Of a DNA stretch of 64,000 bases, positions 1 to 64,000 are shown piece by piece. A program made the translations under genes and the position numbers. Numbering within the stretch: position 1 is the first letter of the stretch; each line of letters opens with the position of its first letter. The DNA is from an uncultured Croceitalea sp. Its GTDB lineage: Bacteria; Bacteroidota; Bacteroidia; Flavobacteriales; Flavobacteriaceae. The notes under the pieces were generated by a model, which ran no database searches, was not told the DNA's origin, and saw only the letters and a list, made by a program, of their open reading frames with translations. The DNA lies in the NCBI GenBank assembly GCA_947495075.1, contig CANLXH010000001.1, forward strand, positions 1,178,001 to 1,242,000, written 5' to 3'.

Positions 1-515
1 CAACCTACATATCTACTTTCGGAAAGAAAAATACCAGTATTTAAAGCATCCGATTTTCCTCCATTTTCTTTATCAATAACAGTAAGTTTTGCAAAAGATA
101 ACTGTGAAGATTTATAAACTCCTCTTATAGGTTTAGCTTGCCATTTAGGGTCAATTTCTTTTTCAACTTTAACTAAATCATAGGCATCAATCATCTTTTG
201 AAGCGTGTCATCTTTGCTTCCATCATTAACTACCATAACTACATAGTTAACATACTTAAGCGATAAAAGAGATCTTATATTTTCAACAATGGTAAGGCTT
301 TCATTAAAGGCTGGCGCAATAATTGTAATACTTGGCGCTATTGGAGAAGCCATAACTTTAGACAAATCACCAAAGCTGTTCTTATTTTTATAATGCAAGG
401 AACTTCTCGTAGAAAAATAGCCCATAAAAACAAACAGACAGAATAGCATTGAGCTGAACAGTAAGAATACAAGATCTATGTACTCTAGTATGATGTCGAA
501 TAAACTAGTGCTCAT
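1..515 (-). CDS. Family 2 glycosyltransferase, membrane-anchored (N-terminal part only)
   Basis: The reading frame starts with ATG at 515 and runs off the left edge, giving about 171 residues. An N-terminal hydrophobic segment (about residues 9-33) is followed by a GT-A type nucleotide-sugar fold. Visible motifs are IIAPAFNES, VVNDGSKDDT (the DxSxDxT region of GT2 enzymes) and KENGGKSDALN, the motif common in processive polysaccharide synthases of the PgaC/IcaA/hyaluronan type. The start overlaps the 3' end of the HEAT-repeat gene by 11 bases, so the two are probably translated together. I infer a role in making or exporting an extracellular polysaccharide. The acceptor and sugar cannot be read, and the catalytic C-terminal half lies outside the window. 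Confidence 0.85.
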   Translation of the reverse strand, partial: MSTSLFDIILEYIDLVFLLFSSMLFCLFVFMGYFSTRSSLHYKNKNSFGDLSKVMASPIAPSITIIAPAFNESLTIVENIRSLLSLKYVNYVVMVVNDGSKDDTLQKMIDAYDLVKVEKEIDPKWQAKPIRGVYKSSQLSFAKLTVIDKENGGKSDALNTGIFLSESRYVG

Positions 516-2733
516 GACTTTCCCTACTTTTTAAGTTTAAAAAGAATTCTTCTGAAAGTTCAAAATCAAAATCGTCATCTTCCTTTGTTTTGGAAGCACT
601 AATGCCAAACTCATCCTCTAAAAAACATAATTCTAAAGGAAGCTTGTTATTCTCATCTATTGTATTATTATTTTCTAATGGTAAATGAATTTCTTTTTCA
701 GTACTATATTCAATGAGTTTCTCCTCTTCAACTTGCGCTATGAGTTGTTCTTCAAGTATTAATTCATCGTCAGCACCAATTGCATCAGAATCTGTTAGTT
801 TATACTCAATAGAAGAGCTAGTTATTCTGCTCTTTAATTCTATAATAGCCTTTTCAGTAGACTTAGTAATTTTTGGTTCCGTAGTATCCAATAATGTATT
901 TAGAAATATTAATTCTTTTTCATCACCTAGTAAGCCCATTTGTTGTATAAGAATTAGCTTAGAATCTAAATCTGATGCCTTTTGGTAAAGTGGATAGAAA
1001 ATACTTTCTATTTCCTTGCCTATTATTGCTGTATCTTGGAGTTCTGTAATTACTTCTTCTTTTTCATTGCTAATTAATACTACTTGCTCATCTTCAACTA
1101 TCTCTTGCTTTTCTGCCCCAATTATAGCCTTAACAGGGAATCGTGTTTTAAGCAATTGTAGTTTTTTAAATGCTTTAAAGCGTAATTCGGACTCATCTTC
1201 ATGCTCCATAATCATTTCCAGCAATCCAATTTGTTTTGAATCTATAAAGTCATCAATCGCATCTATATAGGTATCTTTTTCCTCAAAGCTCATACTAACG
1301 TATTCATTTTGAACTTCTTCTTCATTTGAATTTTTTAATAGAACATTATCGTTTTCAGATGATAACAAACCAAGTTCATCTTTAAGGCTGTCATCTGTTT
1401 CTTGGTCCATTTCACTAAACTCAAAACTTACCTGATTTAACTCCGTTTCTGGCTCTACAACTTCTTCATTTTTAGTTTCTACAACTTCAACCTCCTCTGG
1501 TGCTTCATTATCTATTTCAAAAATGTCTGTTTCATCCGTAGTCTCTATTTCTATAAAATCTTCAGATATTGAAACTGTTGTATTTTCATCTGAATGAATG
1601 ATTGCTGGTTTAACTTCTTCAATAGGAAGTTCTAGCTCTAAATCTGACGAAGCATCAACTGTAGTTATGTCTTTAGTAGGCAACATGCTGCCAGGGGAAA
1701 TACTATTAATAGCACTTCTAGCTTTGCTGCTTATCAAAAAGTTGTTTTCTTTTAGTGATACTCCATTTAAAAATGGAATGTCTGACTTATCACCAAAAAC
1801 AGCGATAGCACCAAGAATCTGTATTTTTACTTCATCATTACATTCTAAGAAAATTGACCTTAGAATCGGCTTTGCCTCCGTAAAATGGAAGTCTTTTATA
1901 CATTGAATAGCTGCCAATTTTATTTGATTGTTTTTATGTTTAACCAGTTCTATTATTGATGCTGCAGCATCATTCTGGTTGTAGTGCTTTATAAGCCTTA
2001 AGGCAAACAAAACCACATCTTTATTTTCTGAGATAAGCCAAGATTTAAACCTAGGTGGTGTATAATCCTTAAGACCTCCTAGAGCTTCTATCATCTTAAG
2101 TTGTTGCCATTCACTAATAGCATAACTAGTAGAGTCTAAAATATACTCAATACCTTCATTACGTAATTTAATAGTTGCAATCTCTGCTTGCTTACGTATT
2201 GTACTTCGTTTATCATTAATAAACTTGATGATTAATTGGTATGATTCCCTCACCTGCATTTGTGTAAGCTCAAGAATACCTTGCGAGACAAGTTCCCATC
2301 TCCAACTTTTAAGTTTTGCGAAAGAATCTTGATCTAAACCAAGTTCTTTATACAATTTAAAAAGCCTTTCTTCTGTAGTTCCAGAAACATCTTTTTGAAG
2401 ATCAAACAATATCTCTGCTAAAATTTTTCTGAAAGAACTGTCTCTAAGATATTCTCTTATCTCAATTTTTAGATTCACATATTCTTTTTGCTCATCCTTT
2501 GAATCTTGAGGGGAATGAAATAAAAAATTACTGATAATAGGAGCCAATTCTGATCTTTTACTTGCTTTTTCTACTGCGTTGACAGAGATTTTATTTTTGA
2601 AGAAAAAGATAAAAACCAGATATAATAAACCCAATCCTAAAAAGAATAAAGTCGTAAACCACAAAAAGTCATTATCGACATTTGAGGAATTAACCAATGG
2701 TAAAAGATTATATTTTACTGCTTTTAAATTCAA
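505..2733 (-). CDS. Membrane-anchored HEAT-repeat protein
   Basis: 742 residues beginning with TTG; the sequence TTGA gives a 4-base overlap with the stop of the upstream receiver gene, and no Met codon lies near the N-terminus. A single transmembrane helix spans about residues 23-45. Alpha-helical HEAT-like repeats follow (about 155-345), then a long acidic, low-complexity linker (about 355-540) rich in Glu, Asp, Ser and Thr. A second block of HEAT-like helices (about 540-650) is followed by an acidic tail. There is no catalytic motif. Repeats of this kind usually serve as protein-binding scaffolds. The position between a receiver and a glycosyltransferase suggests that it links signalling to polysaccharide synthesis; that is inference. 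Topology (C-terminal part in the cytoplasm) is likely but unproven. Confidence 0.75.
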   Translation of the reverse strand: MNLKAVKYNLLPLVNSSNVDNDFLWFTTLFFLGLGLLYLVFIFFFKNKISVNAVEKASKRSELAPIISNFLFHSPQDSKDEQKEYVNLKIEIREYLRDSSFRKILAEILFDLQKDVSGTTEERLFKLYKELGLDQDSFAKLKSWRWELVSQGILELTQMQVRESYQLIIKFINDKRSTIRKQAEIATIKLRNEGIEYILDSTSYAISEWQQLKMIEALGGLKDYTPPRFKSWLISENKDVVLFALRLIKHYNQNDAAASIIELVKHKNNQIKLAAIQCIKDFHFTEAKPILRSIFLECNDEVKIQILGAIAVFGDKSDIPFLNGVSLKENNFLISSKARSAINSISPGSMLPTKDITTVDASSDLELELPIEEVKPAIIHSDENTTVSISEDFIEIETTDETDIFEIDNEAPEEVEVVETKNEEVVEPETELNQVSFEFSEMDQETDDSLKDELGLLSSENDNVLLKNSNEEEVQNEYVSMSFEEKDTYIDAIDDFIDSKQIGLLEMIMEHEDESELRFKAFKKLQLLKTRFPVKAIIGAEKQEIVEDEQVVLISNEKEEVITELQDTAIIGKEIESIFYPLYQKASDLDSKLILIQQMGLLGDEKELIFLNTLLDTTEPKITKSTEKAIIELKSRITSSSIEYKLTDSDAIGADDELILEEQLIAQVEEEKLIEYSTEKEIHLPLENNNTIDENNKLPLELCFLEDEFGISASKTKEDDDFDFELSEEFFLNLKSRESHEH

Positions 2734-3104
2734 CTAATTCTACTAATTTCTCTAGAGACCCTTACTAAAAGTTCAGATGGGCTAACTGGTTTAGAAATAA
2801 AATCATTAGCACCCATTTTAAAAGCGCTTAACACATTTTCTTCGTTAGAAGCAGAGGATATCAAGATAATTGGGACAGTTGATTTTAAATTATTACGGAT
2901 ATAATCGACTAATTCTATTCCGGAAAAATAAGGCATCATAATGTCGCTCACTATAATATCTGGTAAAGTACCATCTAGCCAATTTTTTACTTCTTTTCCA
3001 TCATTTTTTAATACTACATCATATCCTTCTTTTTCAAGGCGATAATTTAATAATGATGCAAGCAAGTCGTCATCTTCTGCAAGCAGGATTTGTTTTTTCT
3101 TCAA
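2730..3104 (-). CDS. Single-domain response regulator (CheY-like receiver)
   Basis: A 124-residue protein that is a receiver domain and nothing else. The acidic pocket is EDDD at residues 10-13, the phospho-acceptor is Asp54 in VSDIMMP, the conserved Ser/Thr position lies in LISSAS, and Lys105 is in FISKP. There is no DNA-binding or enzymatic output domain, so it must act by protein contact. It sits 23 bases downstream of a hybrid kinase with a C-terminal HPt domain, the natural phospho-donor, and overlaps the HEAT-repeat gene by 4 bases. I infer a phosphorelay kinase -> receiver -> HEAT protein/glycosyltransferase. Confidence 0.9.
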   Translation of the reverse strand: MKKKQILLAEDDDLLASLLNYRLEKEGYDVVLKNDGKEVKNWLDGTLPDIIVSDIMMPYFSGIELVDYIRNNLKSTVPIILISSASNEENVLSAFKMGANDFISKPVSPSELLVRVSREISRIS

Positions 3105-3127
3105 TGGGACCGGGGGATTAATTATTA

Positions 3128-4885
3128 TTACAATGTCTTTATACGTTGTATCTCTAATTCAATTTTAGGTGCAATATTTTCATATTCTTTTAAGAACTCT
3201 TCGTATAAGAAGCTTAAATGTTTTGTATCCTTGTTGGACTTGCAAACCAGACTCATTTGCTCACAGATTTCAATTAAGCTATTTAATTTAAACATACGCA
3301 ACCCGCTTTTAATCTTATGTGCGGTAAATGCAATGCCTTCAAAATCATTATTTAATAAGTGTACTTTAGTTTTTCCAATGAATTCTAGAATATTCTTGTT
3401 GAATAACTGTGCTAACTCTTCCAATAACTCAATTTTACCCATACAGTCTTCTAACACTTGATCTAAATTGAGTTCTGTTGTTACAGCGTTTGTTTTACTG
3501 ATAGCTGGCATGATTTCAATTTTGGCTTCTTGTCCCATCATCTTTCTGTTTTTACTGTTAATAATTTTCTTGAGTAGTTCGTTTGGTTTAAATGGTTTTA
3601 AAATGAAATCATTAATACCTAAAGCATTGAATTGTTCTTTATCTGACTTACTAAAATCGGCCGATAACGCTATTATTTCAGTGTTTTTTATTTTAGGATT
3701 AGAGCTGTTCCTTATTTTCTTAGTAATTTCAAATCCTGTCATTTCAGGCATTCTTAAATCCATTAGAACAACATCAATTTTATGATTATTTAAAAGCTTA
3801 AGACCGTAAATGCCATTGTCAGTGACTATTGTTTTACAACCCCAATTTTTTAAGCGACTTGTAATTAGTTTTTGGTTAAGCTCGTTATCTTCAAAAATCA
3901 AAACTGTCATTCCAGCTAATTCATTGGAATGAGCCATAGTATTAACTTCCTTTTCTTCTTCTATTTTACTATTATTTTTTGAAGTCTTTAGGTAAGGTAT
4001 CTCTAGTCTAAAAGTTGTTCCTATTCCCAATGCACTGGAGACCGAAATTTTACCTTTCAATTGATCTATTATTTCTTTCACAATAGTAAGACCAAGTCCA
4101 GTACCTCCGTATTTGGCATGGGTGTCAAATTCTGCCTGTTGATAAGAGCCAAAAATTTTCTCAAGTTTATCTCCCGCGATACCAATACCAGTATCACTTA
4201 TTTTAAAACCTAATCTAAGTTCATTTGCTGTAATAGATTTTAATTTTGCAGTAAGGGTTATCTCTCCTTTTTCTACGAACTTAATAGCATTACCTAATAG
4301 ATTTAATAATACCTGTGAAAGTTTAGAAGGATCGCCGATAATGTATTCTGGAATGTTTTTATCCGCTATGAGATTAAATTTTATGTTTTTATCAACTATC
4401 AATGTTTCACTTAAATAACTTAATTCTTCTAATAAGTTTTTTAAATTAAACTCAACAAATTCAAACCGTTCTTTACCAGCTGAAAGTTTTGAAAACTCTA
4501 ATAATTCATTAATTATGTTCATTAAATTATTAGAAGAAGTGCCCAAAGCATTTACTAATTCTTGCTGTTTTTTAGTAAGCTTAGTTTCTTGCAAGAGGTC
4601 TATAAAACCTACTATTCCATTAAGTGGGGTTCTTATTTCATGACTAACATTTGCAATTAAAGAGCTTTCTGTTGTAGTAGAATTTTTTCTTACTTCATTT
4701 GTAGAACTCACAATAATTGTCTCCGTGTCTCTTTCTCCAAAAACTTTTTCCTCTAGCCCATTTTTAAAAGATTCAAAACTCTTTTTTAGATTGGAAGCTT
4801 CTAAGACACTTAATTCTTCAAAAGAAAATTGATTGAGACCATCTTCAATTTTAGAAAGTTGTGTTAGTAATTCTTTTGTATTCAA
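3128..4885 (-). CDS. Hybrid histidine kinase without sensor domain (HisKA-HATPase-REC-HPt)
   Basis: 585 residues, no transmembrane segment and no recognisable sensor domain; the first 70 residues are short helices. The dimerisation domain holds the phospho-accepting His82 in NVSHEIRTP. The ATPase domain shows an N box (LLNLLGNAIKF), a DTGIGI box and a GGTGLGL box. A receiver follows (about 325-440, IFEDN and VLMDLRMPEM), then a C-terminal HPt domain (about 470-575) with AHKIKSG. It is thus a complete four-step phosphorelay in one soluble protein, and the downstream receiver at 2730-3104 is the likely final acceptor. The input is unknown; it may sense through a partner protein. Confidence 0.9.
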   Translation of the reverse strand: MNTKELLTQLSKIEDGLNQFSFEELSVLEASNLKKSFESFKNGLEEKVFGERDTETIIVSSTNEVRKNSTTTESSLIANVSHEIRTPLNGIVGFIDLLQETKLTKKQQELVNALGTSSNNLMNIINELLEFSKLSAGKERFEFVEFNLKNLLEELSYLSETLIVDKNIKFNLIADKNIPEYIIGDPSKLSQVLLNLLGNAIKFVEKGEITLTAKLKSITANELRLGFKISDTGIGIAGDKLEKIFGSYQQAEFDTHAKYGGTGLGLTIVKEIIDQLKGKISVSSALGIGTTFRLEIPYLKTSKNNSKIEEEKEVNTMAHSNELAGMTVLIFEDNELNQKLITSRLKNWGCKTIVTDNGIYGLKLLNNHKIDVVLMDLRMPEMTGFEITKKIRNSSNPKIKNTEIIALSADFSKSDKEQFNALGINDFILKPFKPNELLKKIINSKNRKMMGQEAKIEIMPAISKTNAVTTELNLDQVLEDCMGKIELLEELAQLFNKNILEFIGKTKVHLLNNDFEGIAFTAHKIKSGLRMFKLNSLIEICEQMSLVCKSNKDTKHLSFLYEEFLKEYENIAPKIELEIQRIKTL

Positions 4886-5050
4886 AGTAATTATTTTAGT
4901 CTGTTATGGTTCTGATTTCCAAAAAAGGATAACAATCTGGTTTTTATAATTTTAAAGCTCCCTATTTCACCTAGCGTTCACAATTAATTGTTACCTACAT
5001 TCGATATTCTGTTGTCAAAACGCTTTATTTGTAGGTGTAAATTTTTTGAA

Positions 5051-6340
5051 ATGAAAAAACTTGGAATTTTATTAGCAGTACTCTTAGTGTTTGCTTGTGC
5101 TAACGAGAGAAAAAACAAAGAAGAAACTATAGAAGACAAAGCAAAAAGAATCCATAAAAAAGTAATTACTATTGATACTCATGACGACATCAATGTCAAG
5201 AATTTTACGGATTCAATAAACTACACACAACGACTTGAAAATCAAGTTAATTTACCTAAGATGAAAGAAGGTGAGTTAGATGTTGCTTGGTTTATTGTTT
5301 ACACGGGTCAAGATTCTTTAAACAATACTGGTTACGCGAAAGCTGAAGCTAATGCTATGTCCAAATTTGCTGCTATAAAAAGGCTTTGTGAAGATTATGC
5401 GCCAGATGAAATTGAATTAGCTTTAAATTCTGAGGATGTGCGCCGTATACATGCCAGTGGCAAAAAGGTAGCTATGATAGGTGTTGAGAACGCTTACCCT
5501 ATTGGAGAAGACTTATCAAAATTTGAGGATTACCATAAACGAGGTGCACGATACATTTCATTATCTCATAATGGTCATAGTCAATTTTGCGATTCTAACA
5601 CAGGAGAGAATGATGATATTTGGCTATATAATGGTTTAAGTAAATTAGGTCAAAATGCTGTAAAAGAAATGAATAGACATGGAATTATGATAGATGTTTC
5701 GCATCCTTCTAAAGAGTCTATGAAGCAAATGGTGACACTTTCTAAAGCTCCGATTATTGCATCACATTCGTCTGCCAGAGCTTTATGTGGACATAGTAGA
5801 AATCTTGATGATGAACAACTACTTTTAATGAAAGAAAATGGTGGTGTTATCCAAACGGTTGCCTTTAGTTCTTATTTAAACACAGAAAAACATGAGGCAA
5901 GAGCAGCATATATGAAAGTTGTTTACCAAGAAGTTGCAGATTCTTTAAATATAAATTGGTATGACAGATCTCAGTTTGCATCACTTTCAGATAAACAAAA
6001 AGATGAGTTCATGGAAAATTACCCCAAAGTCATGAATATTGGAAAAGAATTAGTAAAAAGTAAGACTGATGCTCCCTCTCCAGTAAATGTTGCAGATTTT
6101 GCAGACCATATTGATTACATGGTTGAATTAATTGGCATAGACCATGTTGGGATTAGCTCAGATTTTGATGGTGGTGGAGGAATTGATGGATGGTCTGACG
6201 CTTCAGAGACATTAAATGTAACCACAGAACTTGTGAAAAGAGGCTATTCTGAAGAAGAAATAGAAAAACTTTGGGGCGGTAATTTACTGCGTGTTCTAGA
6301 CGAAGTACAAGCTGTAGCGAAGGAAATACAAGGGAGCTAG
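5051..6340 (+). CDS. Membrane dipeptidase (peptidase M19), lipoprotein
   Basis: A zinc dipeptidase of the renal dipeptidase family, expected to cleave dipeptides outside the cytoplasm. I start it at ATG 5051 because this gives a lipoprotein signal peptide (MKKLG..., lipobox VFAC, Cys at residue 16). An in-frame TTG at 4988 would bury that signal. Of the family's metal-binding positions I see the HxD-like DTHDD, the Glu in GVENAYP, His in DVSHPS and ASHSSAR, and Asp in GISSDFDGG. Length (429 residues) fits the family. The gene ends in a 4-base convergent overlap with the thioesterase gene. Substrate range cannot be predicted. Confidence 0.9.
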   Translation: MKKLGILLAVLLVFACANERKNKEETIEDKAKRIHKKVITIDTHDDINVKNFTDSINYTQRLENQVNLPKMKEGELDVAWFIVYTGQDSLNNTGYAKAEANAMSKFAAIKRLCEDYAPDEIELALNSEDVRRIHASGKKVAMIGVENAYPIGEDLSKFEDYHKRGARYISLSHNGHSQFCDSNTGENDDIWLYNGLSKLGQNAVKEMNRHGIMIDVSHPSKESMKQMVTLSKAPIIASHSSARALCGHSRNLDDEQLLLMKENGGVIQTVAFSSYLNTEKHEARAAYMKVVYQEVADSLNINWYDRSQFASLSDKQKDEFMENYPKVMNIGKELVKSKTDAPSPVNVADFADHIDYMVELIGIDHVGISSDFDGGGGIDGWSDASETLNVTTELVKRGYSEEEIEKLWGGNLLRVLDEVQAVAKEIQGS

Positions 6341-6735
6341 TCTTCCTTTTGCGCTAGTCTATCTTTAACAAACTCTATTTTAGTTTTGCCATGAGGCTTG
6401 GGTTTTCCATTATTATCTAGGTTAACCATTATAATGTTATCTACAGTAACAATAGTTTCTTGCGTCATTTTATTACGAACCTCACAATTTAGAATTAAGG
6501 AGCTTTTTCCGAATTTTATTGCCTCTAAGCCTATTTCAATGATATCCCCTTTTACCGCAGAGCTCATAAAGTTAATTTCTGATATGTATTTGGTAACGAC
6601 TTTTTTGTTTTCTAACTGTATGATACTATACAGAGCTGCTTCTTCATCTATCCAAGCCAATAACTTACCCCCAAATAAGGTACCATTAGCATTTAGGTCT
6701 TCTGGTTTTACCCATTTTCGTGTATGAAATCTCAT
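6337..6735 (-). CDS. Acyl-CoA thioesterase, hotdog fold (YciA/BFIT-like)
   Basis: 132 residues, the usual size of a single hotdog domain. The N-terminal signature (NANGTLFGGKLLAWIDEEAA) matches the N...G...W.D pattern of cytoplasmic acyl-CoA thioesterases. In this family the Asn and Asp take part in hydrolysis, and the helix containing WIDEEAA is the hot-dog 'sausage'. It would hydrolyse acyl-CoA to free acid and CoA; chain length is not predictable. A TAATTTTG element at 6757-6764 (minus strand) lies about 20 bases upstream of the start and may be the -7 box. Confidence 0.85.
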   Translation of the reverse strand: MRFHTRKWVKPEDLNANGTLFGGKLLAWIDEEAALYSIIQLENKKVVTKYISEINFMSSAVKGDIIEIGLEAIKFGKSSLILNCEVRNKMTQETIVTVDNIIMVNLDNNGKPKPHGKTKIEFVKDRLAQKED

Positions 6736-6779
6736 AATTTAATTCTTTCTTAATTACAAAATTAGATGAGAATAAATTA

Positions 6780-7676
6780 TTATAAGAGATTCATTTGATT
6801 CCCGCCTAAAGTTTTAGGAATAATCAAATTTACATCCATATTTTTATTCAAATTATCAATAAAGTATGCCGATAAAAGCGGAGACTCCAGTTCCATATTT
6901 TGATGTACAAAAAAATGAATGTTTTTTAAGCCCATCAGCTTCCATTCTTCTAGTCTAGAGACCCAATCTATCATTCGCGAGTAATCACTTTCATGATTTG
7001 CACCTACATAGCGTATAAAGGCTTCATTAGTGGTTAAGCGCATATGCATGATATCTCTTCTACCAGCCGTATCTACCAACACATTTGTAATATTATTTTC
7101 CTCTAGTAGATGAAAAAGCTCATTGGCAACTTTTTCATCATTAAACCAATCTGTATGCCTAAACTCCATGGCTAATGGAAATTCTTTTGGCCAATATTCT
7201 ACGAAGCGCACTACCCTATCCCAATTCTTTGGACCAAAGTTATTATGCATTTGTAAAAAGACAGTTCCAAGCTTTTCTTTGAGTAAAGAAGTTACTTCTA
7301 GATACCTATCTGTAATCTCATATACCTTATCATTCATTCTTCTTAAATGACTAACCTCATTTGTCATTTTTGGAAAGAACTTAAAGTTTGCAGGCGTTTT
7401 ATCATACCATTTTTGGTAAGTCTCTGGAGGAAAAATACGGTAGAATGTAGCATTTAATTCTATTGAATTAAACTGTGTAGAATAATACGTTAATTCATCT
7501 TTTGTGCCGCGAGGATAAAAATTCTTTAAATCCTGTCTGTTCCATTTAGCGCAACCAACAAAAATATTTAAAGTGTCTTCGTTACTGCTCTTTCTAAGTA
7601 AAACCTCTGTATCTGGATGATTGTTTGGTATTGTGAAATCTATTAATTCTGGTTGGTCTACTTTCCCGAATTTCAT
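6780..7676 (-). CDS. DUF72 family protein (YecE-like TIM barrel)
   Basis: 298 residues. The family signature is clear: FVGCAKWNR near the start, YPRGTKDELTYYSTQFNSIELNATFYRIP-like, FKFFPKMTNEVSH, LQMHNNFGP, AMEFRHTDWF and a C-terminal FFVHQNMELESPLLS. DUF72 proteins form TIM barrels related to xylose isomerase-like folds; the biochemical role is not settled. It lies 44 bases upstream of the thioesterase gene on the same strand, with no terminator between them. Confidence 0.88.
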   Translation of the reverse strand: MKFGKVDQPELIDFTIPNNHPDTEVLLRKSSNEDTLNIFVGCAKWNRQDLKNFYPRGTKDELTYYSTQFNSIELNATFYRIFPPETYQKWYDKTPANFKFFPKMTNEVSHLRRMNDKVYEITDRYLEVTSLLKEKLGTVFLQMHNNFGPKNWDRVVRFVEYWPKEFPLAMEFRHTDWFNDEKVANELFHLLEENNITNVLVDTAGRRDIMHMRLTTNEAFIRYVGANHESDYSRMIDWVSRLEEWKLMGLKNIHFFVHQNMELESPLLSAYFIDNLNKNMDVNLIIPKTLGGNQMNLL

Positions 7677-7753
7677 TTTTGTTCTAAAGTTTATTTCTAA
7701 TTAAATATACAGTTTTCAACTCCACAAAACCATCTTTATAAGTGTTTATAAAA

Positions 7754-7805
7754 AAGTTAACAACTATAAAGGTTCTGATACTAGTATCGAGTTACATAAG
7801 TTAAC
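7754..7805. promoter_or_regulatory. Palindrome flanked by direct repeats upstream of the 136-residue gene
   Basis: A perfect 12-base palindrome, GATACTAGTATC, lies at 7777-7788. It is flanked by two copies of AAGTTAAC at 7754-7761 and 7798-7805, whose starts are 44 bases apart. The region is the short divergent gap between the DUF72 gene (minus) and the gene at 7824 (plus). The layout resembles a regulator binding region; no regulator is identified. I do not see an exact TAnnTTTG box here. Confidence 0.35.
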
Positions 7806-7823
7806 TTTATAAAAACTATCAAT

Positions 7824-8234
7824 ATGAGCGATAGGTCCAGTGATTTGCTGCGTATTAGACCAGAAATCAAAACTACACAAATACATGATGCTATGAGTGA
7901 CGGTGAGCGTTTTCAAAATGGAACCTTACGTCCTATATTCAAATTCCAAAATGAGTTACTTCTGGAAATGTTTAGAAATTATATCAGAAAACATAAGAAT
8001 ACATTTTACGAGTTGTCTTTAGAGAAAAGGCTCTTATATATAGAGAATGCTATTCAGAAAGATATTAAGTTTAGAAACTCTTTAAAGGGAATTATCATTG
8101 GTCAATTAACCGTAGAAGAATACAACAGCTATATTAAAGACTCTTCTGCACTTAATAAGCGTATGATGAACATGGTGGTGGAACGTTTAAAAAACCAAGT
8201 ACAACTATTTGAAAACTCTGTTCTAGCTTATTAG
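7824..8234 (+). CDS. Conserved flavobacterial protein of unknown function (136 aa)
   Basis: A 136-residue, charged, mostly helical cytoplasmic protein with no signal peptide or membrane segment. Landmarks are LLRIRPEI, NGTLRPIFKFQNELL, NYIRKHKNTFY, RLLYIENAIQKDIKFRN and SALNKRMMN. From memory, close relatives occur across Flavobacteriaceae and have sometimes been labelled 'glyoxalase', but I see no VOC-fold or metal-ligand pattern to support that name. The upstream gap contains an operator-like palindrome. Its 3' end overlaps the convergent DUF2461 gene by 12 bases. Confidence 0.7.
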   Translation: MSDRSSDLLRIRPEIKTTQIHDAMSDGERFQNGTLRPIFKFQNELLLEMFRNYIRKHKNTFYELSLEKRLLYIENAIQKDIKFRNSLKGIIIGQLTVEEYNSYIKDSSALNKRMMNMVVERLKNQVQLFENSVLAY

Positions 8235-8903
8235 TGATTCCCCATTCAAGTTTGTGGTTAGTACTGAGCTCATTAAATCAAAATAAGGTCTAATTGCTTT
8301 AAACGAGTCATCAACCTTTTTCAGAAAATCTTTGGAGAGCACTTCTTTATCAGTAAACTTTTTGGTAAATATAAATTGCTTGTGCCGTATTAAATCAATA
8401 TTAGGATGTTCTTTATCAAATCCTTTAGGAGCTGTCTTTACAGTTTCTCCTTCTAATTCTCCCCAAACAGATTTAAAAGCTTTATTATTAAATATGTCTC
8501 TTAGTTCTGATGCGTCAAGTTCTAATTCTTTTCTAATTCTAAAAAGGTCTTCTTTATTTGGATCAAAGAACCCTGTTGCCAAAAAAGTTTCTCCAGGTTT
8601 TATTCTTAAATAATAACCCCCTCTACGGTCTGCTCCCATTCTCGTGAAAGAACCAGCAAAATGAGTTTTATAAGGAGTTTTATCTTTTGAAAAACGAACA
8701 TCTCTGTAGATGCGAAATATTTTCATCTTTTCAATCTGGTCATGTTTATTTAGATTTTCCATAATAACACCATAAAAAGTTTTAATTGCTGACTGATGCT
8801 TTGTGAATATATCTTTATGTTCTATAAACCATTCGCGATTGTTATTCTTCGCTAACTTCTTTAAAAAGTCTAAACTCTCTTTCTTAATATTTTTTGTAGC
8901 CAT
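8223..8903 (-). CDS. DUF2461 family protein
   Basis: 226 residues. The sequence follows the DUF2461 (TIGR02453) pattern: LDFLKKLAKNNNREWF at the N-terminus, IFRIYRDVRFSKDKTPYKTHF, GGYYLRIKPGETFLATGFF and a C-terminal region with FD..HP....R. The family is widespread in Bacteroidota, actinobacteria and some eukaryotes, and its function is unknown. It stands alone, converging on the 136-residue gene with a 12-base overlap and divergent from cysE. Confidence 0.85.
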   Translation of the reverse strand: MATKNIKKESLDFLKKLAKNNNREWFIEHKDIFTKHQSAIKTFYGVIMENLNKHDQIEKMKIFRIYRDVRFSKDKTPYKTHFAGSFTRMGADRRGGYYLRIKPGETFLATGFFDPNKEDLFRIRKELELDASELRDIFNNKAFKSVWGELEGETVKTAPKGFDKEHPNIDLIRHKQFIFTKKFTDKEVLSKDFLKKVDDSFKAIRPYFDLMSSVLTTNLNGESLIS

Positions 8904-8970
8904 ACAACAAATAGGTAATAATTTATGCTAAAGTTAACCAATTCTATCCGCGTTGTTTTTCTAGAATAGC

Positions 8971-8978
8971 TAATTTTG
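8971..8978 (+). promoter_or_regulatory. Candidate -7 box for cysE-cysM
   Basis: TAATTTTG matches the Bacteroidota -7 consensus TAnnTTTG exactly and would start transcription near 8985, about 20 bases before the cysE ATG at 9005. A TTG at 8953-8955 is only 15 bases upstream, slightly short for the -33 element. The position also argues for ATG 9005 over the in-frame TTG at 8996. Confidence 0.35.
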
Positions 8979-9004
8979 ACGGCTTTAGCACTTAATTGAC
9001 TAAA

Positions 9005-9796
9005 ATGGATAAACAATTAATAATAAACCAATTAAAAGCACATAAAAAACAACCCTATTTAGACTATAGGTTAAAAAGAAACACAGAGGTTTTTACAGAT
9101 ACTTTGTTTTACACGCTTTTTGATATTAATACAGATGTTGAACAAAATTTAGACCTCTTACAAGCACAGTTCGACGAATTAGTAGACTTGGCTTGTTGGG
9201 AAACAAATAAGCCATGTAAAAGAGTCTGGGAAAACTATGTTGCAGAACTTCCTAGTATTTTAGAAAGACTAAACTTAGATGCAGAAGCAATCCTTAATTG
9301 CGACCCAGCATCCCTTTCTATACAAGAAGTTTATATGGCTTATCCAGGTTTTTATGCTATTGCTATCTACAGATTAGCAAATGTTTTATACAATGAAGGT
9401 TTTCCTCTAGTTCCTCGTTTGATGACGGAATACGCCCACAGGCAAACAGGGGTAGATATTAACCCTGGAGCAACAATAGGAGAATCTTTTTTTATTGACC
9501 ACGCAACAGGTGTAGTCATTGGGGAAACAGCTGTAATTAAAGACCATGTAAAATTATATCAAGGAGTTACTTTGGGCGCTTTATTTGTGAATAAGTCTTT
9601 GCAAAAGACTAAACGCCATCCAACTATAGAATCTAATGTAACTATTTATGCAAATGCTACTATTTTAGGCGGCGAAACTGTTATAGGTGAAAATTCAATC
9701 ATTGGAGGAAATGCTTGGCTTACCGAATCAGTACCTGCAAATTCTACTGTTTTTCATACTCCAGAAATTAAAATAAAGACCAAAGAAAATGTCTAA
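9005..9796 (+). CDS. cysE: Serine O-acetyltransferase
   Basis: Transfers acetyl from acetyl-CoA to serine, the first step of cysteine synthesis. The helical N-terminal domain is followed by a left-handed beta-helix with the family motifs DINPGATIG, FFIDHATGVVIGETA (catalytic His and Asp region) and YQGVTLGAL, then hexapeptide repeats through IIGGNAWL. I start at ATG 9005 (263 residues) rather than the in-frame TTG at 8996. The long N-terminal domain and short tail resemble the EpsC/SatA-type enzymes of many non-enteric bacteria. The 3' end overlaps cysM by 8 bases, so the two enzymes are coupled and may form a cysteine synthase complex. Confidence 0.93.
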   Translation: MDKQLIINQLKAHKKQPYLDYRLKRNTEVFTDTLFYTLFDINTDVEQNLDLLQAQFDELVDLACWETNKPCKRVWENYVAELPSILERLNLDAEAILNCDPASLSIQEVYMAYPGFYAIAIYRLANVLYNEGFPLVPRLMTEYAHRQTGVDINPGATIGESFFIDHATGVVIGETAVIKDHVKLYQGVTLGALFVNKSLQKTKRHPTIESNVTIYANATILGGETVIGENSIIGGNAWLTESVPANSTVFHTPEIKIKTKENV

Positions 9797-10673
9797 AAGC
9801 ATCTTAGATTTAATAGGAAATACCCCTTTGGTAAAGTCAAGGGTTTTAAATACCAACACTAACGTAGACTTATATTTTAAATTGGAGGGACACAACCCAG
9901 GAGGAAGTGTAAAAGACCGCCCCGCGTTAAATATGATAAAAAACGGATTAGAACGCGGAGATTTCACAAAAGAATCTAAACTCATCGAAGCTACAAGTGG
10001 AAATACTGGTATTGGATTAGCGATGGTAGCCAGAGTGTATGGTTTGGATATTGAACTCGTCATGCCAGAAAATTCTACTAAGGAACGCATACAGACCATG
10101 CGTGCCTATGGTGCAAAAGTCACCCTAACTTCAGCAGATATTGGTATAGAAGGTGCTCGTGATTATGCTGAAAATAAAGTGAAGCATGAAGGTTTTATCA
10201 TGCTCAATCAATTTGCGAATTCTGATAATTGGCGAGCACATTACCATACTACTGGACCAGAAATTTGGAGAGATACTGATGAAAAAATCACTCATTTTGT
10301 GTCTAGTATGGGTACTACAGGTACTATTACGGGCGCCTCTACTTTTTTTAAGGAACAAAGCTCGGGTATTAAAATTATTGGAGTACAACCAGAAGAAGGT
10401 TCTCGAATACCAGGCATACGAAAATGGTCTCCAGAGTATGTGCCAAGCATCTATGACTCCAGTAAAGTAGATGATATTCTGTATGTAAACCAAAAAGAAG
10501 CTGCAGTAATGGCGAAGCGATTGGCAAAAGAAGAAGGCATCTTTTCTGGTATGAGTAGCGGTGGTGCTGCTACAGTTGCTTTACGTATTACTCAACAATT
10601 AACGAAAGGGGTTGTGGTGTCTATCGTCTGTGATAGAGGCGACCGCTATTTATCTTCAGATTTGTTTGAGTGA
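9789..10673 (+). CDS. cysM: Cysteine synthase (O-acetylserine sulfhydrylase, CysM type)
   Basis: A PLP enzyme that replaces the acetyl group of O-acetylserine with sulfide (or another thiol) to give cysteine. PLP-binding Lys42 lies in NPGGSVKDR, the substrate loop is EATSGNTGIGLAM, and the phosphate-binding glycine loop is SSMGTTGTITG. The wording SSMGTTGTITG and the length (294 residues) fit the CysM branch better than CysK. It overlaps the end of cysE by 8 bases. A palindromic repeat starts 5 bases after the stop codon and may end transcription. Confidence 0.92.
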   Translation: MSKSILDLIGNTPLVKSRVLNTNTNVDLYFKLEGHNPGGSVKDRPALNMIKNGLERGDFTKESKLIEATSGNTGIGLAMVARVYGLDIELVMPENSTKERIQTMRAYGAKVTLTSADIGIEGARDYAENKVKHEGFIMLNQFANSDNWRAHYHTTGPEIWRDTDEKITHFVSSMGTTGTITGASTFFKEQSSGIKIIGVQPEEGSRIPGIRKWSPEYVPSIYDSSKVDDILYVNQKEAAVMAKRLAKEEGIFSGMSSGGAATVALRITQQLTKGVVVSIVCDRGDRYLSSDLFE

Positions 10674-10677
10674 TTTT

Positions 10678-10755
10678 TAGATTTTTTACATTTGTTCGAA
10701 ATGACTAAAATAACGCAGGGTCATTTCGAAATGAACAAAGTGATTGAGAAATCTA
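10678..10755. repeat. Dispersed imperfect palindromic repeat, copy 1
   Basis: Two arms face each other: the left (10678-10705) contains TTCGAAATGAC and the right (10720-10755) contains GTCATTTCGAA and ends GATTGAGAAATCTA, pairing with TAGATTTTTT at the far left. A second, related element is at 48998-49115. Both lie directly downstream of one gene and between convergent genes. Elements with this GTCATTTCGA...GAGAAATC wording are, to my recollection, frequent in flavobacterial genomes. It could act as a transcription terminator or be a REP/MITE-like mobile remnant. Confidence 0.8.
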
Positions 10756-11033
10756 ATAAAATTCTCCTTACCTATTCAAAACTTTCTTACAATCTCTTAT
10801 AGAAGAATTTGGTATAGATTCTATAAACCAGTAACCTCGTTATCAGTAGCTAAAATATATTAAAATTCAGATTAACTTAACGTTGTAGCTAATGTCACAC
10901 CCATTTTTTTCCTCGTCTTTGTCTTCCTGTTTTGATTCAAACTAAAACTTAATTAATAATTGAGAAACTACTATCATTTATCAATAATAACTAGTACATC
11001 GTAAACATGCGAGCTAAACCGATATCAAAAGCT
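10756..11033. other. Non-coding gap with no recognised feature
   Basis: After the palindromic repeat, the remaining 278 bases up to the convergent hydrolase gene hold no reading frame worth calling, no tRNA-like fold and no clear terminator. It may be decayed sequence. Confidence 0.6.
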
Positions 11034-11828
11034 TTACTTTAATGCGATATCAATATTAGCCGTATAGGCTTTAAAGTTTATCAAGTCATTATGACCGCCA
11101 CCCTTCACAGTTATAAATTCTTTTTTGCCAGTAGCTAGTCTAAACAGTTTTTTACCTGATTCATAAGGCACTACAGCATCTTCTGTGCCATGAAAAATGG
11201 TTGTAGGACAGGTTACTGCTGTGATGTATTTATTAGATTCAAACTTATATTTCAATAACCACTTCACGGGCAGCACTGGAAATCGTTTTTGGGCGACTTG
11301 CAACAAATTATAAAAAGGAGTTTCCAGTACTAATTTCGTAGGCTTGTTTTTAGATGCAGTATAGGTAGCTATGGAACAACCCAGAGAACGTCCGTAGACA
11401 ATAAGCTCATCTTCATTATAATTTTCTAGGGCGTAATCATAGAATAGTTGGGCATCTTTAAATAGTGCTGTTTCACTAAGCTTGCCCGTGCTTTTGCCAT
11501 AGGTCCTGTAATCCATAACAATAACATCATATTTTTTTTGAGCAAAAAAAGTTACTATTTCTCCCCAGCGTGATAAATCGCCTGCATTCCCATGAAAATA
11601 AAGAATAACCCCTTTTGGGTTTTCACACTTAAAATGGAGTCCGTTTAGTTTTGCTCCGTCTTCAGCGGTTAAAAAGAACTCCTCAAAAGGTTCTGAAAAA
11701 CTGTATATATAATCTTGAGGCAACTCTGAGGGTAGAAAAATGATTTTTTCTTGAAGAAAATAAAGCATGGTAGTTAATAAAAGGTATAGGATTATAAGGA
11801 CGCGCCCTATTCGTTTAAATTTTGGCAT
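11034..11828 (-). CDS. Alpha/beta hydrolase, membrane-anchored (copy 2 of tandem pair)
   Basis: 264 residues. An N-terminal hydrophobic helix (about 7-24) is followed by an alpha/beta hydrolase fold of the YfhR/BEM46 type. The oxyanion region is LYFHGNAGD. The nucleophile lies in YGRSLGCS, the acid in GTEDAVVPY and the histidine in GGGHND, so the triad looks intact. The start overlaps the 3' end of the upstream paralogue by 14 bases. Substrate unknown; an anchored serine esterase or thioesterase is the safest description. Confidence 0.85.
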   Translation of the reverse strand: MPKFKRIGRVLIILYLLLTTMLYFLQEKIIFLPSELPQDYIYSFSEPFEEFFLTAEDGAKLNGLHFKCENPKGVILYFHGNAGDLSRWGEIVTFFAQKKYDVIVMDYRTYGKSTGKLSETALFKDAQLFYDYALENYNEDELIVYGRSLGCSIATYTASKNKPTKLVLETPFYNLLQVAQKRFPVLPVKWLLKYKFESNKYITAVTCPTTIFHGTEDAVVPYESGKKLFRLATGKKEFITVKGGGHNDLINFKAYTANIDIALK

Positions 11829-12690
11829 TTGTTGGTTTTGATGAGTGCTGGACGTGTATACTAGAACCTTTTAAATCCACTATTTTAGGTCTAGAATTCA
11901 CTATTTCCGAAAGCATTTGATGGTACGATTCAAAAGTATTTAAATTTTTATGTCCGCCACCAATTACAGTATGTAGCGTCGTGCTTTTGGGTTTGATTCG
12001 AGATAGTTTTACGCTTGTTTTGTAAGGTATTAATTTATCGTCTGTACCATGAATAATGTGAATAGGACACTTTACATACTTTAACCATTTGTAGGTAGGC
12101 ATGGGGAATTTAATCAATAATGAAAGTGGCATAAATGGAATATACTTTTTAGCAACCTTGCTTAAACTGTAGTAAGGAGCATCTAAAATGAGCATTCTAG
12201 GGTTGTTCATAGAAGCCAGTTTGGTTGCAAAACCAGAACCTAATGACCTGCCATACAGAATGATGTATTTCTCAGAAACATTATCCTTTATTTTGTTATA
12301 AACAACCTGCATATCACGTTTTACAGCCTTTTGAGTTCTTCGACCCGTACTTTTTCCAAATCCACGATAATCTACCATGATAACATCATATCCATGTCGA
12401 GTAAAGTCAACGGCAAACTTACCCCAGCCTTTTATACTCTTAGAGTTTCCTTTTAAATAGAACACAATTCCTTTTGGGTTTTTAGCTTTAAAACGAAGTC
12501 CATTTATGATAGCACCATCCCTTGTTTCAATATTATATTCCTCTGTTTCTTGGTTTTCATAGTAAAACTGAAAGTCTTTCGAAAGTTTCTCTGGCTTAAA
12601 CAGAAAGTAGTCCTGCAAAAAATACAATAGTATGCTAATAAGCACATAGGCTATCAAAACAATACTCAAAATATAAAGTACCTGTTGCAC
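11815..12690 (-). CDS. Alpha/beta hydrolase, membrane-anchored (copy 1 of tandem pair)
   Basis: 291 residues, paralogous to the following gene, with the same layout: hydrophobic N-terminus (about 5-28), nucleophile in YGRSLGSG, acid in GTDDKLIPY, histidine in GGGHKNL. It differs at the oxyanion region, where the usual HGN motif reads YLKGNSKS; the conserved His is replaced by Lys. It also carries a longer tail of about 25 residues. Tandem duplication with divergence is likely; the changed oxyanion loop may mean altered substrate or weak activity. Confidence 0.83.
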   Translation of the reverse strand: MQQVLYILSIVLIAYVLISILLYFLQDYFLFKPEKLSKDFQFYYENQETEEYNIETRDGAIINGLRFKAKNPKGIVFYLKGNSKSIKGWGKFAVDFTRHGYDVIMVDYRGFGKSTGRRTQKAVKRDMQVVYNKIKDNVSEKYIILYGRSLGSGFATKLASMNNPRMLILDAPYYSLSKVAKKYIPFMPLSLLIKFPMPTYKWLKYVKCPIHIIHGTDDKLIPYKTSVKLSRIKPKSTTLHTVIGGGHKNLNTFESYHQMLSEIVNSRPKIVDLKGSSIHVQHSSKPTNAKI

Positions 12691-12902
12691 GCGTATAATT
12701 TTCTTGAAAATACAAAAAACTACAGTATCATAATTCCGATATCTAATTCCATTCTATGTATCAGTGGCATCTTCAACTTCCTCGACACCTTGCTCTATAT
12801 TAACATCACATAAATTTTATGGCCACTTTTGGGGAATGCCTGTCTACAAGAATAGTAAACCAACACTCTTAATATAAGGATATAGCAAAATTTGTCAAGT
12901 GA

Positions 12903-12933
12903 TTTAGCAGTATTAACATAATACTGTACTAAA
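12903..12933 (-). terminator. Inverted repeat at the 3' end of corA
   Basis: CAGTATTA and TAATACTG pair perfectly around a 3-base loop (12908-12926). The stem extends with TTTAG/CTAAA after a small bulge, and the outer arm includes the corA stop codon. There is no good U-run after it, so a factor-independent terminator is uncertain; it may protect the 3' end of the message. Confidence 0.4.
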
Positions 12934-14017
12934 GCCAATCTTTTTTCTTAAAGTAAATTAGTAAGCCTAGAAAGATGAGAATAAAGACTGCCCATAAATA
13001 ATAGTATCCGTTTGCTGTACGTAGTTCGGGCATATTGTCAAAATTCATTCCATAGATGCCCGCAATAAACGTCAAGGGAATAAAAATGGAAGCGATGACG
13101 GTCAATACTTTCATGACCTCGTTCATTTTATTGCTCATATTGGTCATATACATTTCCATTAAGCTGGTAGACATTTCTCTATAAAGCACAATGTCTTCAT
13201 TAATTTCTAAGCAATGATCAAAAGTATCTTTTAAAAATAGTTTGGTTTCTTTAGATATTAACTGATGTTCTGACTGAATTAAACGGTTGACCAATTCTTT
13301 CACAGGAAAAATCCATTTACGTATTCTTAAAATCTCTTTTTTTAAATACTGAATTTTTCGAGCGGATTCTTTTTGTGGATTGTTATAAACTTCGTCTTCT
13401 AGTAGCTCTAACTTATTCTTTATATCATCGAGAACTATAAAATAATGGTCCACTATTGCATCAAGCAAGGCGAAAAACAAATAATCTGCTCCTCTACTAC
13501 GTATTCTACCAAACTTATTTTCAATGCGCTTAATCACTTCACCAAAAACATCATCATCTGTTTCTTGAAAAACTACTACTGTGTTTTTAAACAGTGTAAG
13601 CGCAACATGTTCTACAACTAATTGATGATTTTCATCAAGATAAAGCATTTTAAAAATCCCAAAAACATAATCCTCATACTCATCTATTTTTGGCCGTTGT
13701 AAGGTGTCTACTAAATCTTCTAGAATAAGATTATTAAGATTAAACTGTTTTCCAATGTTTGCAATGGCAATCTCGTCTGTTAAACCAACAACATCTATAA
13801 AAGCTGTTAGTCCTTTAGTTGGTTCTGTTGTTATTTGTTCTTTGGTTACAAAATATTCATTTTCATTATAGCTTATAGTGGAGACCTTTGTTACTTGCTC
13901 TTTTCGGTTTCCAATGTAGTTAATTGCGCCGGGAGCTTTCCCTAATTTAGATTTAGACCTATGATTTTTCTTAATTTTTGGCTTTGGTAGATTCTTTTGC
14001 ATTCTTGGCAACTGCAA
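12929..14017 (-). CDS. corA: CorA-family magnesium/cobalt channel
   Basis: 362 residues, normal for CorA. A large cytoplasmic N-terminal alpha/beta domain is followed by a long helix and two C-terminal transmembrane segments (about 302-321 and 340-357). The selectivity motif GMN is at residues 323-325 (IYGMNFDNMPEL), with the MPEL loop that follows it in many members. It forms a pentameric inner-membrane channel for Mg2+ (Co2+ or Ni2+ in some members). The first 30 residues are basic and not conserved in type. A good promoter match lies at 14073-14103. Confidence 0.93.
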   Translation of the reverse strand: MQLPRMQKNLPKPKIKKNHRSKSKLGKAPGAINYIGNRKEQVTKVSTISYNENEYFVTKEQITTEPTKGLTAFIDVVGLTDEIAIANIGKQFNLNNLILEDLVDTLQRPKIDEYEDYVFGIFKMLYLDENHQLVVEHVALTLFKNTVVVFQETDDDVFGEVIKRIENKFGRIRSRGADYLFFALLDAIVDHYFIVLDDIKNKLELLEDEVYNNPQKESARKIQYLKKEILRIRKWIFPVKELVNRLIQSEHQLISKETKLFLKDTFDHCLEINEDIVLYREMSTSLMEMYMTNMSNKMNEVMKVLTVIASIFIPLTFIAGIYGMNFDNMPELRTANGYYYLWAVFILIFLGLLIYFKKKDWL

Positions 14018-14072
14018 TTATGAGTATATTAGATTAAAGATACATTATAATATTTGTGAATAAATTATGTAA

Positions 14073-14103
14073 CAAAAGTAAAGTCTAACAATCTAATTAT
14101 CAA
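14073..14103 (-). promoter_or_regulatory. Bacteroidota-type promoter for corA
   Basis: On the minus strand TTG (14103-14101) and TACTTTTG (14080-14073) are separated by 20 bases, matching TTG-N(17-23)-TAnnTTTG in both elements. Transcription would start near 14066, about 50 bases before the corA ATG. Confidence 0.5.
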
Positions 14104-14118
14104 TCAAAATCATCCATC

Positions 14119-15342
14119 ATGCCATCAATCAAAAATACACAACAAACTAAAAGAATTGAAATTATTGACGCCTTAAGAGGGGTTGCTCTTGCTGGAATAG
14201 TAATTTGCCATGTTGTAGAAAATTATATTGGTGCACAACCTCCAGGGTCATTTAACGAAGCAGTTCATCAAGGTCTTGCTGATGACATCGTAGATGGTTT
14301 TATTGGAATTTTTTTAAGAGGAAAGTTTATTGCTTTGTTCTCGTTTTTATTTGGACTTAGCTTTTTTATTCAGATGGATAATGCCAACCGAAAAGGAAGC
14401 TATTTCGGCGGACGGTTTTTATGGCGCTTATTACTATTATTAGCCATTGGTTTTGTCCATAGCTTATTTTACAGAGGGGATATTTTAACGGTTTATGCGG
14501 TTCTTGGTATATTATTAATTCCGTTTTACAAAGTTCCAAATAAATGGGTTTTGAGTATTTCTACCATACTATTTTTCGGAGCTGCAAGGTTTTTGATTTT
14601 TTATCTAACCGGAGGTGAAGGAATTTTTAGTGAGATGGATATGAATCCTGACAACCCAAAGATTCAGACCTATTATGATATCTTAAAAAATGGTTCTTTA
14701 TGGGATGTTTTTGTCACTAATGCCACGGAAGGTCATATAGATAAGGCTGAATTTCAATATGGGCTTTTCGGAAGGGGTTACTTCACATTTGCTTTTTTTC
14801 TGATTGGTTTGTTTGTAGGGCGTTCAGGTTTTTTCAAACGAATTCATGAAGAAAAAAGGCTTACCAAAAATATTTTGATTTATGCGTCGATTATATTGGT
14901 ACTATCACTAGTAGGTATGAGTGCGGCTTTTATGAGCATGGGTGAGAATTTTAATATGAAAAGTTGGAATGCGATGTTGGGGTTTACTGCTATGGACATT
15001 AGTAATGCGGCAATGACACTAATTTATATAGCTTTATTTATAATTATTTACCGTAAAAGTAAAGGACAGAAATGGTTGAATAAGTTTGTTCCGTATGGAA
15101 GAACTGCACTTACCAACTACGTATCACAAAGTGTTGTTTTTACCTTTATTTTATTTGGTTGGGGACTTGGACTTATAGGAGAACTTAGACAAGTATATAC
15201 TTTTCTACTCGCTATTGTGTTTATAACCTTACAAATGTGGCTAAGCAAAGTATGGCTAAAATACTTTTACTACGGCCCACTTGAATGGTTATGGCGAAGT
15301 TTAACCTTCTTCAAAATTATGCCGCTCAAAAGAAAAAACTAG
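14119..15342 (+). CDS. DUF418 family membrane protein (YeiB-like)
   Basis: 407 residues with about nine hydrophobic segments. The N-terminus has RIEIIDALRGVALAGI, shared with acyltransferase-3/YeiB-type membrane proteins. The C-terminal DUF418 domain carries VPYGRTALTNYVSQSVV. Members are polytopic inner-membrane proteins, some suggested to be transporters or membrane acyltransferases; function is not established. It is divergent from corA and ends 3 bases before the convergent MoxR-like gene. Confidence 0.88.
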   Translation: MPSIKNTQQTKRIEIIDALRGVALAGIVICHVVENYIGAQPPGSFNEAVHQGLADDIVDGFIGIFLRGKFIALFSFLFGLSFFIQMDNANRKGSYFGGRFLWRLLLLLAIGFVHSLFYRGDILTVYAVLGILLIPFYKVPNKWVLSISTILFFGAARFLIFYLTGGEGIFSEMDMNPDNPKIQTYYDILKNGSLWDVFVTNATEGHIDKAEFQYGLFGRGYFTFAFFLIGLFVGRSGFFKRIHEEKRLTKNILIYASIILVLSLVGMSAAFMSMGENFNMKSWNAMLGFTAMDISNAAMTLIYIALFIIIYRKSKGQKWLNKFVPYGRTALTNYVSQSVVFTFILFGWGLGLIGELRQVYTFLLAIVFITLQMWLSKVWLKYFYYGPLEWLWRSLTFFKIMPLKRKN

Positions 15343-15345
15343 CTA

Positions 15346-16842
15346 TTATAAATCGCTTATATAACTACCATATAAATCTTTAAAACGAACACCATCAGAA
15401 AAACGATACTTACTAAGCTTTTTATGGGCCACTAATCCCCACAGAACAAGTTCTTTTATGAAATAAGTTTCTGTTTTATCTAAATCTGGATGATACTCTT
15501 TCAGTAGACTATTCAATGGAGAGATAGCGTCTAACTTTTCTTGATAAACTTTATCGTCATCTTCATCTAGAAGCTCAAAGCCTCCCTGATCAAAAAACCA
15601 AGCTGCGATGCCATCATAAGGTGTTTCTGCATCTTTACGTTCCAACTTATTTATTTTTGGGAATAGCGTAGGAAACATGGTTTTAATAGCTTCTTCGATT
15701 AAGGTTTCTGCTACAAAGCCAGCACCTTCTTGTTCTCCCTCGTAAACCAATTCTATTTTACCAGTAATCGCAGGTACCACACCCATAAAATCACTTAAAC
15801 GAATATTAGTTTTTTTCTCACCCGACAATAATATTCTGCGCTCGGCGGTACTTAACAAGTTTTCAAATGCTGTAATGCTCATACGGGCACTTACGCCACT
15901 CTTGGCATCTACGTATTCGCTATCTCGGGCTTCAAAACTAATTTGTTCCAATAAATCCATCGCTAATTCAGGTACATGAACTAAATTGGACTGTCTTGCA
16001 TCGAGTCTGGCCTCTTGTTTTGTTATTCTTTTTGCTATGGCAATATCTTCAGGGTAATGAGTTAATATCTGAGAGCCTATTCTATCCTTCAACGGAGTAA
16101 CAATACTACCTCTATTAGTATAGTCTTCTGGATTTGCCGTAAAAATAAATTGCAAGTCTAAAGGTAGACGTAATTTAAATCCTCTTATTTGGATATCACC
16201 TTCTTGTAGAATATTAAATAGAGAGACTTGAATTCTTGCCTGCAAATCGGGCAATTCATTGATAACAAAGATGCAGCGATTTGCACGTGGTATCATACCA
16301 AAATGAATCACTCGGTCATCTGCATAACTTAATTTTAAATTTGCTGCTTTAATAGGGTCTACATCGCCAATTAAATCGGCAACTGTAACATCTGGCGTAG
16401 CTAATTTCTCATAAAAACGTTCATCTCTATGCAACCATGAGATTGGCATTTTATCTCCTTTTTCTTTGAGTAACTCTAAAGCATATCTGGAAATTGGATT
16501 TAATGGGTCATCATGAATTTCAGAATCTTCCACAACGGGAATAAATTCATCCAATAGATTTACCATCAGCCTTGCCAATCTGGTTTTTGCCTGACCTCTT
16601 AAGCCAAGTAAATTAATATTATGCCTTGACAAGATAGCACGTTCTAGTTCAGGTATTACAGAGTTTTCATAACCCCAAACTCCCTCAAAAACATTTTCTT
16701 TGTTTGTTATCTTTTTAATTAGATTGTCACGTAACTCATCTTTAATGCTTTTTGATTCGTAACCTGACTTTTTTAATTCCCCTAATGTTTTAATTTCTTG
16801 CTTTTTCAATCTCAACTTTTTTATAATAATTGCCTGTGGCAA
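15346..16842 (-). CDS. MoxR/ChlI-like AAA+ ATPase
   Basis: 498 residues. The Walker A motif is GLRGQAKTRLAR; the Walker B region reads CIFVINELPDL, followed by the sensor-type FTANPEDYTNRG. The sequence resembles the magnesium-chelatase ChlI/MoxR branch, whose members act with a VWA protein to insert metals or remodel protein complexes. The VWA partner lies directly upstream with a 5-base gap, so the pair is an operon. There is no porphyrin pathway here, so metal chelation into tetrapyrroles is unlikely; the client is unknown. The insert after Walker B and the long C-terminal region are typical of the larger members. Confidence 0.87.
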   Translation of the reverse strand: MPQAIIIKKLRLKKQEIKTLGELKKSGYESKSIKDELRDNLIKKITNKENVFEGVWGYENSVIPELERAILSRHNINLLGLRGQAKTRLARLMVNLLDEFIPVVEDSEIHDDPLNPISRYALELLKEKGDKMPISWLHRDERFYEKLATPDVTVADLIGDVDPIKAANLKLSYADDRVIHFGMIPRANRCIFVINELPDLQARIQVSLFNILQEGDIQIRGFKLRLPLDLQFIFTANPEDYTNRGSIVTPLKDRIGSQILTHYPEDIAIAKRITKQEARLDARQSNLVHVPELAMDLLEQISFEARDSEYVDAKSGVSARMSITAFENLLSTAERRILLSGEKKTNIRLSDFMGVVPAITGKIELVYEGEQEGAGFVAETLIEEAIKTMFPTLFPKINKLERKDAETPYDGIAAWFFDQGGFELLDEDDDKVYQEKLDAISPLNSLLKEYHPDLDKTETYFIKELVLWGLVAHKKLSKYRFSDGVRFKDLYGSYISDL

Positions 16843-16847
16843 TACGA

Positions 16848-18017
16848 TTATCCTTTTAATCTTTTTCTTCTATTGTTTTCGTAATCTTCAAAAATCATCT
16901 CTCCCAAACCTTTTAGACCAGTATAAAAAGCCTTTCCTTTATTAGCTTGAGTAAATTCCCTTATAAATTGCATGAGGTACGGGTCTTCTGCAATCATAAA
17001 AGTGGTAATAGGAATATGTAATTTTCTGGCTTGCGAGGCCATTGCATAACATTTCTCTACAATATACTCATCCAACCCTACGCTATTCTTATAATACGTA
17101 CCGTCTGGCATTCGCAGACAACTTGGTTTACCATCAGTAATCATAAAAATTTGCTTATTGGTATTACGTTTTCTTCTCAACATATCCATTGCTAATTGTA
17201 AGCCAGCTACGGTGTTGGTATGATAAGGCCCTACTTTTAGATAGGGTAAATCTTTTATTGGTATCGGCCATGCATCATTGCCAAAAACTAAAATGTCCAA
17301 CGTGTCTTTAGGGTACCTGGTTGTAATTAATTCTGCTAAGGCCATAGCCACTTTCTTTGCAGGTGTTATACGGTCTTCTCCATATAAAATCATACTATGA
17401 CTTATATCTATCATTAAAACCGTACTCATCTGGGCTTTATATTGGGTATCTTCTACAACCAGGTCACTTTCATCGAGTATAAAACTTCCAATACCGTGGT
17501 TTATTTGAGCGTTTTTTAAACTTTCGGTCATTGAGATTCTATCTAAACCGTCTCCATAGCGATATTCCCTAAACTCACCAGTGTGCTCATCTCCCCTACC
17601 TGATTTACCTGTTTTGTGATTTCCTGAACCGCTAAGCTTTATCTTCCCGAAAATTTGGTCTAATGCACGTTGGCGAATCATTCGTTCTAACTTCGCGGTT
17701 ATAGAGATAGTGCCATTGCCATCACCTTCGTCTCCTTCTTCACCCTCCTTGCTCATTTTTCCTCCGCCATCTTCAAATTCTTCTCGTATATATCCTTTTG
17801 CTTTTAAATCTTCAATAAAATCTTCAATGGTATACCCATCAGTAGTTAGCTCATATTCTTTATCCAATTCGCGCAACCAGTCGATAGCCTCATCAAAATC
17901 ACCTGATGTATGCGTGATGAGTTCTTGAAAAATCTCAAAAAGTTTTTCAAAGGGAGATAAGTTGGGAGCCTCGTAAGGTGTAAAACGAAATCCTTTTCTC
18001 GTATTCATAGCCATCAT
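16848..18017 (-). CDS. VWA-domain protein, partner of the MoxR-like ATPase
   Basis: 389 residues; three Met codons lie at the N-terminus (residues 1, 2 and 4), so the exact start is open. A charged N-terminal half with a Gly/Glu-rich stretch (about 95-115) precedes a von Willebrand A domain (about 200-385). The MIDAS motif is MIDISHSM (DxSxS), with the later Asp in MITDGKPS. It is cytoplasmic by appearance (no signal, no membrane helix). MoxR-VWA pairs work as ATPase plus metal-dependent adaptor, as in ChlI-ChlD or RavA-ViaA. I infer the same here; target unknown. Confidence 0.87.
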   Translation of the reverse strand: MMAMNTRKGFRFTPYEAPNLSPFEKLFEIFQELITHTSGDFDEAIDWLRELDKEYELTTDGYTIEDFIEDLKAKGYIREEFEDGGGKMSKEGEEGDEGDGNGTISITAKLERMIRQRALDQIFGKIKLSGSGNHKTGKSGRGDEHTGEFREYRYGDGLDRISMTESLKNAQINHGIGSFILDESDLVVEDTQYKAQMSTVLMIDISHSMILYGEDRITPAKKVAMALAELITTRYPKDTLDILVFGNDAWPIPIKDLPYLKVGPYHTNTVAGLQLAMDMLRRKRNTNKQIFMITDGKPSCLRMPDGTYYKNSVGLDEYIVEKCYAMASQARKLHIPITTFMIAEDPYLMQFIREFTQANKGKAFYTGLKGLGEMIFEDYENNRRKRLKG

Positions 18018-18090
18018 ATAAAATTAACACATTCTAAATTCATGAGTTAGGCTTTAAAGAAAACTTAACGCTTCTGTTTATGTTTGTATC

Positions 18091-18897
18091 ATGGAAGAGG
18101 AACTATGCTTAGGTTTTTATAATACCTCGCCCCTTTGGGTCAAAGAACAGTTTGGTATTACACAGTTTGAGTTTCCTGATATTGCCATAAACAAACATGT
18201 AGCAAAACCTATCCCGGAGCGATTGCGAATAGGTCATAAAATGGAATATGTTTTTGAGCAATTGCTTTTCGAATCTAAAAATTGGCATGTTTTAGCAAAG
18301 AACTTACTGGTTGATAAAAATAAAGAACGTTTGGGAGAGCTTGATTTTATTGTTTATAACAAGACAAAAAAGAAGAATTACCATATAGAACTAGCCTACA
18401 AATTTTATATTATTAATCCTGATATAACAGAGCCAGTATATCGTTTGATGGGCCCTAATAAAAAGGATATGTTCTTTACCAAATTGGGAAAACTCAAAAA
18501 CAAACAATTCCCATTGCTTTTTTCAAAGGAAATAGAAGCACAACTAAACGAACTACACATAACTCCTGAAGAGGTTAAACAAGAAGTCTGTTTTAAGGCG
18601 CAATTATTTGCTCCTTATAAGTACGATACATTTTCTATACGCCCATTAAATAAAGATTGTCTTGTTGGTAACTGGATACGATTTGATGATTTCAATACTG
18701 CTGAGTTTAAGCAATATGAATATTACATACCCTACAAGCAAGAATGGGCTATTAAACCAACTTTGAATAGATTATATAGCTCACACTATGAAACACTGCT
18801 AGACATCAATCTAAGAATGTTTAAAGAAAATGCGCCCATGCTTTGGGTAAAAAAGCCTAGCGGAGAGTTGGAGAAATTGTTTGTGGTATGGTGGTAA
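18091..18897 (+). CDS. DUF1853 family protein
   Basis: 268 residues. The features of DUF1853 are visible: RIGHKMEYVFEQLL, LGELDFIVYN and HIELAYKFYI. The arrangement of an early Glu52, Asp85 (GELD), Glu100 and Lys104 (ELAYK) recalls the PD-(D/E)xK nuclease fold. The E-x3-K spacing is not the canonical E-x-K, so nuclease activity is only a suggestion. It is divergent from the VWA gene and ends 8 bases before the convergent receptor gene. Confidence 0.75.
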   Translation: MEEELCLGFYNTSPLWVKEQFGITQFEFPDIAINKHVAKPIPERLRIGHKMEYVFEQLLFESKNWHVLAKNLLVDKNKERLGELDFIVYNKTKKKNYHIELAYKFYIINPDITEPVYRLMGPNKKDMFFTKLGKLKNKQFPLLFSKEIEAQLNELHITPEEVKQEVCFKAQLFAPYKYDTFSIRPLNKDCLVGNWIRFDDFNTAEFKQYEYYIPYKQEWAIKPTLNRLYSSHYETLLDINLRMFKENAPMLWVKKPSGELEKLFVVWW

Positions 18898-18905
18898 TTT
18901 ATTAA

Positions 18906-21341
18906 TTACAGTCTTGCCTTCTCCGAATTCGCTCCAGTTCTGTTGTTCGCTGCCCTAACTTTCTTATTTCCAAAGGGATAAGAATAACTAACCCTAAAAA
19001 TTCTGGAAAAGCCCGATTCTGGATTATAGGTACCATTAAACACATCGCCAAATGCCTCTCTAGTCAATGTTCCGATTCTGAAATTGATATCCAAGCTCTG
19101 AAAGATATCGGTGACCGCAAATTGCACACTACTTCCATTCTTGAATTCTTTTTTGATTCCTCCATTTAAGACTCCAAAACCGAGGTTTTTAGTACTACCA
19201 TTGTAATGCCTCGAGGTATACCATCCTGATAACTCCAGCGAAAAATTAGCTGGTAAGTGCATAGTCTGGTTTGCGTTAAAATTGAAGTGTGCATAGTTAT
19301 GTGTAAGTCGTTCATCGGTGTGCAATAATCGAAACTTTCTTATCCCCACTGTACCATTAAAGTTGATATTCCACCAATTGGTAATACGAATGGGAATATT
19401 GGTTTGTAAATCAATATTTCGCTGATATTGCATATTTACAGGAGCGATTACGGCAACGTTACTTTGGGCGTTTCGTGTTATTTGAAAGCGCGCAATGGGG
19501 TTGTTTTCATTCGAGGCCAATAAAGAAATACTGAAGGATTTATTGTTATAGGTAAAGCTTATATTATCGATTATCGCAGGAAGCAGTTGTGGGTTTCCGC
19601 TAAACACCGATGTTGGTCCATTATACGTCAAAAAAGAGGCCAAATCTGCATAATTGGGTCGGGTAATCCGCTTATTGTAAGCCAAGTTAAAAGCTGTTGT
19701 ATCTGAAAGGCTATGTGTGATAAAGAAAGACGGAAACAGTTTGCCAAAACTGCGATTTAACGAATTATCATCAAAGTTTTGATTCCAATACTCATACCGC
19801 AGTCCAAGCTGTGCTTTCCACTTTTTATTGATATTATAATCGGAAAGCGCATAAGTTGCACCTATGATCTCTTGGTTCTTAATCGTACTTATGAATCTAT
19901 CGTCTGAAACAAATTCTCCTTCTTGAAGTATTTCGATTCGCGCATCGTTAACGGTCTTGGACAAAGACCCTTTTACACCCCCTTCAATTGACAAATTTTC
20001 ATTTAAGGTTCTTCGGTAATCTAGCTTAAGTACTCCAACATTTATATCTGTTTCATTAAAACCGCGGTTGCCATTATTATAAATTTCGCTTTCAGGCTGA
20101 AAAGGGTTTCCATTTTCATCAAAATAGTCACTATTGACCTGATTAGGGGTTTCGCTATGGTAGTTGATGTAATCACCCGTTATGGTAAAACTGCTTTTAT
20201 TGTTATTCTTTTCATAGAAGGCTGATGTGGTCAAATTCTTTAGATTTCCATCTCCATTTAAACGTATTTGTGCTTCTAAAAAGGGATTTACCACAAAATC
20301 ATATAACCCTAAATTTCGCGTAAAGACCAAAGGCATGGATTGATTGTACAAAATACTGGAACCAAGCGAGGAAGTCTCAGAGAGTTGCTGTTCATAGCTC
20401 AGGTTGAAATTATGGTTGCGATTAATTTGTTGCGATCTATTAGTAAAATCAATATTCGTACTTCCGCCCAAGACTGGAATTTCTGTAACCCCTATTCCTC
20501 GAAATCCACCAAAAGTATCATCATAAGAAAAGGTATAACTGCTAGATAATTGAGTGCGTTCTCCACCATAATTAAATGAAATTCCCGTGGTTTGCTTCGG
20601 TCCCCTGCCATATCCTGTACTCGTGTTAAAATTCCCTTGAACGCCCAATTTTTCATTTTTACTCAAAACAATATTGATGATACCTGCACTGCCATCCACA
20701 TCATAACGTGCCGAAGGGTTGGTCAACAATTCTATTCGTTCAATATTATCTGCACTCATACCATTTAACATGGTTATCAAATCTGCCATGGGTATCCGTT
20801 GAGCCTTACCATTAATCATGATGAGTGTTCCACTTTTACCGTTCAATGAGAAAATATTGTTGTTTTGGTCAAGGATAACCCCTGGCGAACGCTCCAATAG
20901 CTGAAGGACAGTACTCCCTTTTGTCATGATACTGGCTTGCACATTAACGATACTGCCCTCCTGAGTTCGTTGAATCAACCTTTTTTGACCTCTCACTTCA
21001 ACACCATCCAAAGCAGTAACTTCCTCTAACAACGTAATAGTGCCAAAATCCTTTTTAAAGTTCGCATCTGAAACAATAAATGGTTCTGAACTCCAGGTTT
21101 GGAAGGATAAGAGGTTCACACGTAGAGTGTATGAACTAGGATTTGAATATTCAATAAAAAACACCCCATTATCATTAGTAATTACCCCGGTCTGGAGGCT
21201 GGAATCGATTGCACTATATATCATAACATTGGCATATGGAATTGGAATACCTTCAATATCAACAACGGTACCGGATAGTTGCCCAAATACCAATTGGAGC
21301 GAGCATAGTATGCATAACAGAAAAGTAGTAGCCAATTTCAT
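18906..21341 (-). CDS. TonB-plug outer-membrane beta-barrel protein (regulatory-domain type)
   Basis: I start at the ATG at 21341, which gives a clean signal peptide (MKLATTFLL..., cleavage near FGQ) and about 811 residues; a start 30 bases further upstream would mask it. A carboxypeptidase-regulatory-like beta-sandwich (about 22-105) is followed by a plug domain (about 115-225; RSPGVILDQNN, GSAGIINIVLSK) and a 22-strand-type barrel to the end. The sequence matches the outer-membrane beta-barrel family (OMP_b-brl_3) rather than SusC. No SusD partner is present. It is divergent from a LytS/LytTR system, which probably controls it. The ligand is unknown. Confidence 0.87.
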   Translation of the reverse strand: MKLATTFLLCILCSLQLVFGQLSGTVVDIEGIPIPYANVMIYSAIDSSLQTGVITNDNGVFFIEYSNPSSYTLRVNLLSFQTWSSEPFIVSDANFKKDFGTITLLEEVTALDGVEVRGQKRLIQRTQEGSIVNVQASIMTKGSTVLQLLERSPGVILDQNNNIFSLNGKSGTLIMINGKAQRIPMADLITMLNGMSADNIERIELLTNPSARYDVDGSAGIINIVLSKNEKLGVQGNFNTSTGYGRGPKQTTGISFNYGGERTQLSSSYTFSYDDTFGGFRGIGVTEIPVLGGSTNIDFTNRSQQINRNHNFNLSYEQQLSETSSLGSSILYNQSMPLVFTRNLGLYDFVVNPFLEAQIRLNGDGNLKNLTTSAFYEKNNNKSSFTITGDYINYHSETPNQVNSDYFDENGNPFQPESEIYNNGNRGFNETDINVGVLKLDYRRTLNENLSIEGGVKGSLSKTVNDARIEILQEGEFVSDDRFISTIKNQEIIGATYALSDYNINKKWKAQLGLRYEYWNQNFDDNSLNRSFGKLFPSFFITHSLSDTTAFNLAYNKRITRPNYADLASFLTYNGPTSVFSGNPQLLPAIIDNISFTYNNKSFSISLLASNENNPIARFQITRNAQSNVAVIAPVNMQYQRNIDLQTNIPIRITNWWNINFNGTVGIRKFRLLHTDERLTHNYAHFNFNANQTMHLPANFSLELSGWYTSRHYNGSTKNLGFGVLNGGIKKEFKNGSSVQFAVTDIFQSLDINFRIGTLTREAFGDVFNGTYNPESGFSRIFRVSYSYPFGNKKVRAANNRTGANSEKARL

Positions 21342-21444
21342 TTGTATGATTTTGACTGCAAGTAGCAACATCCAAAACCACTATAAAAAAAAGAATGATG
21401 TATCGTTGGGATTACTTTACAAAGTGTCTCTATTTCCGTTTTTT

Positions 21445-21497
21445 TAACTAATTGCATCGATGAGGAATGTAAAGTACTTTTTGTCAATTATTAGTTA
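21445..21497. promoter_or_regulatory. Inverted repeat in the receptor/LytS divergent region
   Basis: TAACTAAT (21445-21452) and ATTAGTTA (21490-21497) form an inverted repeat with 37 bases between arms. It lies in the 197-base gap between the receptor gene and the kinase gene. No exact TAnnTTTG box is visible on either strand. It is a candidate site for the LytTR regulator encoded at 22705-23433. Confidence 0.3.
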
Positions 21498-21538
21498 CAG
21501 GATGTCAAGTTGTTGAATGCTTAATTTGATGGTGGATT

Positions 21539-22705
21539 ATGGGCTTTGTATATTGTATGGTAATCCAGTTATTAAAAATTTTGTTAGTGAAAACCCTGTC
21601 ATCATTCATCTCGATTTTAGAGCGCTATAAAATTCATCATATTCTATTCTGGGCGTTTTATCATTTTGCATGGTGGAGTTTGTTTTCAGGTAGTATTGCC
21701 AAAGTATTTGAATCTATTTTACTACCCTATGGTATCGTCAAATATTTAGGGTACGTAGTGTACCAAGCCTTAGGCGTATATTTCTGTTTGTACGTATTGA
21801 TTCCTAAATTTCTACAAAAAGGGAAACACCTTGTTTTCTTCCTTTCAACCATTGGGGTAATCTTGCTCATGGCCATTGCAATAACAGTTAATTACTATCT
21901 GGCTGCACTTATCGCTAATGAATCGGTATATGAATTGTATAATATCTCTCCTGAGACTCCCCTAACTATTTTCAAACACAACGCTTTACCCTCTTGTCTT
22001 GGAGCCACCACGCTAGGCTTGAGTATCAAACTGACTAAAATTTGGGTTGCTTCCCAAAAGAGGCAACAAGTATTGGAAAAGGAAAAACTAGAAACCGAGT
22101 TAAAATTTTTGAGATCACAATTCAATCCGCATTTTTTATTCAACACCATTAATTCCATTTTTGTATTGATAAAAAAAGACCAAGAAAAGGCTTCAAATTC
22201 TTTGGTAAAATTTTCGGAGCTGTTGCGCTATCAGCTATATGAATGTAACGAACCATTTATCGCTTTGGAGCGAGAATTGAATTATTTGGAAAACTTTATT
22301 GAACTTCAAAAACTACGTCAAGACCAAACGAACTTCGAACTACATGTTGAACTCAATAAAACAACAAATTACAATTTAGAAATTGCACCATTTGTACTTA
22401 TACCCTTTGTTGAGAATGCCTTTAAACATGTTTCCCATCATAAATCATCAAAAAATTGGATTAATGTTAAATTGGGTATTACTCAAAAAGCATTGGTGTT
22501 TTATGTTTCGAATAGTCGAAATGTTCTAGAAATTGCCCAAGACAGTAATACAAGTGGTATTGGTCTAAATAATGTGAAACGTCGTATGGAATTATTATAC
22601 CCGAATGCCCATGCTTTGGATATCATTAAAGACAAGGCAAAATATAAGGTGGCATTGCGATTACAACTAAATGAAATACAAATTAAAAAAAACCAAATAG
22701 CCTAA
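21539..22705 (+). CDS. LytS-family sensor histidine kinase
   Basis: 388 residues. About four transmembrane segments fill residues 25-160. A short coiled coil follows, then the His_kinase domain characteristic of LytS/YehU proteins, with the phospho-accepting His in RSQFNPHFLFNTIN and a compact ATPase domain (PFVENAFKH, GIGLNNVKRRMELLY). There is no large extracellular sensor. It shares one base with the LytTR regulator (TAATG), so the two are translationally coupled. Start codon: ATG 21539, with an in-frame ATG at 21560 as an alternative. The signal is unknown. Confidence 0.88.
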   Translation: MGFVYCMVIQLLKILLVKTLSSFISILERYKIHHILFWAFYHFAWWSLFSGSIAKVFESILLPYGIVKYLGYVVYQALGVYFCLYVLIPKFLQKGKHLVFFLSTIGVILLMAIAITVNYYLAALIANESVYELYNISPETPLTIFKHNALPSCLGATTLGLSIKLTKIWVASQKRQQVLEKEKLETELKFLRSQFNPHFLFNTINSIFVLIKKDQEKASNSLVKFSELLRYQLYECNEPFIALERELNYLENFIELQKLRQDQTNFELHVELNKTTNYNLEIAPFVLIPFVENAFKHVSHHKSSKNWINVKLGITQKALVFYVSNSRNVLEIAQDSNTSGIGLNNVKRRMELLYPNAHALDIIKDKAKYKVALRLQLNEIQIKKNQIA

Positions 22706-23433
22706 TGCATTCCATAAACTGTGCTGTTATTGATGACGAGCCATTAGCTAGAGAGGGGTTGGTTGATTATATTCAGAAAGTCGGTTATTTGAACCTGATT
22801 GCTGAGGGTAGTGACCCAACCGACATATTTGCCTTAGAAAAACGTAACGTACTTGATTTGATTTTTTTGGATATTCAGATGCCAACCATGACTGGGATAG
22901 AATACTTGAAATCTACCAAGAACCGCCCTATCGTCATTGTTACGACCGCGTATCCAAGTTATGCTTTGGAAGGCTTTGAATTGGATGTTTTGGATTATAT
23001 GGTAAAGCCCATAACCTTTGAACGTTTCTGTAAAGGGGTTGAGAAAGCAAAAGAATACTTTTTGCTCAGTAAAAATGAAAGAGGTAAGACTGAACTTAAT
23101 CTTACGGTAGATTATTTTTTTGTGAAATGCGATTCCGTTTTTGAGAAGATATTTTATGAGGATGTGCATTATGTACAGGCCCTTCAAAATTATGTTATCA
23201 TTCATACAGCTGACAGTAAATTCATACCCCTGCTCACTATGAAACGTACAGAAGAGCTATTAGGGTCTGATAAATTTATAAGGGTTCATAAGTCTTATCT
23301 GGTGGCCGTGAATAAAATTAGTTCTGTCGATAAAACAAAATTGAAATTGGGCAATGTGGAGATTCCGTTAAGCCGCAATTACAAAGACGCCGTATTTAAT
23401 AAGGTATTAGACAAGTCACTATTTAAAAAGTGA
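22705..23433 (+). CDS. LytTR-family response regulator
   Basis: 242 residues. The receiver domain has the acidic pocket DDE (10-12), phospho-acceptor Asp56 in FLDIQMP and Lys in MVKPI. A C-terminal LytTR DNA-binding domain (about 135-235) shows DVHYVQALQNYVIIH, RVHKSYLVAV and the closing IPLSRNYKD. LytTR proteins bind paired direct repeats upstream of targets. Coupled to the kinase by a one-base overlap. The nearest plausible target is the divergent receptor gene. It converges on hisI/E with a 10-base gap and no visible terminator. Confidence 0.9.
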   Translation: MHSINCAVIDDEPLAREGLVDYIQKVGYLNLIAEGSDPTDIFALEKRNVLDLIFLDIQMPTMTGIEYLKSTKNRPIVIVTTAYPSYALEGFELDVLDYMVKPITFERFCKGVEKAKEYFLLSKNERGKTELNLTVDYFFVKCDSVFEKIFYEDVHYVQALQNYVIIHTADSKFIPLLTMKRTEELLGSDKFIRVHKSYLVAVNKISSVDKTKLKLGNVEIPLSRNYKDAVFNKVLDKSLFKK

Positions 23434-23443
23434 TGGTTTTTCT

Positions 23444-24040
23444 TCAGTGTCTAGACTCCAAAACTTTAACAATATCATTCAGTGTAAATCCTTTTGCTTG
23501 TAACAGAATTAAATAGTGAAACAACAAATCAGCACTTTCATTTAGGAACAACTCATCATTATTGTCTTTGGCTTCGATAACCGTTTCTACAGCTTCTTCC
23601 CCTACTTTTTGAGCAATTTTATTAATTCCTTTTTCAAAAAGAGAAGCTACATACGACTTTTCGCCATCAGCAGAAGTTCGTCTTTGCTTTATAATATTTT
23701 CAAGTGCTGAGAGGAATCCAAAACTTGAGGTGTTTTCTTCGTTCCAACAAGTATCACTTCCGGTATGACAAGTAGGTCCTGTGGGGTTTACATAAATTAA
23801 CAAGGTGTCATTATCACAATCATTTTTTATATTCACTAAGTTCAGGTAATTTCCGCTTTCCTCTCCTTTAGTCCATAATCTTTGTTTAGAACGACTAAAG
23901 AAAGTAACTCTTTTTGTCTCTTGAGTTTTATCAAAAGCTTTTTGGTTCATATAGCCCAACATTAACACATTTTTAGTTTGTGCGTCTTGAATTATAGCTG
24001 GTATAAGACCATCACTATTTTTTGTGAAATCTATTTTCAT
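23444..24040 (-). CDS. hisIE: Bifunctional phosphoribosyl-AMP cyclohydrolase / phosphoribosyl-ATP pyrophosphatase
   Basis: 198 residues. The N-terminal HisI domain (about 1-105) opens the adenine ring of [22 protein letters not shown] and the zinc/Mg ligands in DCDNDTLL and [12 protein letters not shown] are present. The C-terminal HisE domain (about 108-198) removes pyrophosphate from PR-ATP, with [10 protein letters not shown] and [13 protein letters not shown]. Together they carry out steps 2 and 3 of histidine synthesis. Last gene of the operon, overlapping hisF by 4 bases. Confidence 0.96.
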
Positions 24041-24792
24041 ATTCGTACTGGAATACCTTCCGATTTTAATGCCGTTTTCAAATCTTTTATCTCAATTTCT
24101 TTAAAGTGGAAGACACTTGCAGCTAGCGCTGCATCAGATTTTCCTTCTTTAAAAGTATCTGTAAAATCAGCTATTTTACCTGCTCCACCAGAAGCGATTA
24201 TAGGAATATTTAATTCGCTAGACAATCTGTCTAAAGCTTCGTTTGCAAAACCATCTTTTGTACCATCATTATCCATTGAGGTAAATAAAATTTCACCTGC
24301 ACCTCTTTTTTCAACTTCTTTTGCCCAATCGAACAAATCTAATTTTGTAGGGACCTTACCCCCAACTAAATGTACTATCCAATTATCTTTAATTTGCTTG
24401 GCATCAATCGCAACTACAATACATTGCGAACCAAACTTGGCTACTAGTTCATTTATTAAATCTGGATTTTTAACTGCTGATGAGTTTATAGACACCTTAT
24501 CCGCACCATTCTTGAGCAAGATGTCTACATCTTCCACAGATGAGATGCCTCCGCCTACAGTAAAAGGAATATTTAATTTCTCTGCTACCTTGAATACTAA
24601 TTCTGCCAATGTTTTTCTTTTTTGTTCAGTAGCGGATATGTCGAGAAAAACCAATTCGTCTGCACCTTCTTTCGCATAACGCTGAGCAAGTTCTATAGGA
24701 TCGCCGGCATCACGCAAGTCCACAAAATTAACCCCTTTAACTGTTCTACCATCTTTAATGTCTAAACAAGGAATAATTCTTTTAGTCAACAT
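24037..24792 (-). CDS. hisF: Imidazole glycerol phosphate synthase, cyclase subunit
   Basis: 251 residues, a (beta/alpha)8 barrel. Catalytic Asp residues are seen in [13 protein letters not shown] and VVAIDAKQ; the phosphate-binding loops are VGGGISS and ASGGAG. It receives ammonia from HisH and converts PRFAR to imidazole glycerol phosphate and AICAR, feeding purine synthesis as well. It overlaps hisA by 11 bases and hisIE by 4. Confidence 0.97.
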
Positions 24793-25561
24793 TTATTATA
24801 TATTTTTCTAATTGTTTTAAGCTAATTTTATTTTCATAAATGGCTTTCCCAATAATTACACCTTCACAACCAATTTCCTTAAGTTTTGGTAACTCATCGA
24901 AATGAGAAATACCTCCACTAGCTATTAAATAAATTCCATTTTCTATGAAATCTTCAACTCCAGCTCCTGTAACAATAGTTTTATGAACTTTTGTCTTACT
25001 TAATAACTTTTTGTACAGATTAAACGCAGGACCTTGTAGCATTCCATCCTTAGATATGTCTGTACAAATCACATACTTCACTCCTATTTTTTGGTATTCT
25101 TGTACAAACGGTATTAACTCTTCTTTAGACTCCTCTAGCCATCCAGATATGGCTACTTTCTCTTCTAAAGCATCTGCTCCAAGAATAATTTTATCGCTTC
25201 CATACACATTTAACCATCCTAAAAAAGTAGTTCTATCCTTTACAGCAATACTCCCTCCAGTAACTTGATTTGCACCACTTTCAAAGGCAATTCGTAAATC
25301 ATCATCAGATTTTAATCCGCCTCCAAAATCTATTTTCAAAGAGGTTTTACCTGCAATTTCTTCTAAAATCTTATGATTTATAATGTTTTTGGATTTTGCA
25401 CCATCTAAATCCACAAGGTGTAAATATTCAATACCATGCGCTTCAAAAGATTTGGCTACCTCCAAAGGACTCTCATTATAGATTTTTTTTGTTTCATAAT
25501 CTCCTTTGGATAGGCGAACACACTTACCTTCAATGATATCAATTGCTGGAATTATTCTCAT
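24782..25561 (-). CDS. hisA: ProFAR isomerase
   Basis: 259 residues, barrel homologous to HisF. The Asp in [13 protein letters not shown] and the [11 protein letters not shown] segment mark the two half-barrels; phosphate loops are DFGGGLKS and ASGGIS. It carries out the Amadori rearrangement of ProFAR to PRFAR. The gene is somewhat longer than the E. coli enzyme (245 residues). It lies 3 bases after hisH and overlaps hisF by 11 bases. Confidence 0.96.
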
Positions 25562-25564
25562 AAT

Positions 25565-26143
25565 TTAAAGGCTAATAAAGTTTTCTAAAATTTTAGCCCC
25601 ATAGTTTCCAGATTTTTCTGGATGAAATTGGGTTCCAAAAAAATTATCCTTTTGTAACGCAGCAGAATATTCAATTCCATAAGTACTGGTAGCAATTGTT
25701 TCTTTGGCTTTTGGAGCGTAAAAACTGTGGACTAAATAAATAAAATCACTCTCAAGACCTTTAAATAAGTCTGACTCTAAATTTTCAATCTTATTCCAAC
25801 CTACCTGAGGTACTTTAACTGCATTCCTAAAGCGTTTTACTTCTGTATCAAAAATACCTAGACCATTAGTGTTACCTTCTTCAGATGAATTACACATTAA
25901 TTGCATTCCTAAGCAAATACCTAGTACTGGTTGTTTTAAATCTGGTATAATCACATCCAAACCACTAGCTAGAAGTTTCTTCATAGCACTGCTAGCTTCA
26001 CCAACACCAGGAAAAATAACTTTATCGGCATTTCGAATAACTTTTGAATCATTACTCAATTCGGCATTAATTCCAAGTCTTTGAAAAGCAAACTTAATAC
26101 TCTGAATATTGCCAGCACCATAATCGATAATTACCAAATTCAT
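25565..26143 (-). CDS. hisH: Imidazole glycerol phosphate synthase, glutaminase subunit
   Basis: 192 residues, a class I glutamine amidotransferase. The nucleophile is Cys in [10 protein letters not shown]; the His/Glu pair is in FHPEKSG; the oxyanion strand is YGAGN near the N-terminus. It supplies ammonia to HisF. ATG overlaps the hisB stop by 4 bases. Confidence 0.97.
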
Positions 26144-27276
26144 AAAACTCCTTTTGTTGAGGGTAACACCATTTTTTCTACATCTCTTTTTACGGCCATT
26201 TTAATGGCTTTGGCAAAAGCCTTAAAAATTGCTTCAATTTTATGATGCTCATTAGTCCCTTCTGCTTTTATATTTAGATTTGCTTTTGCTCCATCAGTAA
26301 ATGATTTAAAAAAATGATAGAACATTTCTGTCGGCATATCGCCTACCATCTCACGTTTAAACTCTGCATTCCAAACAAGCCAGTTTCGACCTCCAAAATC
26401 TATAGCTACTTGAGCTAAACAATCATCCATTGGTAAACAGAAACCATATCTTTCAATACCTAATTTATTTCCCAAAGCTTCATGAAACACCTCGCCTAAA
26501 GTGATTGCAGTATCCTCGATAGTATGATGTTCGTCTACTTCCAAATCACCATCCACGGCAATCTTTAAATCCATTTGGCCATGTCTTGCCAATTGGTCTA
26601 ACATGTGGTCGAAAAAAGCTAGACCTGTATTTATATCACTCTTCCCTGCTCCATCTAGGTTTAAATCAATCTGTATGTTTGTTTCTTTTGTTTTGCGATG
26701 TGTAGAAGCTGTTCTCGTTTGTAGTTTTAAAAACTCATAAATCTTTTCCCAATCATTACTTTCTAAAGCGATTACAGCATCAAGTAATTCTTGTTTTACT
26801 GTTATTTCACCAGCTCCTAAATTGGTCTCATCATTAATAAAAATACCTTTAGAGCCCAGATTCTTTGCCAATTCCATATCTGTTAAACGATCTCCGATAA
26901 CAAAGGATTTTTCTAAATCATAGTCCTCCTCGAAATATTTGGTTAAAAGACCTGTTTTAGGTTTTCTTGTATTTGCATTGTCTTTGGGAAATGTTCTATC
27001 TATAAAAACTTCTTGAAAAACTACGCCTTCGTTCTCAAAAGACTTTAATATAAAATTATGAACAGGCCAAAATGTATCTTCAGGAAAGTTTTCTGTCCCT
27101 AACCCATCTTGATTCGTTATCATGACTAATTCGTAATCCAGTTCTTTAGCTATTCTACTTAGATAGGTAAATACTTTGGGATAGAAAATCATTTTGTTAA
27201 AAGCATCTATCTGTTCGTCAATCGTTTCTTTTATGATTGTACCGTCCCTATCTATAAATAATACCTTTTTCGACAT
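26140..27276 (-). CDS. hisB: Bifunctional histidinol-phosphatase / imidazoleglycerol-phosphate dehydratase
   Basis: 378 residues. The N-terminal HAD phosphatase (about 1-165; FIDRDGT, DxDxT-type, and [10 protein letters not shown]) dephosphorylates histidinol phosphate. The C-terminal IGP dehydratase (about 188-378) has the metal-binding [10 protein letters not shown] and DEHHTIED motifs. The fused form is known in Enterobacteria and Bacteroidota. With it, the cluster needs no separate phosphatase. It lies 2 bases after hisC. Confidence 0.96.
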
Positions 27277-27278
27277 TG

Positions 27279-28319
27279 TTAAATTGCTTTAAGCGCTTTT
27301 ATTAAGAATGTGTTCTCTTTTGGTGTGCCAACTGTAAAACGTAAGGTGTTAGAACACAATGGTTGTTTAGTTCTATTTCTAATAACAATTCCTCTTTCTA
27401 TAAGTTGATTATAACGTAACTCTGCATCATCTACTTTAGCTAAAATAAAATTAGCGTGACTATCGTATGTTTTTTGAACAAAAAATATCTCCCCTAATTT
27501 TTTAATAAGTCTTTTGCGTTCCTCCAAAATACTAGCGATTTGAGCTATCAATGCCTTCGAATTTTCTATGCCTTTTAGAGCTCGCTGTTGTGTTAATTCA
27601 TTGATATTGTAAGGAGGCTTTATCTTTTTAAGAATGTTAATAATATCTTCAGATGCATAACACATACCTAAGCGTATTCCAGCCATAGCATATGCTTTAG
27701 AAAGTGTTTGAGTAACAACTAGATTTGGGTAATCATTTAAACTATTAATCCAAGATTCTGAACCAGAAAAATCGATATAAGCTTCATCAATAACAACTAG
27801 ACCTTTAAAATTAGTTAGCAACTCTTTTATTTTCTCTTTCTCTAGTAAATTACCCGTTGGATTATTTGGTGAACACAAAAACAAAAGTTTAGTATTCTTA
27901 TCTACTTTAGTAAGGACTTTTGCTACGTCTGGTTGAAATTCAGTTGTTAATAAGACTTCCCTATTTTCAATAGCATTTGTACCAGAAAGTACTTTATACA
28001 TACCATAGGTTGGAGGTAACGAAATTATATTGTCCTTATTTGGTTCACAAAAAGCTCTAAAAAGTAAGTCTAATACCTCATCACTACCATTCCCTAATAG
28101 AATTTGCTCTTCTCTGATACGTTTTTGTGTGGATAAAACTGATTTGATATTTTTTTGCTGTGGATCTGGATATCTGTTAACTCCATTGTCGTATGGGTTC
28201 TCATTAGCATCTAAAAAAATCATTTCTACGTTCTTTGATGTAAATTCATCGCGTGCCGAAGAATAAGGTTGTAAGGCTTTTATATTTTCTCTAACCAAAA
28301 TATCCAGTTGAAACCCCAT
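27279..28319 (-). CDS. hisC: Histidinol-phosphate aminotransferase
   Basis: 346 residues, class I/II PLP aminotransferase. The PLP lysine lies in [16 protein letters not shown]; other landmarks are [17 protein letters not shown] and CSPNNPTGN. It transfers the amino group from glutamate to imidazole acetol phosphate. One base separates it from hisD. Confidence 0.96.
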
Positions 28320-28320
28320 A

Positions 28321-29607
28321 CTAATTTTTTAAGCTATTTAAACGTAGCGTGACCGCATTTTTATGGGCTTGTAAGCCTTCAGCTTCTGCCATTAATTCTA
28401 TGGTTTTCCCTAAAGTTGCAATTCCTTCTTTAGTTAATTTTTGAAAAGTCATACTCTTTAAAAAGCTATCTAAATTTACCCCACTATACTGCTTAGCATA
28501 ACCATTAGTCGGTAAAGTATGATTAGTCCCAGAAGCATAATCCCCAGCACTTTCTGGAGTATAGTTTCCTATAAAAACAGAGCCTGCATTTATAGTATTT
28601 TGTATATAGAATTCTTCGTTTTTTACACAAACTATATAATGTTCTGGACCATATTCATTTATCAAGTCTAGTGCTTGGGCATCTGTCTCAACATAAATCA
28701 ATTTACTGTTATTAATTGCTTCTTGCGCTATGTCTTTCCTTGGAAGTTCTATAAGTTGCTTTTCAATTTCCGATTCAACACTCGAAATTAATTTTTTTGA
28801 GGTAGATATTAGTATAACCTGACTGTCGACACCATGTTCTGCTTGACTTAACAAATCTGAAGCAACAAAAGATGGATTAGCACTCTCATCTGCCACTACT
28901 AATAGTTCACTTGGTCCTGCTGGCATGTCTATGGCAACTCCATATTTAGTTGCCCACTGTTTGGCAACAGTAACATACTGATTACCAGGACCAAAAATCT
29001 TATATACTTTGGGAATACTTTCTGTTCCAAAAGTTAATCCTGCAATAGCCTGTATCCCACCTACTTTAAAAATCTTGGTAACTTCACATAAATTTGCGGT
29101 ATACAAAATAGCAGGGTTTAGTTTTCCATTTTTATCTGGTGGACTACAGAGAACAATTTCTTTACAACCTGCAATTTTAGCTGGAATGGCTAGCATAAGA
29201 ATAGTTGAAAATAGTGGTGCTGTACCTCCTGGTATATAAAGTCCAACCTTTTCTATAGGACGCTTTTCTTGCCAACAACTAACACCAGACATAGTTTCTA
29301 CAACAACCTTACTCGTTTCTTGGGCTTTATGAAAGCTTTCAATGTTTTGTTTAGCAACATTTATAGCACTTTTGAGTTCTTGAGAAACTGAATTGATAGC
29401 TTCCTCTATTTCTGTATTAGAGGCAGGTTGTAGCTCCTGTTCAACTTTATCAAATTTTTTTGTGTATTTCTTAATCGCAAAATCTCCATTACTTTCTACA
29501 TTAGCAAAAACCTCTGCCACGATACCTTCTATAGCTTCAAAAGATTGTGTTGGTCTTTTTAAAAGCTCCGGCCAAGTACATTTATCTGGACTGTATATTT
29601 TATTCAT
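28321..29607 (-). CDS. hisD: Histidinol dehydrogenase
   Basis: I place the start at ATG 29607 (MNKIYSPDK), which forms a TAATG overlap of one base with hisG. An in-frame ATG at 29634 lies inside hisG and would add nine residues. The 428-residue product fits the family. Motifs include YIPGGTAPLFST, GPGNQYV, MPAGPSELLVVADE and AEHGVDSQ; the zinc and catalytic His residues are in EHG and YGPEHYI. It oxidises histidinol to histidine in two NAD-dependent steps. Confidence 0.96.
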   Translation of the reverse strand: MNKIYSPDKCTWPELLKRPTQSFEAIEGIVAEVFANVESNGDFAIKKYTKKFDKVEQELQPASNTEIEEAINSVSQELKSAINVAKQNIESFHKAQETSKVVVETMSGVSCWQEKRPIEKVGLYIPGGTAPLFSTILMLAIPAKIAGCKEIVLCSPPDKNGKLNPAILYTANLCEVTKIFKVGGIQAIAGLTFGTESIPKVYKIFGPGNQYVTVAKQWATKYGVAIDMPAGPSELLVVADESANPSFVASDLLSQAEHGVDSQVILISTSKKLISSVESEIEKQLIELPRKDIAQEAINNSKLIYVETDAQALDLINEYGPEHYIVCVKNEEFYIQNTINAGSVFIGNYTPESAGDYASGTNHTLPTNGYAKQYSGVNLDSFLKSMTFQKLTKEGIATLGKTIELMAEAEGLQAHKNAVTLRLNSLKN

Positions 29608-30464
29608 TACAATACCATTTTCTCGATAGGGCATACTAAAATACCTTCTGCGCCTGCAGATTTCAATTCATCTATAACTTCCCAGAATTTATCCTTATTG
29701 ATAACCGTATGGACAGAATTCCAACCTTCATCGGCAAGTGGTAATACTGTAGGACTGCGCATACCGGGCAATAATTTTAAAATTTTATCTAATTTATCAT
29801 TAGGGGCGTTCAATAAAACATATTTTGATTGTCTAGCTCTTAATACAGACTGTAATCTAAATTGTAGTTTGCTAAGAAGTGTTTTGCGTTCCTCATTAAT
29901 TTTAGGTGAAACTGCCAAAACAGCTTCGCTCTTAAGCATTACTTCTACTTCTTTTAGATTATTCTTAAAAAGTGTACTTCCGCTAGAAACAATATCACAA
30001 ATACCATCTGCAAGACCAATGTTTGGGGCAATCTCTACAGAACCATTGATAATATGCAAATCAGCAGTAACTCCCTTCTCTTCTAAGTATTTTTTGACTG
30101 TATTAGGATACGAAGTGGCAATACGTTTCCCTTGAAAATAATTTATAGAACTATATTCAACAGATTTAGGAATGGCAAGTGATACTTTACACTTAGAAAA
30201 ATTTAAGCGCTCTGCTATAGTAATACCTTCTCCTTTTTCTATAAGTACATTTTCGCCAATAATAGCAATATCCACCACTCCATCTCTTAAATATTGAGGA
30301 ATATCTCCATTTCTCAGATAGAACACCTCTAGAGGAAAGTTACGCGCCGTTGCCTTTAGTTGGTCCTTACCATTATCAATTGAAATTCCAGCTTCTTTCA
30401 AAATCTTTAATGAGTCTTCATTAAGACGACCACTTTTTTGAATAGCAATTCTAATTTTAGTCAT
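29607..30464 (-). CDS. hisG: ATP phosphoribosyltransferase (long form)
   Basis: 285 residues, the long HisG form with a C-terminal regulatory ACT-like domain (about 212-285). Such enzymes are hexameric and inhibited by histidine directly, without HisZ. N-terminal landmarks are IAIQKSGRLNEDSL and DVAIIGENVL; the PRPP loop is DIVSSGSTLF. It commits ATP and PRPP to histidine synthesis. It is the first structural gene, 36 bases downstream of the attenuator hairpin. Confidence 0.96.
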   Translation of the reverse strand: MTKIRIAIQKSGRLNEDSLKILKEAGISIDNGKDQLKATARNFPLEVFYLRNGDIPQYLRDGVVDIAIIGENVLIEKGEGITIAERLNFSKCKVSLAIPKSVEYSSINYFQGKRIATSYPNTVKKYLEEKGVTADLHIINGSVEIAPNIGLADGICDIVSSGSTLFKNNLKEVEVMLKSEAVLAVSPKINEERKTLLSKLQFRLQSVLRARQSKYVLLNAPNDKLDKILKLLPGMRSPTVLPLADEGWNSVHTVINKDKFWEVIDELKSAGAEGILVCPIEKMVL

Positions 30465-30500
30465 TTTTAAATTTTAATATAAGAGCAATCAATACAGGTA

Positions 30501-30535
30501 AAAACAAAACCCGTTTGATTGCTCAAACGGGTTTT
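30501..30535 (-). terminator. Intrinsic terminator of the his leader (attenuator)
   Basis: On the minus strand AAAACCCGTTTGA pairs perfectly with TCAAACGGGTTTT around a GCAA loop, giving a 13-pair stem followed by a U-run broken by a single G (TTTTGTTTTT overall). It lies between the His-rich leader peptide gene and hisG, where an attenuator terminator belongs. The second half of the loop and stem (GAGCAATCAA) is also perfectly complementary to TTGATTGCTC just downstream, so a competing fold exists. Confidence 0.88.
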
Positions 30536-30552
30536 AAATTATTTTGAAATAC

Positions 30553-30609
30553 ACAAAATATCGCTACCTCGCCTAAGCGTGTGTTACGATATGATGATGT
30601 ATATTTTGT
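30553..30609 (-). promoter_or_regulatory. Leader RNA hairpin enclosing the His codons
   Basis: In the minus-strand transcript ACAAAAUAU (30609-30601), inside the leader gene, pairs with AUAUUUUGU (30561-30553) after its stop codon. The His codons lie in the loop. The same downstream arm can instead pair through GCGAUAU with AUAUCG (30592-30587). Ribosome position on the leader would decide between them. I could not find a clear antiterminator that would pair with the 5' arm of the terminator. Confidence 0.45.
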
Positions 30610-30617
30610 TTTCTCAT
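30573..30617 (-). CDS. hisL: his operon leader peptide
   Basis: A 14-residue open frame, MRKQNIHHHIVTHA, with four His codons, three of them consecutive (CAT CAT CAT, then CAC). It starts at ATG 30617 and stops 38 bases before a strong terminator and 109 bases before hisG. This is the hallmark of transcription attenuation: ribosome stalling on His codons when charged tRNA-His is scarce should favour read-through. The symbol hisL is by analogy with enterobacteria; there is no sequence homology. No exact promoter box is visible in the 46 bases between it and the upstream gene. Confidence 0.85.
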   Translation of the reverse strand: MRKQNIHHHIVTHA

Positions 30618-30663
30618 TACAGATGTAAAATTAAAACTTAATTTCTTTACAAAAAAGTAAATA

Positions 30664-31479
30664 TTAGTTATTTCCTAAAATTAGCGGTAATCCATCTCCA
30701 CTAGAACCTACTACTACTACTTTAGAGTTTGGAGATTTAGAGAGTTCTAATGTAGCCTCAATTCCTTTATCTTGTAGAATCTTATCTGTTAAAGATGCAC
30801 TTAGGATACGATTTGCATCAGCTTTACCTTGGGCTTCAATTCGTACTTTCTCTGCTTCTTTTGCAGCAGTAACCAAACGGAATTCATACTCCAAAGATTC
30901 TTGCTCCTGCTTTAATTTACGCTCAATCGCTTCTTTAATTGTTGGTGGTAATGTTACATCTCTAATTAATACTTCATTAAGCTGAATGTATTGGTCACCT
31001 ACAATTTTTCGAGTCTCTTCAAAAATTTCAATTTGTATTGCGTCTCGTTTACTAGAATATAATTGCTCTGGCGTATAACGCCCAACAACGCTCCTTGCTG
31101 CAGACCTAATAGCTGGCAAAAGTATTCTATCTATATATTGCTCACTCTTTTCTTGATGCAGTTTCCCTAAATCCTCATATTTTGGTTGAAACCAAGTAGA
31201 TGCATCTAACTGTATATCTAAACCATTAGATGATAGTACTTTCATCTTTTCAAAAACTTCTTGCTGTCTTACTTCATAAACGTAAACCTTGTTCCAAGGA
31301 GCAACTAAATGAAACCCTTCTCCTAAGGGCGGCTCATCTGTTACTACGCCATCCCCAAAAGTTTTATACAGTACTCCAGCTTCTCCAGAACCTATAGTAA
31401 TTGCAGATTTAGAAATTAAAATAATAGCTAAAATCACAATAAATACTACGGGCAAAGCAATCTTTGGCAATTTATCCAT
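30664..31479 (-). CDS. Prohibitin/SPFH (band 7) domain membrane protein
   Basis: 271 residues. A single N-terminal membrane helix (about 8-27) is followed by an SPFH domain (about 28-200; GEAGVLYKTFG, GFHLVAPW, RSAARSVVGRYTPEQLY) and a coiled-coil region rich in Glu, Ala and Lys (about 195-235). Family members form large ring or cage assemblies in the membrane and often escort FtsH-type proteases. There is no FtsH gene nearby. The gene lies 10 bases after the VWA membrane protein gene. Confidence 0.9.
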   Translation of the reverse strand: MDKLPKIALPVVFIVILAIILISKSAITIGSGEAGVLYKTFGDGVVTDEPPLGEGFHLVAPWNKVYVYEVRQQEVFEKMKVLSSNGLDIQLDASTWFQPKYEDLGKLHQEKSEQYIDRILLPAIRSAARSVVGRYTPEQLYSSKRDAIQIEIFEETRKIVGDQYIQLNEVLIRDVTLPPTIKEAIERKLKQEQESLEYEFRLVTAAKEAEKVRIEAQGKADANRILSASLTDKILQDKGIEATLELSKSPNSKVVVVGSSGDGLPLILGNN

Positions 31480-31489
31480 TTGTTATTTT

Positions 31490-33520
31490 TTATAATAATC
31501 CGTTATACTTTCTAATAAACCATTCCGCAGATAAAGTTAATACCATTAAAATTAACAAATAGCGAAAATCGATTAAAGATACTACATTTCGCTTGCTTTT
31601 TTGGATAGGTGTGAAACGATTGTCGTTTGTTAATTCATCTATGAGTTCATCAACGTGATTTGGAAAATAAGTTTGCCCTCTGTTTTTGTCCGAAAGCCTT
31701 CTTAATTTCTTGTAATTGGCCGATAAAAATTGATTTTCTAAATCGAAGTCTAATATTTTGAATTTACCGGATTTAGAAATTTTTTCCTTTGATGCTGTAA
31801 CTGTAAATTCATAAGTCCCAGATTCTAAATCTTCCAAACTATATTCATAACTACTACCTTTAAGAAGCATAGGTGATTCTCTAGTAAAACTAGATTCTAA
31901 TTTATTAAGTTTAAGATTTAGATTTGCGTTAGCATCAAAAGTATAGGAATTGTCAAAGTACGATGCTGAAATTTTACTAAGAGAATTTCCGTCATACAGA
32001 TTTTCATAATCTAAGTTTAATCTACTTTTTTGCTTTACTTCTGAAAGATACAGTAATAATTTACCAATAAAATCATCAAAGTTTTTAAAACTCCGTTCAT
32101 CTCTATAGGTTTGGACACGCCATTTCCAAATATTTTCACCTGCAAGAACAGCTTCCCTTCTACTATTATCATTAATAACAAAGAATAACGGTGTATCCAA
32201 GTCGACCCCTTTTATTCGTTGTGTCGCTATTGTTTCATACGGTTTTAGAATATTTAATTCCCCCAACCCACTTTCTAAAGGTGGAAAACCTAAAAGAGAT
32301 AGACCAGAAATATCAAACAGACCAAACCCCTGATTTTTAACAGCTATTACTTCTTCTAATTGATTATAACTATCTTTTTTAAAATTTGATTGAACTTTAT
32401 TTAAAAAATTCCAATCTGTCTTGGTACCAGTAATAGTAAATTTACCACCGCCCCTTTTTTCTAAAAATGAATAAATATTTTCAAATGTAGTATTAGGTTG
32501 ATAGAGGATAAAAACATCAATATTTTCCAGAATCTCTTCTGATGCATTCGGATTCAATATTTGAACTTCTCTTTGCTCATTAGCTTCAATGACCTTCTTT
32601 AAAGCTCCAATATCTGGATGTGTTATGGAAGTTACTAAGCCAACATTGGTTTTTTCATCAATTACTTCAATAGCAAATTCCTTTATATTATTGGTCTTAT
32701 TTTTCTCATTATCAATTACATCTACTTCAATCTTTAAGCTTTTTATCCCAACGCTACTTGCTTCGATTAAAGCATTGATAGTTTTACTTGAATTGTTGTT
32801 TCTAAAGCTAACAAGCTCTCTAAAAACTTGTTTTCCATCTAGATAAATTCTAACTATTGAATTTACCGGACTATTGCCAGTATATAGAATATTTGCTTCT
32901 ACTGGAAACTTGTTTTTTAAAAATGTGTATTTATTAACATTGACTTGGTTTACCCTAAGATCTAAATACGTTGTAGTATCTCCAACAACTATTGGGTAAA
33001 TATGAAGATTTTTACTAAGATTTAAGTATTCATAGTCAGTTCCTAAAGTTTGATTGCCATCACTCAATAGTACTATAACATTAGATGAGTTTTCATAAAT
33101 CTCATTCACACTATTTAATGCTCTTGCAACATTAGTAATACTTTCATTAAACCTAGTACTATCTCCTTCTTCTATATTTTTTCCAAATGTGTAGGAATTA
33201 ATGGTATACTTCTCTGAAAGGGCATTGCTAGCCTTGAGTTTGTCAACACTCTCTAATACTTCTATATCACCATCAAGCTTAGGAATAGATGTAGAATTAT
33301 CTGTTAGTACAATTAAATTCGCCTTCTCTATATAGTATTCTTCTTTAGTAAACTTTGGATTAATTAGTAAAAGTAGTGCTGAGAATATCGATATAAAGCG
33401 CAATATGGTAAGCCAAACGCTCGATTTTTGTCGTTTTACTTTATAAAAATATTGAAATACAGCTATGCATAAGGATACTACAGCGGCAAGAATTATAAGT
33501 AGTACCGTTGATATTTGCAT
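31490..33520 (-). CDS. Membrane protein with VWA-like domain
   Basis: 676 residues. Two hydrophobic segments near the N-terminus (about 4-24 and 36-54) and one at the C-terminus (about 652-670) bracket a large extracytoplasmic part. Residues about 70-180 form a VWA-like domain with LTDNSTSI (DxSxS) and VLLSDGNQT. A CARDB/Ig-like region follows (about 185-280), then a region resembling the glutamine-amidotransferase-like fold often found in such proteins (about 285-480). The architecture recalls Bat-type stress proteins, but the gene stands apart from any batA cluster. Function unknown. Confidence 0.75.
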   Translation of the reverse strand: MQISTVLLIILAAVVSLCIAVFQYFYKVKRQKSSVWLTILRFISIFSALLLLINPKFTKEEYYIEKANLIVLTDNSTSIPKLDGDIEVLESVDKLKASNALSEKYTINSYTFGKNIEEGDSTRFNESITNVARALNSVNEIYENSSNVIVLLSDGNQTLGTDYEYLNLSKNLHIYPIVVGDTTTYLDLRVNQVNVNKYTFLKNKFPVEANILYTGNSPVNSIVRIYLDGKQVFRELVSFRNNNSSKTINALIEASSVGIKSLKIEVDVIDNEKNKTNNIKEFAIEVIDEKTNVGLVTSITHPDIGALKKVIEANEQREVQILNPNASEEILENIDVFILYQPNTTFENIYSFLEKRGGGKFTITGTKTDWNFLNKVQSNFKKDSYNQLEEVIAVKNQGFGLFDISGLSLLGFPPLESGLGELNILKPYETIATQRIKGVDLDTPLFFVINDNSRREAVLAGENIWKWRVQTYRDERSFKNFDDFIGKLLLYLSEVKQKSRLNLDYENLYDGNSLSKISASYFDNSYTFDANANLNLKLNKLESSFTRESPMLLKGSSYEYSLEDLESGTYEFTVTASKEKISKSGKFKILDFDLENQFLSANYKKLRRLSDKNRGQTYFPNHVDELIDELTNDNRFTPIQKSKRNVVSLIDFRYLLILMVLTLSAEWFIRKYNGLL

Positions 33521-33545
33521 TAATAATTATTGAGTTAAAGTGATT

Positions 33546-34292
33546 TTAAGTAAGCATTCCACCATCTACGCTTAATACTTGACCAGTAACATAGCTTGAT
33601 AAATCTGACGCTAAGAACAAACAAGCATTAGCTACGTCTTCTGGAGAGCCACCACGCTTAAGCGGAATTGCATCTCTCCATCCTTGAACTGTTTTTTCAT
33701 CTAATTTATCTGTCATTTCAGTTTCTATAAAACCTGGAGCGATTGCATTACATCTTATGTTTCTAGAACCAATTTCCAATGCTATAGATTTTGTAAACCC
33801 AATCATTCCTGCTTTGGAAGCAGCATAATTTGCTTGACCAGCATTTCCTTTTACACCAACAACACTACTCATATTAATGATAGATCCTTTTCGCTGCTTT
33901 AATAGGGTTCGTTGCACTGCTTTAGTCATATTAAAAACAGATTTCAAGTTAATTTCAATAACCTTATCAAAATCTTCTTCTCCCATTCGCATTAAGAGAT
34001 TATCTTTTGTAATCCCTGCATTATTAATAAGTACATCTATTCCTCCAAAATCTTCTAAAACAGCAGCCACAAGCTTTTCTGATTCTTCAAAACTTGCAGC
34101 ATTACTTTTATAAGCTTTTGCTTTTACTCCAGTACTTTCTAATTCTTTTTCTAATGCTAATGCTGGTGCTTCGCTTGAACTATAGGTAAAAGCCACATTA
34201 GCACCATGTTCTGCAAAAACTTTAGCAATACCCATTCCTATTCCACGGCTAGCACCGGTAATAATTACATTCTTGTCTTGTAAGAGTTTCAT
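33546..34292 (-). CDS. fabG: 3-oxoacyl-ACP reductase
   Basis: I start at ATG 34292 (MKLLQDKNVIITG; 248 residues). A longer frame to 34340 would run through a promoter and a terminator hairpin, so I reject it. The NADPH-binding TGASRGIG, NNAGIT and the Ser-Tyr-Lys set (NMSSVVG, YAASKAG) are intact, as is the C-terminal SVDGGMLT. It reduces 3-oxoacyl-ACP in fatty acid elongation. It is the first gene ahead of the VWA membrane protein (25-base gap). Confidence 0.94.
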   Translation of the reverse strand: MKLLQDKNVIITGASRGIGMGIAKVFAEHGANVAFTYSSSEAPALALEKELESTGVKAKAYKSNAASFEESEKLVAAVLEDFGGIDVLINNAGITKDNLLMRMGEEDFDKVIEINLKSVFNMTKAVQRTLLKQRKGSIINMSSVVGVKGNAGQANYAASKAGMIGFTKSIALEIGSRNIRCNAIAPGFIETEMTDKLDEKTVQGWRDAIPLKRGGSPEDVANACLFLASDLSSYVTGQVLSVDGGMLT

Positions 34293-34312
34293 ATAATTCT
34301 GAGATTGTTTAA

Positions 34313-34340
34313 CAAAGATATAAATATAAGAACCCCGCAA
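34313..34340 (-). promoter_or_regulatory. Bacteroidota-type promoter for fabG
   Basis: On the minus strand TTG (34340-34338) and TATCTTTG (34320-34313) are 17 bases apart, both matching consensus. Transcription would begin near 34306, 14 bases ahead of ATG 34292. The -33 element lies inside the terminator hairpin of the preceding protease gene, so the two signals share sequence. Confidence 0.55.
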
Positions 34341-34360
34341 TTAGCAGGGTTCTATTTATT
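34329..34360. terminator. Terminator after the M16 protease gene
   Basis: AGAACCC and GGGTTCT pair, with an additional GC/GC pair after one mismatch, around a short loop (34329-34353). T-rich tracts follow on both strands. It ends 24 bases after the M16 stop codon in the minus direction. Confidence 0.75.
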
Positions 34361-34377
34361 TTAAAAGGTTTATTTAT

Positions 34378-37338
34378 TTAATTCTTTATAGGCATTGGTG
34401 TTTCATAGTTAAATAAATAATCTACATCCAATTCTTGAACTTTTCCCAATTTAGCTAAAGCATTAACATCTACATCATTCTTATTACCAACAACCATCAC
34501 GTCATATGCGCCATTTTTTATACTCTCATTAAAGAAATTAGACAAATCTGCGAGTGTCATATTTTTGATACTATTGTAAATTTCTTCTTTATTGTTTTCC
34601 GTAATGCCTCTTTTCTTCATTCTTTCATAACTCCAGAATATATTAGCCTTATCTGTACGCTCAGCAGCTAGTTTTTTAAGAGTAGACTCTTTTGCAGCAT
34701 TAAAATTATCTTCGGCCTCTGGCATATTATTCATTAGTTCTAACATGGATTCCACAGCCTGATTTAGCTTATTGGCTTGTGTCCCAATATATGCATAGGT
34801 ATAATTAGGGTCACCAGCCTTAGAAGCATTACTGTAACTAGCAAAAGCTGAATATGCTAAAGACTTGGATTCTCTTAATTCTTGAAAAACAATAGAAGAA
34901 AGACCACTACCAAAATATGTATTGAATAAACGTGATGCTGCCATTTGCTTTGGGTCAAAAGTATCCCCTTTAGATAAGAATAAAAGTTCTGCTTGCACCA
35001 TATCATAGTTCACAAAGTATACATTATCTCCTGTTTCTTTGTTTACATATTTTTTCATCTCTGGATAAGGCTTTACTTCACCTGCTTTATGGTTATTAGT
35101 TATGGCCGTTTTTGCCTGAGCAATATCCTTACCATAGTAGAAAAAACGATGTTTGTAATTTTTTAAATCCTTAACAATATTTACTAGTTCCTCAGGATTC
35201 ATAGCTTTTAATTCTGCAATGGTGAAAATATCTCTTAGTCGAGAATTCTCTCCAAAAGCACCATAACTGTACAAACCATTCCAAAGAATCTGACCTTTAT
35301 CTGCTTTAGTATCCTCACGAGACTTAGCAATAGATAATACATATTTGTCATATGTTTCTTGATTAGACTTGGCATTGTCCCAAAGGTTTTCTAATAAGTT
35401 TAATCCTTTATCTAAGTTCTCTCTAAGACCTCGTAAATAAATAATAGTTTGGTCATTTCTCGTAGTTACACCATAATCAACACCAAGCTTATAAAATTCT
35501 TGACTTACTTCTTCTGGCGTCATAGAATCTGTACCTAAATAGCTAAGATAATTAACGGCGAGACTTAGTTTTTTGTCATTATCACTACCCATATCAAAAA
35601 TGATATTCATCTCCATCAAATCATTAAGTGCATTAGGAACATAGGCCAATTCTTGACCGTTAGACAGCTCTGCAGTTTCGATAGCTTCTTGGTAATTTAT
35701 AAAGTTAGGCTTGAGTTCTGGAGTTTCCATCTTCTCAAAGTTTGCAACAAACTCCGACTTCTTTCCTCTGTTTAATTCGATTGGAGTGATACCTGGATTT
35801 TCAACTTTCACTAAATCCTTTACTTCTCCTTGTCTTTTATACACTGCAACATAATTGTCACCATAATATGAGTTCGCAAAATCAACTAGTTCTTGTTTAG
35901 AAACTTTCTTCATTTTATCAAACATGTTAATTCTGTCTTTCCAATCTTGAAAATGAACAAATGCATTAACATAATCGTATGCAACGTTAGAAGCATTTTC
36001 ATAATCGCGCATTTGACTTAGCTTTAAATCATTAACTACAGCTTCTATAAGCCATTCATCGAAGTTTCCCTTCTTGATTTCATCTATTTGACCTAAAATT
36101 AAATCTTTTACTTCTTCTAAAGTTTGACCAGATTTTGGATTACCATAAAAAATATGCATTCCATAATCATTCAAAAACTGAGTATAACAACCTGCTCCTT
36201 GAACTAGTTGCTTTTTATTTAAATTCAAATCGATAAGACCCGCTGTAGAATTATTCAGAATCATATCGATAAGATTTACTTTTATTTCATCTTCTGTACC
36301 CATAGCTTTACCTCTAAAAGCTATGTTTACTCTTTCATTTTCGGGACCAAAAACTTCCCGTTCAACTACTGAGGTTAATGGTTCTTCCGTTGGACGTTCT
36401 GGATGATTAACTTCTTTATATTCAAATTTTCCAAAGGAATCATTAACCTTTTGAATAGTTTCATCAAAATCGATATCTCCAACTAATATTACAGCCATGT
36501 TATTTGGTACATAATATTTATTGAAATAATCATGGATTGCAACCATTGATGGGTTCTTGAGGTGTTCTGAAATTCCTATAGTTGTTTGTTGCCCATAAGG
36601 ATGTGTTGGAAATAACGCATCATTCATAACATAAGCCGCTCTTCTGAAATCGCTATCTTGACTCCTATTAAATTCTTCATATACCGCTTCAAGCTCTGTA
36701 TGAAAAATTCGCAATACTAACTGACTAAATCTTTCACTTTCAACATGTAACCATTTATCAAGACCATTACTTGGAATTTTGTTTACATATACAGTTTCCT
36801 CATGCCAAGTCCAAGCATTGGTGCCTTCTGCTCCAAGGGAACTAACCATTTTATCATATTCGTTTGCAATAGATATTTTAGAAGCAGCGTTAGAAACTTC
36901 ATCAATCTGCTTATACAAAGTTTTCTTCTTATCGGTATCTGTTTCAGACTTATGTGCTTCATAAAGATTTGAAATAGAGTCTAATAATACTTTCTCCGAT
37001 TCCCAATCTTGTGTTCCTATTTCATCGGTCCCTTTAAATACCATATGCTCCAAATAATGAGCAAGTCCAGTATTATCTGCTGGGTCATAAACCGAACCAG
37101 CTCTTACTGGGATAAAAGTTTGGATTTTTGGCTCTGCTTTATTTTGACTTAAATAAACCTTTAAGCCGTTTTCCAAGGTGTAAAGTCTTAGACCAGTAGG
37201 ATCGTTGGAAACGGTTTCATAAGTAAAGCCATTTGCATCTGTTGTAGTAGTTGTTTCAAAAGAACTCTCTGAAGAACTTTTTTTGCATGCTACAAATGCT
37301 AATAGAAGTAGAACAGTAAATAAAATTGTTTTTTTCAT
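34378..37338 (-). CDS. M16 family metallopeptidase, lipoprotein (pitrilysin-like)
   Basis: 986 residues. Lipoprotein signal with lipobox FVAC (Cys at about 18). The zinc motif is the inverted HxxEH in HYLEHMVFKGT, with the third ligand Glu in the usual downstream helix (ELEAVYEEFNRS). Four M16 half-domains are expected; the C-terminal pair lacks the zinc motif, as normal. It probably degrades peptides in the periplasm or at the outer membrane. Only 22 bases separate its start from the T-run of the sucD terminator, so its promoter must lie within or upstream of that terminator, or it depends on read-through. Confidence 0.92.
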   Translation of the reverse strand: MKKTILFTVLLLLAFVACKKSSSESSFETTTTTDANGFTYETVSNDPTGLRLYTLENGLKVYLSQNKAEPKIQTFIPVRAGSVYDPADNTGLAHYLEHMVFKGTDEIGTQDWESEKVLLDSISNLYEAHKSETDTDKKKTLYKQIDEVSNAASKISIANEYDKMVSSLGAEGTNAWTWHEETVYVNKIPSNGLDKWLHVESERFSQLVLRIFHTELEAVYEEFNRSQDSDFRRAAYVMNDALFPTHPYGQQTTIGISEHLKNPSMVAIHDYFNKYYVPNNMAVILVGDIDFDETIQKVNDSFGKFEYKEVNHPERPTEEPLTSVVEREVFGPENERVNIAFRGKAMGTEDEIKVNLIDMILNNSTAGLIDLNLNKKQLVQGAGCYTQFLNDYGMHIFYGNPKSGQTLEEVKDLILGQIDEIKKGNFDEWLIEAVVNDLKLSQMRDYENASNVAYDYVNAFVHFQDWKDRINMFDKMKKVSKQELVDFANSYYGDNYVAVYKRQGEVKDLVKVENPGITPIELNRGKKSEFVANFEKMETPELKPNFINYQEAIETAELSNGQELAYVPNALNDLMEMNIIFDMGSDNDKKLSLAVNYLSYLGTDSMTPEEVSQEFYKLGVDYGVTTRNDQTIIYLRGLRENLDKGLNLLENLWDNAKSNQETYDKYVLSIAKSREDTKADKGQILWNGLYSYGAFGENSRLRDIFTIAELKAMNPEELVNIVKDLKNYKHRFFYYGKDIAQAKTAITNNHKAGEVKPYPEMKKYVNKETGDNVYFVNYDMVQAELLFLSKGDTFDPKQMAASRLFNTYFGSGLSSIVFQELRESKSLAYSAFASYSNASKAGDPNYTYAYIGTQANKLNQAVESMLELMNNMPEAEDNFNAAKESTLKKLAAERTDKANIFWSYERMKKRGITENNKEEIYNSIKNMTLADLSNFFNESIKNGAYDVMVVGNKNDVDVNALAKLGKVQELDVDYLFNYETPMPIKN

Positions 37339-37360
37339 TATTCGAATTTTGATTAGTTAT

Positions 37361-37393
37361 AAAAAAACCATCAATTGTTAACAACTAATGGTT
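37361..37393 (-). terminator. Terminator after sucD
   Basis: On the minus strand AACCAT...ATGGTT encloses the self-complementary core TTGTTAACAA, and a run of seven T follows. It lies 39 bases after the sucD stop codon. Confidence 0.8.
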
Positions 37394-37431
37394 TATTTTG
37401 TCAAAATAAAAAGAGTAAATGATAGATGCAA

Positions 37432-38304
37432 CTACATTATCACCTCTTTAACTTTTTTTCCTATTTCAGCAGGTGAATTCACAACGTGAATTCCACATTC
37501 TGTCATAATTTGCTTTTTAGCCTGGGCAGTATCATCGCTACCACCAACAATTGCACCTGCATGCCCCATGGTCCTTCCTGCAGGAGCGGTTTCACCAGCA
37601 ATAAAACCTACTATTGGTTTTTTGCTTCCACTTTTTTTATACCATTTAGCCGCATCTGCTTCTAACTGCCCACCTATTTCACCAATCATAACCACACATT
37701 CTGTTTCTGGGTCATTAATTAGTAATTCAACAGCTTCTTTGGTGGTTGTACCAATAATTGGATCCCCTCCAATACCAATGGCAGTAGTAATTCCCAAACC
37801 TTGACGAACTACTTGGTCAGCAGCTTCATACGTTAAAGTACCAGATTTTGATACGATACCAACATTTCCTTTTTTGAAGACAAAACCTGGCATAATACCA
37901 ACTTTTGCTTCACCAGGTGTGATTACACCTGGACAATTAGGACCTACTAATGTGCAGTCCATATTTTTAATATAATTATTCGCCTTAACCATATCAGCTA
38001 CAGGTATACCTTCTGTAATAGTAATAATAACTTTAATTCCTGCATTAGCAGATTCCATAATTGCATCTGCAGCAAATGCAGGTGGCACAAATATTATTGA
38101 AGTATCAGCACCAACTTTTTGAACAGCTTCTTCTACCGTATTAAAAACAGGTTTATCTAAATGCGTCTGGCCACCTTTACCCGGTGTAACACCACCAACA
38201 ATATTAGTTCCATACTCAATCATTTGCTCAGCATGAAAAGTACCCTCGCTACCAGTAAAACCTTGTACGATTATTTTTGAATCTTTATTTACTAAAACAC
38301 TCAT
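37432..38304 (-). CDS. sucD: Succinyl-CoA synthetase (ligase), alpha subunit
   Basis: 290 residues. CoA-binding N-terminal domain ([22 protein letters not shown]) and ligase domain with the phospho-His in [13 protein letters not shown]. It converts succinyl-CoA to succinate with nucleotide triphosphate formation in the citric acid cycle. The beta subunit is not in the window. A TATTTTTG box at 38328-38335 (minus strand), 24 bases upstream, suggests its own promoter although it follows the lipid A genes closely. Confidence 0.96.
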
Positions 38305-38369
38305 AGTTTTTTCTTTGTTAACGTTGACAAAAATAGTGGTTTGAAAAGCAAATGGAAAGTAATCACTTG

Positions 38370-39305
38370 CTATTTATTTTCTAATTTTTTAAGAATTGAT
38401 GGCATATTCTTAATCGTTGCTAATTCTTTCATTTTAGCTCGTGCCTCTACCGCTGGACTTCCAAAATAAGTTTTGCCACTTTCTAGTGAATTCGCAATAC
38501 CAGATTGTGCGTAAACAACCGCTCCTTTACCAATAGTAATACCACTTATAACACCAACTTGCCCCCACAATGTGACTTCATCTTCAACAACTACACAACC
38601 GGCAATTCCAGTATGAGAAGCGATTAAGCATTTCTTTCCAATTACGGTATCATGTCCAATTTGAATTTGATTATCAAGCTTACTCCCCTCACCTATTGTT
38701 GTATCACCAGTTACACCTCTGTCAATTGTACAACTCGCTCCAATATCAACATTATCCTTTATAATAACCCTTCCACCAGAAATTAGCTTGTCAAAACCTT
38801 CAGGTCTATTTTTATAATAAAAAGCATCAGCTCCTAAAATAGTTCCTGCATGGATAGTTACATTATCTCCAATAATACAATCATCATAAATAGTTACATT
38901 AGAATGTATAAGGCAATCTTTGCCAATAACTACATTATTCCCTATAAATGAGTTGGGTTGAATTATAGTGTGTTCCCCTATCTTAGCTGTGCTTGAAATT
39001 GAAGTATTCGAAGACTTAAAAGGCTTAAAATGTCTTGTTAGTTTATTAAAGTCTCTGAATGGATCATCAGAAATTAAAAGGGCTTTTCCTTTTGGACAAT
39101 CTACTTCTTTATTTATTAGAACAATTGTGGCAGCAGAGTTTAATGCTTTATCATAATATTTTGGGTGATCCACAAAAACTATGTCTCCAGGTTCTACGAC
39201 ATGAATTTCATTCATGCCCAATACCTCAAAGTCCTCTGCACCGACATATTTGGCATCTATAATTACTGCAATTTCTTTTAATGTATAGGATTTTGGAAAC
39301 TTCAT
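38370..39305 (-). CDS. LpxD-like UDP-3-O-acylglucosamine N-acyltransferase (second copy)
   Basis: 311 residues. A short LpxD-type N-terminal domain is followed by a left-handed beta-helix of hexapeptide repeats (about 105-285; [20 protein letters not shown]) and a short helical tail. It is a paralogue of the lpxD gene at 42061-43092. The pairing of two LpxD homologues in one cluster is seen in other Bacteroidota from memory; this one lacks part of the N-terminal uridine-binding domain, so its acceptor may differ. It lies 6 bases after efp. Confidence 0.85.
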
Positions 39306-39311
39306 TAAGGT

Positions 39312-39878
39312 TTATTCTTTTACCCGTTCTAAGTAAGCTCCCTTATCTGTATCTATCTTAATTTTATCACCTTCATTGATAAATAATGGGACATTAATTC
39401 GTGCTCCGGTTTCTACAACAGCAGGTTTAGTGGCATTTGTAGCAGTATTCCCTTTTACTCCAGGTTCCGATTCAGTTACTTCTAAAATAACACTTGCAGG
39501 CATCTCTACTGAAAGAGGCATACTGTCTTCAGTATTAAATAATACTTTTACTACTTCACCTTCTTTTAGTAAATCTGGTGCGTCTAAAGTTCCTTTTTGC
39601 AGGGTAATTTGATTGTAATCATCGGTATTCATAAAATGATAAGTATCACCTTCAGGATATAAATACTGATATGATCGGGTTTCTACACGTACATCATCTA
39701 TTTTATGACCGGCCGAAAACGTATTATCAATTACTTTTCCTGTAGTAACACTTCTTAATTTGGTTCTTACAAAAGCAGGACCTTTTCCGGGTTTCACATG
39801 TAAAAACTCAATAATTTTAAAAATATCATGATTGTATTTGATACACAATCCTTTTCTAATATCTGATGTACTTGCCAT
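39312..39878 (-). CDS. efp: Translation elongation factor P
   Basis: 188 residues with three beta-barrel domains. The loop that carries the modified residue reads KPGKGPAFVR, with Lys at the expected position. It relieves ribosome stalling at consecutive prolines. No modification gene (epmA/B, earP or ymfI) is nearby. It sits between lpxA and the second lpxD homologue, 2 bases after lpxA. Confidence 0.97.
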   Translation of the reverse strand: MASTSDIRKGLCIKYNHDIFKIIEFLHVKPGKGPAFVRTKLRSVTTGKVIDNTFSAGHKIDDVRVETRSYQYLYPEGDTYHFMNTDDYNQITLQKGTLDAPDLLKEGEVVKVLFNTEDSMPLSVEMPASVILEVTESEPGVKGNTATNATKPAVVETGARINVPLFINEGDKIKIDTDKGAYLERVKE

Positions 39879-39880
39879 AT

Positions 39881-40666
39881 TTAATTTGTGCTAAAATATC
39901 CTTTCATAATCCCACGTTGGGAATCTCTAATAAACTGTAAAATTTCATCTCGTTCTGGAGTAGCTTCCATTTCAGCCTCGATGATTTCAGATGCCTGTGA
40001 ATTATTATAATTTTTCTGATATAAAATTCGGTATATATTCTGAATTTCACGGATTTTATCAGACTCAAAGCCTCGTCTTCTCAAACCAATAGAATTTATA
40101 CCTACATACGATAGTGGCTCACGAGCTGCCTTTACATAAGGAGGAACATCTTTTCTTACTAAAGAACCTCCTGTAACAAATGCATGATTTCCTACAGAAA
40201 CAAATTGATGTACAGCAACCATACCAGCTAAGACCACATTCTGCCCTACAGTAACATGGCCTGCTAACGTTGAATCATTACTAAAGATGCATCCATCACC
40301 AATAAAGCAGTCATGCGCGACATGACAATAGGCCATAATTAAACAGTTCTTACCAATAACAGTTTTCATGCGATCAGCTGTGCCCTTATTAATAGTAGCA
40401 CATTCGCGAATAGTTGTATTATTTCCTATCTCTACAGTAGTTTCCTCTCCTTTGTATTTTAAATCTTGAGGCGGTGCCGAAATAACTGCACCTGGAAAAA
40501 TATTACAGTTTTTACCTATACGAGCACCTTCCATAATGGTTACATTAGAACCAATCCAAGTTCCTTCACCAATTATAACATTATTATGTATAGTTGTAAA
40601 TGGTTCTATTACTACATTCTTTGCAATTTTTGCTCCGGGATGCACGTACGCCAATGGCTGATTCAT
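39881..40666 (-). CDS. lpxA: UDP-N-acetylglucosamine acyltransferase
   Basis: 261 residues. Left-handed beta-helix with the catalytic His in AYCHVAHDC, plus GDGCIFSND and AVHQFVSVGNHA typical of LpxA, then a C-terminal helical domain. It adds the first 3-hydroxyacyl chain to UDP-GlcNAc in lipid A synthesis. One base separates it from lpxC-fabZ. Confidence 0.96.
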   Translation of the reverse strand: MNQPLAYVHPGAKIAKNVVIEPFTTIHNNVIIGEGTWIGSNVTIMEGARIGKNCNIFPGAVISAPPQDLKYKGEETTVEIGNNTTIRECATINKGTADRMKTVIGKNCLIMAYCHVAHDCFIGDGCIFSNDSTLAGHVTVGQNVVLAGMVAVHQFVSVGNHAFVTGGSLVRKDVPPYVKAAREPLSYVGINSIGLRRRGFESDKIREIQNIYRILYQKNYNNSQASEIIEAEMEATPERDEILQFIRDSQRGIMKGYFSTN

Positions 40667-40667
40667 A

Positions 40668-42080
40668 TTACTCTCCTTTAGTTTTGACTATTTGTGCCAT
40701 TAGTTCTGCTTCCGAAACTAGTTTACCATTTGCATAAGCATAAGCTTGCATGTGACATATTCCTCGTCGAATTGGTGAAATTAAATCGCATTTAAAAATT
40801 AAGGTATCGCCAGGAACAACTTGTCGCTTAAACTTTACATTATCAATCTTCATAAAGAATGTAAGGTAATTTTCTGGGTCAGGAACCGTACTTAAAACCA
40901 ATATACCTCCAGTCTGTGCCATCGCTTCTACTTGAAGTACTCCCGGCATCACAGGAGCCCCCGGAAAATGTCCAACAAAGAAGGGTTCGTTCATTGTTAC
41001 GTTTTTAACCCCTACCACATGTGTTTCTGAAAGCTCTAATATCTTATCTACTAACAGGAAAGGTGGTCTATGCGGAAGCATATCCATGATTTGATTCACA
41101 TCCATGAGTGGGGTTTGATTCAAATCATAACTTGGTACTTTATTTCTCCTATCAATTTTTATAATCTTAGCAAGTTTTTTCGCAAACTGGGTATTTACAT
41201 AATGACCTGGTTTATTTGCGATTACTTTACCTCTTATTCTAGTTCCTGTGAGAGCTAAATCTCCTATAACATCTAATAGCTTATGTCTAGCAGCCTCATT
41301 AGGTTGATGTAAGGTTAGATTATCTAGAATTCCATTAGGCTTTACCGAAAGTTTCTTTTTGTTAAAAGCTTTTTCTAGCCTCTTCATTGTAGGTTCAGAA
41401 ATTTCTTTGTCTACATAAACAATAGCATTATTTAAATCTCCACCCTTAATTAATCCATGCTCTAATAGCATCTCTAATTCATGTAAAAAGCTAAAAGTTC
41501 TTGCATTGGAAATTTCAGATTTAAAATCTGCTATTTTTTCTAATGTAGCGTTTTGAGTACCTAAAACTTTGGTTCCAAAATCTACCATTGTAGTTACTTG
41601 ATACTCATCTGAAGGGATAATAGTAATTTCACTTCCCGTTGCTTCATCTCTATAGGATATTACGTCTTTTACAATATACTCGTCTCTATCCTGTTCTTGT
41701 GCTACAATTCCTGCTTTTTCAATTGCTTCCACAAAAAACTTAGAAGAACCGTCCATAATAGGTGGTTCTGGCGCATCCAATTCTATAAGAACATTATCAA
41801 CATCCATCCCAACAAGAGCTGCTAAAACATGTTCCGAGGTTTGTATTTTAACACCATTCTTTTCTAAATTAGTACCGCGCTGGGTATTGATGACATAATT
41901 AGCATCGGCCTCAATGATAGGTTCTCCTTCTAAATCGACACGTTTAAAAGCATAACCGTGATTCTCTGGAGCTGGAACAAATTTCATGGTGACGTTTTCA
42001 CCAGTATGTAGCCCCACTCCTTTTAAAATAATCTCTTTTGCAATTGTACGTTGCTTCACATCAGTCGTTTTTACCGTCAA
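40668..42080 (-). CDS. lpxC/fabZ: Fused UDP-3-O-acyl-GlcNAc deacetylase / 3-hydroxyacyl-ACP dehydratase
   Basis: 470 residues in two parts. LpxC (about 1-310) has GVGLHTGE, the zinc ligands in TSEHVLAAL and ARHKLLDVIGD. FabZ (about 325-470) has LPHRPPFLLVD and GHFPGAPVMPGVLQVEAMAQ with the catalytic His and Glu. LpxC commits the pathway to lipid A while FabZ makes fatty acids from the same 3-hydroxyacyl-ACP pool, so the fusion couples the two in fixed ratio. The fused form is characteristic of Bacteroidota. It overlaps lpxD by 20 bases. Confidence 0.96.
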   Translation of the reverse strand: MTVKTTDVKQRTIAKEIILKGVGLHTGENVTMKFVPAPENHGYAFKRVDLEGEPIIEADANYVINTQRGTNLEKNGVKIQTSEHVLAALVGMDVDNVLIELDAPEPPIMDGSSKFFVEAIEKAGIVAQEQDRDEYIVKDVISYRDEATGSEITIIPSDEYQVTTMVDFGTKVLGTQNATLEKIADFKSEISNARTFSFLHELEMLLEHGLIKGGDLNNAIVYVDKEISEPTMKRLEKAFNKKKLSVKPNGILDNLTLHQPNEAARHKLLDVIGDLALTGTRIRGKVIANKPGHYVNTQFAKKLAKIIKIDRRNKVPSYDLNQTPLMDVNQIMDMLPHRPPFLLVDKILELSETHVVGVKNVTMNEPFFVGHFPGAPVMPGVLQVEAMAQTGGILVLSTVPDPENYLTFFMKIDNVKFKRQVVPGDTLIFKCDLISPIRRGICHMQAYAYANGKLVSEAELMAQIVKTKGE

Positions 42081-43092
42081 TTTTCTTTTCTATGTTGAAA
42101 ACTTGATTCACTAGTTTTGGAAGGTTCTTAAAATGAACATAGGATTTATTATAATCCCCATAATTTAGTGCTGGAGAACCTTGTAAAACTTCATCATCTT
42201 TTACATTTCTTCCAATTCCAGATTGAGCTTGTATACGAACGCGATTACCAATGGTAATATGTCCTACAATACCAACTTGCCCACCAATCAAACAGTTTTT
42301 TCCAATTTTTGTTGAACCTGCAACACCTGTTTGAGCAGCAATTGCAGTATGTTCTCCAATTTCAACATTGTGTGCAATCTGTATTTGGTTATCTATTTTC
42401 ACTCCTTTTCTAAGAATTGTTGAACCTAAAGTTGCTCTATCTATCGTAGTTCCAGCGCCTACATCAACATTTTCTTCTAAAATAACGTTACCGGTCTGCG
42501 GTACTTTGCTGTACTCTCCTTTTTCATTGGGTGTAAAACCAAACCCATCTGCTCCTATTATAGCACCGCTATGTATAACGCAACCGTCACCAATAATAGA
42601 TTCTGAATATACCTTGGCTCCTGCAAATAATTTTACATTATTTCCAATAGTAACATTATCTCCTATGTATACATTTGGATAGACTTTTACATCATCTCCT
42701 ATTCTTACATTTTCTCCTAGATAAGAGAATGCACCCAAGTAAAATCCGTTACCGTATATAGCGCTTTCCGATACATAGGAAGGATTTTCAATTCCAACTT
42801 TGTTGTTCTTAACCTGATTATAGTATTCTAATAATTTAGAAAAAGATTTGTAAGCGTCTTCAACCTTAATTAAGGTTGTAGATAGTACTTGTTCTGGAAC
42901 AAAGTCTTTATTTACAATGGTTATCGATGCCTTTGTTGAATATATATAAGGTGTGTATTTTGGATTTGCAAGAAAAGTTAAAGAACCTATTTCTCCTTCT
43001 TCAATTTTAGAAAGTTTATGAACAGCAGTTTCTGGGTTTCCATCAACTTCTCCTTCTAAAATTCCAGCAATTTGGGTGGCAGTAAATTTCAT
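42061..43092 (-). CDS. lpxD: UDP-3-O-(3-hydroxyacyl)glucosamine N-acyltransferase
   Basis: I start at ATG 43092 (MKFTATQIAG, the usual LpxD opening; 343 residues). An in-frame TTG at 43119 would overlap the HD gene. An N-terminal uridine-binding domain (about 1-100) precedes hexapeptide repeats. The catalytic His is in IAHNVEIGEH, with GADGFGFTPN nearby. It adds the second 3-hydroxyacyl chain in lipid A synthesis. It follows the HD gene by 23 bases. Confidence 0.95.
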   Translation of the reverse strand: MKFTATQIAGILEGEVDGNPETAVHKLSKIEEGEIGSLTFLANPKYTPYIYSTKASITIVNKDFVPEQVLSTTLIKVEDAYKSFSKLLEYYNQVKNNKVGIENPSYVSESAIYGNGFYLGAFSYLGENVRIGDDVKVYPNVYIGDNVTIGNNVKLFAGAKVYSESIIGDGCVIHSGAIIGADGFGFTPNEKGEYSKVPQTGNVILEENVDVGAGTTIDRATLGSTILRKGVKIDNQIQIAHNVEIGEHTAIAAQTGVAGSTKIGKNCLIGGQVGIVGHITIGNRVRIQAQSGIGRNVKDDEVLQGSPALNYGDYNKSYVHFKNLPKLVNQVFNIEKKIDGKND

Positions 43093-43115
43093 TTTGGCAA
43101 AAGTAAGAAAATTTG

Positions 43116-44342
43116 TCAAACGCTTTCCTTAGGATAGCAAACATAGTATTTAGTTACTGTCTTAGACAATGCTTTTAAATTAAGATGATCAGATGCCTTG
43201 GCAACATCAGTAAGTTTTCCATTTTTCCTTAGAATGTTTATATTTTGCTTTTTTGCATTATAGGCTTGATTACTTATCATTCCAGAGAAAACAAAATAGT
43301 TTAATTCTTCCTCTTTTAGACCGTAGTTAGCTTCAACCCAAGTTTTCTTTTTAGAAATTAGTATTTCATCTATGGGTTTATTTTTTATCTTAATTTGTAA
43401 TAAGTCCCTGTTAAGTAACATTATAGATAGTTTTGACAAAATAAAATCTGGATGTGATTGCCAAGACTTTAAAGCCGCTAGAACGTCAACATCATCTAAT
43501 TTTGAAAAAAGTAATAAAGATTCGTTGTCAAAATCGCTGGAATCTTCACGTTTAAGAAAGAATAAAAAGGTACTAGAACACTCTAGGTCAGTTCCATTTA
43601 AAAGTAAGTATTTTGCCCTTTTAATTACTTTAACTAGAAGTTGCTCTGCAACTAAGCTTGTTTTATGAAGATAGACTTGCCAGTACATAAAACGTCTTGC
43701 CATTAAAAACTTCTCGACAGAATAGATGCCTTTTTCTTCTACAACTAAACAATTGTCTATAACATTAAGCATAGTAATCATGCGTTCAGAGCTAATATTC
43801 CCCTCGGTTACACCGGTATAAAAACTGTCTCTTTTTAGATAATCTAAACGATCCATATCTAATTGACTAGAAACCAACTGATTTAAAAACCTTTTTGGAT
43901 GTTCTCCTTTAAAAATCGAAATAGCAGTTATTAAACCCCCGTTGAACTCTTGGTTTAAGCTTTCCATAAAGTTAAGCGAAATGGTTTCATGATTGGTTCT
44001 AGCAACCAAAATATGTTCTAAGGCATGCGAAAAAGGACCATGACCAATATCATGCAATAAAATGGCAATCAACAATCCAGTTTCTTCCTCTTCTGTAATC
44101 TCAACTTTTTTAAACCGTAGTACCCTTATCGATAATCGCATAAGATGCATACTCCCTAAAGCATGATGAAAACGCGTATGGTGAGCACCTGGGTATACCA
44201 TAAAAGACAAACCCATCTGAGAAATTCTCCGGAGCCTTTGAAAAAAGGGATGTGCAATCAAGTTAAAAATAAGTTCATTGGGAGTGCCAATAAAACCGTA
44301 GATTGGATCGTTAAATATTTTAAGCTTATTGGTCTGAGCCAA
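43116..44342 (-). CDS. HD-domain phosphohydrolase (dNTPase-like)
   Basis: 408 residues. The HD metal site is read as HTRFHHALG, LLHDIGHGPFSHALEH and LDMDRLDYLKRDSFYTG, the wording of the SAMHD1/dGTPase-like family. It probably hydrolyses deoxynucleoside triphosphates or a related nucleotide. It heads the lipid A cluster, a position common in the phylum. A TAAATTTG box lies at 44371-44378 (minus strand), about 30 bases upstream. Confidence 0.9.
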   Translation of the reverse strand: MAQTNKLKIFNDPIYGFIGTPNELIFNLIAHPFFQRLRRISQMGLSFMVYPGAHHTRFHHALGSMHLMRLSIRVLRFKKVEITEEEETGLLIAILLHDIGHGPFSHALEHILVARTNHETISLNFMESLNQEFNGGLITAISIFKGEHPKRFLNQLVSSQLDMDRLDYLKRDSFYTGVTEGNISSERMITMLNVIDNCLVVEEKGIYSVEKFLMARRFMYWQVYLHKTSLVAEQLLVKVIKRAKYLLLNGTDLECSSTFLFFLKREDSSDFDNESLLLFSKLDDVDVLAALKSWQSHPDFILSKLSIMLLNRDLLQIKIKNKPIDEILISKKKTWVEANYGLKEEELNYFVFSGMISNQAYNAKKQNINILRKNGKLTDVAKASDHLNLKALSKTVTKYYVCYPKESV

Positions 44343-44467
44343 GTTTAATGATTTTTGAATAATTGGTTTTCAAATTTATGCATTACTAATGAGACCCTTC
44401 ATTAAAAATCAGGGTCAGTTCCATTATCATTTTTAAAAGCTTACTTTTAAAAACGAGTTTCACTGAT

Positions 44468-46012
44468 ATGAAAAAGATTTCCATTCTATGGGTCGATGAT
44501 GAAATTGACCTATTAAAACCCCATATTTTATTTCTTGAAAAGAAAAATTACCAAGTAACTACCTGCCAAAGTGGTCAGGAAGCTATTGAAGAAATCGAAA
44601 ATACCACATTTGATATTGTTTTTCTCGATGAGAATATGCCTGGTATTTCTGGATTAGAAACGCTTACGGAAATTAAAAAATTAGATACTACGCTTCCTGT
44701 GGTAATGATTACAAAAAGTGAAGAAGAATATCTAATGGATGAGGCTATTGGTAGCAAAATTGCCGATTACTTAATTAAGCCTGTAAATCCAAATCAAATT
44801 CTATTAAGCCTTAAAAAGAGTTTAGATAACTCCCGACTGGTATCAGAAAGGACTACTGCTAATTATCAACAAGAGTTTAGAAAGATTGCGATGGATTTAT
44901 CTATGGTGAATAGCTACGAAGAATGGGCAGAACTTTATAAGAAGTTAATCTATTGGGAGCTACAATTAGAGGAAATTGAAGATTCTAGCATGTTCGAAAT
45001 TCTGGAATCTCAAAAAGTTGAAGCCAATACGCAGTTTAGCAAGTTTGTAGATAAAAATTATACAAATTGGTTTGAGGGTGAAGATGCACCAACACTTTCA
45101 CATACACTATTCAAAAAGCTCATTAAACCAGAGCTCAAGGATGAAAAGACTTTATTAGTAGTCGTAGATAATTTGCGCTATGATCAATGGCTAGCTTTTG
45201 AAGAAACCTTATCACCATTCTATAAGAAGAAAAAGGAAGTTCCTTATTTTAGTATTTTGCCAACAGCTACGCAATATGCGCGTAATGCTATATTTTCTGG
45301 GCTTACTCCTTTAGATATGGAAAAGCAGCACCCCAATTGGTGGAAAAATGATACCGATGAAGGTGGGAAAAATCTTTTTGAGAAAGAATTTTTAGGAGCA
45401 CAATTAAAGCGATTGAGATTGGACCTTAAATGGGAATATCACAAGATTAGCAGCCTTAAACAAGGAAAGCAATTAGCACATAATTACAAAGCACAAAAGG
45501 ATAACGACCTAACCGTCTTGGTATATAATTTTGTGGACATGCTGTCTCACTCCAAAACGGAAATGGAGGTCATTAAAGAATTGGCGAGTAACGATAAAGC
45601 ATATAGGTCCCTTACGGTTAGCTGGTTTAAAAACTCTCCACTTTTAGATATTATTCAACAAGCACAAAGTTTAGGGCAAAAACTGATAATCACTACAGAC
45701 CATGGTACTATAAATGTAAAGCACCCTTCTAAAGTTATTGGGGATCGTGACACTAGCTTAAATTTGCGCTACAAAACAGGTCGCAGTTTAACCTACGAAG
45801 ACAAAGATGTTTTGGCAGCGACGGATCCTAAAAAAATTAACCTACCCAATATTAATGTAAGTAGCTCCTATATATTTGCTAAGAATGATTTGTTCTTTGC
45901 CTACCCGAACAATTATAATCATTATGTGGGGTATTATCGCAACACCTATCAACATGGTGGTGTAAGTTTAGAGGAAATGATTATTCCTTTTGTAGTTTTG
46001 GAGGCAAAATGA
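44468..46012 (+). CDS. porX: PorX-type response regulator with PglZ phosphodiesterase domain
   Basis: 514 residues. The receiver domain (about 1-120) has Asp54 in FLDENMP and Lys in LIKPV; a helical linker follows; the C-terminal half is a PglZ domain of the alkaline phosphatase superfamily, with metal-site segments VVDNLRYDQW, YARNAIFSG, VDMLSHS and TTDHGT. PorX regulates the type IX secretion system with the kinase PorY, and the PglZ domain of the P. gingivalis protein is a zinc phosphodiesterase. PorY is not in this window. It is 9 bases upstream of tsaE, which suggests co-transcription. Confidence 0.93.
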   Translation: MKKISILWVDDEIDLLKPHILFLEKKNYQVTTCQSGQEAIEEIENTTFDIVFLDENMPGISGLETLTEIKKLDTTLPVVMITKSEEEYLMDEAIGSKIADYLIKPVNPNQILLSLKKSLDNSRLVSERTTANYQQEFRKIAMDLSMVNSYEEWAELYKKLIYWELQLEEIEDSSMFEILESQKVEANTQFSKFVDKNYTNWFEGEDAPTLSHTLFKKLIKPELKDEKTLLVVVDNLRYDQWLAFEETLSPFYKKKKEVPYFSILPTATQYARNAIFSGLTPLDMEKQHPNWWKNDTDEGGKNLFEKEFLGAQLKRLRLDLKWEYHKISSLKQGKQLAHNYKAQKDNDLTVLVYNFVDMLSHSKTEMEVIKELASNDKAYRSLTVSWFKNSPLLDIIQQAQSLGQKLIITTDHGTINVKHPSKVIGDRDTSLNLRYKTGRSLTYEDKDVLAATDPKKINLPNINVSSSYIFAKNDLFFAYPNNYNHYVGYYRNTYQHGGVSLEEMIIPFVVLEAK

Positions 46013-46021
46013 GTTTAAAAA

Positions 46022-46426
46022 ATGAAATTGCAGTTTACGATTGAGGAACTTAGCAAAGTTTCGAAAGAGCTACTTACCAATTTTAGGCAAAACATCATCT
46101 GTTTTTATGGCCCCATGGGTATTGGTAAAACCACGCTAATTAAATCCATCATTAAAGAATTAGGTGCAATTGACTCTGGTAACAGCCCCACCTTTGGTTT
46201 GGTAAACGAATACCATAATGCAAAAGGAGAACTAGTAGCTTACCATTTTGACTTTTACCGCATAGAAAATGAAGAAGAGGCTTTAGATATGGGGATAGAA
46301 GAATATTTTAATGCTAATGCCTATGTTTTTATAGAATGGCCAGAAAAAATAAGTACTCTTCTTCCAGACAATCACCAAAAACTACAGCTACACCTAATCG
46401 ATGAAAACTCCCGTCTAATCGAATAG
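46022..46426 (+). CDS. tsaE: tRNA threonylcarbamoyladenosine biosynthesis ATPase TsaE
   Basis: 134 residues. Walker A is FYGPMGIGKTTL; further landmarks are SPTFGLVNEYH, YHFDFYRI and FIEWPEK. It hydrolyses ATP to drive t6A37 formation with TsaB and TsaD (not in the window). It follows porX by 9 bases, a neighbourhood seen in other flavobacteria from memory. Confidence 0.94.
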   Translation: MKLQFTIEELSKVSKELLTNFRQNIICFYGPMGIGKTTLIKSIIKELGAIDSGNSPTFGLVNEYHNAKGELVAYHFDFYRIENEEEALDMGIEEYFNANAYVFIEWPEKISTLLPDNHQKLQLHLIDENSRLIE

Positions 46427-46489
46427 TAGCTTTCTTAACATCTTGTTAATTTCACTTTTATTATATTCAAAGAACGAGAACGATTCATT

Positions 46490-46542
46490 CGACTAAAGGA
46501 CGACTAAATCTGTTAAAATGCATATTTTATCGATAAAATGCA
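46490..46542 (+). promoter_or_regulatory. Operator-like repeats upstream of the 45-residue exported peptide gene
   Basis: Three layers are visible. CGACTAAA occurs at 46490-46497 and 46501-46508 (11-base period). TAAAATGCA occurs at 46514-46522 and 46534-46542 (20-base period). The perfect palindrome ATTTTATCGATAAAAT at 46524-46539 overlaps the second copy. Periods of one and two helical turns suggest protein binding. The sites lie 22-74 bases upstream of a -7 box. Confidence 0.5.
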
Positions 46543-46563
46543 CTTTTTAAGGTTATAATTGTC

Positions 46564-46571
46564 TACTTTTG
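46564..46571 (+). promoter_or_regulatory. -7 box for the exported peptide gene
   Basis: TACTTTTG matches TAnnTTTG exactly. Transcription would begin near 46578, giving a 5' leader of about 35 bases. No TTG occurs at the -33 spacing (ATG at 46538-46540 is the nearest), which fits a promoter that needs an activator bound to the repeats upstream. Confidence 0.45.
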
Positions 46572-46612
46572 TTAGTAATGAATTCATTTATTAACCAAAA
46601 TTTTTAGTTACG

Positions 46613-46750
46613 ATGAACACTAGAAAATTATTTTTTGGATTTTTGGCTGTTGCCTTTTTGGCAATGACCGCTGTTTCAACCACAATTATCGTTGAAGATG
46701 ATTTGGATGATTCTACAAATATCAAGAGAGGTACAGTTATTAGAGAATAA
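46613..46750 (+). CDS. Small exported peptide (45 aa)
   Basis: A 45-codon frame with the start MNTRKLFFGF, a hydrophobic core (about residues 6-20) and a possible cleavage site after MTAVS or nearby. This would leave an acidic then basic mature peptide of some 20-25 residues (IIVEDDLDDSTNIKRG...). It has its own candidate promoter, operator-like repeats and a strong terminator, so it is a single-gene unit. That organisation is the main evidence that it is real. Function unknown; a secreted signal or envelope peptide is possible. Confidence 0.65.
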   Translation: MNTRKLFFGFLAVAFLAMTAVSTTIIVEDDLDDSTNIKRGTVIRE

Positions 46751-46772
46751 AACTGTTATCTTAAATGTATTT

Positions 46773-46797
46773 AACCCCTAAATTTAGGGGTTTTTTT
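46773..46797 (+). terminator. Terminator of the exported peptide gene
   Basis: AACCCCTAAATTTAGGGGTT is a perfect 20-base palindrome followed by a run of T. It lies 22 bases after the stop codon. Confidence 0.85.
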
Positions 46798-46834
46798 ATG
46801 CAATAAATTCTAAAAACTGCTGTTATAGCTTTAG

Positions 46835-47374
46835 ATGGAAAAAAAGTACGTACTTCAAAAGAAGTTTTTGATTGAGGGTTTTATGGCTCTTTTAATTGCT
46901 TTGTCACCAATATTATACTATTCCTATAAATATCTTCCAATAAATAAAGAAGTTATTGACTTTTACATATTTGATGTTACATCAAATGGTTTTGTAGATG
47001 CATCAACAGCTATATATTGGTATCTATCCAAAATGATACCCATTTTGCTTTTAACAATTTGGTTTGTTACTAGCAAACAATGGTGGTATCATGCTATTTT
47101 AATACCCATAGCGATGTATTCTTTTCAATTGTTTTCTGCCATAAATACTTCAGATGATTTGGATGAAAACGAAATTCTCTATGTAGTCGCTGTCTCAATG
47201 GTAATTATACCGGTGGTCTATTTCATAAGAATAAAATTGGTTGATAAATATGTTCATGGCATTGATCTTAAAGCCATGGATACCGAGCTACAAATTTTAA
47301 AGGCTAAAGAAGAACTGCGCAAAGAACGTGAGAAATTAGAGCAGCGTAAAGAGACACTCTCAAAAAAAATGTAA
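46835..47374 (+). CDS. Integral membrane protein of unknown function (179 aa)
   Basis: Four hydrophobic segments (about 13-30, 62-80, 86-104 and 116-134) are followed by a highly charged helix (about 147-178) with a coiled-coil pattern of Glu, Lys and Arg that should face the cytoplasm. No known domain is recognised. It lies after the peptide gene's terminator and 27 bases before alanine dehydrogenase on the same strand, so it may be the first gene of a three-gene unit with ald and the small anchored protein. Confidence 0.75.
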   Translation: MEKKYVLQKKFLIEGFMALLIALSPILYYSYKYLPINKEVIDFYIFDVTSNGFVDASTAIYWYLSKMIPILLLTIWFVTSKQWWYHAILIPIAMYSFQLFSAINTSDDLDENEILYVVAVSMVIIPVVYFIRIKLVDKYVHGIDLKAMDTELQILKAKEELRKEREKLEQRKETLSKKM

Positions 47375-47401
47375 ATTTGAGTTAGGTTCAATTTACAACT
47401 A

Positions 47402-48601
47402 ATGGCACAACCATCCTCACCGTTTAGCAAACAACAATTATTACCACAAGAAGAAACTTTAGAAGTCCTTAAACAAAAAGGGGAACTTTTTATTGGTTTG
47501 CCTAAAGAAAATCAATTTCAAGAAAGACGTATTTGCCTTACTCCAGATGCCGTAAATGCCATTACTGCCCATGGACATCGGGTATTAATAGAAACTGGTG
47601 CTGGGGAAGGTGCTAATTATTCAGACTTAGATTATACCAATGCCGGCGCAGAAATTACAAAAGACACCAAAAAAGTATTTGCCTGCCCCATTATTTTAAA
47701 AGTGGAGCCCCCTACTCTAGCAGAGATTAACATGCTAAATCCCCAGACTATTGTTATTTCTGCATTACAGATTAAAACGCAAAATAAAAAGTACTTTGAG
47801 GAACTTGCTAAAAAGAGAATCACTGCCATTGCGTTTGAGTACATTCGTGATGAAGATGGAAAATACCCTGCAGTGCGTTCGCTTAGTGAGATTGCTGGCA
47901 TCTCGTCTATCCTTGTAGCCTCAGAACTAATGGCTGCTACCAACAAAGGCAATGGGCTTATGTTTGGGAACATTAGTGGTGTTCCCCCTGTAGAAGTTGT
48001 GATTATTGGCGCAGGAACCGTTGGAGAATTTGCTGCCCGTTCTGCCCTTGGTCTTGGTGCCAACATTAAAGTGTTTGATAACTCTATTACCAAGCTGCGT
48101 AACATCCAAACAAATTTGAATCAAACGGTTTATACATCTACCATACAACCCAAAAATTTATTAAAGGCATTAAAACGTTGCGATGTAGCTATTGGGGCGA
48201 CAAGAGGGCAAGATAGATCGCCTGTTGTAGTTTCCAATTCTATGGTAGAAAACATGAAAAAAGGTGCCGTAATTATAGATGTAAGCATAGATACCGGAGG
48301 TTGTTTTGAATCTTCTGAAGTAACTACACATGCTAAACCAACAGTGGAAAAGTATGGAGTAATCCATTATGGAGTGCCTAATATCCCTTCTAGATATCCT
48401 AGGACTTCTACTATTTCTATAAGTAATATCTTTACACCTTATTTACTTAAACTAGGTGAAGATGGAGGTTTAGAACATTCGCTTCGGTTTGATAAAGGTT
48501 TACGCAATGGTTTGTATATGTACCATGGTATTCTTACTAACAAATCTGTAGGTGATTGGTTTGGTCTTTCTTATAACGATATCAATTTTTTAATTTTTTA
48601 G
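47402..48601 (+). CDS. ald: Alanine dehydrogenase
   Basis: 399 residues. The AlaDH/PNT N-terminal domain has GLPKENQFQERRICLTP, the catalytic Lys region in LKVEPP and the His in TAHGHRVLIE. The Rossmann part has VIIGAGTVGEFAARSA, the NAD site. It interconverts alanine with pyruvate and ammonia. The sequence is longer at the N-terminus than the Bacillus enzyme (about 25 residues), as in other Bacteroidota. It precedes a small membrane-anchored gene by 6 bases. Confidence 0.93.
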   Translation: MAQPSSPFSKQQLLPQEETLEVLKQKGELFIGLPKENQFQERRICLTPDAVNAITAHGHRVLIETGAGEGANYSDLDYTNAGAEITKDTKKVFACPIILKVEPPTLAEINMLNPQTIVISALQIKTQNKKYFEELAKKRITAIAFEYIRDEDGKYPAVRSLSEIAGISSILVASELMAATNKGNGLMFGNISGVPPVEVVIIGAGTVGEFAARSALGLGANIKVFDNSITKLRNIQTNLNQTVYTSTIQPKNLLKALKRCDVAIGATRGQDRSPVVVSNSMVENMKKGAVIIDVSIDTGGCFESSEVTTHAKPTVEKYGVIHYGVPNIPSRYPRTSTISISNIFTPYLLKLGEDGGLEHSLRFDKGLRNGLYMYHGILTNKSVGDWFGLSYNDINFLIF

Positions 48602-48607
48602 ATTTTA

Positions 48608-48982
48608 ATGGCTTTTATAAAACGTTTAGGTTGGTACCTCGTTGGAGTTTCCATAGGTCTTGTCTTTCTAGCATTTATTCTTAAGAACAAATCTGGAGAA
48701 GAAGGTATCGATTTTTGTTACTTACCCAATTGTAGGGTTTTAAAAGATTTTAAATCCAAACCAATCACGTATTCCAATAAAGCTGAGGAGCAAATGGCAA
48801 CTATGCAATTAGACAGCTTGTTTTTTTCTAATGCTTTTACAGATGGTGATGTAGATTTTGGCAAAAGTGATACCAATGCACAACCTTGCAAAATTTACTT
48901 TGTGAATTTTAAAGAGAAAGAGATTGAATTAAAAAATTGTGAGACAGGGGTTGTTATAGAGAATATTACTGGGAAAAAGTAA
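48608..48982 (+). CDS. Small membrane-anchored protein, conserved next to ald
   Basis: 124 residues. One N-terminal membrane helix (about 7-25) is followed by a small soluble domain with CYLPNCRVLKD and a later PCKIYFVNFKEKEIELKNCE; four Cys lie in the soluble part. From memory it resembles DUF4258-type flavobacterial proteins; I am not certain. The 6-base gap to ald suggests co-transcription. Function unknown. Confidence 0.72.
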   Translation: MAFIKRLGWYLVGVSIGLVFLAFILKNKSGEEGIDFCYLPNCRVLKDFKSKPITYSNKAEEQMATMQLDSLFFSNAFTDGDVDFGKSDTNAQPCKIYFVNFKEKEIELKNCETGVVIENITGKK

Positions 48983-48997
48983 GAAACCTATTTGCAG

Positions 48998-49115
48998 GAT
49001 TTCTCAATCGCTACGCTCATGTCGAAATGACTGTTGAATCCGTTTAAATCTTTTAGAAGGATTAGAAATAAAACATCCTGTCGTTTCGAACCGAATGTAA
49101 TGAGCGTGAGAAATC
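48998..49115. repeat. Dispersed imperfect palindromic repeat, copy 2
   Basis: The left arm (48998-49031) begins GATTTCTCAATCGC and ends GTCGAAATGAC. The right arm (49080-49115) begins GTCGTTTCGAA and ends GAGCGTGAGAAATCT. It shares its core with the copy at 10678-10755. Like that copy it lies directly after a gene and between convergent genes (the ald unit and the proline dehydrogenase gene), and it may serve as a terminator. Confidence 0.8.
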
Positions 49116-49183
49116 TAAAACCTTGTATAGATGGTTCTATATCAGAGTAAAATACCTCATATAGTAATAAATAATTAAAGCAG

Positions 49184-50365
49184 TTAAATCTTTCTACGTT
49201 TCTTTTCTCTTTTTAATAAATCCAATTCTCGTGTTGTTTGCCCTGCAACCGAAGTGTTTTCTTCGGCTCTTCGAATAAGGTAAGGCATTACATCCTTTAC
49301 TGGTCCAAAAGGCAAATACTTGGCCACATTATAGCCATGCTCTGCCAGATTAAATGAGATATGATCACTCATCCCAAAAAGCTGTCCAAACCAAACTCTT
49401 GAGTCTTCGTTTGCAATATTAGCATTCTTCATCAATTCCATTAAACGATAAGAACTATCTTCATTGTGAGTGCCAACAAACAGGGAAATTACTTCTAAAT
49501 TACCCAACATATACTCTACGGCAGCATCAAAATTTTTATCCGTAGCCTTTTTTGAAGCGCAGATGGGTGTGGGATATCTAAATTCTTTTGCTCTTTCGTT
49601 TTCTTTTTCCATATATGCGCCACGGACTACTTTCATTCCTATTTTAAAATCCTCCGTAATAGCTTTTCGGTGTAGTTTTTTTAGGTAATCCAATCTATCC
49701 CATCGGTACATTTGTAAGGTGTTAAAAACAACAGCTTTCTTTTTATTGTACTTACGCATTAAGTCTTCTACAACTTGGTCAGCAGCATCTTGCATCCAAC
49801 TTTCTTCTCCATCAATCAATAAAGACACGTCTAAATCATAGGCTTTTTTACAAACCATATCAAATCTATTTATAACCCGTTGCCATTCTTGAGATTCATC
49901 TACTGTGAGTTTCTTGCCTTCTCCTATCTTTTGGTATAAGGCAAACCTTCCAAACCCCGTAGGCTTAAATACAGCAAAGGGGATGGCATCTTTCTCTTTT
50001 ACAAAATCTAAAATTTTTAAAATAGTTTCTAAGGCACTATCAAAAGGGTCATCCCCTTCTTGTCCTTCCACAGAATAATCCAATACAGAACAAACTCCTT
50101 TTTCATACATCTTGTCCACCACTGGCAGGCAGTCTTCTTCATTAACACCACCACAAAAATGGTCGAATACTGTTGCTCTTATAAGCCCTTCCACAGGAAG
50201 GTGTGCTTTTATTGCAAAATTGGTCATTGCGGTCCCTATACGCACCAATGGCTCATTAGCAATCATTTTAAAAAGAAAATAAGCTCTTTCTAGCTGAGAA
50301 TCTGTTTTTAATTGAAAGGCAGTTGCCGTATTCTCAAAAATCCGCTCCATATTTAATGAATTCAT
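49184..50365 (-). CDS. putA: Proline dehydrogenase
   Basis: 393 residues, single-function PRODH (no P5C dehydrogenase domain). FAD-barrel motifs are present: VFKPTGFGR, LLIDGEESW, VVRGAYMEKE, VGTHNEDS and the C-terminal YLIRRAEENTSV that binds the substrate carboxylate. It oxidises proline to pyrroline-5-carboxylate, passing electrons to the quinone pool. The symbol putA is used broadly here; many genomes call this form prodh. A TATATTTG box at 50373-50380 (minus strand) lies 8 bases upstream of the ATG, so the message may be nearly leaderless. Confidence 0.93.
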   Translation of the reverse strand: MNSLNMERIFENTATAFQLKTDSQLERAYFLFKMIANEPLVRIGTAMTNFAIKAHLPVEGLIRATVFDHFCGGVNEEDCLPVVDKMYEKGVCSVLDYSVEGQEGDDPFDSALETILKILDFVKEKDAIPFAVFKPTGFGRFALYQKIGEGKKLTVDESQEWQRVINRFDMVCKKAYDLDVSLLIDGEESWMQDAADQVVEDLMRKYNKKKAVVFNTLQMYRWDRLDYLKKLHRKAITEDFKIGMKVVRGAYMEKENERAKEFRYPTPICASKKATDKNFDAAVEYMLGNLEVISLFVGTHNEDSSYRLMELMKNANIANEDSRVWFGQLFGMSDHISFNLAEHGYNVAKYLPFGPVKDVMPYLIRRAEENTSVAGQTTRELDLLKREKKRRKI

Positions 50366-50372
50366 AAAGAAT

Positions 50373-50380
50373 CAAATATA
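50373..50380 (-). promoter_or_regulatory. -7 box directly upstream of proline dehydrogenase
   Basis: TATATTTG on the minus strand is an exact TAnnTTTG match. The implied start site falls almost on the ATG at 50365. An in-frame ATG at 50350 would have a short leader instead. No TTG is seen at -33 spacing. Confidence 0.3.
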
Positions 50381-50441
50381 AGAACGGTTATCATATTATT
50401 ATATATAAAATAAGTCTTTATTTTGCTTTATAATTTGATTA

Positions 50442-51497
50442 ATGGAAACAGTTTCTACATCTACGTATGATGTTCATTTTACTGAGGTTGCTAAAGCAAC
50501 TATAAGGCAGTTTTTAAAGAATACCTACTACTCAAAGATTTTTGTTTTGGTTGATACAAATACCAAAAGCAATTGTCTAACTACTTTTAAAAATATTATC
50601 GAACGCGATGTAGATGAAGTCATCGAAATAAAACCTGGAGAGGGATATAAAGACATAGCTTCGTGTTTAAAAGTTTGGCAGGAATTATCAGATTTAGGAG
50701 CGGATAGAAAAAGTTTACTAATTAATCTTGGAGGTGGCGTAGTAACAGATTTAGGAGGTTTTGTAGCTTCAACATATAAAAGAGGTATAGATTTTATAAA
50801 CATACCTACTACCTTGCTTGCGATGGTAGATGCATCAATAGGTGGTAAAACTGGTGTTGATTTAGGTGTTTTAAAAAATCAAATCGGTGTAATAAACCAG
50901 CCAAAAATGGTTTTAATTTTTCCAAACTTCTTAAAAACTCTAGAAGAAAGGCAACTTAATAGTGGTTTTGCGGAAATGCTAAAACACGGATTAATAAGTG
51001 ATTCTAATTATTGGGCTGAACTTAACAGTAGTGATAACTTTTCTAATACTAAATATATTCAAAAGTCGGTCTTAATAAAAAATGAGGTCGTTCAACAAGA
51101 CCCAACTGAACAAGGCATCCGAAAAAAATTAAATTTTGGACATACTATTGGGCATGCAATTGAATCTTATTTCTTAAAAAAGTCAGAATTAGAAACTTTA
51201 TTACATGGCGAAGCTATAGCGGTAGGTATGATTTTAGAAGCTTATTTTTCGCATGAGCTATGTGGGTTATCAAAAGTTGACCTAAATGAAATAAAGACTA
51301 GTTTTCGAAAAAATTTTAATAAGATAACATTCTCAAGTGATGATATTGAAGTTATAATTGACCTACTGAAGCACGATAAAAAGAATAGCCATGGTAATAT
51401 AAATTTTGTACTACTTACAGAAATTGGCTCAACTACTTTAGATGTAAAAGTTCCAGAAGATTTATTTCCTAAAGCATTCGCTTACTACAGAGAATAA
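50442..51497 (+). CDS. aroB: 3-dehydroquinate synthase
   Basis: 351 residues. NAD-binding GGGVVTDLGGF, DASIGGKTGVD, and the metal ligands in GFAEMLKHG, NFGHTIGHAIE and LLHGEAIAVGM are all present. It cyclises DAHP to dehydroquinate, the second step of the shikimate pathway. Divergent from proline dehydrogenase with a 76-base gap. No other aro gene is in the window. Confidence 0.96.
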   Translation: METVSTSTYDVHFTEVAKATIRQFLKNTYYSKIFVLVDTNTKSNCLTTFKNIIERDVDEVIEIKPGEGYKDIASCLKVWQELSDLGADRKSLLINLGGGVVTDLGGFVASTYKRGIDFINIPTTLLAMVDASIGGKTGVDLGVLKNQIGVINQPKMVLIFPNFLKTLEERQLNSGFAEMLKHGLISDSNYWAELNSSDNFSNTKYIQKSVLIKNEVVQQDPTEQGIRKKLNFGHTIGHAIESYFLKKSELETLLHGEAIAVGMILEAYFSHELCGLSKVDLNEIKTSFRKNFNKITFSSDDIEVIIDLLKHDKKNSHGNINFVLLTEIGSTTLDVKVPEDLFPKAFAYYRE

Positions 51498-51592
51498 CTA
51501 GTACATATACTAAATTCTGCGATTGGCAACTCTTTAAAACATTGAAAATTAAAAATTCTTAGTTTAGGTAAAGTAAACTTAAATACCTACCT

Positions 51593-51925
51593 ATGAGGCG
51601 CATAATTATTGATTACAAAAAGTTAGACCATTCTTTAGCTGCTTTACTTATTGATATATATCCGCATGGTTATGGAGATGAGGATATCATTATATTAAGA
51701 AAACCAAATGGTGAAGTAGTTGAGGCAGTTGAAGTTAAGACTGAGGATACTATATATTTGGTAAAAATTAGCAAGAGCCTTTCCAATTTTATCTCCAATT
51801 TCGAGGAAAATATTGAAAAAAAGCTTACAAATGATACAAATACTGTTATTCTGGAAAATAATACTGAATCTAATCAAGAACTAGAAATGGATTCAGATTT
51901 AGATATAACTGAAGATTTGTATTAA
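51593..51925 (+). CDS. Small acidic flavobacterial protein (110 aa)
   Basis: A compact N-terminal part (about 1-75) with RRIIIDYKKLDHSL, YPHGYGDEDII and KTEDTIYLVKISKSL is followed by an acidic, Asn/Glu/Asp-rich tail. I recall relatives in many Flavobacteriaceae, often near aroB, with no assigned function. There is no signal or membrane helix. It ends 6 bases before the convergent DinB gene. Confidence 0.7.
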   Translation: MRRIIIDYKKLDHSLAALLIDIYPHGYGDEDIIILRKPNGEVVEAVEVKTEDTIYLVKISKSLSNFISNFEENIEKKLTNDTNTVILENNTESNQELEMDSDLDITEDLY

Positions 51926-51931
51926 TCTTGG

Positions 51932-52447
51932 TTATAGATACCGTTCTTCTATAATACGTTTATGATGCTTTAGGTGTCCACAAATTATAAAACCTAAGGC
52001 TCTTACACTCATTTTGCTTCCACTGGCATTACCAATGCTTGTTAACTCTTCATGATTGAAAGAATTAAACAAGGTAATAGTGGCATTTCTTATTGCTTTA
52101 AACTCTTCTGCAATAGATTCCTTGCTCCTTTCATTAGCTCTGCTATTAGGAACATATAAATCTTGGTCAAAACCAGGTATTTCTGTGGTGTCTTTTCTCG
52201 CAAATCGTAATGCTCTGTATTGAAAAATGCGTTCTGCATCCAACAAATGAATTAACACTTCTGCTATTGACCATTTATTAGCATCATAAGCATGTTTTAG
52301 TTTTTCATTTGGCACCTTATTGATAAACGTTGAAAAGGATTCTAAATCATCATTAAGACAGGTCAATAAATCAACTTTTCCTAATGTTGAAATATAAGGC
52401 TGGTAATAAGCATTGTATTCCTTAGAATTTAATGAAGTACTATTCAT
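51932..52447 (-). CDS. DinB-family protein (DinB/YfiT-like)
   Basis: 171 residues, a four-helix bundle with a metal-binding triad of His residues (seen in EVLIHLLDAERIFQ and CGHLKHHKRII). DinB-like proteins include bacillithiol transferases and maleylpyruvate isomerase-type enzymes; thiol transfer is one possibility. It lies 8 bases after the Lrp/AsnC gene and is probably co-transcribed with it. Confidence 0.83.
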   Translation of the reverse strand: MNSTSLNSKEYNAYYQPYISTLGKVDLLTCLNDDLESFSTFINKVPNEKLKHAYDANKWSIAEVLIHLLDAERIFQYRALRFARKDTTEIPGFDQDLYVPNSRANERSKESIAEEFKAIRNATITLFNSFNHEELTSIGNASGSKMSVRALGFIICGHLKHHKRIIEERYL

Positions 52448-52455
52448 ACAACTAC

Positions 52456-52935
52456 TTATAACTCATTAAAAATGGTATGCATTAAACGTTTTTTATCATT
52501 TATGCTTTCCTCCAAAGAAATCATGGTTTCAGTACGGCTAATTCCATCAATATCGTCAATTTTAAAAATGATATTTTTAGCATGTGTAGTATCCTTAGCT
52601 CTAATTTTACAAAAGATATTAAACTTACCCGTTGTAATATGAGCAACAGTAACATTTGGTATTTGTGCCAAACGTTCTAATACAAATTTAGTTTGATGTG
52701 TTTTCTCTAAAAAAATACCAACATATGCAATAAAGGAATATCCAAGTTTAACATAGTCTAGGGTCAAAGAAGAGCCTCTTATTATCCCCGCTTCTTCCAT
52801 TTTCTTAACACGTACATGAACAGTTCCAGCAGATATCAATAATTTTTTAGCAATATCTGTAAATGGCGTTCTAGTATTATCAATTAGCATATCTAGAATC
52901 TGGTGATCTATCTCATCCAACTTTACTTTACTCAT
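52456..52935 (-). CDS. Lrp/AsnC-family transcription regulator
   Basis: 159 residues. N-terminal winged helix-turn-helix (about 4-60; LDEIDHQILDMLIDNTRTPFTDIAKKL, ISAGTVHVRVKKMEEAGII) and a C-terminal RAM ligand-binding domain (about 68-150). Such proteins are octameric feast/famine regulators responding to amino acids. Neighbours suggest amino-acid metabolism only weakly. A TAATTTTG box at 52953-52960 (minus strand) lies 18 bases upstream. Confidence 0.93.
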   Translation of the reverse strand: MSKVKLDEIDHQILDMLIDNTRTPFTDIAKKLLISAGTVHVRVKKMEEAGIIRGSSLTLDYVKLGYSFIAYVGIFLEKTHQTKFVLERLAQIPNVTVAHITTGKFNIFCKIRAKDTTHAKNIIFKIDDIDGISRTETMISLEESINDKKRLMHTIFNEL

Positions 52936-53125
52936 TTCAATAGTATTTTCAGCAAAATTAATGAATTATAAGATAAAATGTAAGAAAATTGATTTTTTTT
53001 TGAATAATATGTAATAAACGAAAAATATTTAACAAAATAAACTTCTTTTCCATCATTTATAAATTCAAATTCAAGTAGGTTTATATAAGCTTTAATTAAA
53101 CTGAGTATTTTAGTACTTTTCCAAA

Positions 53126-53503
53126 ATGAATAAACACATCTTAATTCCAATATTTTTTGTTATGTTTTTATCATGCCAAAAAGCTCCTGAACGCAATTGT
53201 AAAGATTTTAAAACTGGAACTTTTACTTTTACAAGTTTGGTTGAAGGCGACAGTCTTACCACAACTTTTGTAAGGGAAGGCAATATTGAGATTGATTATT
53301 TTAACAAAAAAGTTGACTCCTCAAGCATAAGATGGATAAATGATTGCGAATATATTTTAAAGCAACTAAATCCTAAAAGTAAAGAAGAAGAAAAGTCCAT
53401 TCACATAAAAATCTTGACTACTACAAATAGTTCTTATACATTTGAATTTAATGCTGTCGGGGATTCAAAAAAACTTAGAGGAACCGCGTATAAAAAACAC
53501 TAG
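53126..53503 (+). CDS. Small lipoprotein of unknown function (125 aa)
   Basis: Signal peptide with lipobox FLSC (Cys at about 17), then a 108-residue beta-rich domain with KTGTFTF, VREGNIEIDYF, RWINDCEYILK and ends in GTAYKKH. No enzyme motif. From memory, related flavobacterial lipoproteins are sometimes mislabelled topoisomerase IV. It lies 2 bases before the TerC gene, so the two form an operon. Confidence 0.8.
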   Translation: MNKHILIPIFFVMFLSCQKAPERNCKDFKTGTFTFTSLVEGDSLTTTFVREGNIEIDYFNKKVDSSSIRWINDCEYILKQLNPKSKEEEKSIHIKILTTTNSSYTFEFNAVGDSKKLRGTAYKKH

Positions 53504-53505
53504 CC

Positions 53506-54318
53506 ATGTTCGAAATATTTACAAGTCCTGACGCTTGGATTGCGTTATTAACACTTACATTTTTAGAAATTGTATTAGGTATAGACAATATCATTTTTAT
53601 ATCTATTGCAGCAGGTAAGCTAGAAAAAAAAGATAGAAAAAAGGCAACTAATCTTGGTTTAGTGTTAGCCATGGTAATGCGCGTTGTTTTACTTTTTGGA
53701 ATTACGTGGTTAACCTCGTTAAAAAAACCTTTTCTCGTACTCAGAGAGTCTTGGATTCATGGAGGAATAAGCTGGCAAGCATTAATTCTATTCATAGGTG
53801 GGTTATTCTTATTATACAAAAGCACAAAAGAAATTCGAGAAAAAATTGAAGACAAAGGGCATGATGAACGAGAGGTAAAAAAAGGAAGGTCAACTTCACT
53901 TACCAATGCAATAATTCAAATAACAATAATTAATATAGTTTTTTCATTTGACTCAATTTTAACCGCGATAGGAATGACTAACGGGATTTCTCCTAACCCG
54001 AATGATGCACTTGTCTTAATGATTGTAGCAGTAGTTATCTCTGTAATAATAATGATGCTTTTTGCTAATCCTGTTGGTGAATTTGTAAACAAACATCCGT
54101 CAATTCAAGTATTAGGATTATCCTTCTTAATTCTGATAGGTTTTATGCTTATTGCAGAAGCTGCCCACTTATCACATTTAGTAGTGTTTGATCAGGAAGT
54201 AGGAACCATTCCAAAAGGATATCTATATTTTTCAATTGCATTTTCATTAATGGTTGAATTCTTTGATATGCGAATGAAGAAAAATAAAAAGCCAGTCGAA
54301 GAAATTACTGAGAATTAA
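53506..54318 (+). CDS. TerC-family membrane protein
   Basis: 270 residues with seven to eight hydrophobic segments. The TerC/YkoY motif is ALLTLTFLEIVLGIDNIIFI near the N-terminus and VFSFDSILTAIGM near the middle; their acidic residues lie within the membrane. TerC proteins move or chaperone metals such as Mn2+ in exported proteins. It follows the lipoprotein gene by 2 bases and is closed by a strong bidirectional terminator. Confidence 0.9.
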   Translation: MFEIFTSPDAWIALLTLTFLEIVLGIDNIIFISIAAGKLEKKDRKKATNLGLVLAMVMRVVLLFGITWLTSLKKPFLVLRESWIHGGISWQALILFIGGLFLLYKSTKEIREKIEDKGHDEREVKKGRSTSLTNAIIQITIINIVFSFDSILTAIGMTNGISPNPNDALVLMIVAVVISVIIMMLFANPVGEFVNKHPSIQVLGLSFLILIGFMLIAEAAHLSHLVVFDQEVGTIPKGYLYFSIAFSLMVEFFDMRMKKNKKPVEEITEN

Positions 54319-54336
54319 AACTATTCGAAAATGTCT

Positions 54337-54372
54337 AATAAAAGAGCCTGCAAACATGCAGGCTCTTTTATT
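54337..54372. terminator. Bidirectional terminator
   Basis: AATAAAAGAGCCTGCA pairs with TGCAGGCTCTTTTATT (16 pairs) around AACA, with T-runs on both strands. It separates convergent TerC and sterol-desaturase genes. Confidence 0.92.
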
Positions 54373-54395
54373 TTATTCAAATGCATTTATTAGTA

Positions 54396-55352
54396 CTAAT
54401 TAGGACGGCTAAAAGCTATCTCTGGATTTTGGTTCTTTTGTTTTTCAAACAGTCGCTGCTGCTGTTTTACAGTCATAGTACTACCATCGTGACTCCAGCC
54501 AGGGGGTCCAAATACATACATTAGTTTATCCGAAATTTTATTGGATTTTTTAGTATCGTTCCAAATATCTTTGAATTCATGAGTTAAAATAACCAAGGGG
54601 TTATACGAATCTGGTGAATGAATTACACCGTACTTTACATCAACATCATCATCCAGTTCTTTCCAAGTTCCGAACATTTTGTCGAATATATTTAGGAATC
54701 CACCATGGTTCTTATCCAAATATTCTACATTCTGGGCATGATGTACTTGGTGCATGGTATGTGTATTAAAAATCTTCTCGATAAAGCCCATTTTGGGAAC
54801 ATAGACCGAGTGTAACTGGAATTGCCATAAAGCTTCAATACCTAGACATACAACAACCATTTCTGGCGGAAACCCTAGTGCGGGCATCCACATATAAAAC
54901 AGAGGCTTGTATAGAATGGTAAACCATCCATTTCTAACTGCAGTCCCTAAATTAAAATTATCAGAGGAATGGTGCACAATATGTGCAGCCCATAGAATTC
55001 GGATTTCATGATTGGCACGATGAAACCAATAATACGTAAAATCATCTGCCAACATACATAGTAGCCATGCATACCACACATACCCAAAAGACTCATATCC
55101 TAAAAAATTCTGCCTAATACCATTGATCTCTGGATTACAAAGTTCATAGACACCTTCAAAAAGAACAATAGCGAAGATAACCTTAAACAAAGGACCTAAA
55201 AATGCAGAGACAATTCCCATAAACCCACTAGCTGCTAAATCTTTCCAGTTGTATAAATGGTCATCCCCATGTGTTTTACTGTACGTTAATTCAAATAAGA
55301 TAAAAGCAATAAAAACGGGCACTCCGTAGACTAACGGGTTAGTAAAATCCAT
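54396..55352 (-). CDS. Sterol desaturase / fatty acid hydroxylase family protein
   Basis: 318 residues with four or more membrane helices. The di-iron histidine boxes are visible: HRANHE, HIVHHSSDNFN and HTMHQVHHAQN. Bacterial members oxidise lipids or carotenoids; the substrate here is unknown. It is a single gene flanked by a terminator on one side and the parC 3' end on the other. Confidence 0.9.
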   Translation of the reverse strand: MDFTNPLVYGVPVFIAFILFELTYSKTHGDDHLYNWKDLAASGFMGIVSAFLGPLFKVIFAIVLFEGVYELCNPEINGIRQNFLGYESFGYVWYAWLLCMLADDFTYYWFHRANHEIRILWAAHIVHHSSDNFNLGTAVRNGWFTILYKPLFYMWMPALGFPPEMVVVCLGIEALWQFQLHSVYVPKMGFIEKIFNTHTMHQVHHAQNVEYLDKNHGGFLNIFDKMFGTWKELDDDVDVKYGVIHSPDSYNPLVILTHEFKDIWNDTKKSNKISDKLMYVFGPPGWSHDGSTMTVKQQQRLFEKQKNQNPEIAFSRPN

Positions 55353-55419
55353 ATATTCAATTATGTAATTGGGTTAGTGTGAAATTAATAGTTGATGGTA
55401 AAATAGGTAGAAATAAGTT

Positions 55420-58047
55420 TTAAAACAAAGTTGTTTGATCATTCTCTTTATTATTACTTCTTATACTACTACCTGTTTCATTTATATCCTCTTCATCAAT
55501 CACTTCAATATCATTTGGCGATTGTACTTCTGGTTCTTCATAAACTAGAGGTTTTAAAGTATTCACATTTTTTAGTTTTTCCGAAGTTAATTGGTTACCA
55601 AGAGCTTTTATCCCTTTAATGGTAATAAAATCTTCAATATTTACTTCCTGATTTTCTTTGGCCTCTTTGCCCCTTGGTTTTACAAATTCCAGTTCAACTA
55701 CAGGCCTCCAATCTGTTGAGATTAGCTCTAGTTGGGATTTGGGATGTTCGGTGATTATTAATTCTTCTTTATTAGTATTTTCAACTAAAAATCTTTTTAT
55801 ATAATACCGTTCCTTTTCTCCATCAAAATATACTGCAGAGATAGGTTTTTCTGGATTCCATTTCTCCAAAATAATCATATCATCATCAAAACGAGCATTA
55901 AGTTCTGGTTTAATAGTTTTTACTATTCCTTTTTGATTAATCACCAATAACAAATCGTCTGGTCTAAACTCTCCAAGTAAATCTCCCCTATCATCTACAT
56001 TTAAACGATTTACAATATCATCGAACCATATTTTACGTGGTTTAAGCGTAGACAATCCTTTTTCCTTAAGCTCAATACGTTTTACTGGATACTTGGTGAC
56101 GATGTTGCCTTTAGATGTTCGTCCTTTTATCAAAACATCTGCAAAATCTATATCCCATTTTAATTTTTTAATACTTCCAGACTGTCTAAGATGTACCGTG
56201 ATAACCTCTGCTTCTCCATTAGGGTTTGCAGAAAAATAAAGTATTTCGGAACTAGAGTTACCATTAGTTAAATCATAAAGTTTATCTCTGGTAATACTTG
56301 TTACATTAAAACGTTTAATATAGCTAGGTCCTCCTCTCCCATCTTTATAAATCATATTAAACGTAGTTCGTTTATCCTTCTTTTTAAAGACCGCTACGTG
56401 AATAATATTTTTATCAATAAAGGTTTTAGTATCAACTTTAGTTACCATCATTTCCCCTTTTTTAGTAAAAACAATGATATCATCAATATCGCTACAATCT
56501 GTAACGTATTCATCTCGTCTAAGTGAAGTTCCTATAAAGCCTTCTTCTCTATTTACGTAAAGCTTTGTATTCCGTATTACTACTTTAGTCGCTTCTATAT
56601 CATCAAAAATTCTTATTTCCGATTTACGTTCACGCCCTTTTCCATACTTCTTTTTTAATTCTTGGAAATATGCAATTGCAAAATCAACAAGATTAGCTAA
56701 GTAATTTTTGGTTTCGGCTATACGTTCCTCTAAGCTATCTAGATACTGCTTCGCTTTATCTATATCGAATTTTGAAATACGCTTAATCCGTATTTCTGTT
56801 AAACGAACAATATCTTCTTCTGTAACAGCTCTTCTGAGACTCGTGGTATGAGGTTTTAAGCCTTTATCAATAGCAGCGATGACTCCTTCCCATGTTTCTT
56901 CTTCTTCAATCTCACGATAAATACGATTTTCAATAAAAATTCGCTCTAACGAAGCAAAATGCCATTGTTCTTCTAATTCATTTAACTGAATTTCTAATTC
57001 TGCCTTAAGAAGTTCAACAGTACTATCTGTAGATCTTCGTAACATTTCAGTAACTCCCATAAAAATGGGCTTGTTATCTTCAATAATACACCCTAAAGGG
57101 GAAATAGAAGATTCGCATGCTGTAAAAGCATAAAGTGCGTCAATAGTTTTATCAGGAGAAATACCTGAAGGAAGATGTACTAAAATTTCAACGTCAGCTG
57201 CCGTATTATCCTCAATTTTTTTAATTTTTATTTTTCCTTTGTCATTGGCTTTTAAAATAGAATCTATTAAAGAAGAAGTATTAGTTCCGTAAGGTATTTC
57301 TTTGATAACTAGCGTGTTCTTGTCAAATGTTTCTATTTTAGCTCTAACACGAATTTTTCCTCCTCTTAATCCATCATTGTAGCTAGTAATATCTATGATA
57401 CCTGAAGTTGGAAAGTCAGGATATATCTTAAATCCCTTGCCTTTAAGATGTTTTATAGAAGCATCGATGAGTTCTACAAAGTTATGCGGAAGTACTTTAG
57501 TGGATAGCCCTACAGCGATACCTTCTGCGCCTTGAGCTAATAGCAACGGAAACTTAACGGGAAGGTTGACTGGCTCTTTTTTTCTTCCGTCATATGAAAG
57601 TTGCCACTCAGTGATTTTTGGGCTAAAAATTACTTCTAATGCAAACTTAGAAAGTCTAGCCTCTATGTACCTAGATGCCGCAGCTCTATCACCTGTTAAA
57701 ATGTTACCCCAGTTCCCTTGTGTATCAATTAAAAGGTCTTTCTGACCAATTTGCACCATGGCGTCCGCAATACTAGCATCACCGTGCGGATGGTATTGCA
57801 TAGTATGACCAACTACATTAGCAACTTTGTTATAGCGACCATCATCCAATTCTTTTAACGCATGCATAATTCTGCGTTGTACTGGTTTAAAACCATCTTC
57901 TATGGCGGGAACAGCACGCTCAAGGATTACATAAGATGCATAATCCAAAAACCAATCTTTATACATGCCCGTAACTCGGGTCAAGGCGTCTCCTGAAGCT
58001 TCTTCATGATTTGAAAAATCCTCATTCAAATCTTCGTTTTCATCCAT
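55420..58047 (-). CDS. parC: DNA topoisomerase IV subunit A
   Basis: 875 residues. N-terminal winged-helix and tower domains with MQYHPHGDASI and the catalytic Tyr in AASRYIEARLSKF. The C-terminal beta-pinwheel lacks the gyrase box (QRRGGKG), which supports the topoisomerase IV assignment. The extreme C-terminus is acidic. It decatenates replicated chromosomes with ParE, encoded 39 bases upstream. Confidence 0.94.
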   Translation of the reverse strand: MDENEDLNEDFSNHEEASGDALTRVTGMYKDWFLDYASYVILERAVPAIEDGFKPVQRRIMHALKELDDGRYNKVANVVGHTMQYHPHGDASIADAMVQIGQKDLLIDTQGNWGNILTGDRAAASRYIEARLSKFALEVIFSPKITEWQLSYDGRKKEPVNLPVKFPLLLAQGAEGIAVGLSTKVLPHNFVELIDASIKHLKGKGFKIYPDFPTSGIIDITSYNDGLRGGKIRVRAKIETFDKNTLVIKEIPYGTNTSSLIDSILKANDKGKIKIKKIEDNTAADVEILVHLPSGISPDKTIDALYAFTACESSISPLGCIIEDNKPIFMGVTEMLRRSTDSTVELLKAELEIQLNELEEQWHFASLERIFIENRIYREIEEEETWEGVIAAIDKGLKPHTTSLRRAVTEEDIVRLTEIRIKRISKFDIDKAKQYLDSLEERIAETKNYLANLVDFAIAYFQELKKKYGKGRERKSEIRIFDDIEATKVVIRNTKLYVNREEGFIGTSLRRDEYVTDCSDIDDIIVFTKKGEMMVTKVDTKTFIDKNIIHVAVFKKKDKRTTFNMIYKDGRGGPSYIKRFNVTSITRDKLYDLTNGNSSSEILYFSANPNGEAEVITVHLRQSGSIKKLKWDIDFADVLIKGRTSKGNIVTKYPVKRIELKEKGLSTLKPRKIWFDDIVNRLNVDDRGDLLGEFRPDDLLLVINQKGIVKTIKPELNARFDDDMIILEKWNPEKPISAVYFDGEKERYYIKRFLVENTNKEELIITEHPKSQLELISTDWRPVVELEFVKPRGKEAKENQEVNIEDFITIKGIKALGNQLTSEKLKNVNTLKPLVYEEPEVQSPNDIEVIDEEDINETGSSIRSNNKENDQTTLF

Positions 58048-58086
58048 GTATTAAATTATACATATTAATTTGGTTTATAATTGATT

Positions 58087-59931
58087 TTACTCAACTAAAT
58101 CAAGTTCTACTTTAAGGTTTTTAATAATAAATTCTTGGCGGTCTGGAGTATTTTTTCCCATGTAGAATTTTAATAGTTCTTCTATAGACATTGCCTTGTC
58201 TAGCATTACGGGTTCCAACCTAATATCATCTCCTATGAAATGCTTAAATTCATCCGGAGAGATTTCACCCAAACCTTTAAATCGAGTAATTTCTGGTTTT
58301 CCAGTTAGTTTTTCAATAGCATTCCTTCTTTCTTCATCACTATAACAATAGATAGTCTCTTTTTTATTCCTAACTCTAAATAAAGGAGTTTGCAAAATAT
58401 AAAGATGATTTTCTTTAATTAATTCAGGAAAAAACTGAAGAAAGAATGTAATTAATAATAATCGAATATGCATTCCATCAACATCAGCATCAGTTGCTAT
58501 CACTATATTATTATAGCGTAAATCTTCCATGGAATCCTCTATATTTAGAGCTGCCTGTAACAGATTAAATTCTTCGTTCTCATATACGATTTTCTTTGAC
58601 ATTCCATAAGAATTCAAAGGTTTTCCGCGCAGACTGAATACTGCTTGCGTATTTACATCTCTAGATTTGGTAATAGATCCAGAAGCTGAGTCTCCCTCAG
58701 TAATAAACAGCGTACTCTCTAACCTTCTATCTTTTTTCATGTCTTGCAGATGCACTCTACAGTCTCTAAGCTTCTTATTATGCAAGTTTGCCTTTTTAGC
58801 TCGATCCCTTGCTAATTTTCGTATTCCAGATAGTTCTTTTCGTTCTTTTTCCGCTTGTACTATTTTCTTTTGTAGCGCTTCTGCTGCTGTTGGGTTCTTA
58901 TGTAAATAGTTATCCAGATAACGACCTATAAAATCGTTTATGTAGGTTCTTACAGTTGGTAAATTTCCTCCCATATCTGTAGAACCAAGTTTTGTTTTAG
59001 TCTGACTTTCAAAAACTGGCTCCATAACTTTTATTGCTATTGCAGAAATTATAGATTTTCTAACATCCGAAGCTTCATAATTTTTCCCATAAAAATCACG
59101 AATAGTCTTAACAATAGCCTCACGAAATGCAGCTTGGTGAGTTCCTCCTTGAGTAGTATGTTGCCCATTTACAAAAGAGTGATATTCCTCGCTGTATTGA
59201 GTTTTGCTATGTGTAATAGCAACTTCAATATCATCCCCTTTTAAATGTATAATTGGATATAGGAAATCCTCTTGGTTGTTATTATCTTCTAATAAATCCT
59301 TTAAACCATTTTCTGAATGAAATTTTTCTCCATTAAAAACAATAGTTAGTCCCGGGTTTAGGTATACATAATTCTTGAGCATGCGTTCCACATACTCGTT
59401 TCTATATTTAAACTTTTTGAAAATAATTTCATCTGGTATGAAGCTTACCTGGGTTCCTTTTCTTTTAGTAGACTCTACTAATTCTTCATTAACCAAATTT
59501 CCTGCTTTAAACTCAGCAGCTTTGGATTTACCATCTCTTATTGATTCTACCTTGAAATAGTTCGAAAGTGCATTAACCGCTTTTGTGCCAACCCCATTTA
59601 ACCCGACAGACTTTTTAAAAGCACGAGAATCATACTTCCCTCCGGTATTCATCTTAGAGACAACATCTACTACTTTACCTAGGGGAATGCCACGACCATA
59701 ATCACGAACACGTACTTCACTGTCTTTAATTACAATCTCAATGGTTTTACCTGCACCCATGACGAACTCATCGATACAGTTATCTATTACTTCTTTTAAA
59801 AGAATGTAAATACCATCATCAGCAGAAGAACCGTCTCCAAGCTTTCCAATATACATCCCTGGACGCATACGAATATGCTCTTTCCAATCGAGGGAACGTA
59901 TATTGTCTTCGGTATATTGGGTATTTGCCAT
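58087..59931 (-). CDS. parE: DNA topoisomerase IV subunit B
   Basis: 614 residues. GHKL ATPase motifs [21 protein letters not shown] and [13 protein letters not shown], transducer domain, and TOPRIM motifs [10 protein letters not shown] and [10 protein letters not shown]. The short length and the parC neighbour support topoisomerase IV rather than gyrase B. Upstream of parC by 39 bases, the two form an operon. Confidence 0.95.
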
Positions 59932-60036
59932 TAAAAACTGGATTATCCTCGCTAATATAGAATTTAGGAAGAAAAATCAAAATGTAAGCAAGGGAAAGTA
60001 ATCAACAAAAGCGTAAAATGATTGTTGATAGTTAAA

Positions 60037-61131
60037 TTAAACGTTGAACCTAAAGTGCATCACATCGCCATCTTTTACCGTATACTCTTTTCCTTCAACA
60101 CGCATTTTACCAGCTTCTTTTACTTTAGCTTCACTACCGTATTCAATATAATCTGAATAAGAAATTACTTCAGCTCTAATAAAACCCTTTTCAAAGTCTG
60201 TATGTATAACCCCTGCAGCTTGTGGAGCAGTTGCTCCAACCGGAATCGTCCATGCACGAACTTCTTTAACCCCAGCTGTAAAATACGTTTCTAAATTTAG
60301 CAATTTATAGGCTCCACGAATTAGTTTAGCAGAGCCTGGTTCCGAAAGACCTAAATCTTCTAAAAACATTTGTCGTTCATCAAAAGTTTCTAGCTCTGTA
60401 ATATCAGCTTCTGTTCCTACTGCAAGAAAGATTACTTCAGCATTTTCACTAGCAACTGCAGCTTTTACTTTTTCAACATAAGAATTTCCATTAACCGCTC
60501 CATCCTCATCAACATTACAAACATACATCACTGGTTTGTCCGTAATTAATTGTAAAGGCTTTACATATTCTATTTTATCATCATTGTTAACAATGATTGC
60601 TCTAACGGATTTACCAGCTTCTAAACCTTCTTTTAAAGTAATTAAAACAGCCTCTTCTTTTTGGGCATCTTTATTGCCTGTCTTTGCTGCTCTTTTTACT
60701 TTATCAAGCTTTTTATCAACGCTTTCCAAATCTTTAAGCTGCAATTCTATATCAATGGTTTCTTTGTCCCTTATAGGGTCAACAGAACCATCAACATGAA
60801 CAATATTATCATTATCAAAACAACGTAAAACATGTAAAATAGCATCTGTTTCTCTAATATTTCCTAGGAATTGATTACCTAATCCCTCTCCTTTACTAGC
60901 CCCTTTTACTAAACCCGCAATATCAACAATCTCTACTGTGGCAGGAATCACTTTTTCTGGACTAACCAAAGATTCTAATTTTTCTAATCTTGAATCTGGA
61001 ACATTTACAACACCAATATTAGGTTCAATTGTGCAAAATGGAAAATTTGCGCTTTGCGCTTTAGCATTAGACAAGCAATTAAAAAGTGTTGATTTACCAA
61101 CATTTGGGAGTCCTACAATTCCAGCTTTCAT
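60037..61131 (-). CDS. ychF: YchF/Ola1 family P-loop ATPase
   Basis: 364 residues. Walker A GLPNVGKSTLF and DIAGLVKGAS (G3), the CNVDE (G4-like) motif that gives ATP preference, and a C-terminal TGS domain (about 280-362). It associates with the ribosome and is involved in stress responses. A TATATTTG box lies at 61150-61157 (minus strand), just upstream of the ATG. Confidence 0.95.
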   Translation of the reverse strand: MKAGIVGLPNVGKSTLFNCLSNAKAQSANFPFCTIEPNIGVVNVPDSRLEKLESLVSPEKVIPATVEIVDIAGLVKGASKGEGLGNQFLGNIRETDAILHVLRCFDNDNIVHVDGSVDPIRDKETIDIELQLKDLESVDKKLDKVKRAAKTGNKDAQKEEAVLITLKEGLEAGKSVRAIIVNNDDKIEYVKPLQLITDKPVMYVCNVDEDGAVNGNSYVEKVKAAVASENAEVIFLAVGTEADITELETFDERQMFLEDLGLSEPGSAKLIRGAYKLLNLETYFTAGVKEVRAWTIPVGATAPQAAGVIHTDFEKGFIRAEVISYSDYIEYGSEAKVKEAGKMRVEGKEYTVKDGDVMHFRFNV

Positions 61132-61195
61132 CTTAAAGTTTTAAGGCTGCAAATATAAGGTGAAGTTTTATATGAAAATACTAAATTAAAGAGGA

Positions 61196-61321
61196 TTAAA
61201 ATCCTTGGAAAAACAGATATCCTAAAAGTATAAATAAGCCTAGTATCCCTAGTATGGCAATAGCTGAAAGAATACATCCAATGTCTTTCCAAATTCCTGA
61301 GTATTCTTTTTCTTCTTTCAT
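61196..61321 (-). CDS. Small membrane peptide (41 aa)
   Basis: A 41-codon frame: charged start (MKEEKEYSGIWKD), then a 25-residue hydrophobic stretch (about 15-38) and a short end. It reads like a real single-pass peptide. The ATG directly abuts the T-run of the ferredoxin terminator, so it must be expressed by read-through or from a start at the very edge of that hairpin. Neither a promoter nor a homologue is known to me. Confidence 0.5.
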   Translation of the reverse strand: MKEEKEYSGIWKDIGCILSAIAILGILGLFILLGYLFFQGF

Positions 61322-61349
61322 AAAAAAACCCGAATCAATTTGATTCAGG
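61322..61349 (-). terminator. Terminator after the ferredoxin gene
   Basis: On the minus strand CCTGAATC pairs with GATTCGGG (one wobble) around AAATT, followed by seven T. It lies 24 bases after the ferredoxin stop codon and ends at the ATG of the 41-residue peptide. Confidence 0.8.
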
Positions 61350-61372
61350 TAAAATTAATCGTTTTTTAATTC

Positions 61373-61726
61373 TTAACCTTCTGGATGCATAAACTTCTGT
61401 TTACCTAGAAGTTCTTCCTCAGTCTCCACTCTATCTTCATCAGGAACACAACAATCAACTGGGCAAACAGCAGCACACTGAGGTTCTTCATGAAATCCCA
61501 TACATTCGGTGCATTTATCTGGTGATATATAGTAAACTTCGTCACTGATTGGTTCTTGAACTTCGTCCGCATTAACAGCTTTTCCATCTGGCAGAACAAT
61601 GTCTCCTACTAATGATGTTCCATCGCTATAACGCCATTCATCTGCTCCCTCATAAATTGCCGTATTTGGACATTCTGGCTCACATGCCCCACAGTTAATA
61701 CATTCATCTGTAATAATAATTGCCAT
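61373..61726 (-). CDS. 2[4Fe-4S] ferredoxin
   Basis: 117 residues. The first cluster motif is [12 protein letters not shown]; the second is [18 protein letters not shown] with the insert between Cys residues typical of Allochromatium-type ferredoxins, followed by VDCC. An acidic insert of about 45 residues separates the two motifs. It carries low-potential electrons, possibly to the neighbouring reductase. A promoter with both elements lies at 61777-61807. Confidence 0.93.
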
Positions 61727-61776
61727 ATTTTTCTTTTTCTAATGCCTAACTCATTTCAGCATCGCTTATTTTTACA

Positions 61777-61807
61777 CAAAAATAACCCCCACTAATTTAG
61801 TGTACAA
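61777..61807 (-). promoter_or_regulatory. Bacteroidota-type promoter for the ferredoxin gene
   Basis: On the minus strand TTG (61807-61805) and TATTTTTG (61784-61777) are separated by 20 bases, matching consensus at both elements. Transcription would begin near 61770, about 44 bases before the ATG. Another exact -7 match, TATATTTG, is at 61805-61812. Confidence 0.5.
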
Positions 61808-61812
61808 ATATA

Positions 61813-62859
61813 ATGACAGCAGACAGCCCAATTTCGCAAGCTTTTGTTAAACTCGGTAAATTTCTTCTTGATTTTTGCGATAATACTAAACAAAGTAAGA
61901 CATCTTGGAATAAGAAATTAGAGCAACAAATTCAAATAGCTTCACAGCAAAATGCATGGTTTACAGAAGATAATATTCACTTTGCGCTTAAACAATGGGG
62001 AACGCTTCTAACAAAAGATAATCTAGATATTTGGTTGTCTGGTTATACAAAGAATAAAAATCAGTCAGAAAAAATCGTAACTATAGTAATGGCAGGAAAT
62101 ATACCTCTTGTCGGTTTTCATGATTTTATTTGTGTTTTATTGTCTGGTCATAAAGTTTTGGCCAAATTGTCTTCAAATGATAAAGTACTACTGCCTTTTA
62201 TCTCGGAATATTTAGCATGCGTTGATAGTGTATTTAAAAATAGAATAGTTTTTACGGACAAAAAATTGCAAAATTTTGATGCCGTAATTGCAACAGGAAG
62301 TAATAATACTGGACGCTATTTTGACTATTATTTTGGCAAGCATCCTAACATAATAAGAAAAAATAGAAATTCTGTTGCCGTTATATCTGGTGATGAATCC
62401 AACGAAGAATTAAAACCATTGGGAGAAGACATTTTTAGATATTTTGGACTTGGGTGTAGAAGTGTTTCTAAGTTATTTATTCCTGAAGATTATGATTTTG
62501 CCAATTTTTACGAAGCTATATATGAGTATAATACGGTAATTAATAACAATAAATACGCTAATAACTATGATTATAACAAAGCTGTTTTTTTAATGTCTAA
62601 CTTTAATCTTCGTGATAATAACTTTTTACTTTTAAAAGAAGATAATAGCTATGGCTCACCAATTGGAACGCTATACTTTGAATATTACACCAATCTAAGT
62701 AAGCTCAAGGAAAAGCTAAAGGCAGATAAAAAACACCTACAGTGTATTGTCTCCAATACATCTATTGAAGGGACTATCCCCTTTGGGACTACTCAAAACC
62801 CAAGTTTAAATGACTATGCAGATGGTGTTGATACAATGGAATTTCTATTAAAAATATAA
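61813..62859 (+). CDS. LuxC-like acyl-CoA reductase
   Basis: 348 residues, aldehyde-dehydrogenase-like fold of the LuxC branch. Visible segments are VMAGNIPLVGFHDF (dinucleotide site), LAKLSSNDK, ATGSNNTGRYFDYYF and GLGCRSVSKLF with the likely catalytic Cys. It would reduce acyl-CoA to aldehyde. There are no other lux genes, so bioluminescence is not implied. Divergent from ferredoxin and 84 bases upstream of serC; the trio is a common flavobacterial neighbourhood from memory. Confidence 0.85.
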   Translation: MTADSPISQAFVKLGKFLLDFCDNTKQSKTSWNKKLEQQIQIASQQNAWFTEDNIHFALKQWGTLLTKDNLDIWLSGYTKNKNQSEKIVTIVMAGNIPLVGFHDFICVLLSGHKVLAKLSSNDKVLLPFISEYLACVDSVFKNRIVFTDKKLQNFDAVIATGSNNTGRYFDYYFGKHPNIIRKNRNSVAVISGDESNEELKPLGEDIFRYFGLGCRSVSKLFIPEDYDFANFYEAIYEYNTVINNNKYANNYDYNKAVFLMSNFNLRDNNFLLLKEDNSYGSPIGTLYFEYYTNLSKLKEKLKADKKHLQCIVSNTSIEGTIPFGTTQNPSLNDYADGVDTMEFLLKI

Positions 62860-62943
62860 ATCTACCTTATGAGTTTACCGTTCTCCTAAATTTTAAGACC
62901 TTTACAGCTTAATTTTTTTGATACTCAACCAAATTCATAAATC

Positions 62944-64000
62944 ATGAAAAAACATAATTTTAGTGCAGGTCCATGCATTCTTCCTACCGAGGTGATGAAA
63001 AAAGCAGCTGAAGCTGTTGTAGAATTAGATGAAAGTGGGTTATCACTAATAGAGATATCACATAGAAGCTCTGCCTTTGTAGAAATTATGGAAAATGCTA
63101 GGTCTTTAGCTATAGAACTACTTGGTTTAAATAATAAGGGATATACTGCTCTCTTTTTACAAGGTGGTGCTAGTATGCAATTTCTAGCGGTTGCCTACAA
63201 CTTATTAGAAAAAAGAGCTGGTTATGTAAACACAGGGACCTGGAGTTTAAAAGCAATTAAAGAAGCTCGATTGTTTGGAGATGTTATAGAAGTAGCATCT
63301 TCGCAAGAGCAAAACTTTAATTTTATACCTAAAGGGTACGAAATTCCAGCTGGACTAGATTATTTTCATATTACATCTAACAATACAATTTTTGGCACTC
63401 AGCTTAAGAAGTTTCCTCAAGTAGACTGTCCTCTAATTTGTGACATGAGTTCTGATATTTTCTCACGTCAACTAGACTTTTCGCAATTTGACTTGATTTA
63501 TGCTGGAGCACAAAAAAATATGGGACCTGCAGGAACAACTCTAGTTGTTGTAAAAGATGATATTTTAGGAAAGGTTTCAAGAAAGATACCTTCTATGTTA
63601 GACTATAAAACACATATTGCTAAAGACAGTATGTTTAACACTCCACCAGTATTTCCTGTTTATGTCTCTATGCTAACAATGCAATGGCTTAAAGATTTAG
63701 GTGGTATTTCAGCAATAGAAGAAATTAATGATAAAAAAGCAAACCTTATCTATTCAGAGATTGATTTAAATCCTGTTTTTTCAGGTTTTGCCGCTAAAGA
63801 AGACCGCTCTAACATGAATGCTACATTTAATATCACAGATGACACCTTAAAAGAAATATTTGATAAGAATTGTAAAGAAGCAGGTATTAATGGTATTAAC
63901 GGTCACCGCTCTGTTGGTGGTTATCGTGCATCCATGTATAATGCACTTTCTTTAGAGAGCGTGGGTACTTTGGTAGATATTATGAGTGAATTAGAACGTA
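62944..64000 (+). CDS. serC: Phosphoserine aminotransferase (3' end cut by window edge)
   Basis: Starts at ATG 62944 and continues to the last base (about 352 residues visible; the family is about 355, so only the last few residues are missing). Motifs: FSAGPCILP at the start, HRSSAFVEIM, FLQGGASMQF, and the PLP Lys in YAGAQKNMGPAG. It transfers an amino group to 3-phosphohydroxypyruvate in serine synthesis and serves pyridoxal synthesis in some bacteria. Serine is also the precursor used by the cysE-cysM pair in this window. Confidence 0.95.
   Translation, partial: MKKHNFSAGPCILPTEVMKKAAEAVVELDESGLSLIEISHRSSAFVEIMENARSLAIELLGLNNKGYTALFLQGGASMQFLAVAYNLLEKRAGYVNTGTWSLKAIKEARLFGDVIEVASSQEQNFNFIPKGYEIPAGLDYFHITSNNTIFGTQLKKFPQVDCPLICDMSSDIFSRQLDFSQFDLIYAGAQKNMGPAGTTLVVVKDDILGKVSRKIPSMLDYKTHIAKDSMFNTPPVFPVYVSMLTMQWLKDLGGISAIEEINDKKANLIYSEIDLNPVFSGFAAKEDRSNMNATFNITDDTLKEIFDKNCKEAGINGINGHRSVGGYRASMYNALSLESVGTLVDIMSELER

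Follow-up and report, generated by a model that had tools for sequence, protein, structure and literature searches.

How the histidine biosynthesis genes are controlled in Bacteroidota, a phylum without Shine-Dalgarno signals, is the question raised by the locus described here. The enteric his attenuator consists of a short frame with a run of His codons, an intrinsic terminator and an alternative pairing, which are located before the his operon, and the enteric leader peptide contains seven His codons in a row. The principle of his attenuation is textbook knowledge, and the Bacteroidota are a group in which it is little studied. Attenuation in bacteria was reportedly surveyed by Lopatovskaya et al. 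in 2010 (Mol Biol 44:128), and this survey may well cover the Bacteroidetes.

The window, i.e., the whole stretch of 64,000 nucleotides that was analysed, carries a complete his operon, hisGDCBHAF-hisIE, on its minus strand. hisG (29607..30464; TIGR00070 over cut-off) is the first gene of the regulated operon and is followed by hisD, hisC, hisB, hisH, hisA, hisF and hisIE in this order (23444..29634, minus strand); each gene from hisG through hisIE has an NCBIfam equivalog-type match over its cut-off. The next gene upstream on the same strand (30664..31479) lies 199 nt from hisG. A search against NCBIfam gave no match for this gene, which by our own reading is SPFH/prohibitin-like, and an SPFH relative is found upstream of hisG in 58 of 80 named loci. 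The 199 nt contain a small frame, a hairpin and a promoter-like box, and we consider it very probable, judging from the sequence, that they form a ribosome-mediated transcription attenuator of the his operon of the classical type. The frame, its His codons, the terminator, the complementarity between both, their spacing and their conservation are observed and provide the basis of this reading.

A conserved His-rich leader frame

The leader peptide frame, MRKQNIHHHIVTHA followed by TAG, is located on the minus strand at 30573..30617, with its ATG at 30617 and the TAG at 30575-30573, and ends 108 nt before hisG. It contains three consecutive His codons, codons 7-9 (CAT CAT CAT, 30591..30599), which are the likely sensing codons, and a fourth one, CAC, as codon 13 (30579..30581). 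The preliminary description of this DNA had claimed a 14-codon His-rich frame directly before hisG, which we can confirm, and had considered its His codons hard to explain by chance. This is borne out by shuffling: when the 200 nt upstream of hisG were dinucleotide-shuffled 5000 times, no ATG frame of 8 to 30 codons containing HHH arose, and an HHH frame is present in 156 of 163 real hisG upstream regions of the own family versus 2 of 3260 shuffles. Six of the seven misses have an interrupted His run (YHH in L020 and L049, HQHH in L080, HRHH in L089 and L113, HHYFH in L194), and the seventh, L081, has no leader within its 180 nt of contig.

A first set of 110 loci comprised 107 distinct hisG upstream regions of the own family, and 106 of them have such a frame; the one exception is limited to 180 nt of contig. 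A comparison of relatives for a conserved frame with His codons and a conserved hairpin had been proposed in the preliminary description, which regarded a loss of the His codons as evidence against attenuation; frame and hairpin turned out to be conserved, such a loss did not occur, and leader-peptide attenuation is thereby supported. Carriers of the leader include Maribacter, Zobellia, Cellulophaga, Arenibacter, Allomuricauda, Aquimarina, Tenacibaculum and Kordia, and typical peptides of the family are MRNKNTHHHFYTCPQAR, followed by a stop, MTFIQLHHHFHICSQAN and MNNIFVHHHHSYIFAQAW. Most leaders of the family have three to four His codons, and in 154 of the 160 leaders tallied, codon 7 is the first of the longest His run. 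Histidine is encoded by CAT (579 codons) or CAC (54 codons), and all three stop codons are used. Gaps within the frame in A1, an alignment of 103 leader sequences of the family, are multiples of three, and the distance between stop codon and hairpin takes lengths of every kind, with few exceptions from 22 to 38 nt. The leader frame is probably translated. In the relatives, it ends with CAA or CAG, GCG, AGG and a stop codon (QAR). The frame of the window has its TAG where the relatives have the Gln codon, and thus no longer codes for Ala-Arg. The coded Gln-Ala-Arg end is lost and the RNA pairing described below is kept in the window as well as in L002, L011 and L043.

The terminator hairpin and a probable alternative pairing

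Between the leader frame and hisG, a terminator scan identified an intrinsic terminator hairpin of 14 pairs with a loop of 4 (30505..30536, minus strand), which is directly followed by a U-tract (30495..30504); TTTTGTTTTT overlaps the end of the stem. The preliminary description had placed a terminator hairpin here, and it is indeed present at this position, but with 14 pairs according to the scan instead of the 13 pairs claimed. The folding energy of the 121-nt leader corresponds to a z-score of -7.3, and 0 of 200 shuffles were as good. In A1, the terminator is paired in 99.8% of cells with two pairs changed on both sides, and it is the only structure found by RNAalifold in the 103 rows. As these rows are too alike, covariation is uninformative, and slid columns, the asymmetry of the arms and shuffles were used instead.

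It could be argued that the hairpin is a mere terminator of the SPFH-like gene and that the adjacent His-rich frame arose by chance. This gene shares the strand of the leader, 46 nt separate its end from the leader ATG, and the frequent occurrence of its relatives upstream of hisG would fit such a role. However, of the 22 named loci in which the fetched stretch contains no SPFH relative (it is shorter than 1 kb in four of them), 21 have leader and terminator as well, and the conservation of the His frame goes far beyond chance, leaving this explanation with very little credence.

A second explanation concerns translation: the leader frame could control translation of hisG, either by reinitiation or by release of the hisG start, and not transcription. 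Leader genes close to a gene start have been proposed, in the text of PMC4833913 on such genes, to raise translation by reinitiation, and no terminator was recognised in 16 of 206 regions with a His frame. The criterion used (6 pairs, 3 of them G-C, and a T-rich tail) missed weak hairpins with T-runs, e.g., in L157 and L160. The distances in that proposal, as given there, are 10-14 nt, whereas the stop codon of the window's leader is separated from hisG by the 108 nt mentioned above, and a strong terminator with a U-tract is located in between. Control of translation is therefore very unlikely.

Attenuation requires an RNA segment that competes for the terminator, and the most likely candidate, which the preliminary description had not pointed out, is the end of the leader frame paired with the 5' arm of the terminator. 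In the relatives, the RNA of the leader end reads CUCAAGCGAGG and can base-pair with this 5' arm, CCCGUUUGAG. The version of the window, CUUAGGCGAGG (segment 2, 30567..30577, minus strand), which overlaps the leader stop codon, still pairs with CCCGUUUGAG (segment 3, 30522..30531, minus strand) using U-G and G-U pairs; segment 3 is common to the putative antiterminator and the terminator. Standard pairs between segments 2 and 3 are found in 96.4% of 927 A1 cells, versus 19-48% after a shift of the partner by 1-3 columns. Within the own family (A1), no antiterminator pair is changed in both partners, and 157 of 500 shuffles are as good as the real pairing, so that the signal in this family is one of conservation and not of covariation. 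The two arms of the terminator differ in their rate of change: the nine core positions of the 5' arm contain one change in 103 rows, whereas their 3' partners contain 23, of which 22 keep a U-G pair. A nearly frozen 5' arm and a drifting 3' partner would be expected if the 5' arm also paired elsewhere.

In 162 of the 190 regions that have a terminator, the stretch behind the His run forms a duplex with the terminator 5' arm that ranks among the top 5 against 100 shuffles; this count is based on a scan that used a wrong frame for L186 and missed L049, both of which are normal leaders when read. The window's own duplex reaches only rank 10 of 100 against shuffles. Putative antiterminator helices of other sequence are found at the same place in other families, e.g., AAGACGGA with ACCGUCUG in f2, GGUAAGC with GCUUAC(C) in f4, CAGGUAG with CCUACCUG in f5 and UGGCAGGUUU with AAGGCUUGCC in f8. 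When arms were swapped between families, the result was clear for f2 and f8, where 0 foreign arms were as good, and for some others, but the own arm beat 95% of the foreign arms in only 11 of 33 cases. As the arm swap was only partly favourable, compensatory replacement is not claimed for every family.

A structured leader with a terminator and an alternative pairing would also be expected if a tRNA- or ligand-sensing RNA such as a T-box or a riboswitch controlled the terminator, with the small frame being incidental. However, no Rfam family reached its gathering score anywhere in the window. With relaxed thresholds, the leader yielded 31 matches up to an E-value of 5, which were at chance level, with none over gathering and no T-box among them. 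RF00514 (His_leader) had no match at gathering in the window either and was absent from these 31 leader matches. Moreover, the His codons are conserved in frame and number, and such an RNA is an extremely improbable explanation.

A putative switch controlled by the position of the ribosome

A translating ribosome was modelled as a mask on the RNA that ends 12 nt downstream of the first A-site base (assumed footprint), with the terminator 3' arm still absent. For the window, the computed probability of pairing between segments 2 and 3 is 0.71 with the ribosome at any of the His codons 7-9 and 0.00 with the ribosome at the stop codon. The means of 161 sequences of the own family are 0.69 at the His codons and 0.00 at the stop codon, and the difference between the ribosome positions exceeds 0.3 in 160 of these 161 sequences and in 24 of 29 regions outside the own family. 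Without a ribosome, the 2:3 pairing has a probability of 0.63 in the window, of 0.43 in the mean of the own family and of 0.02-0.04 in f2 and f5. As the 2:3 pairing still reaches 0.63 in this state, a protector (1:2) helix, which would favour termination when the leader is untranslated, appears weak in the window; according to the model, it appears clearer in f2 and f5. At equilibrium with the complete hairpin, the terminator wins in every ribosome state of the window (0.86-0.97), and the switch would therefore have to rest on the order of folding.

The following mechanism is proposed. RNA polymerase would start around 4 nt before the leader AUG, and translation of MRKQNIHHH by the first ribosome would follow close behind the polymerase. 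When charged His-tRNA is scarce, the ribosome would wait at codons 7-9, thereby covering the next few codons, but not CUUAGGCGAGG. The free CUUAGGCGAGG could then pair with CCCGUUUGAG on its emergence, the terminator would form too late, and hisG would be transcribed. With plentiful histidine, the ribosome would reach the stop codon and cover CUUAGGCGAGG; CCCGUUUGAG would then pair with its 3' partner, and transcription would end at the U-tract. A stall at codon 13, should it occur, would cover segment 2 and favour termination; codons 7-9 precede codon 13 on the path of the ribosome. The product of the pathway encoded by the regulated operon, histidine, matches the leader codons. The start site, the translation of the leader, the order of folding and the response to histidine are thus all predictions drawn from the DNA.

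The putative promoter and a probably nearly leaderless start

A putative -7 promoter box, TAATTTTA (consensus TAnnTTTG), is located 8 nt before the leader ATG (30626..30633, minus strand), and a T-run with TTTG (30656-30650, minus strand) probably represents the -33 element. In 86 of 158 family leaders, versus 318 of 6320 shuffles, a box TAnnTT(T/C)N ends 6-9 nt before the leader ATG; L024 was left out of this count (158 instead of 159), since its upstream stretch is cut at the ATG and its box (10 nt) may be misread. Conservation in those 86 leaders extends to TTT at -38 to -36 and to an A-tract near -26 to -24. According to the promoter descriptions in PMC9723704 and PMC6847099, the -7 box of flavobacteria occupies -12 to -5, which would place the start around 2-5 nt before the leader AUG. 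In the window, transcription probably starts at about 30621, corresponding to a 5' UTR of around 4 nt. With the promoter box as close to the AUG as in the 86 leaders, the leader mRNA appears to be almost leaderless. From the figures given in the respective reports, 5.5% are leaderless in F. psychrophilum (PMC9723704), about 3.7% have a 5' UTR of less than 10 nt in B. thetaiotaomicron, and 87% of the 5' UTRs of F. johnsoniae are longer than 10 nt (PMC6847099). 5' UTRs as short as this one are uncommon in Bacteroidota.

The short form is associated with synteny: among 74 scorable named loci, it is present in 51 of the 54 with an SPFH relative upstream, versus 0 of the 20 without. Due to this association, the short UTR may simply result from a lack of room for the promoter behind the upstream gene, or from common ancestry, instead of being required by the switch. 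Such a requirement is weakly supported by the Trp leader of this genome, which likewise lies close to its box. The whole leader promoter fits into the 46 nt (30618-30663) between the SPFH-like gene and the leader ATG.

His leaders in other Bacteroidota and Trp leaders

With the query used, hisG was found in 171 of 198 genomes of the phylum. Upstream regions were examined in 67 of these 171 genomes, a non-random set of mostly the best-scoring ones, of which 51 are outside the own family. A His-rich frame, here defined as an ATG frame that does not exceed 30 codons and contains HH and a total of four or more His codons, precedes hisG in 36 of the 51 regions of other Bacteroidota families versus 11 of 2040 shuffles, and 29 of the 51 have a terminator by the criterion given above. 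None of the nine regions from f9, f10, f17, f20, f23 and f24 has a frame of this definition. It may be suggested, tentatively and with doubts prevailing, that His leader-peptide attenuation could be an old trait of most Bacteroidota, which was retained even as the peptide, the sequence of the helix and the terminator were replaced family by family; in a large flavobacterial clade, the leader would have become nearly leaderless, its start codon following the transcription start by a few nucleotides, with leaderless initiation timing the first ribosome for the his and trp switches.

Several leaders deviate from this layout. In those of f22, His pairs are scattered over the frame as far as its end (e.g., ...HHGHHIVH), and five of six have no recognised terminator; L169, L172, L175, L176 and L177 of this family have many such pairs up to the last codon (e.g., HTAHHTHHGSHHGHHIVH and stop), lack a recognised terminator and represent a different design. 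In L157, L160 and L162 of f3, the leader end can form its own strong hairpin (ATCGCC...GGCGAT) over the last codons, which is followed by at most a weak terminator. The frames of L132, L140 and L143 of f8 end with HHFHHSS and lack a recognised terminator, and L136-L138 of the same family have one.

A Trp leader of the same design as the His leader is located before trpE in the own genome (L219, G000:C4). Its frame, MKTINKNWWWINLRRIS and stop, lies 164 to 110 nt upstream of the start of the trpE match (1501) and is followed by a hairpin, AAGGCTTGTC-ATCAC-GACAAGCCTT, and a T-run; the promoter box TATATTTG ends 5 nt before the Trp leader ATG. Among 29 trpE upstream regions, 22 have an ATG frame with WWW and three more have one with WW. 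Judged by eye, the frame of the Trp leaders (L219, L222-L249) often ends with TCGTGA, and the loop region of the terminator contains TCACGA; pairing between both could represent an antiterminator layout unlike that of the His leader. No comparable leader was found in the 400 nt upstream of ilvD of the own genome (L218).

Significance and comparison with known attenuators

Classical attenuation requires coupled transcription and translation as well as fast loading of the first ribosome. Conserved His and Trp attenuators in one genome would imply both in a phylum without Shine-Dalgarno signals, and the His attenuator could serve as a natural reporter for testing coupling and ribosome loading. 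With the nearly leaderless leaders, it could also be tested whether leaderless initiation is rapid enough for a ribosome to be seated behind the polymerase. Furthermore, the attenuator predicts the mode of control of the his operons of many Bacteroidota, where the Rfam searches of this window give no match.

The preliminary description had stated that leader-peptide attenuation is best known from enterobacteria. This is a fair statement, but attenuation has already been proposed in print for a flavobacterium: strong indications that amino-acid operons of F. psychrophilum are preceded by leader-peptide attenuators are reported in the text of PMC9723704 on this subject. In this 2021 work, a conserved structured element before hisG was described, which is also present in other genera and has no Rfam match (PMC9723704). 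The element of the window resembles it in belonging to the same family and preceding the same gene, hisG. In the passages of PMC9723704 on hisG and on attenuation, the peptide, the antiterminator, the start-site spacing, the short 5' UTR and the wider spread are not given.

The frame and its presumed 5' end can be compared with a leader from another phylum. In Sinorhizobium meliloti, the attenuator leader frame of trpL is located at the very 5' end of the RNA and is thus leaderless, as described in the text of PMC7298713 on trpL. This case concerns Trp and an alphaproteobacterium, and its 5' end is reported, whereas that of the flavobacterial His leader is deduced from the position of the promoter box.

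A general description of his attenuation can be found in the part of PMC9413887 dealing with it, where His leader attenuators with three to five His codons and a terminator and antiterminator before his operons are also predicted for Firmicutes. The leaders described here are similar to these in their His codons and in having a terminator and a likely antiterminator; they belong to another phylum and are likened by their layout. Compared with the enterobacterial his attenuator (RF00514 His_leader), most leaders of the own family have three to four His codons instead of seven in a row, and the flavobacterial leader is nearly without a 5' UTR and, in the window, without a recognisable strong protector helix. 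Both systems share, however, a frame with a His run, a terminator and an alternative pairing, which are located directly before the his operon.
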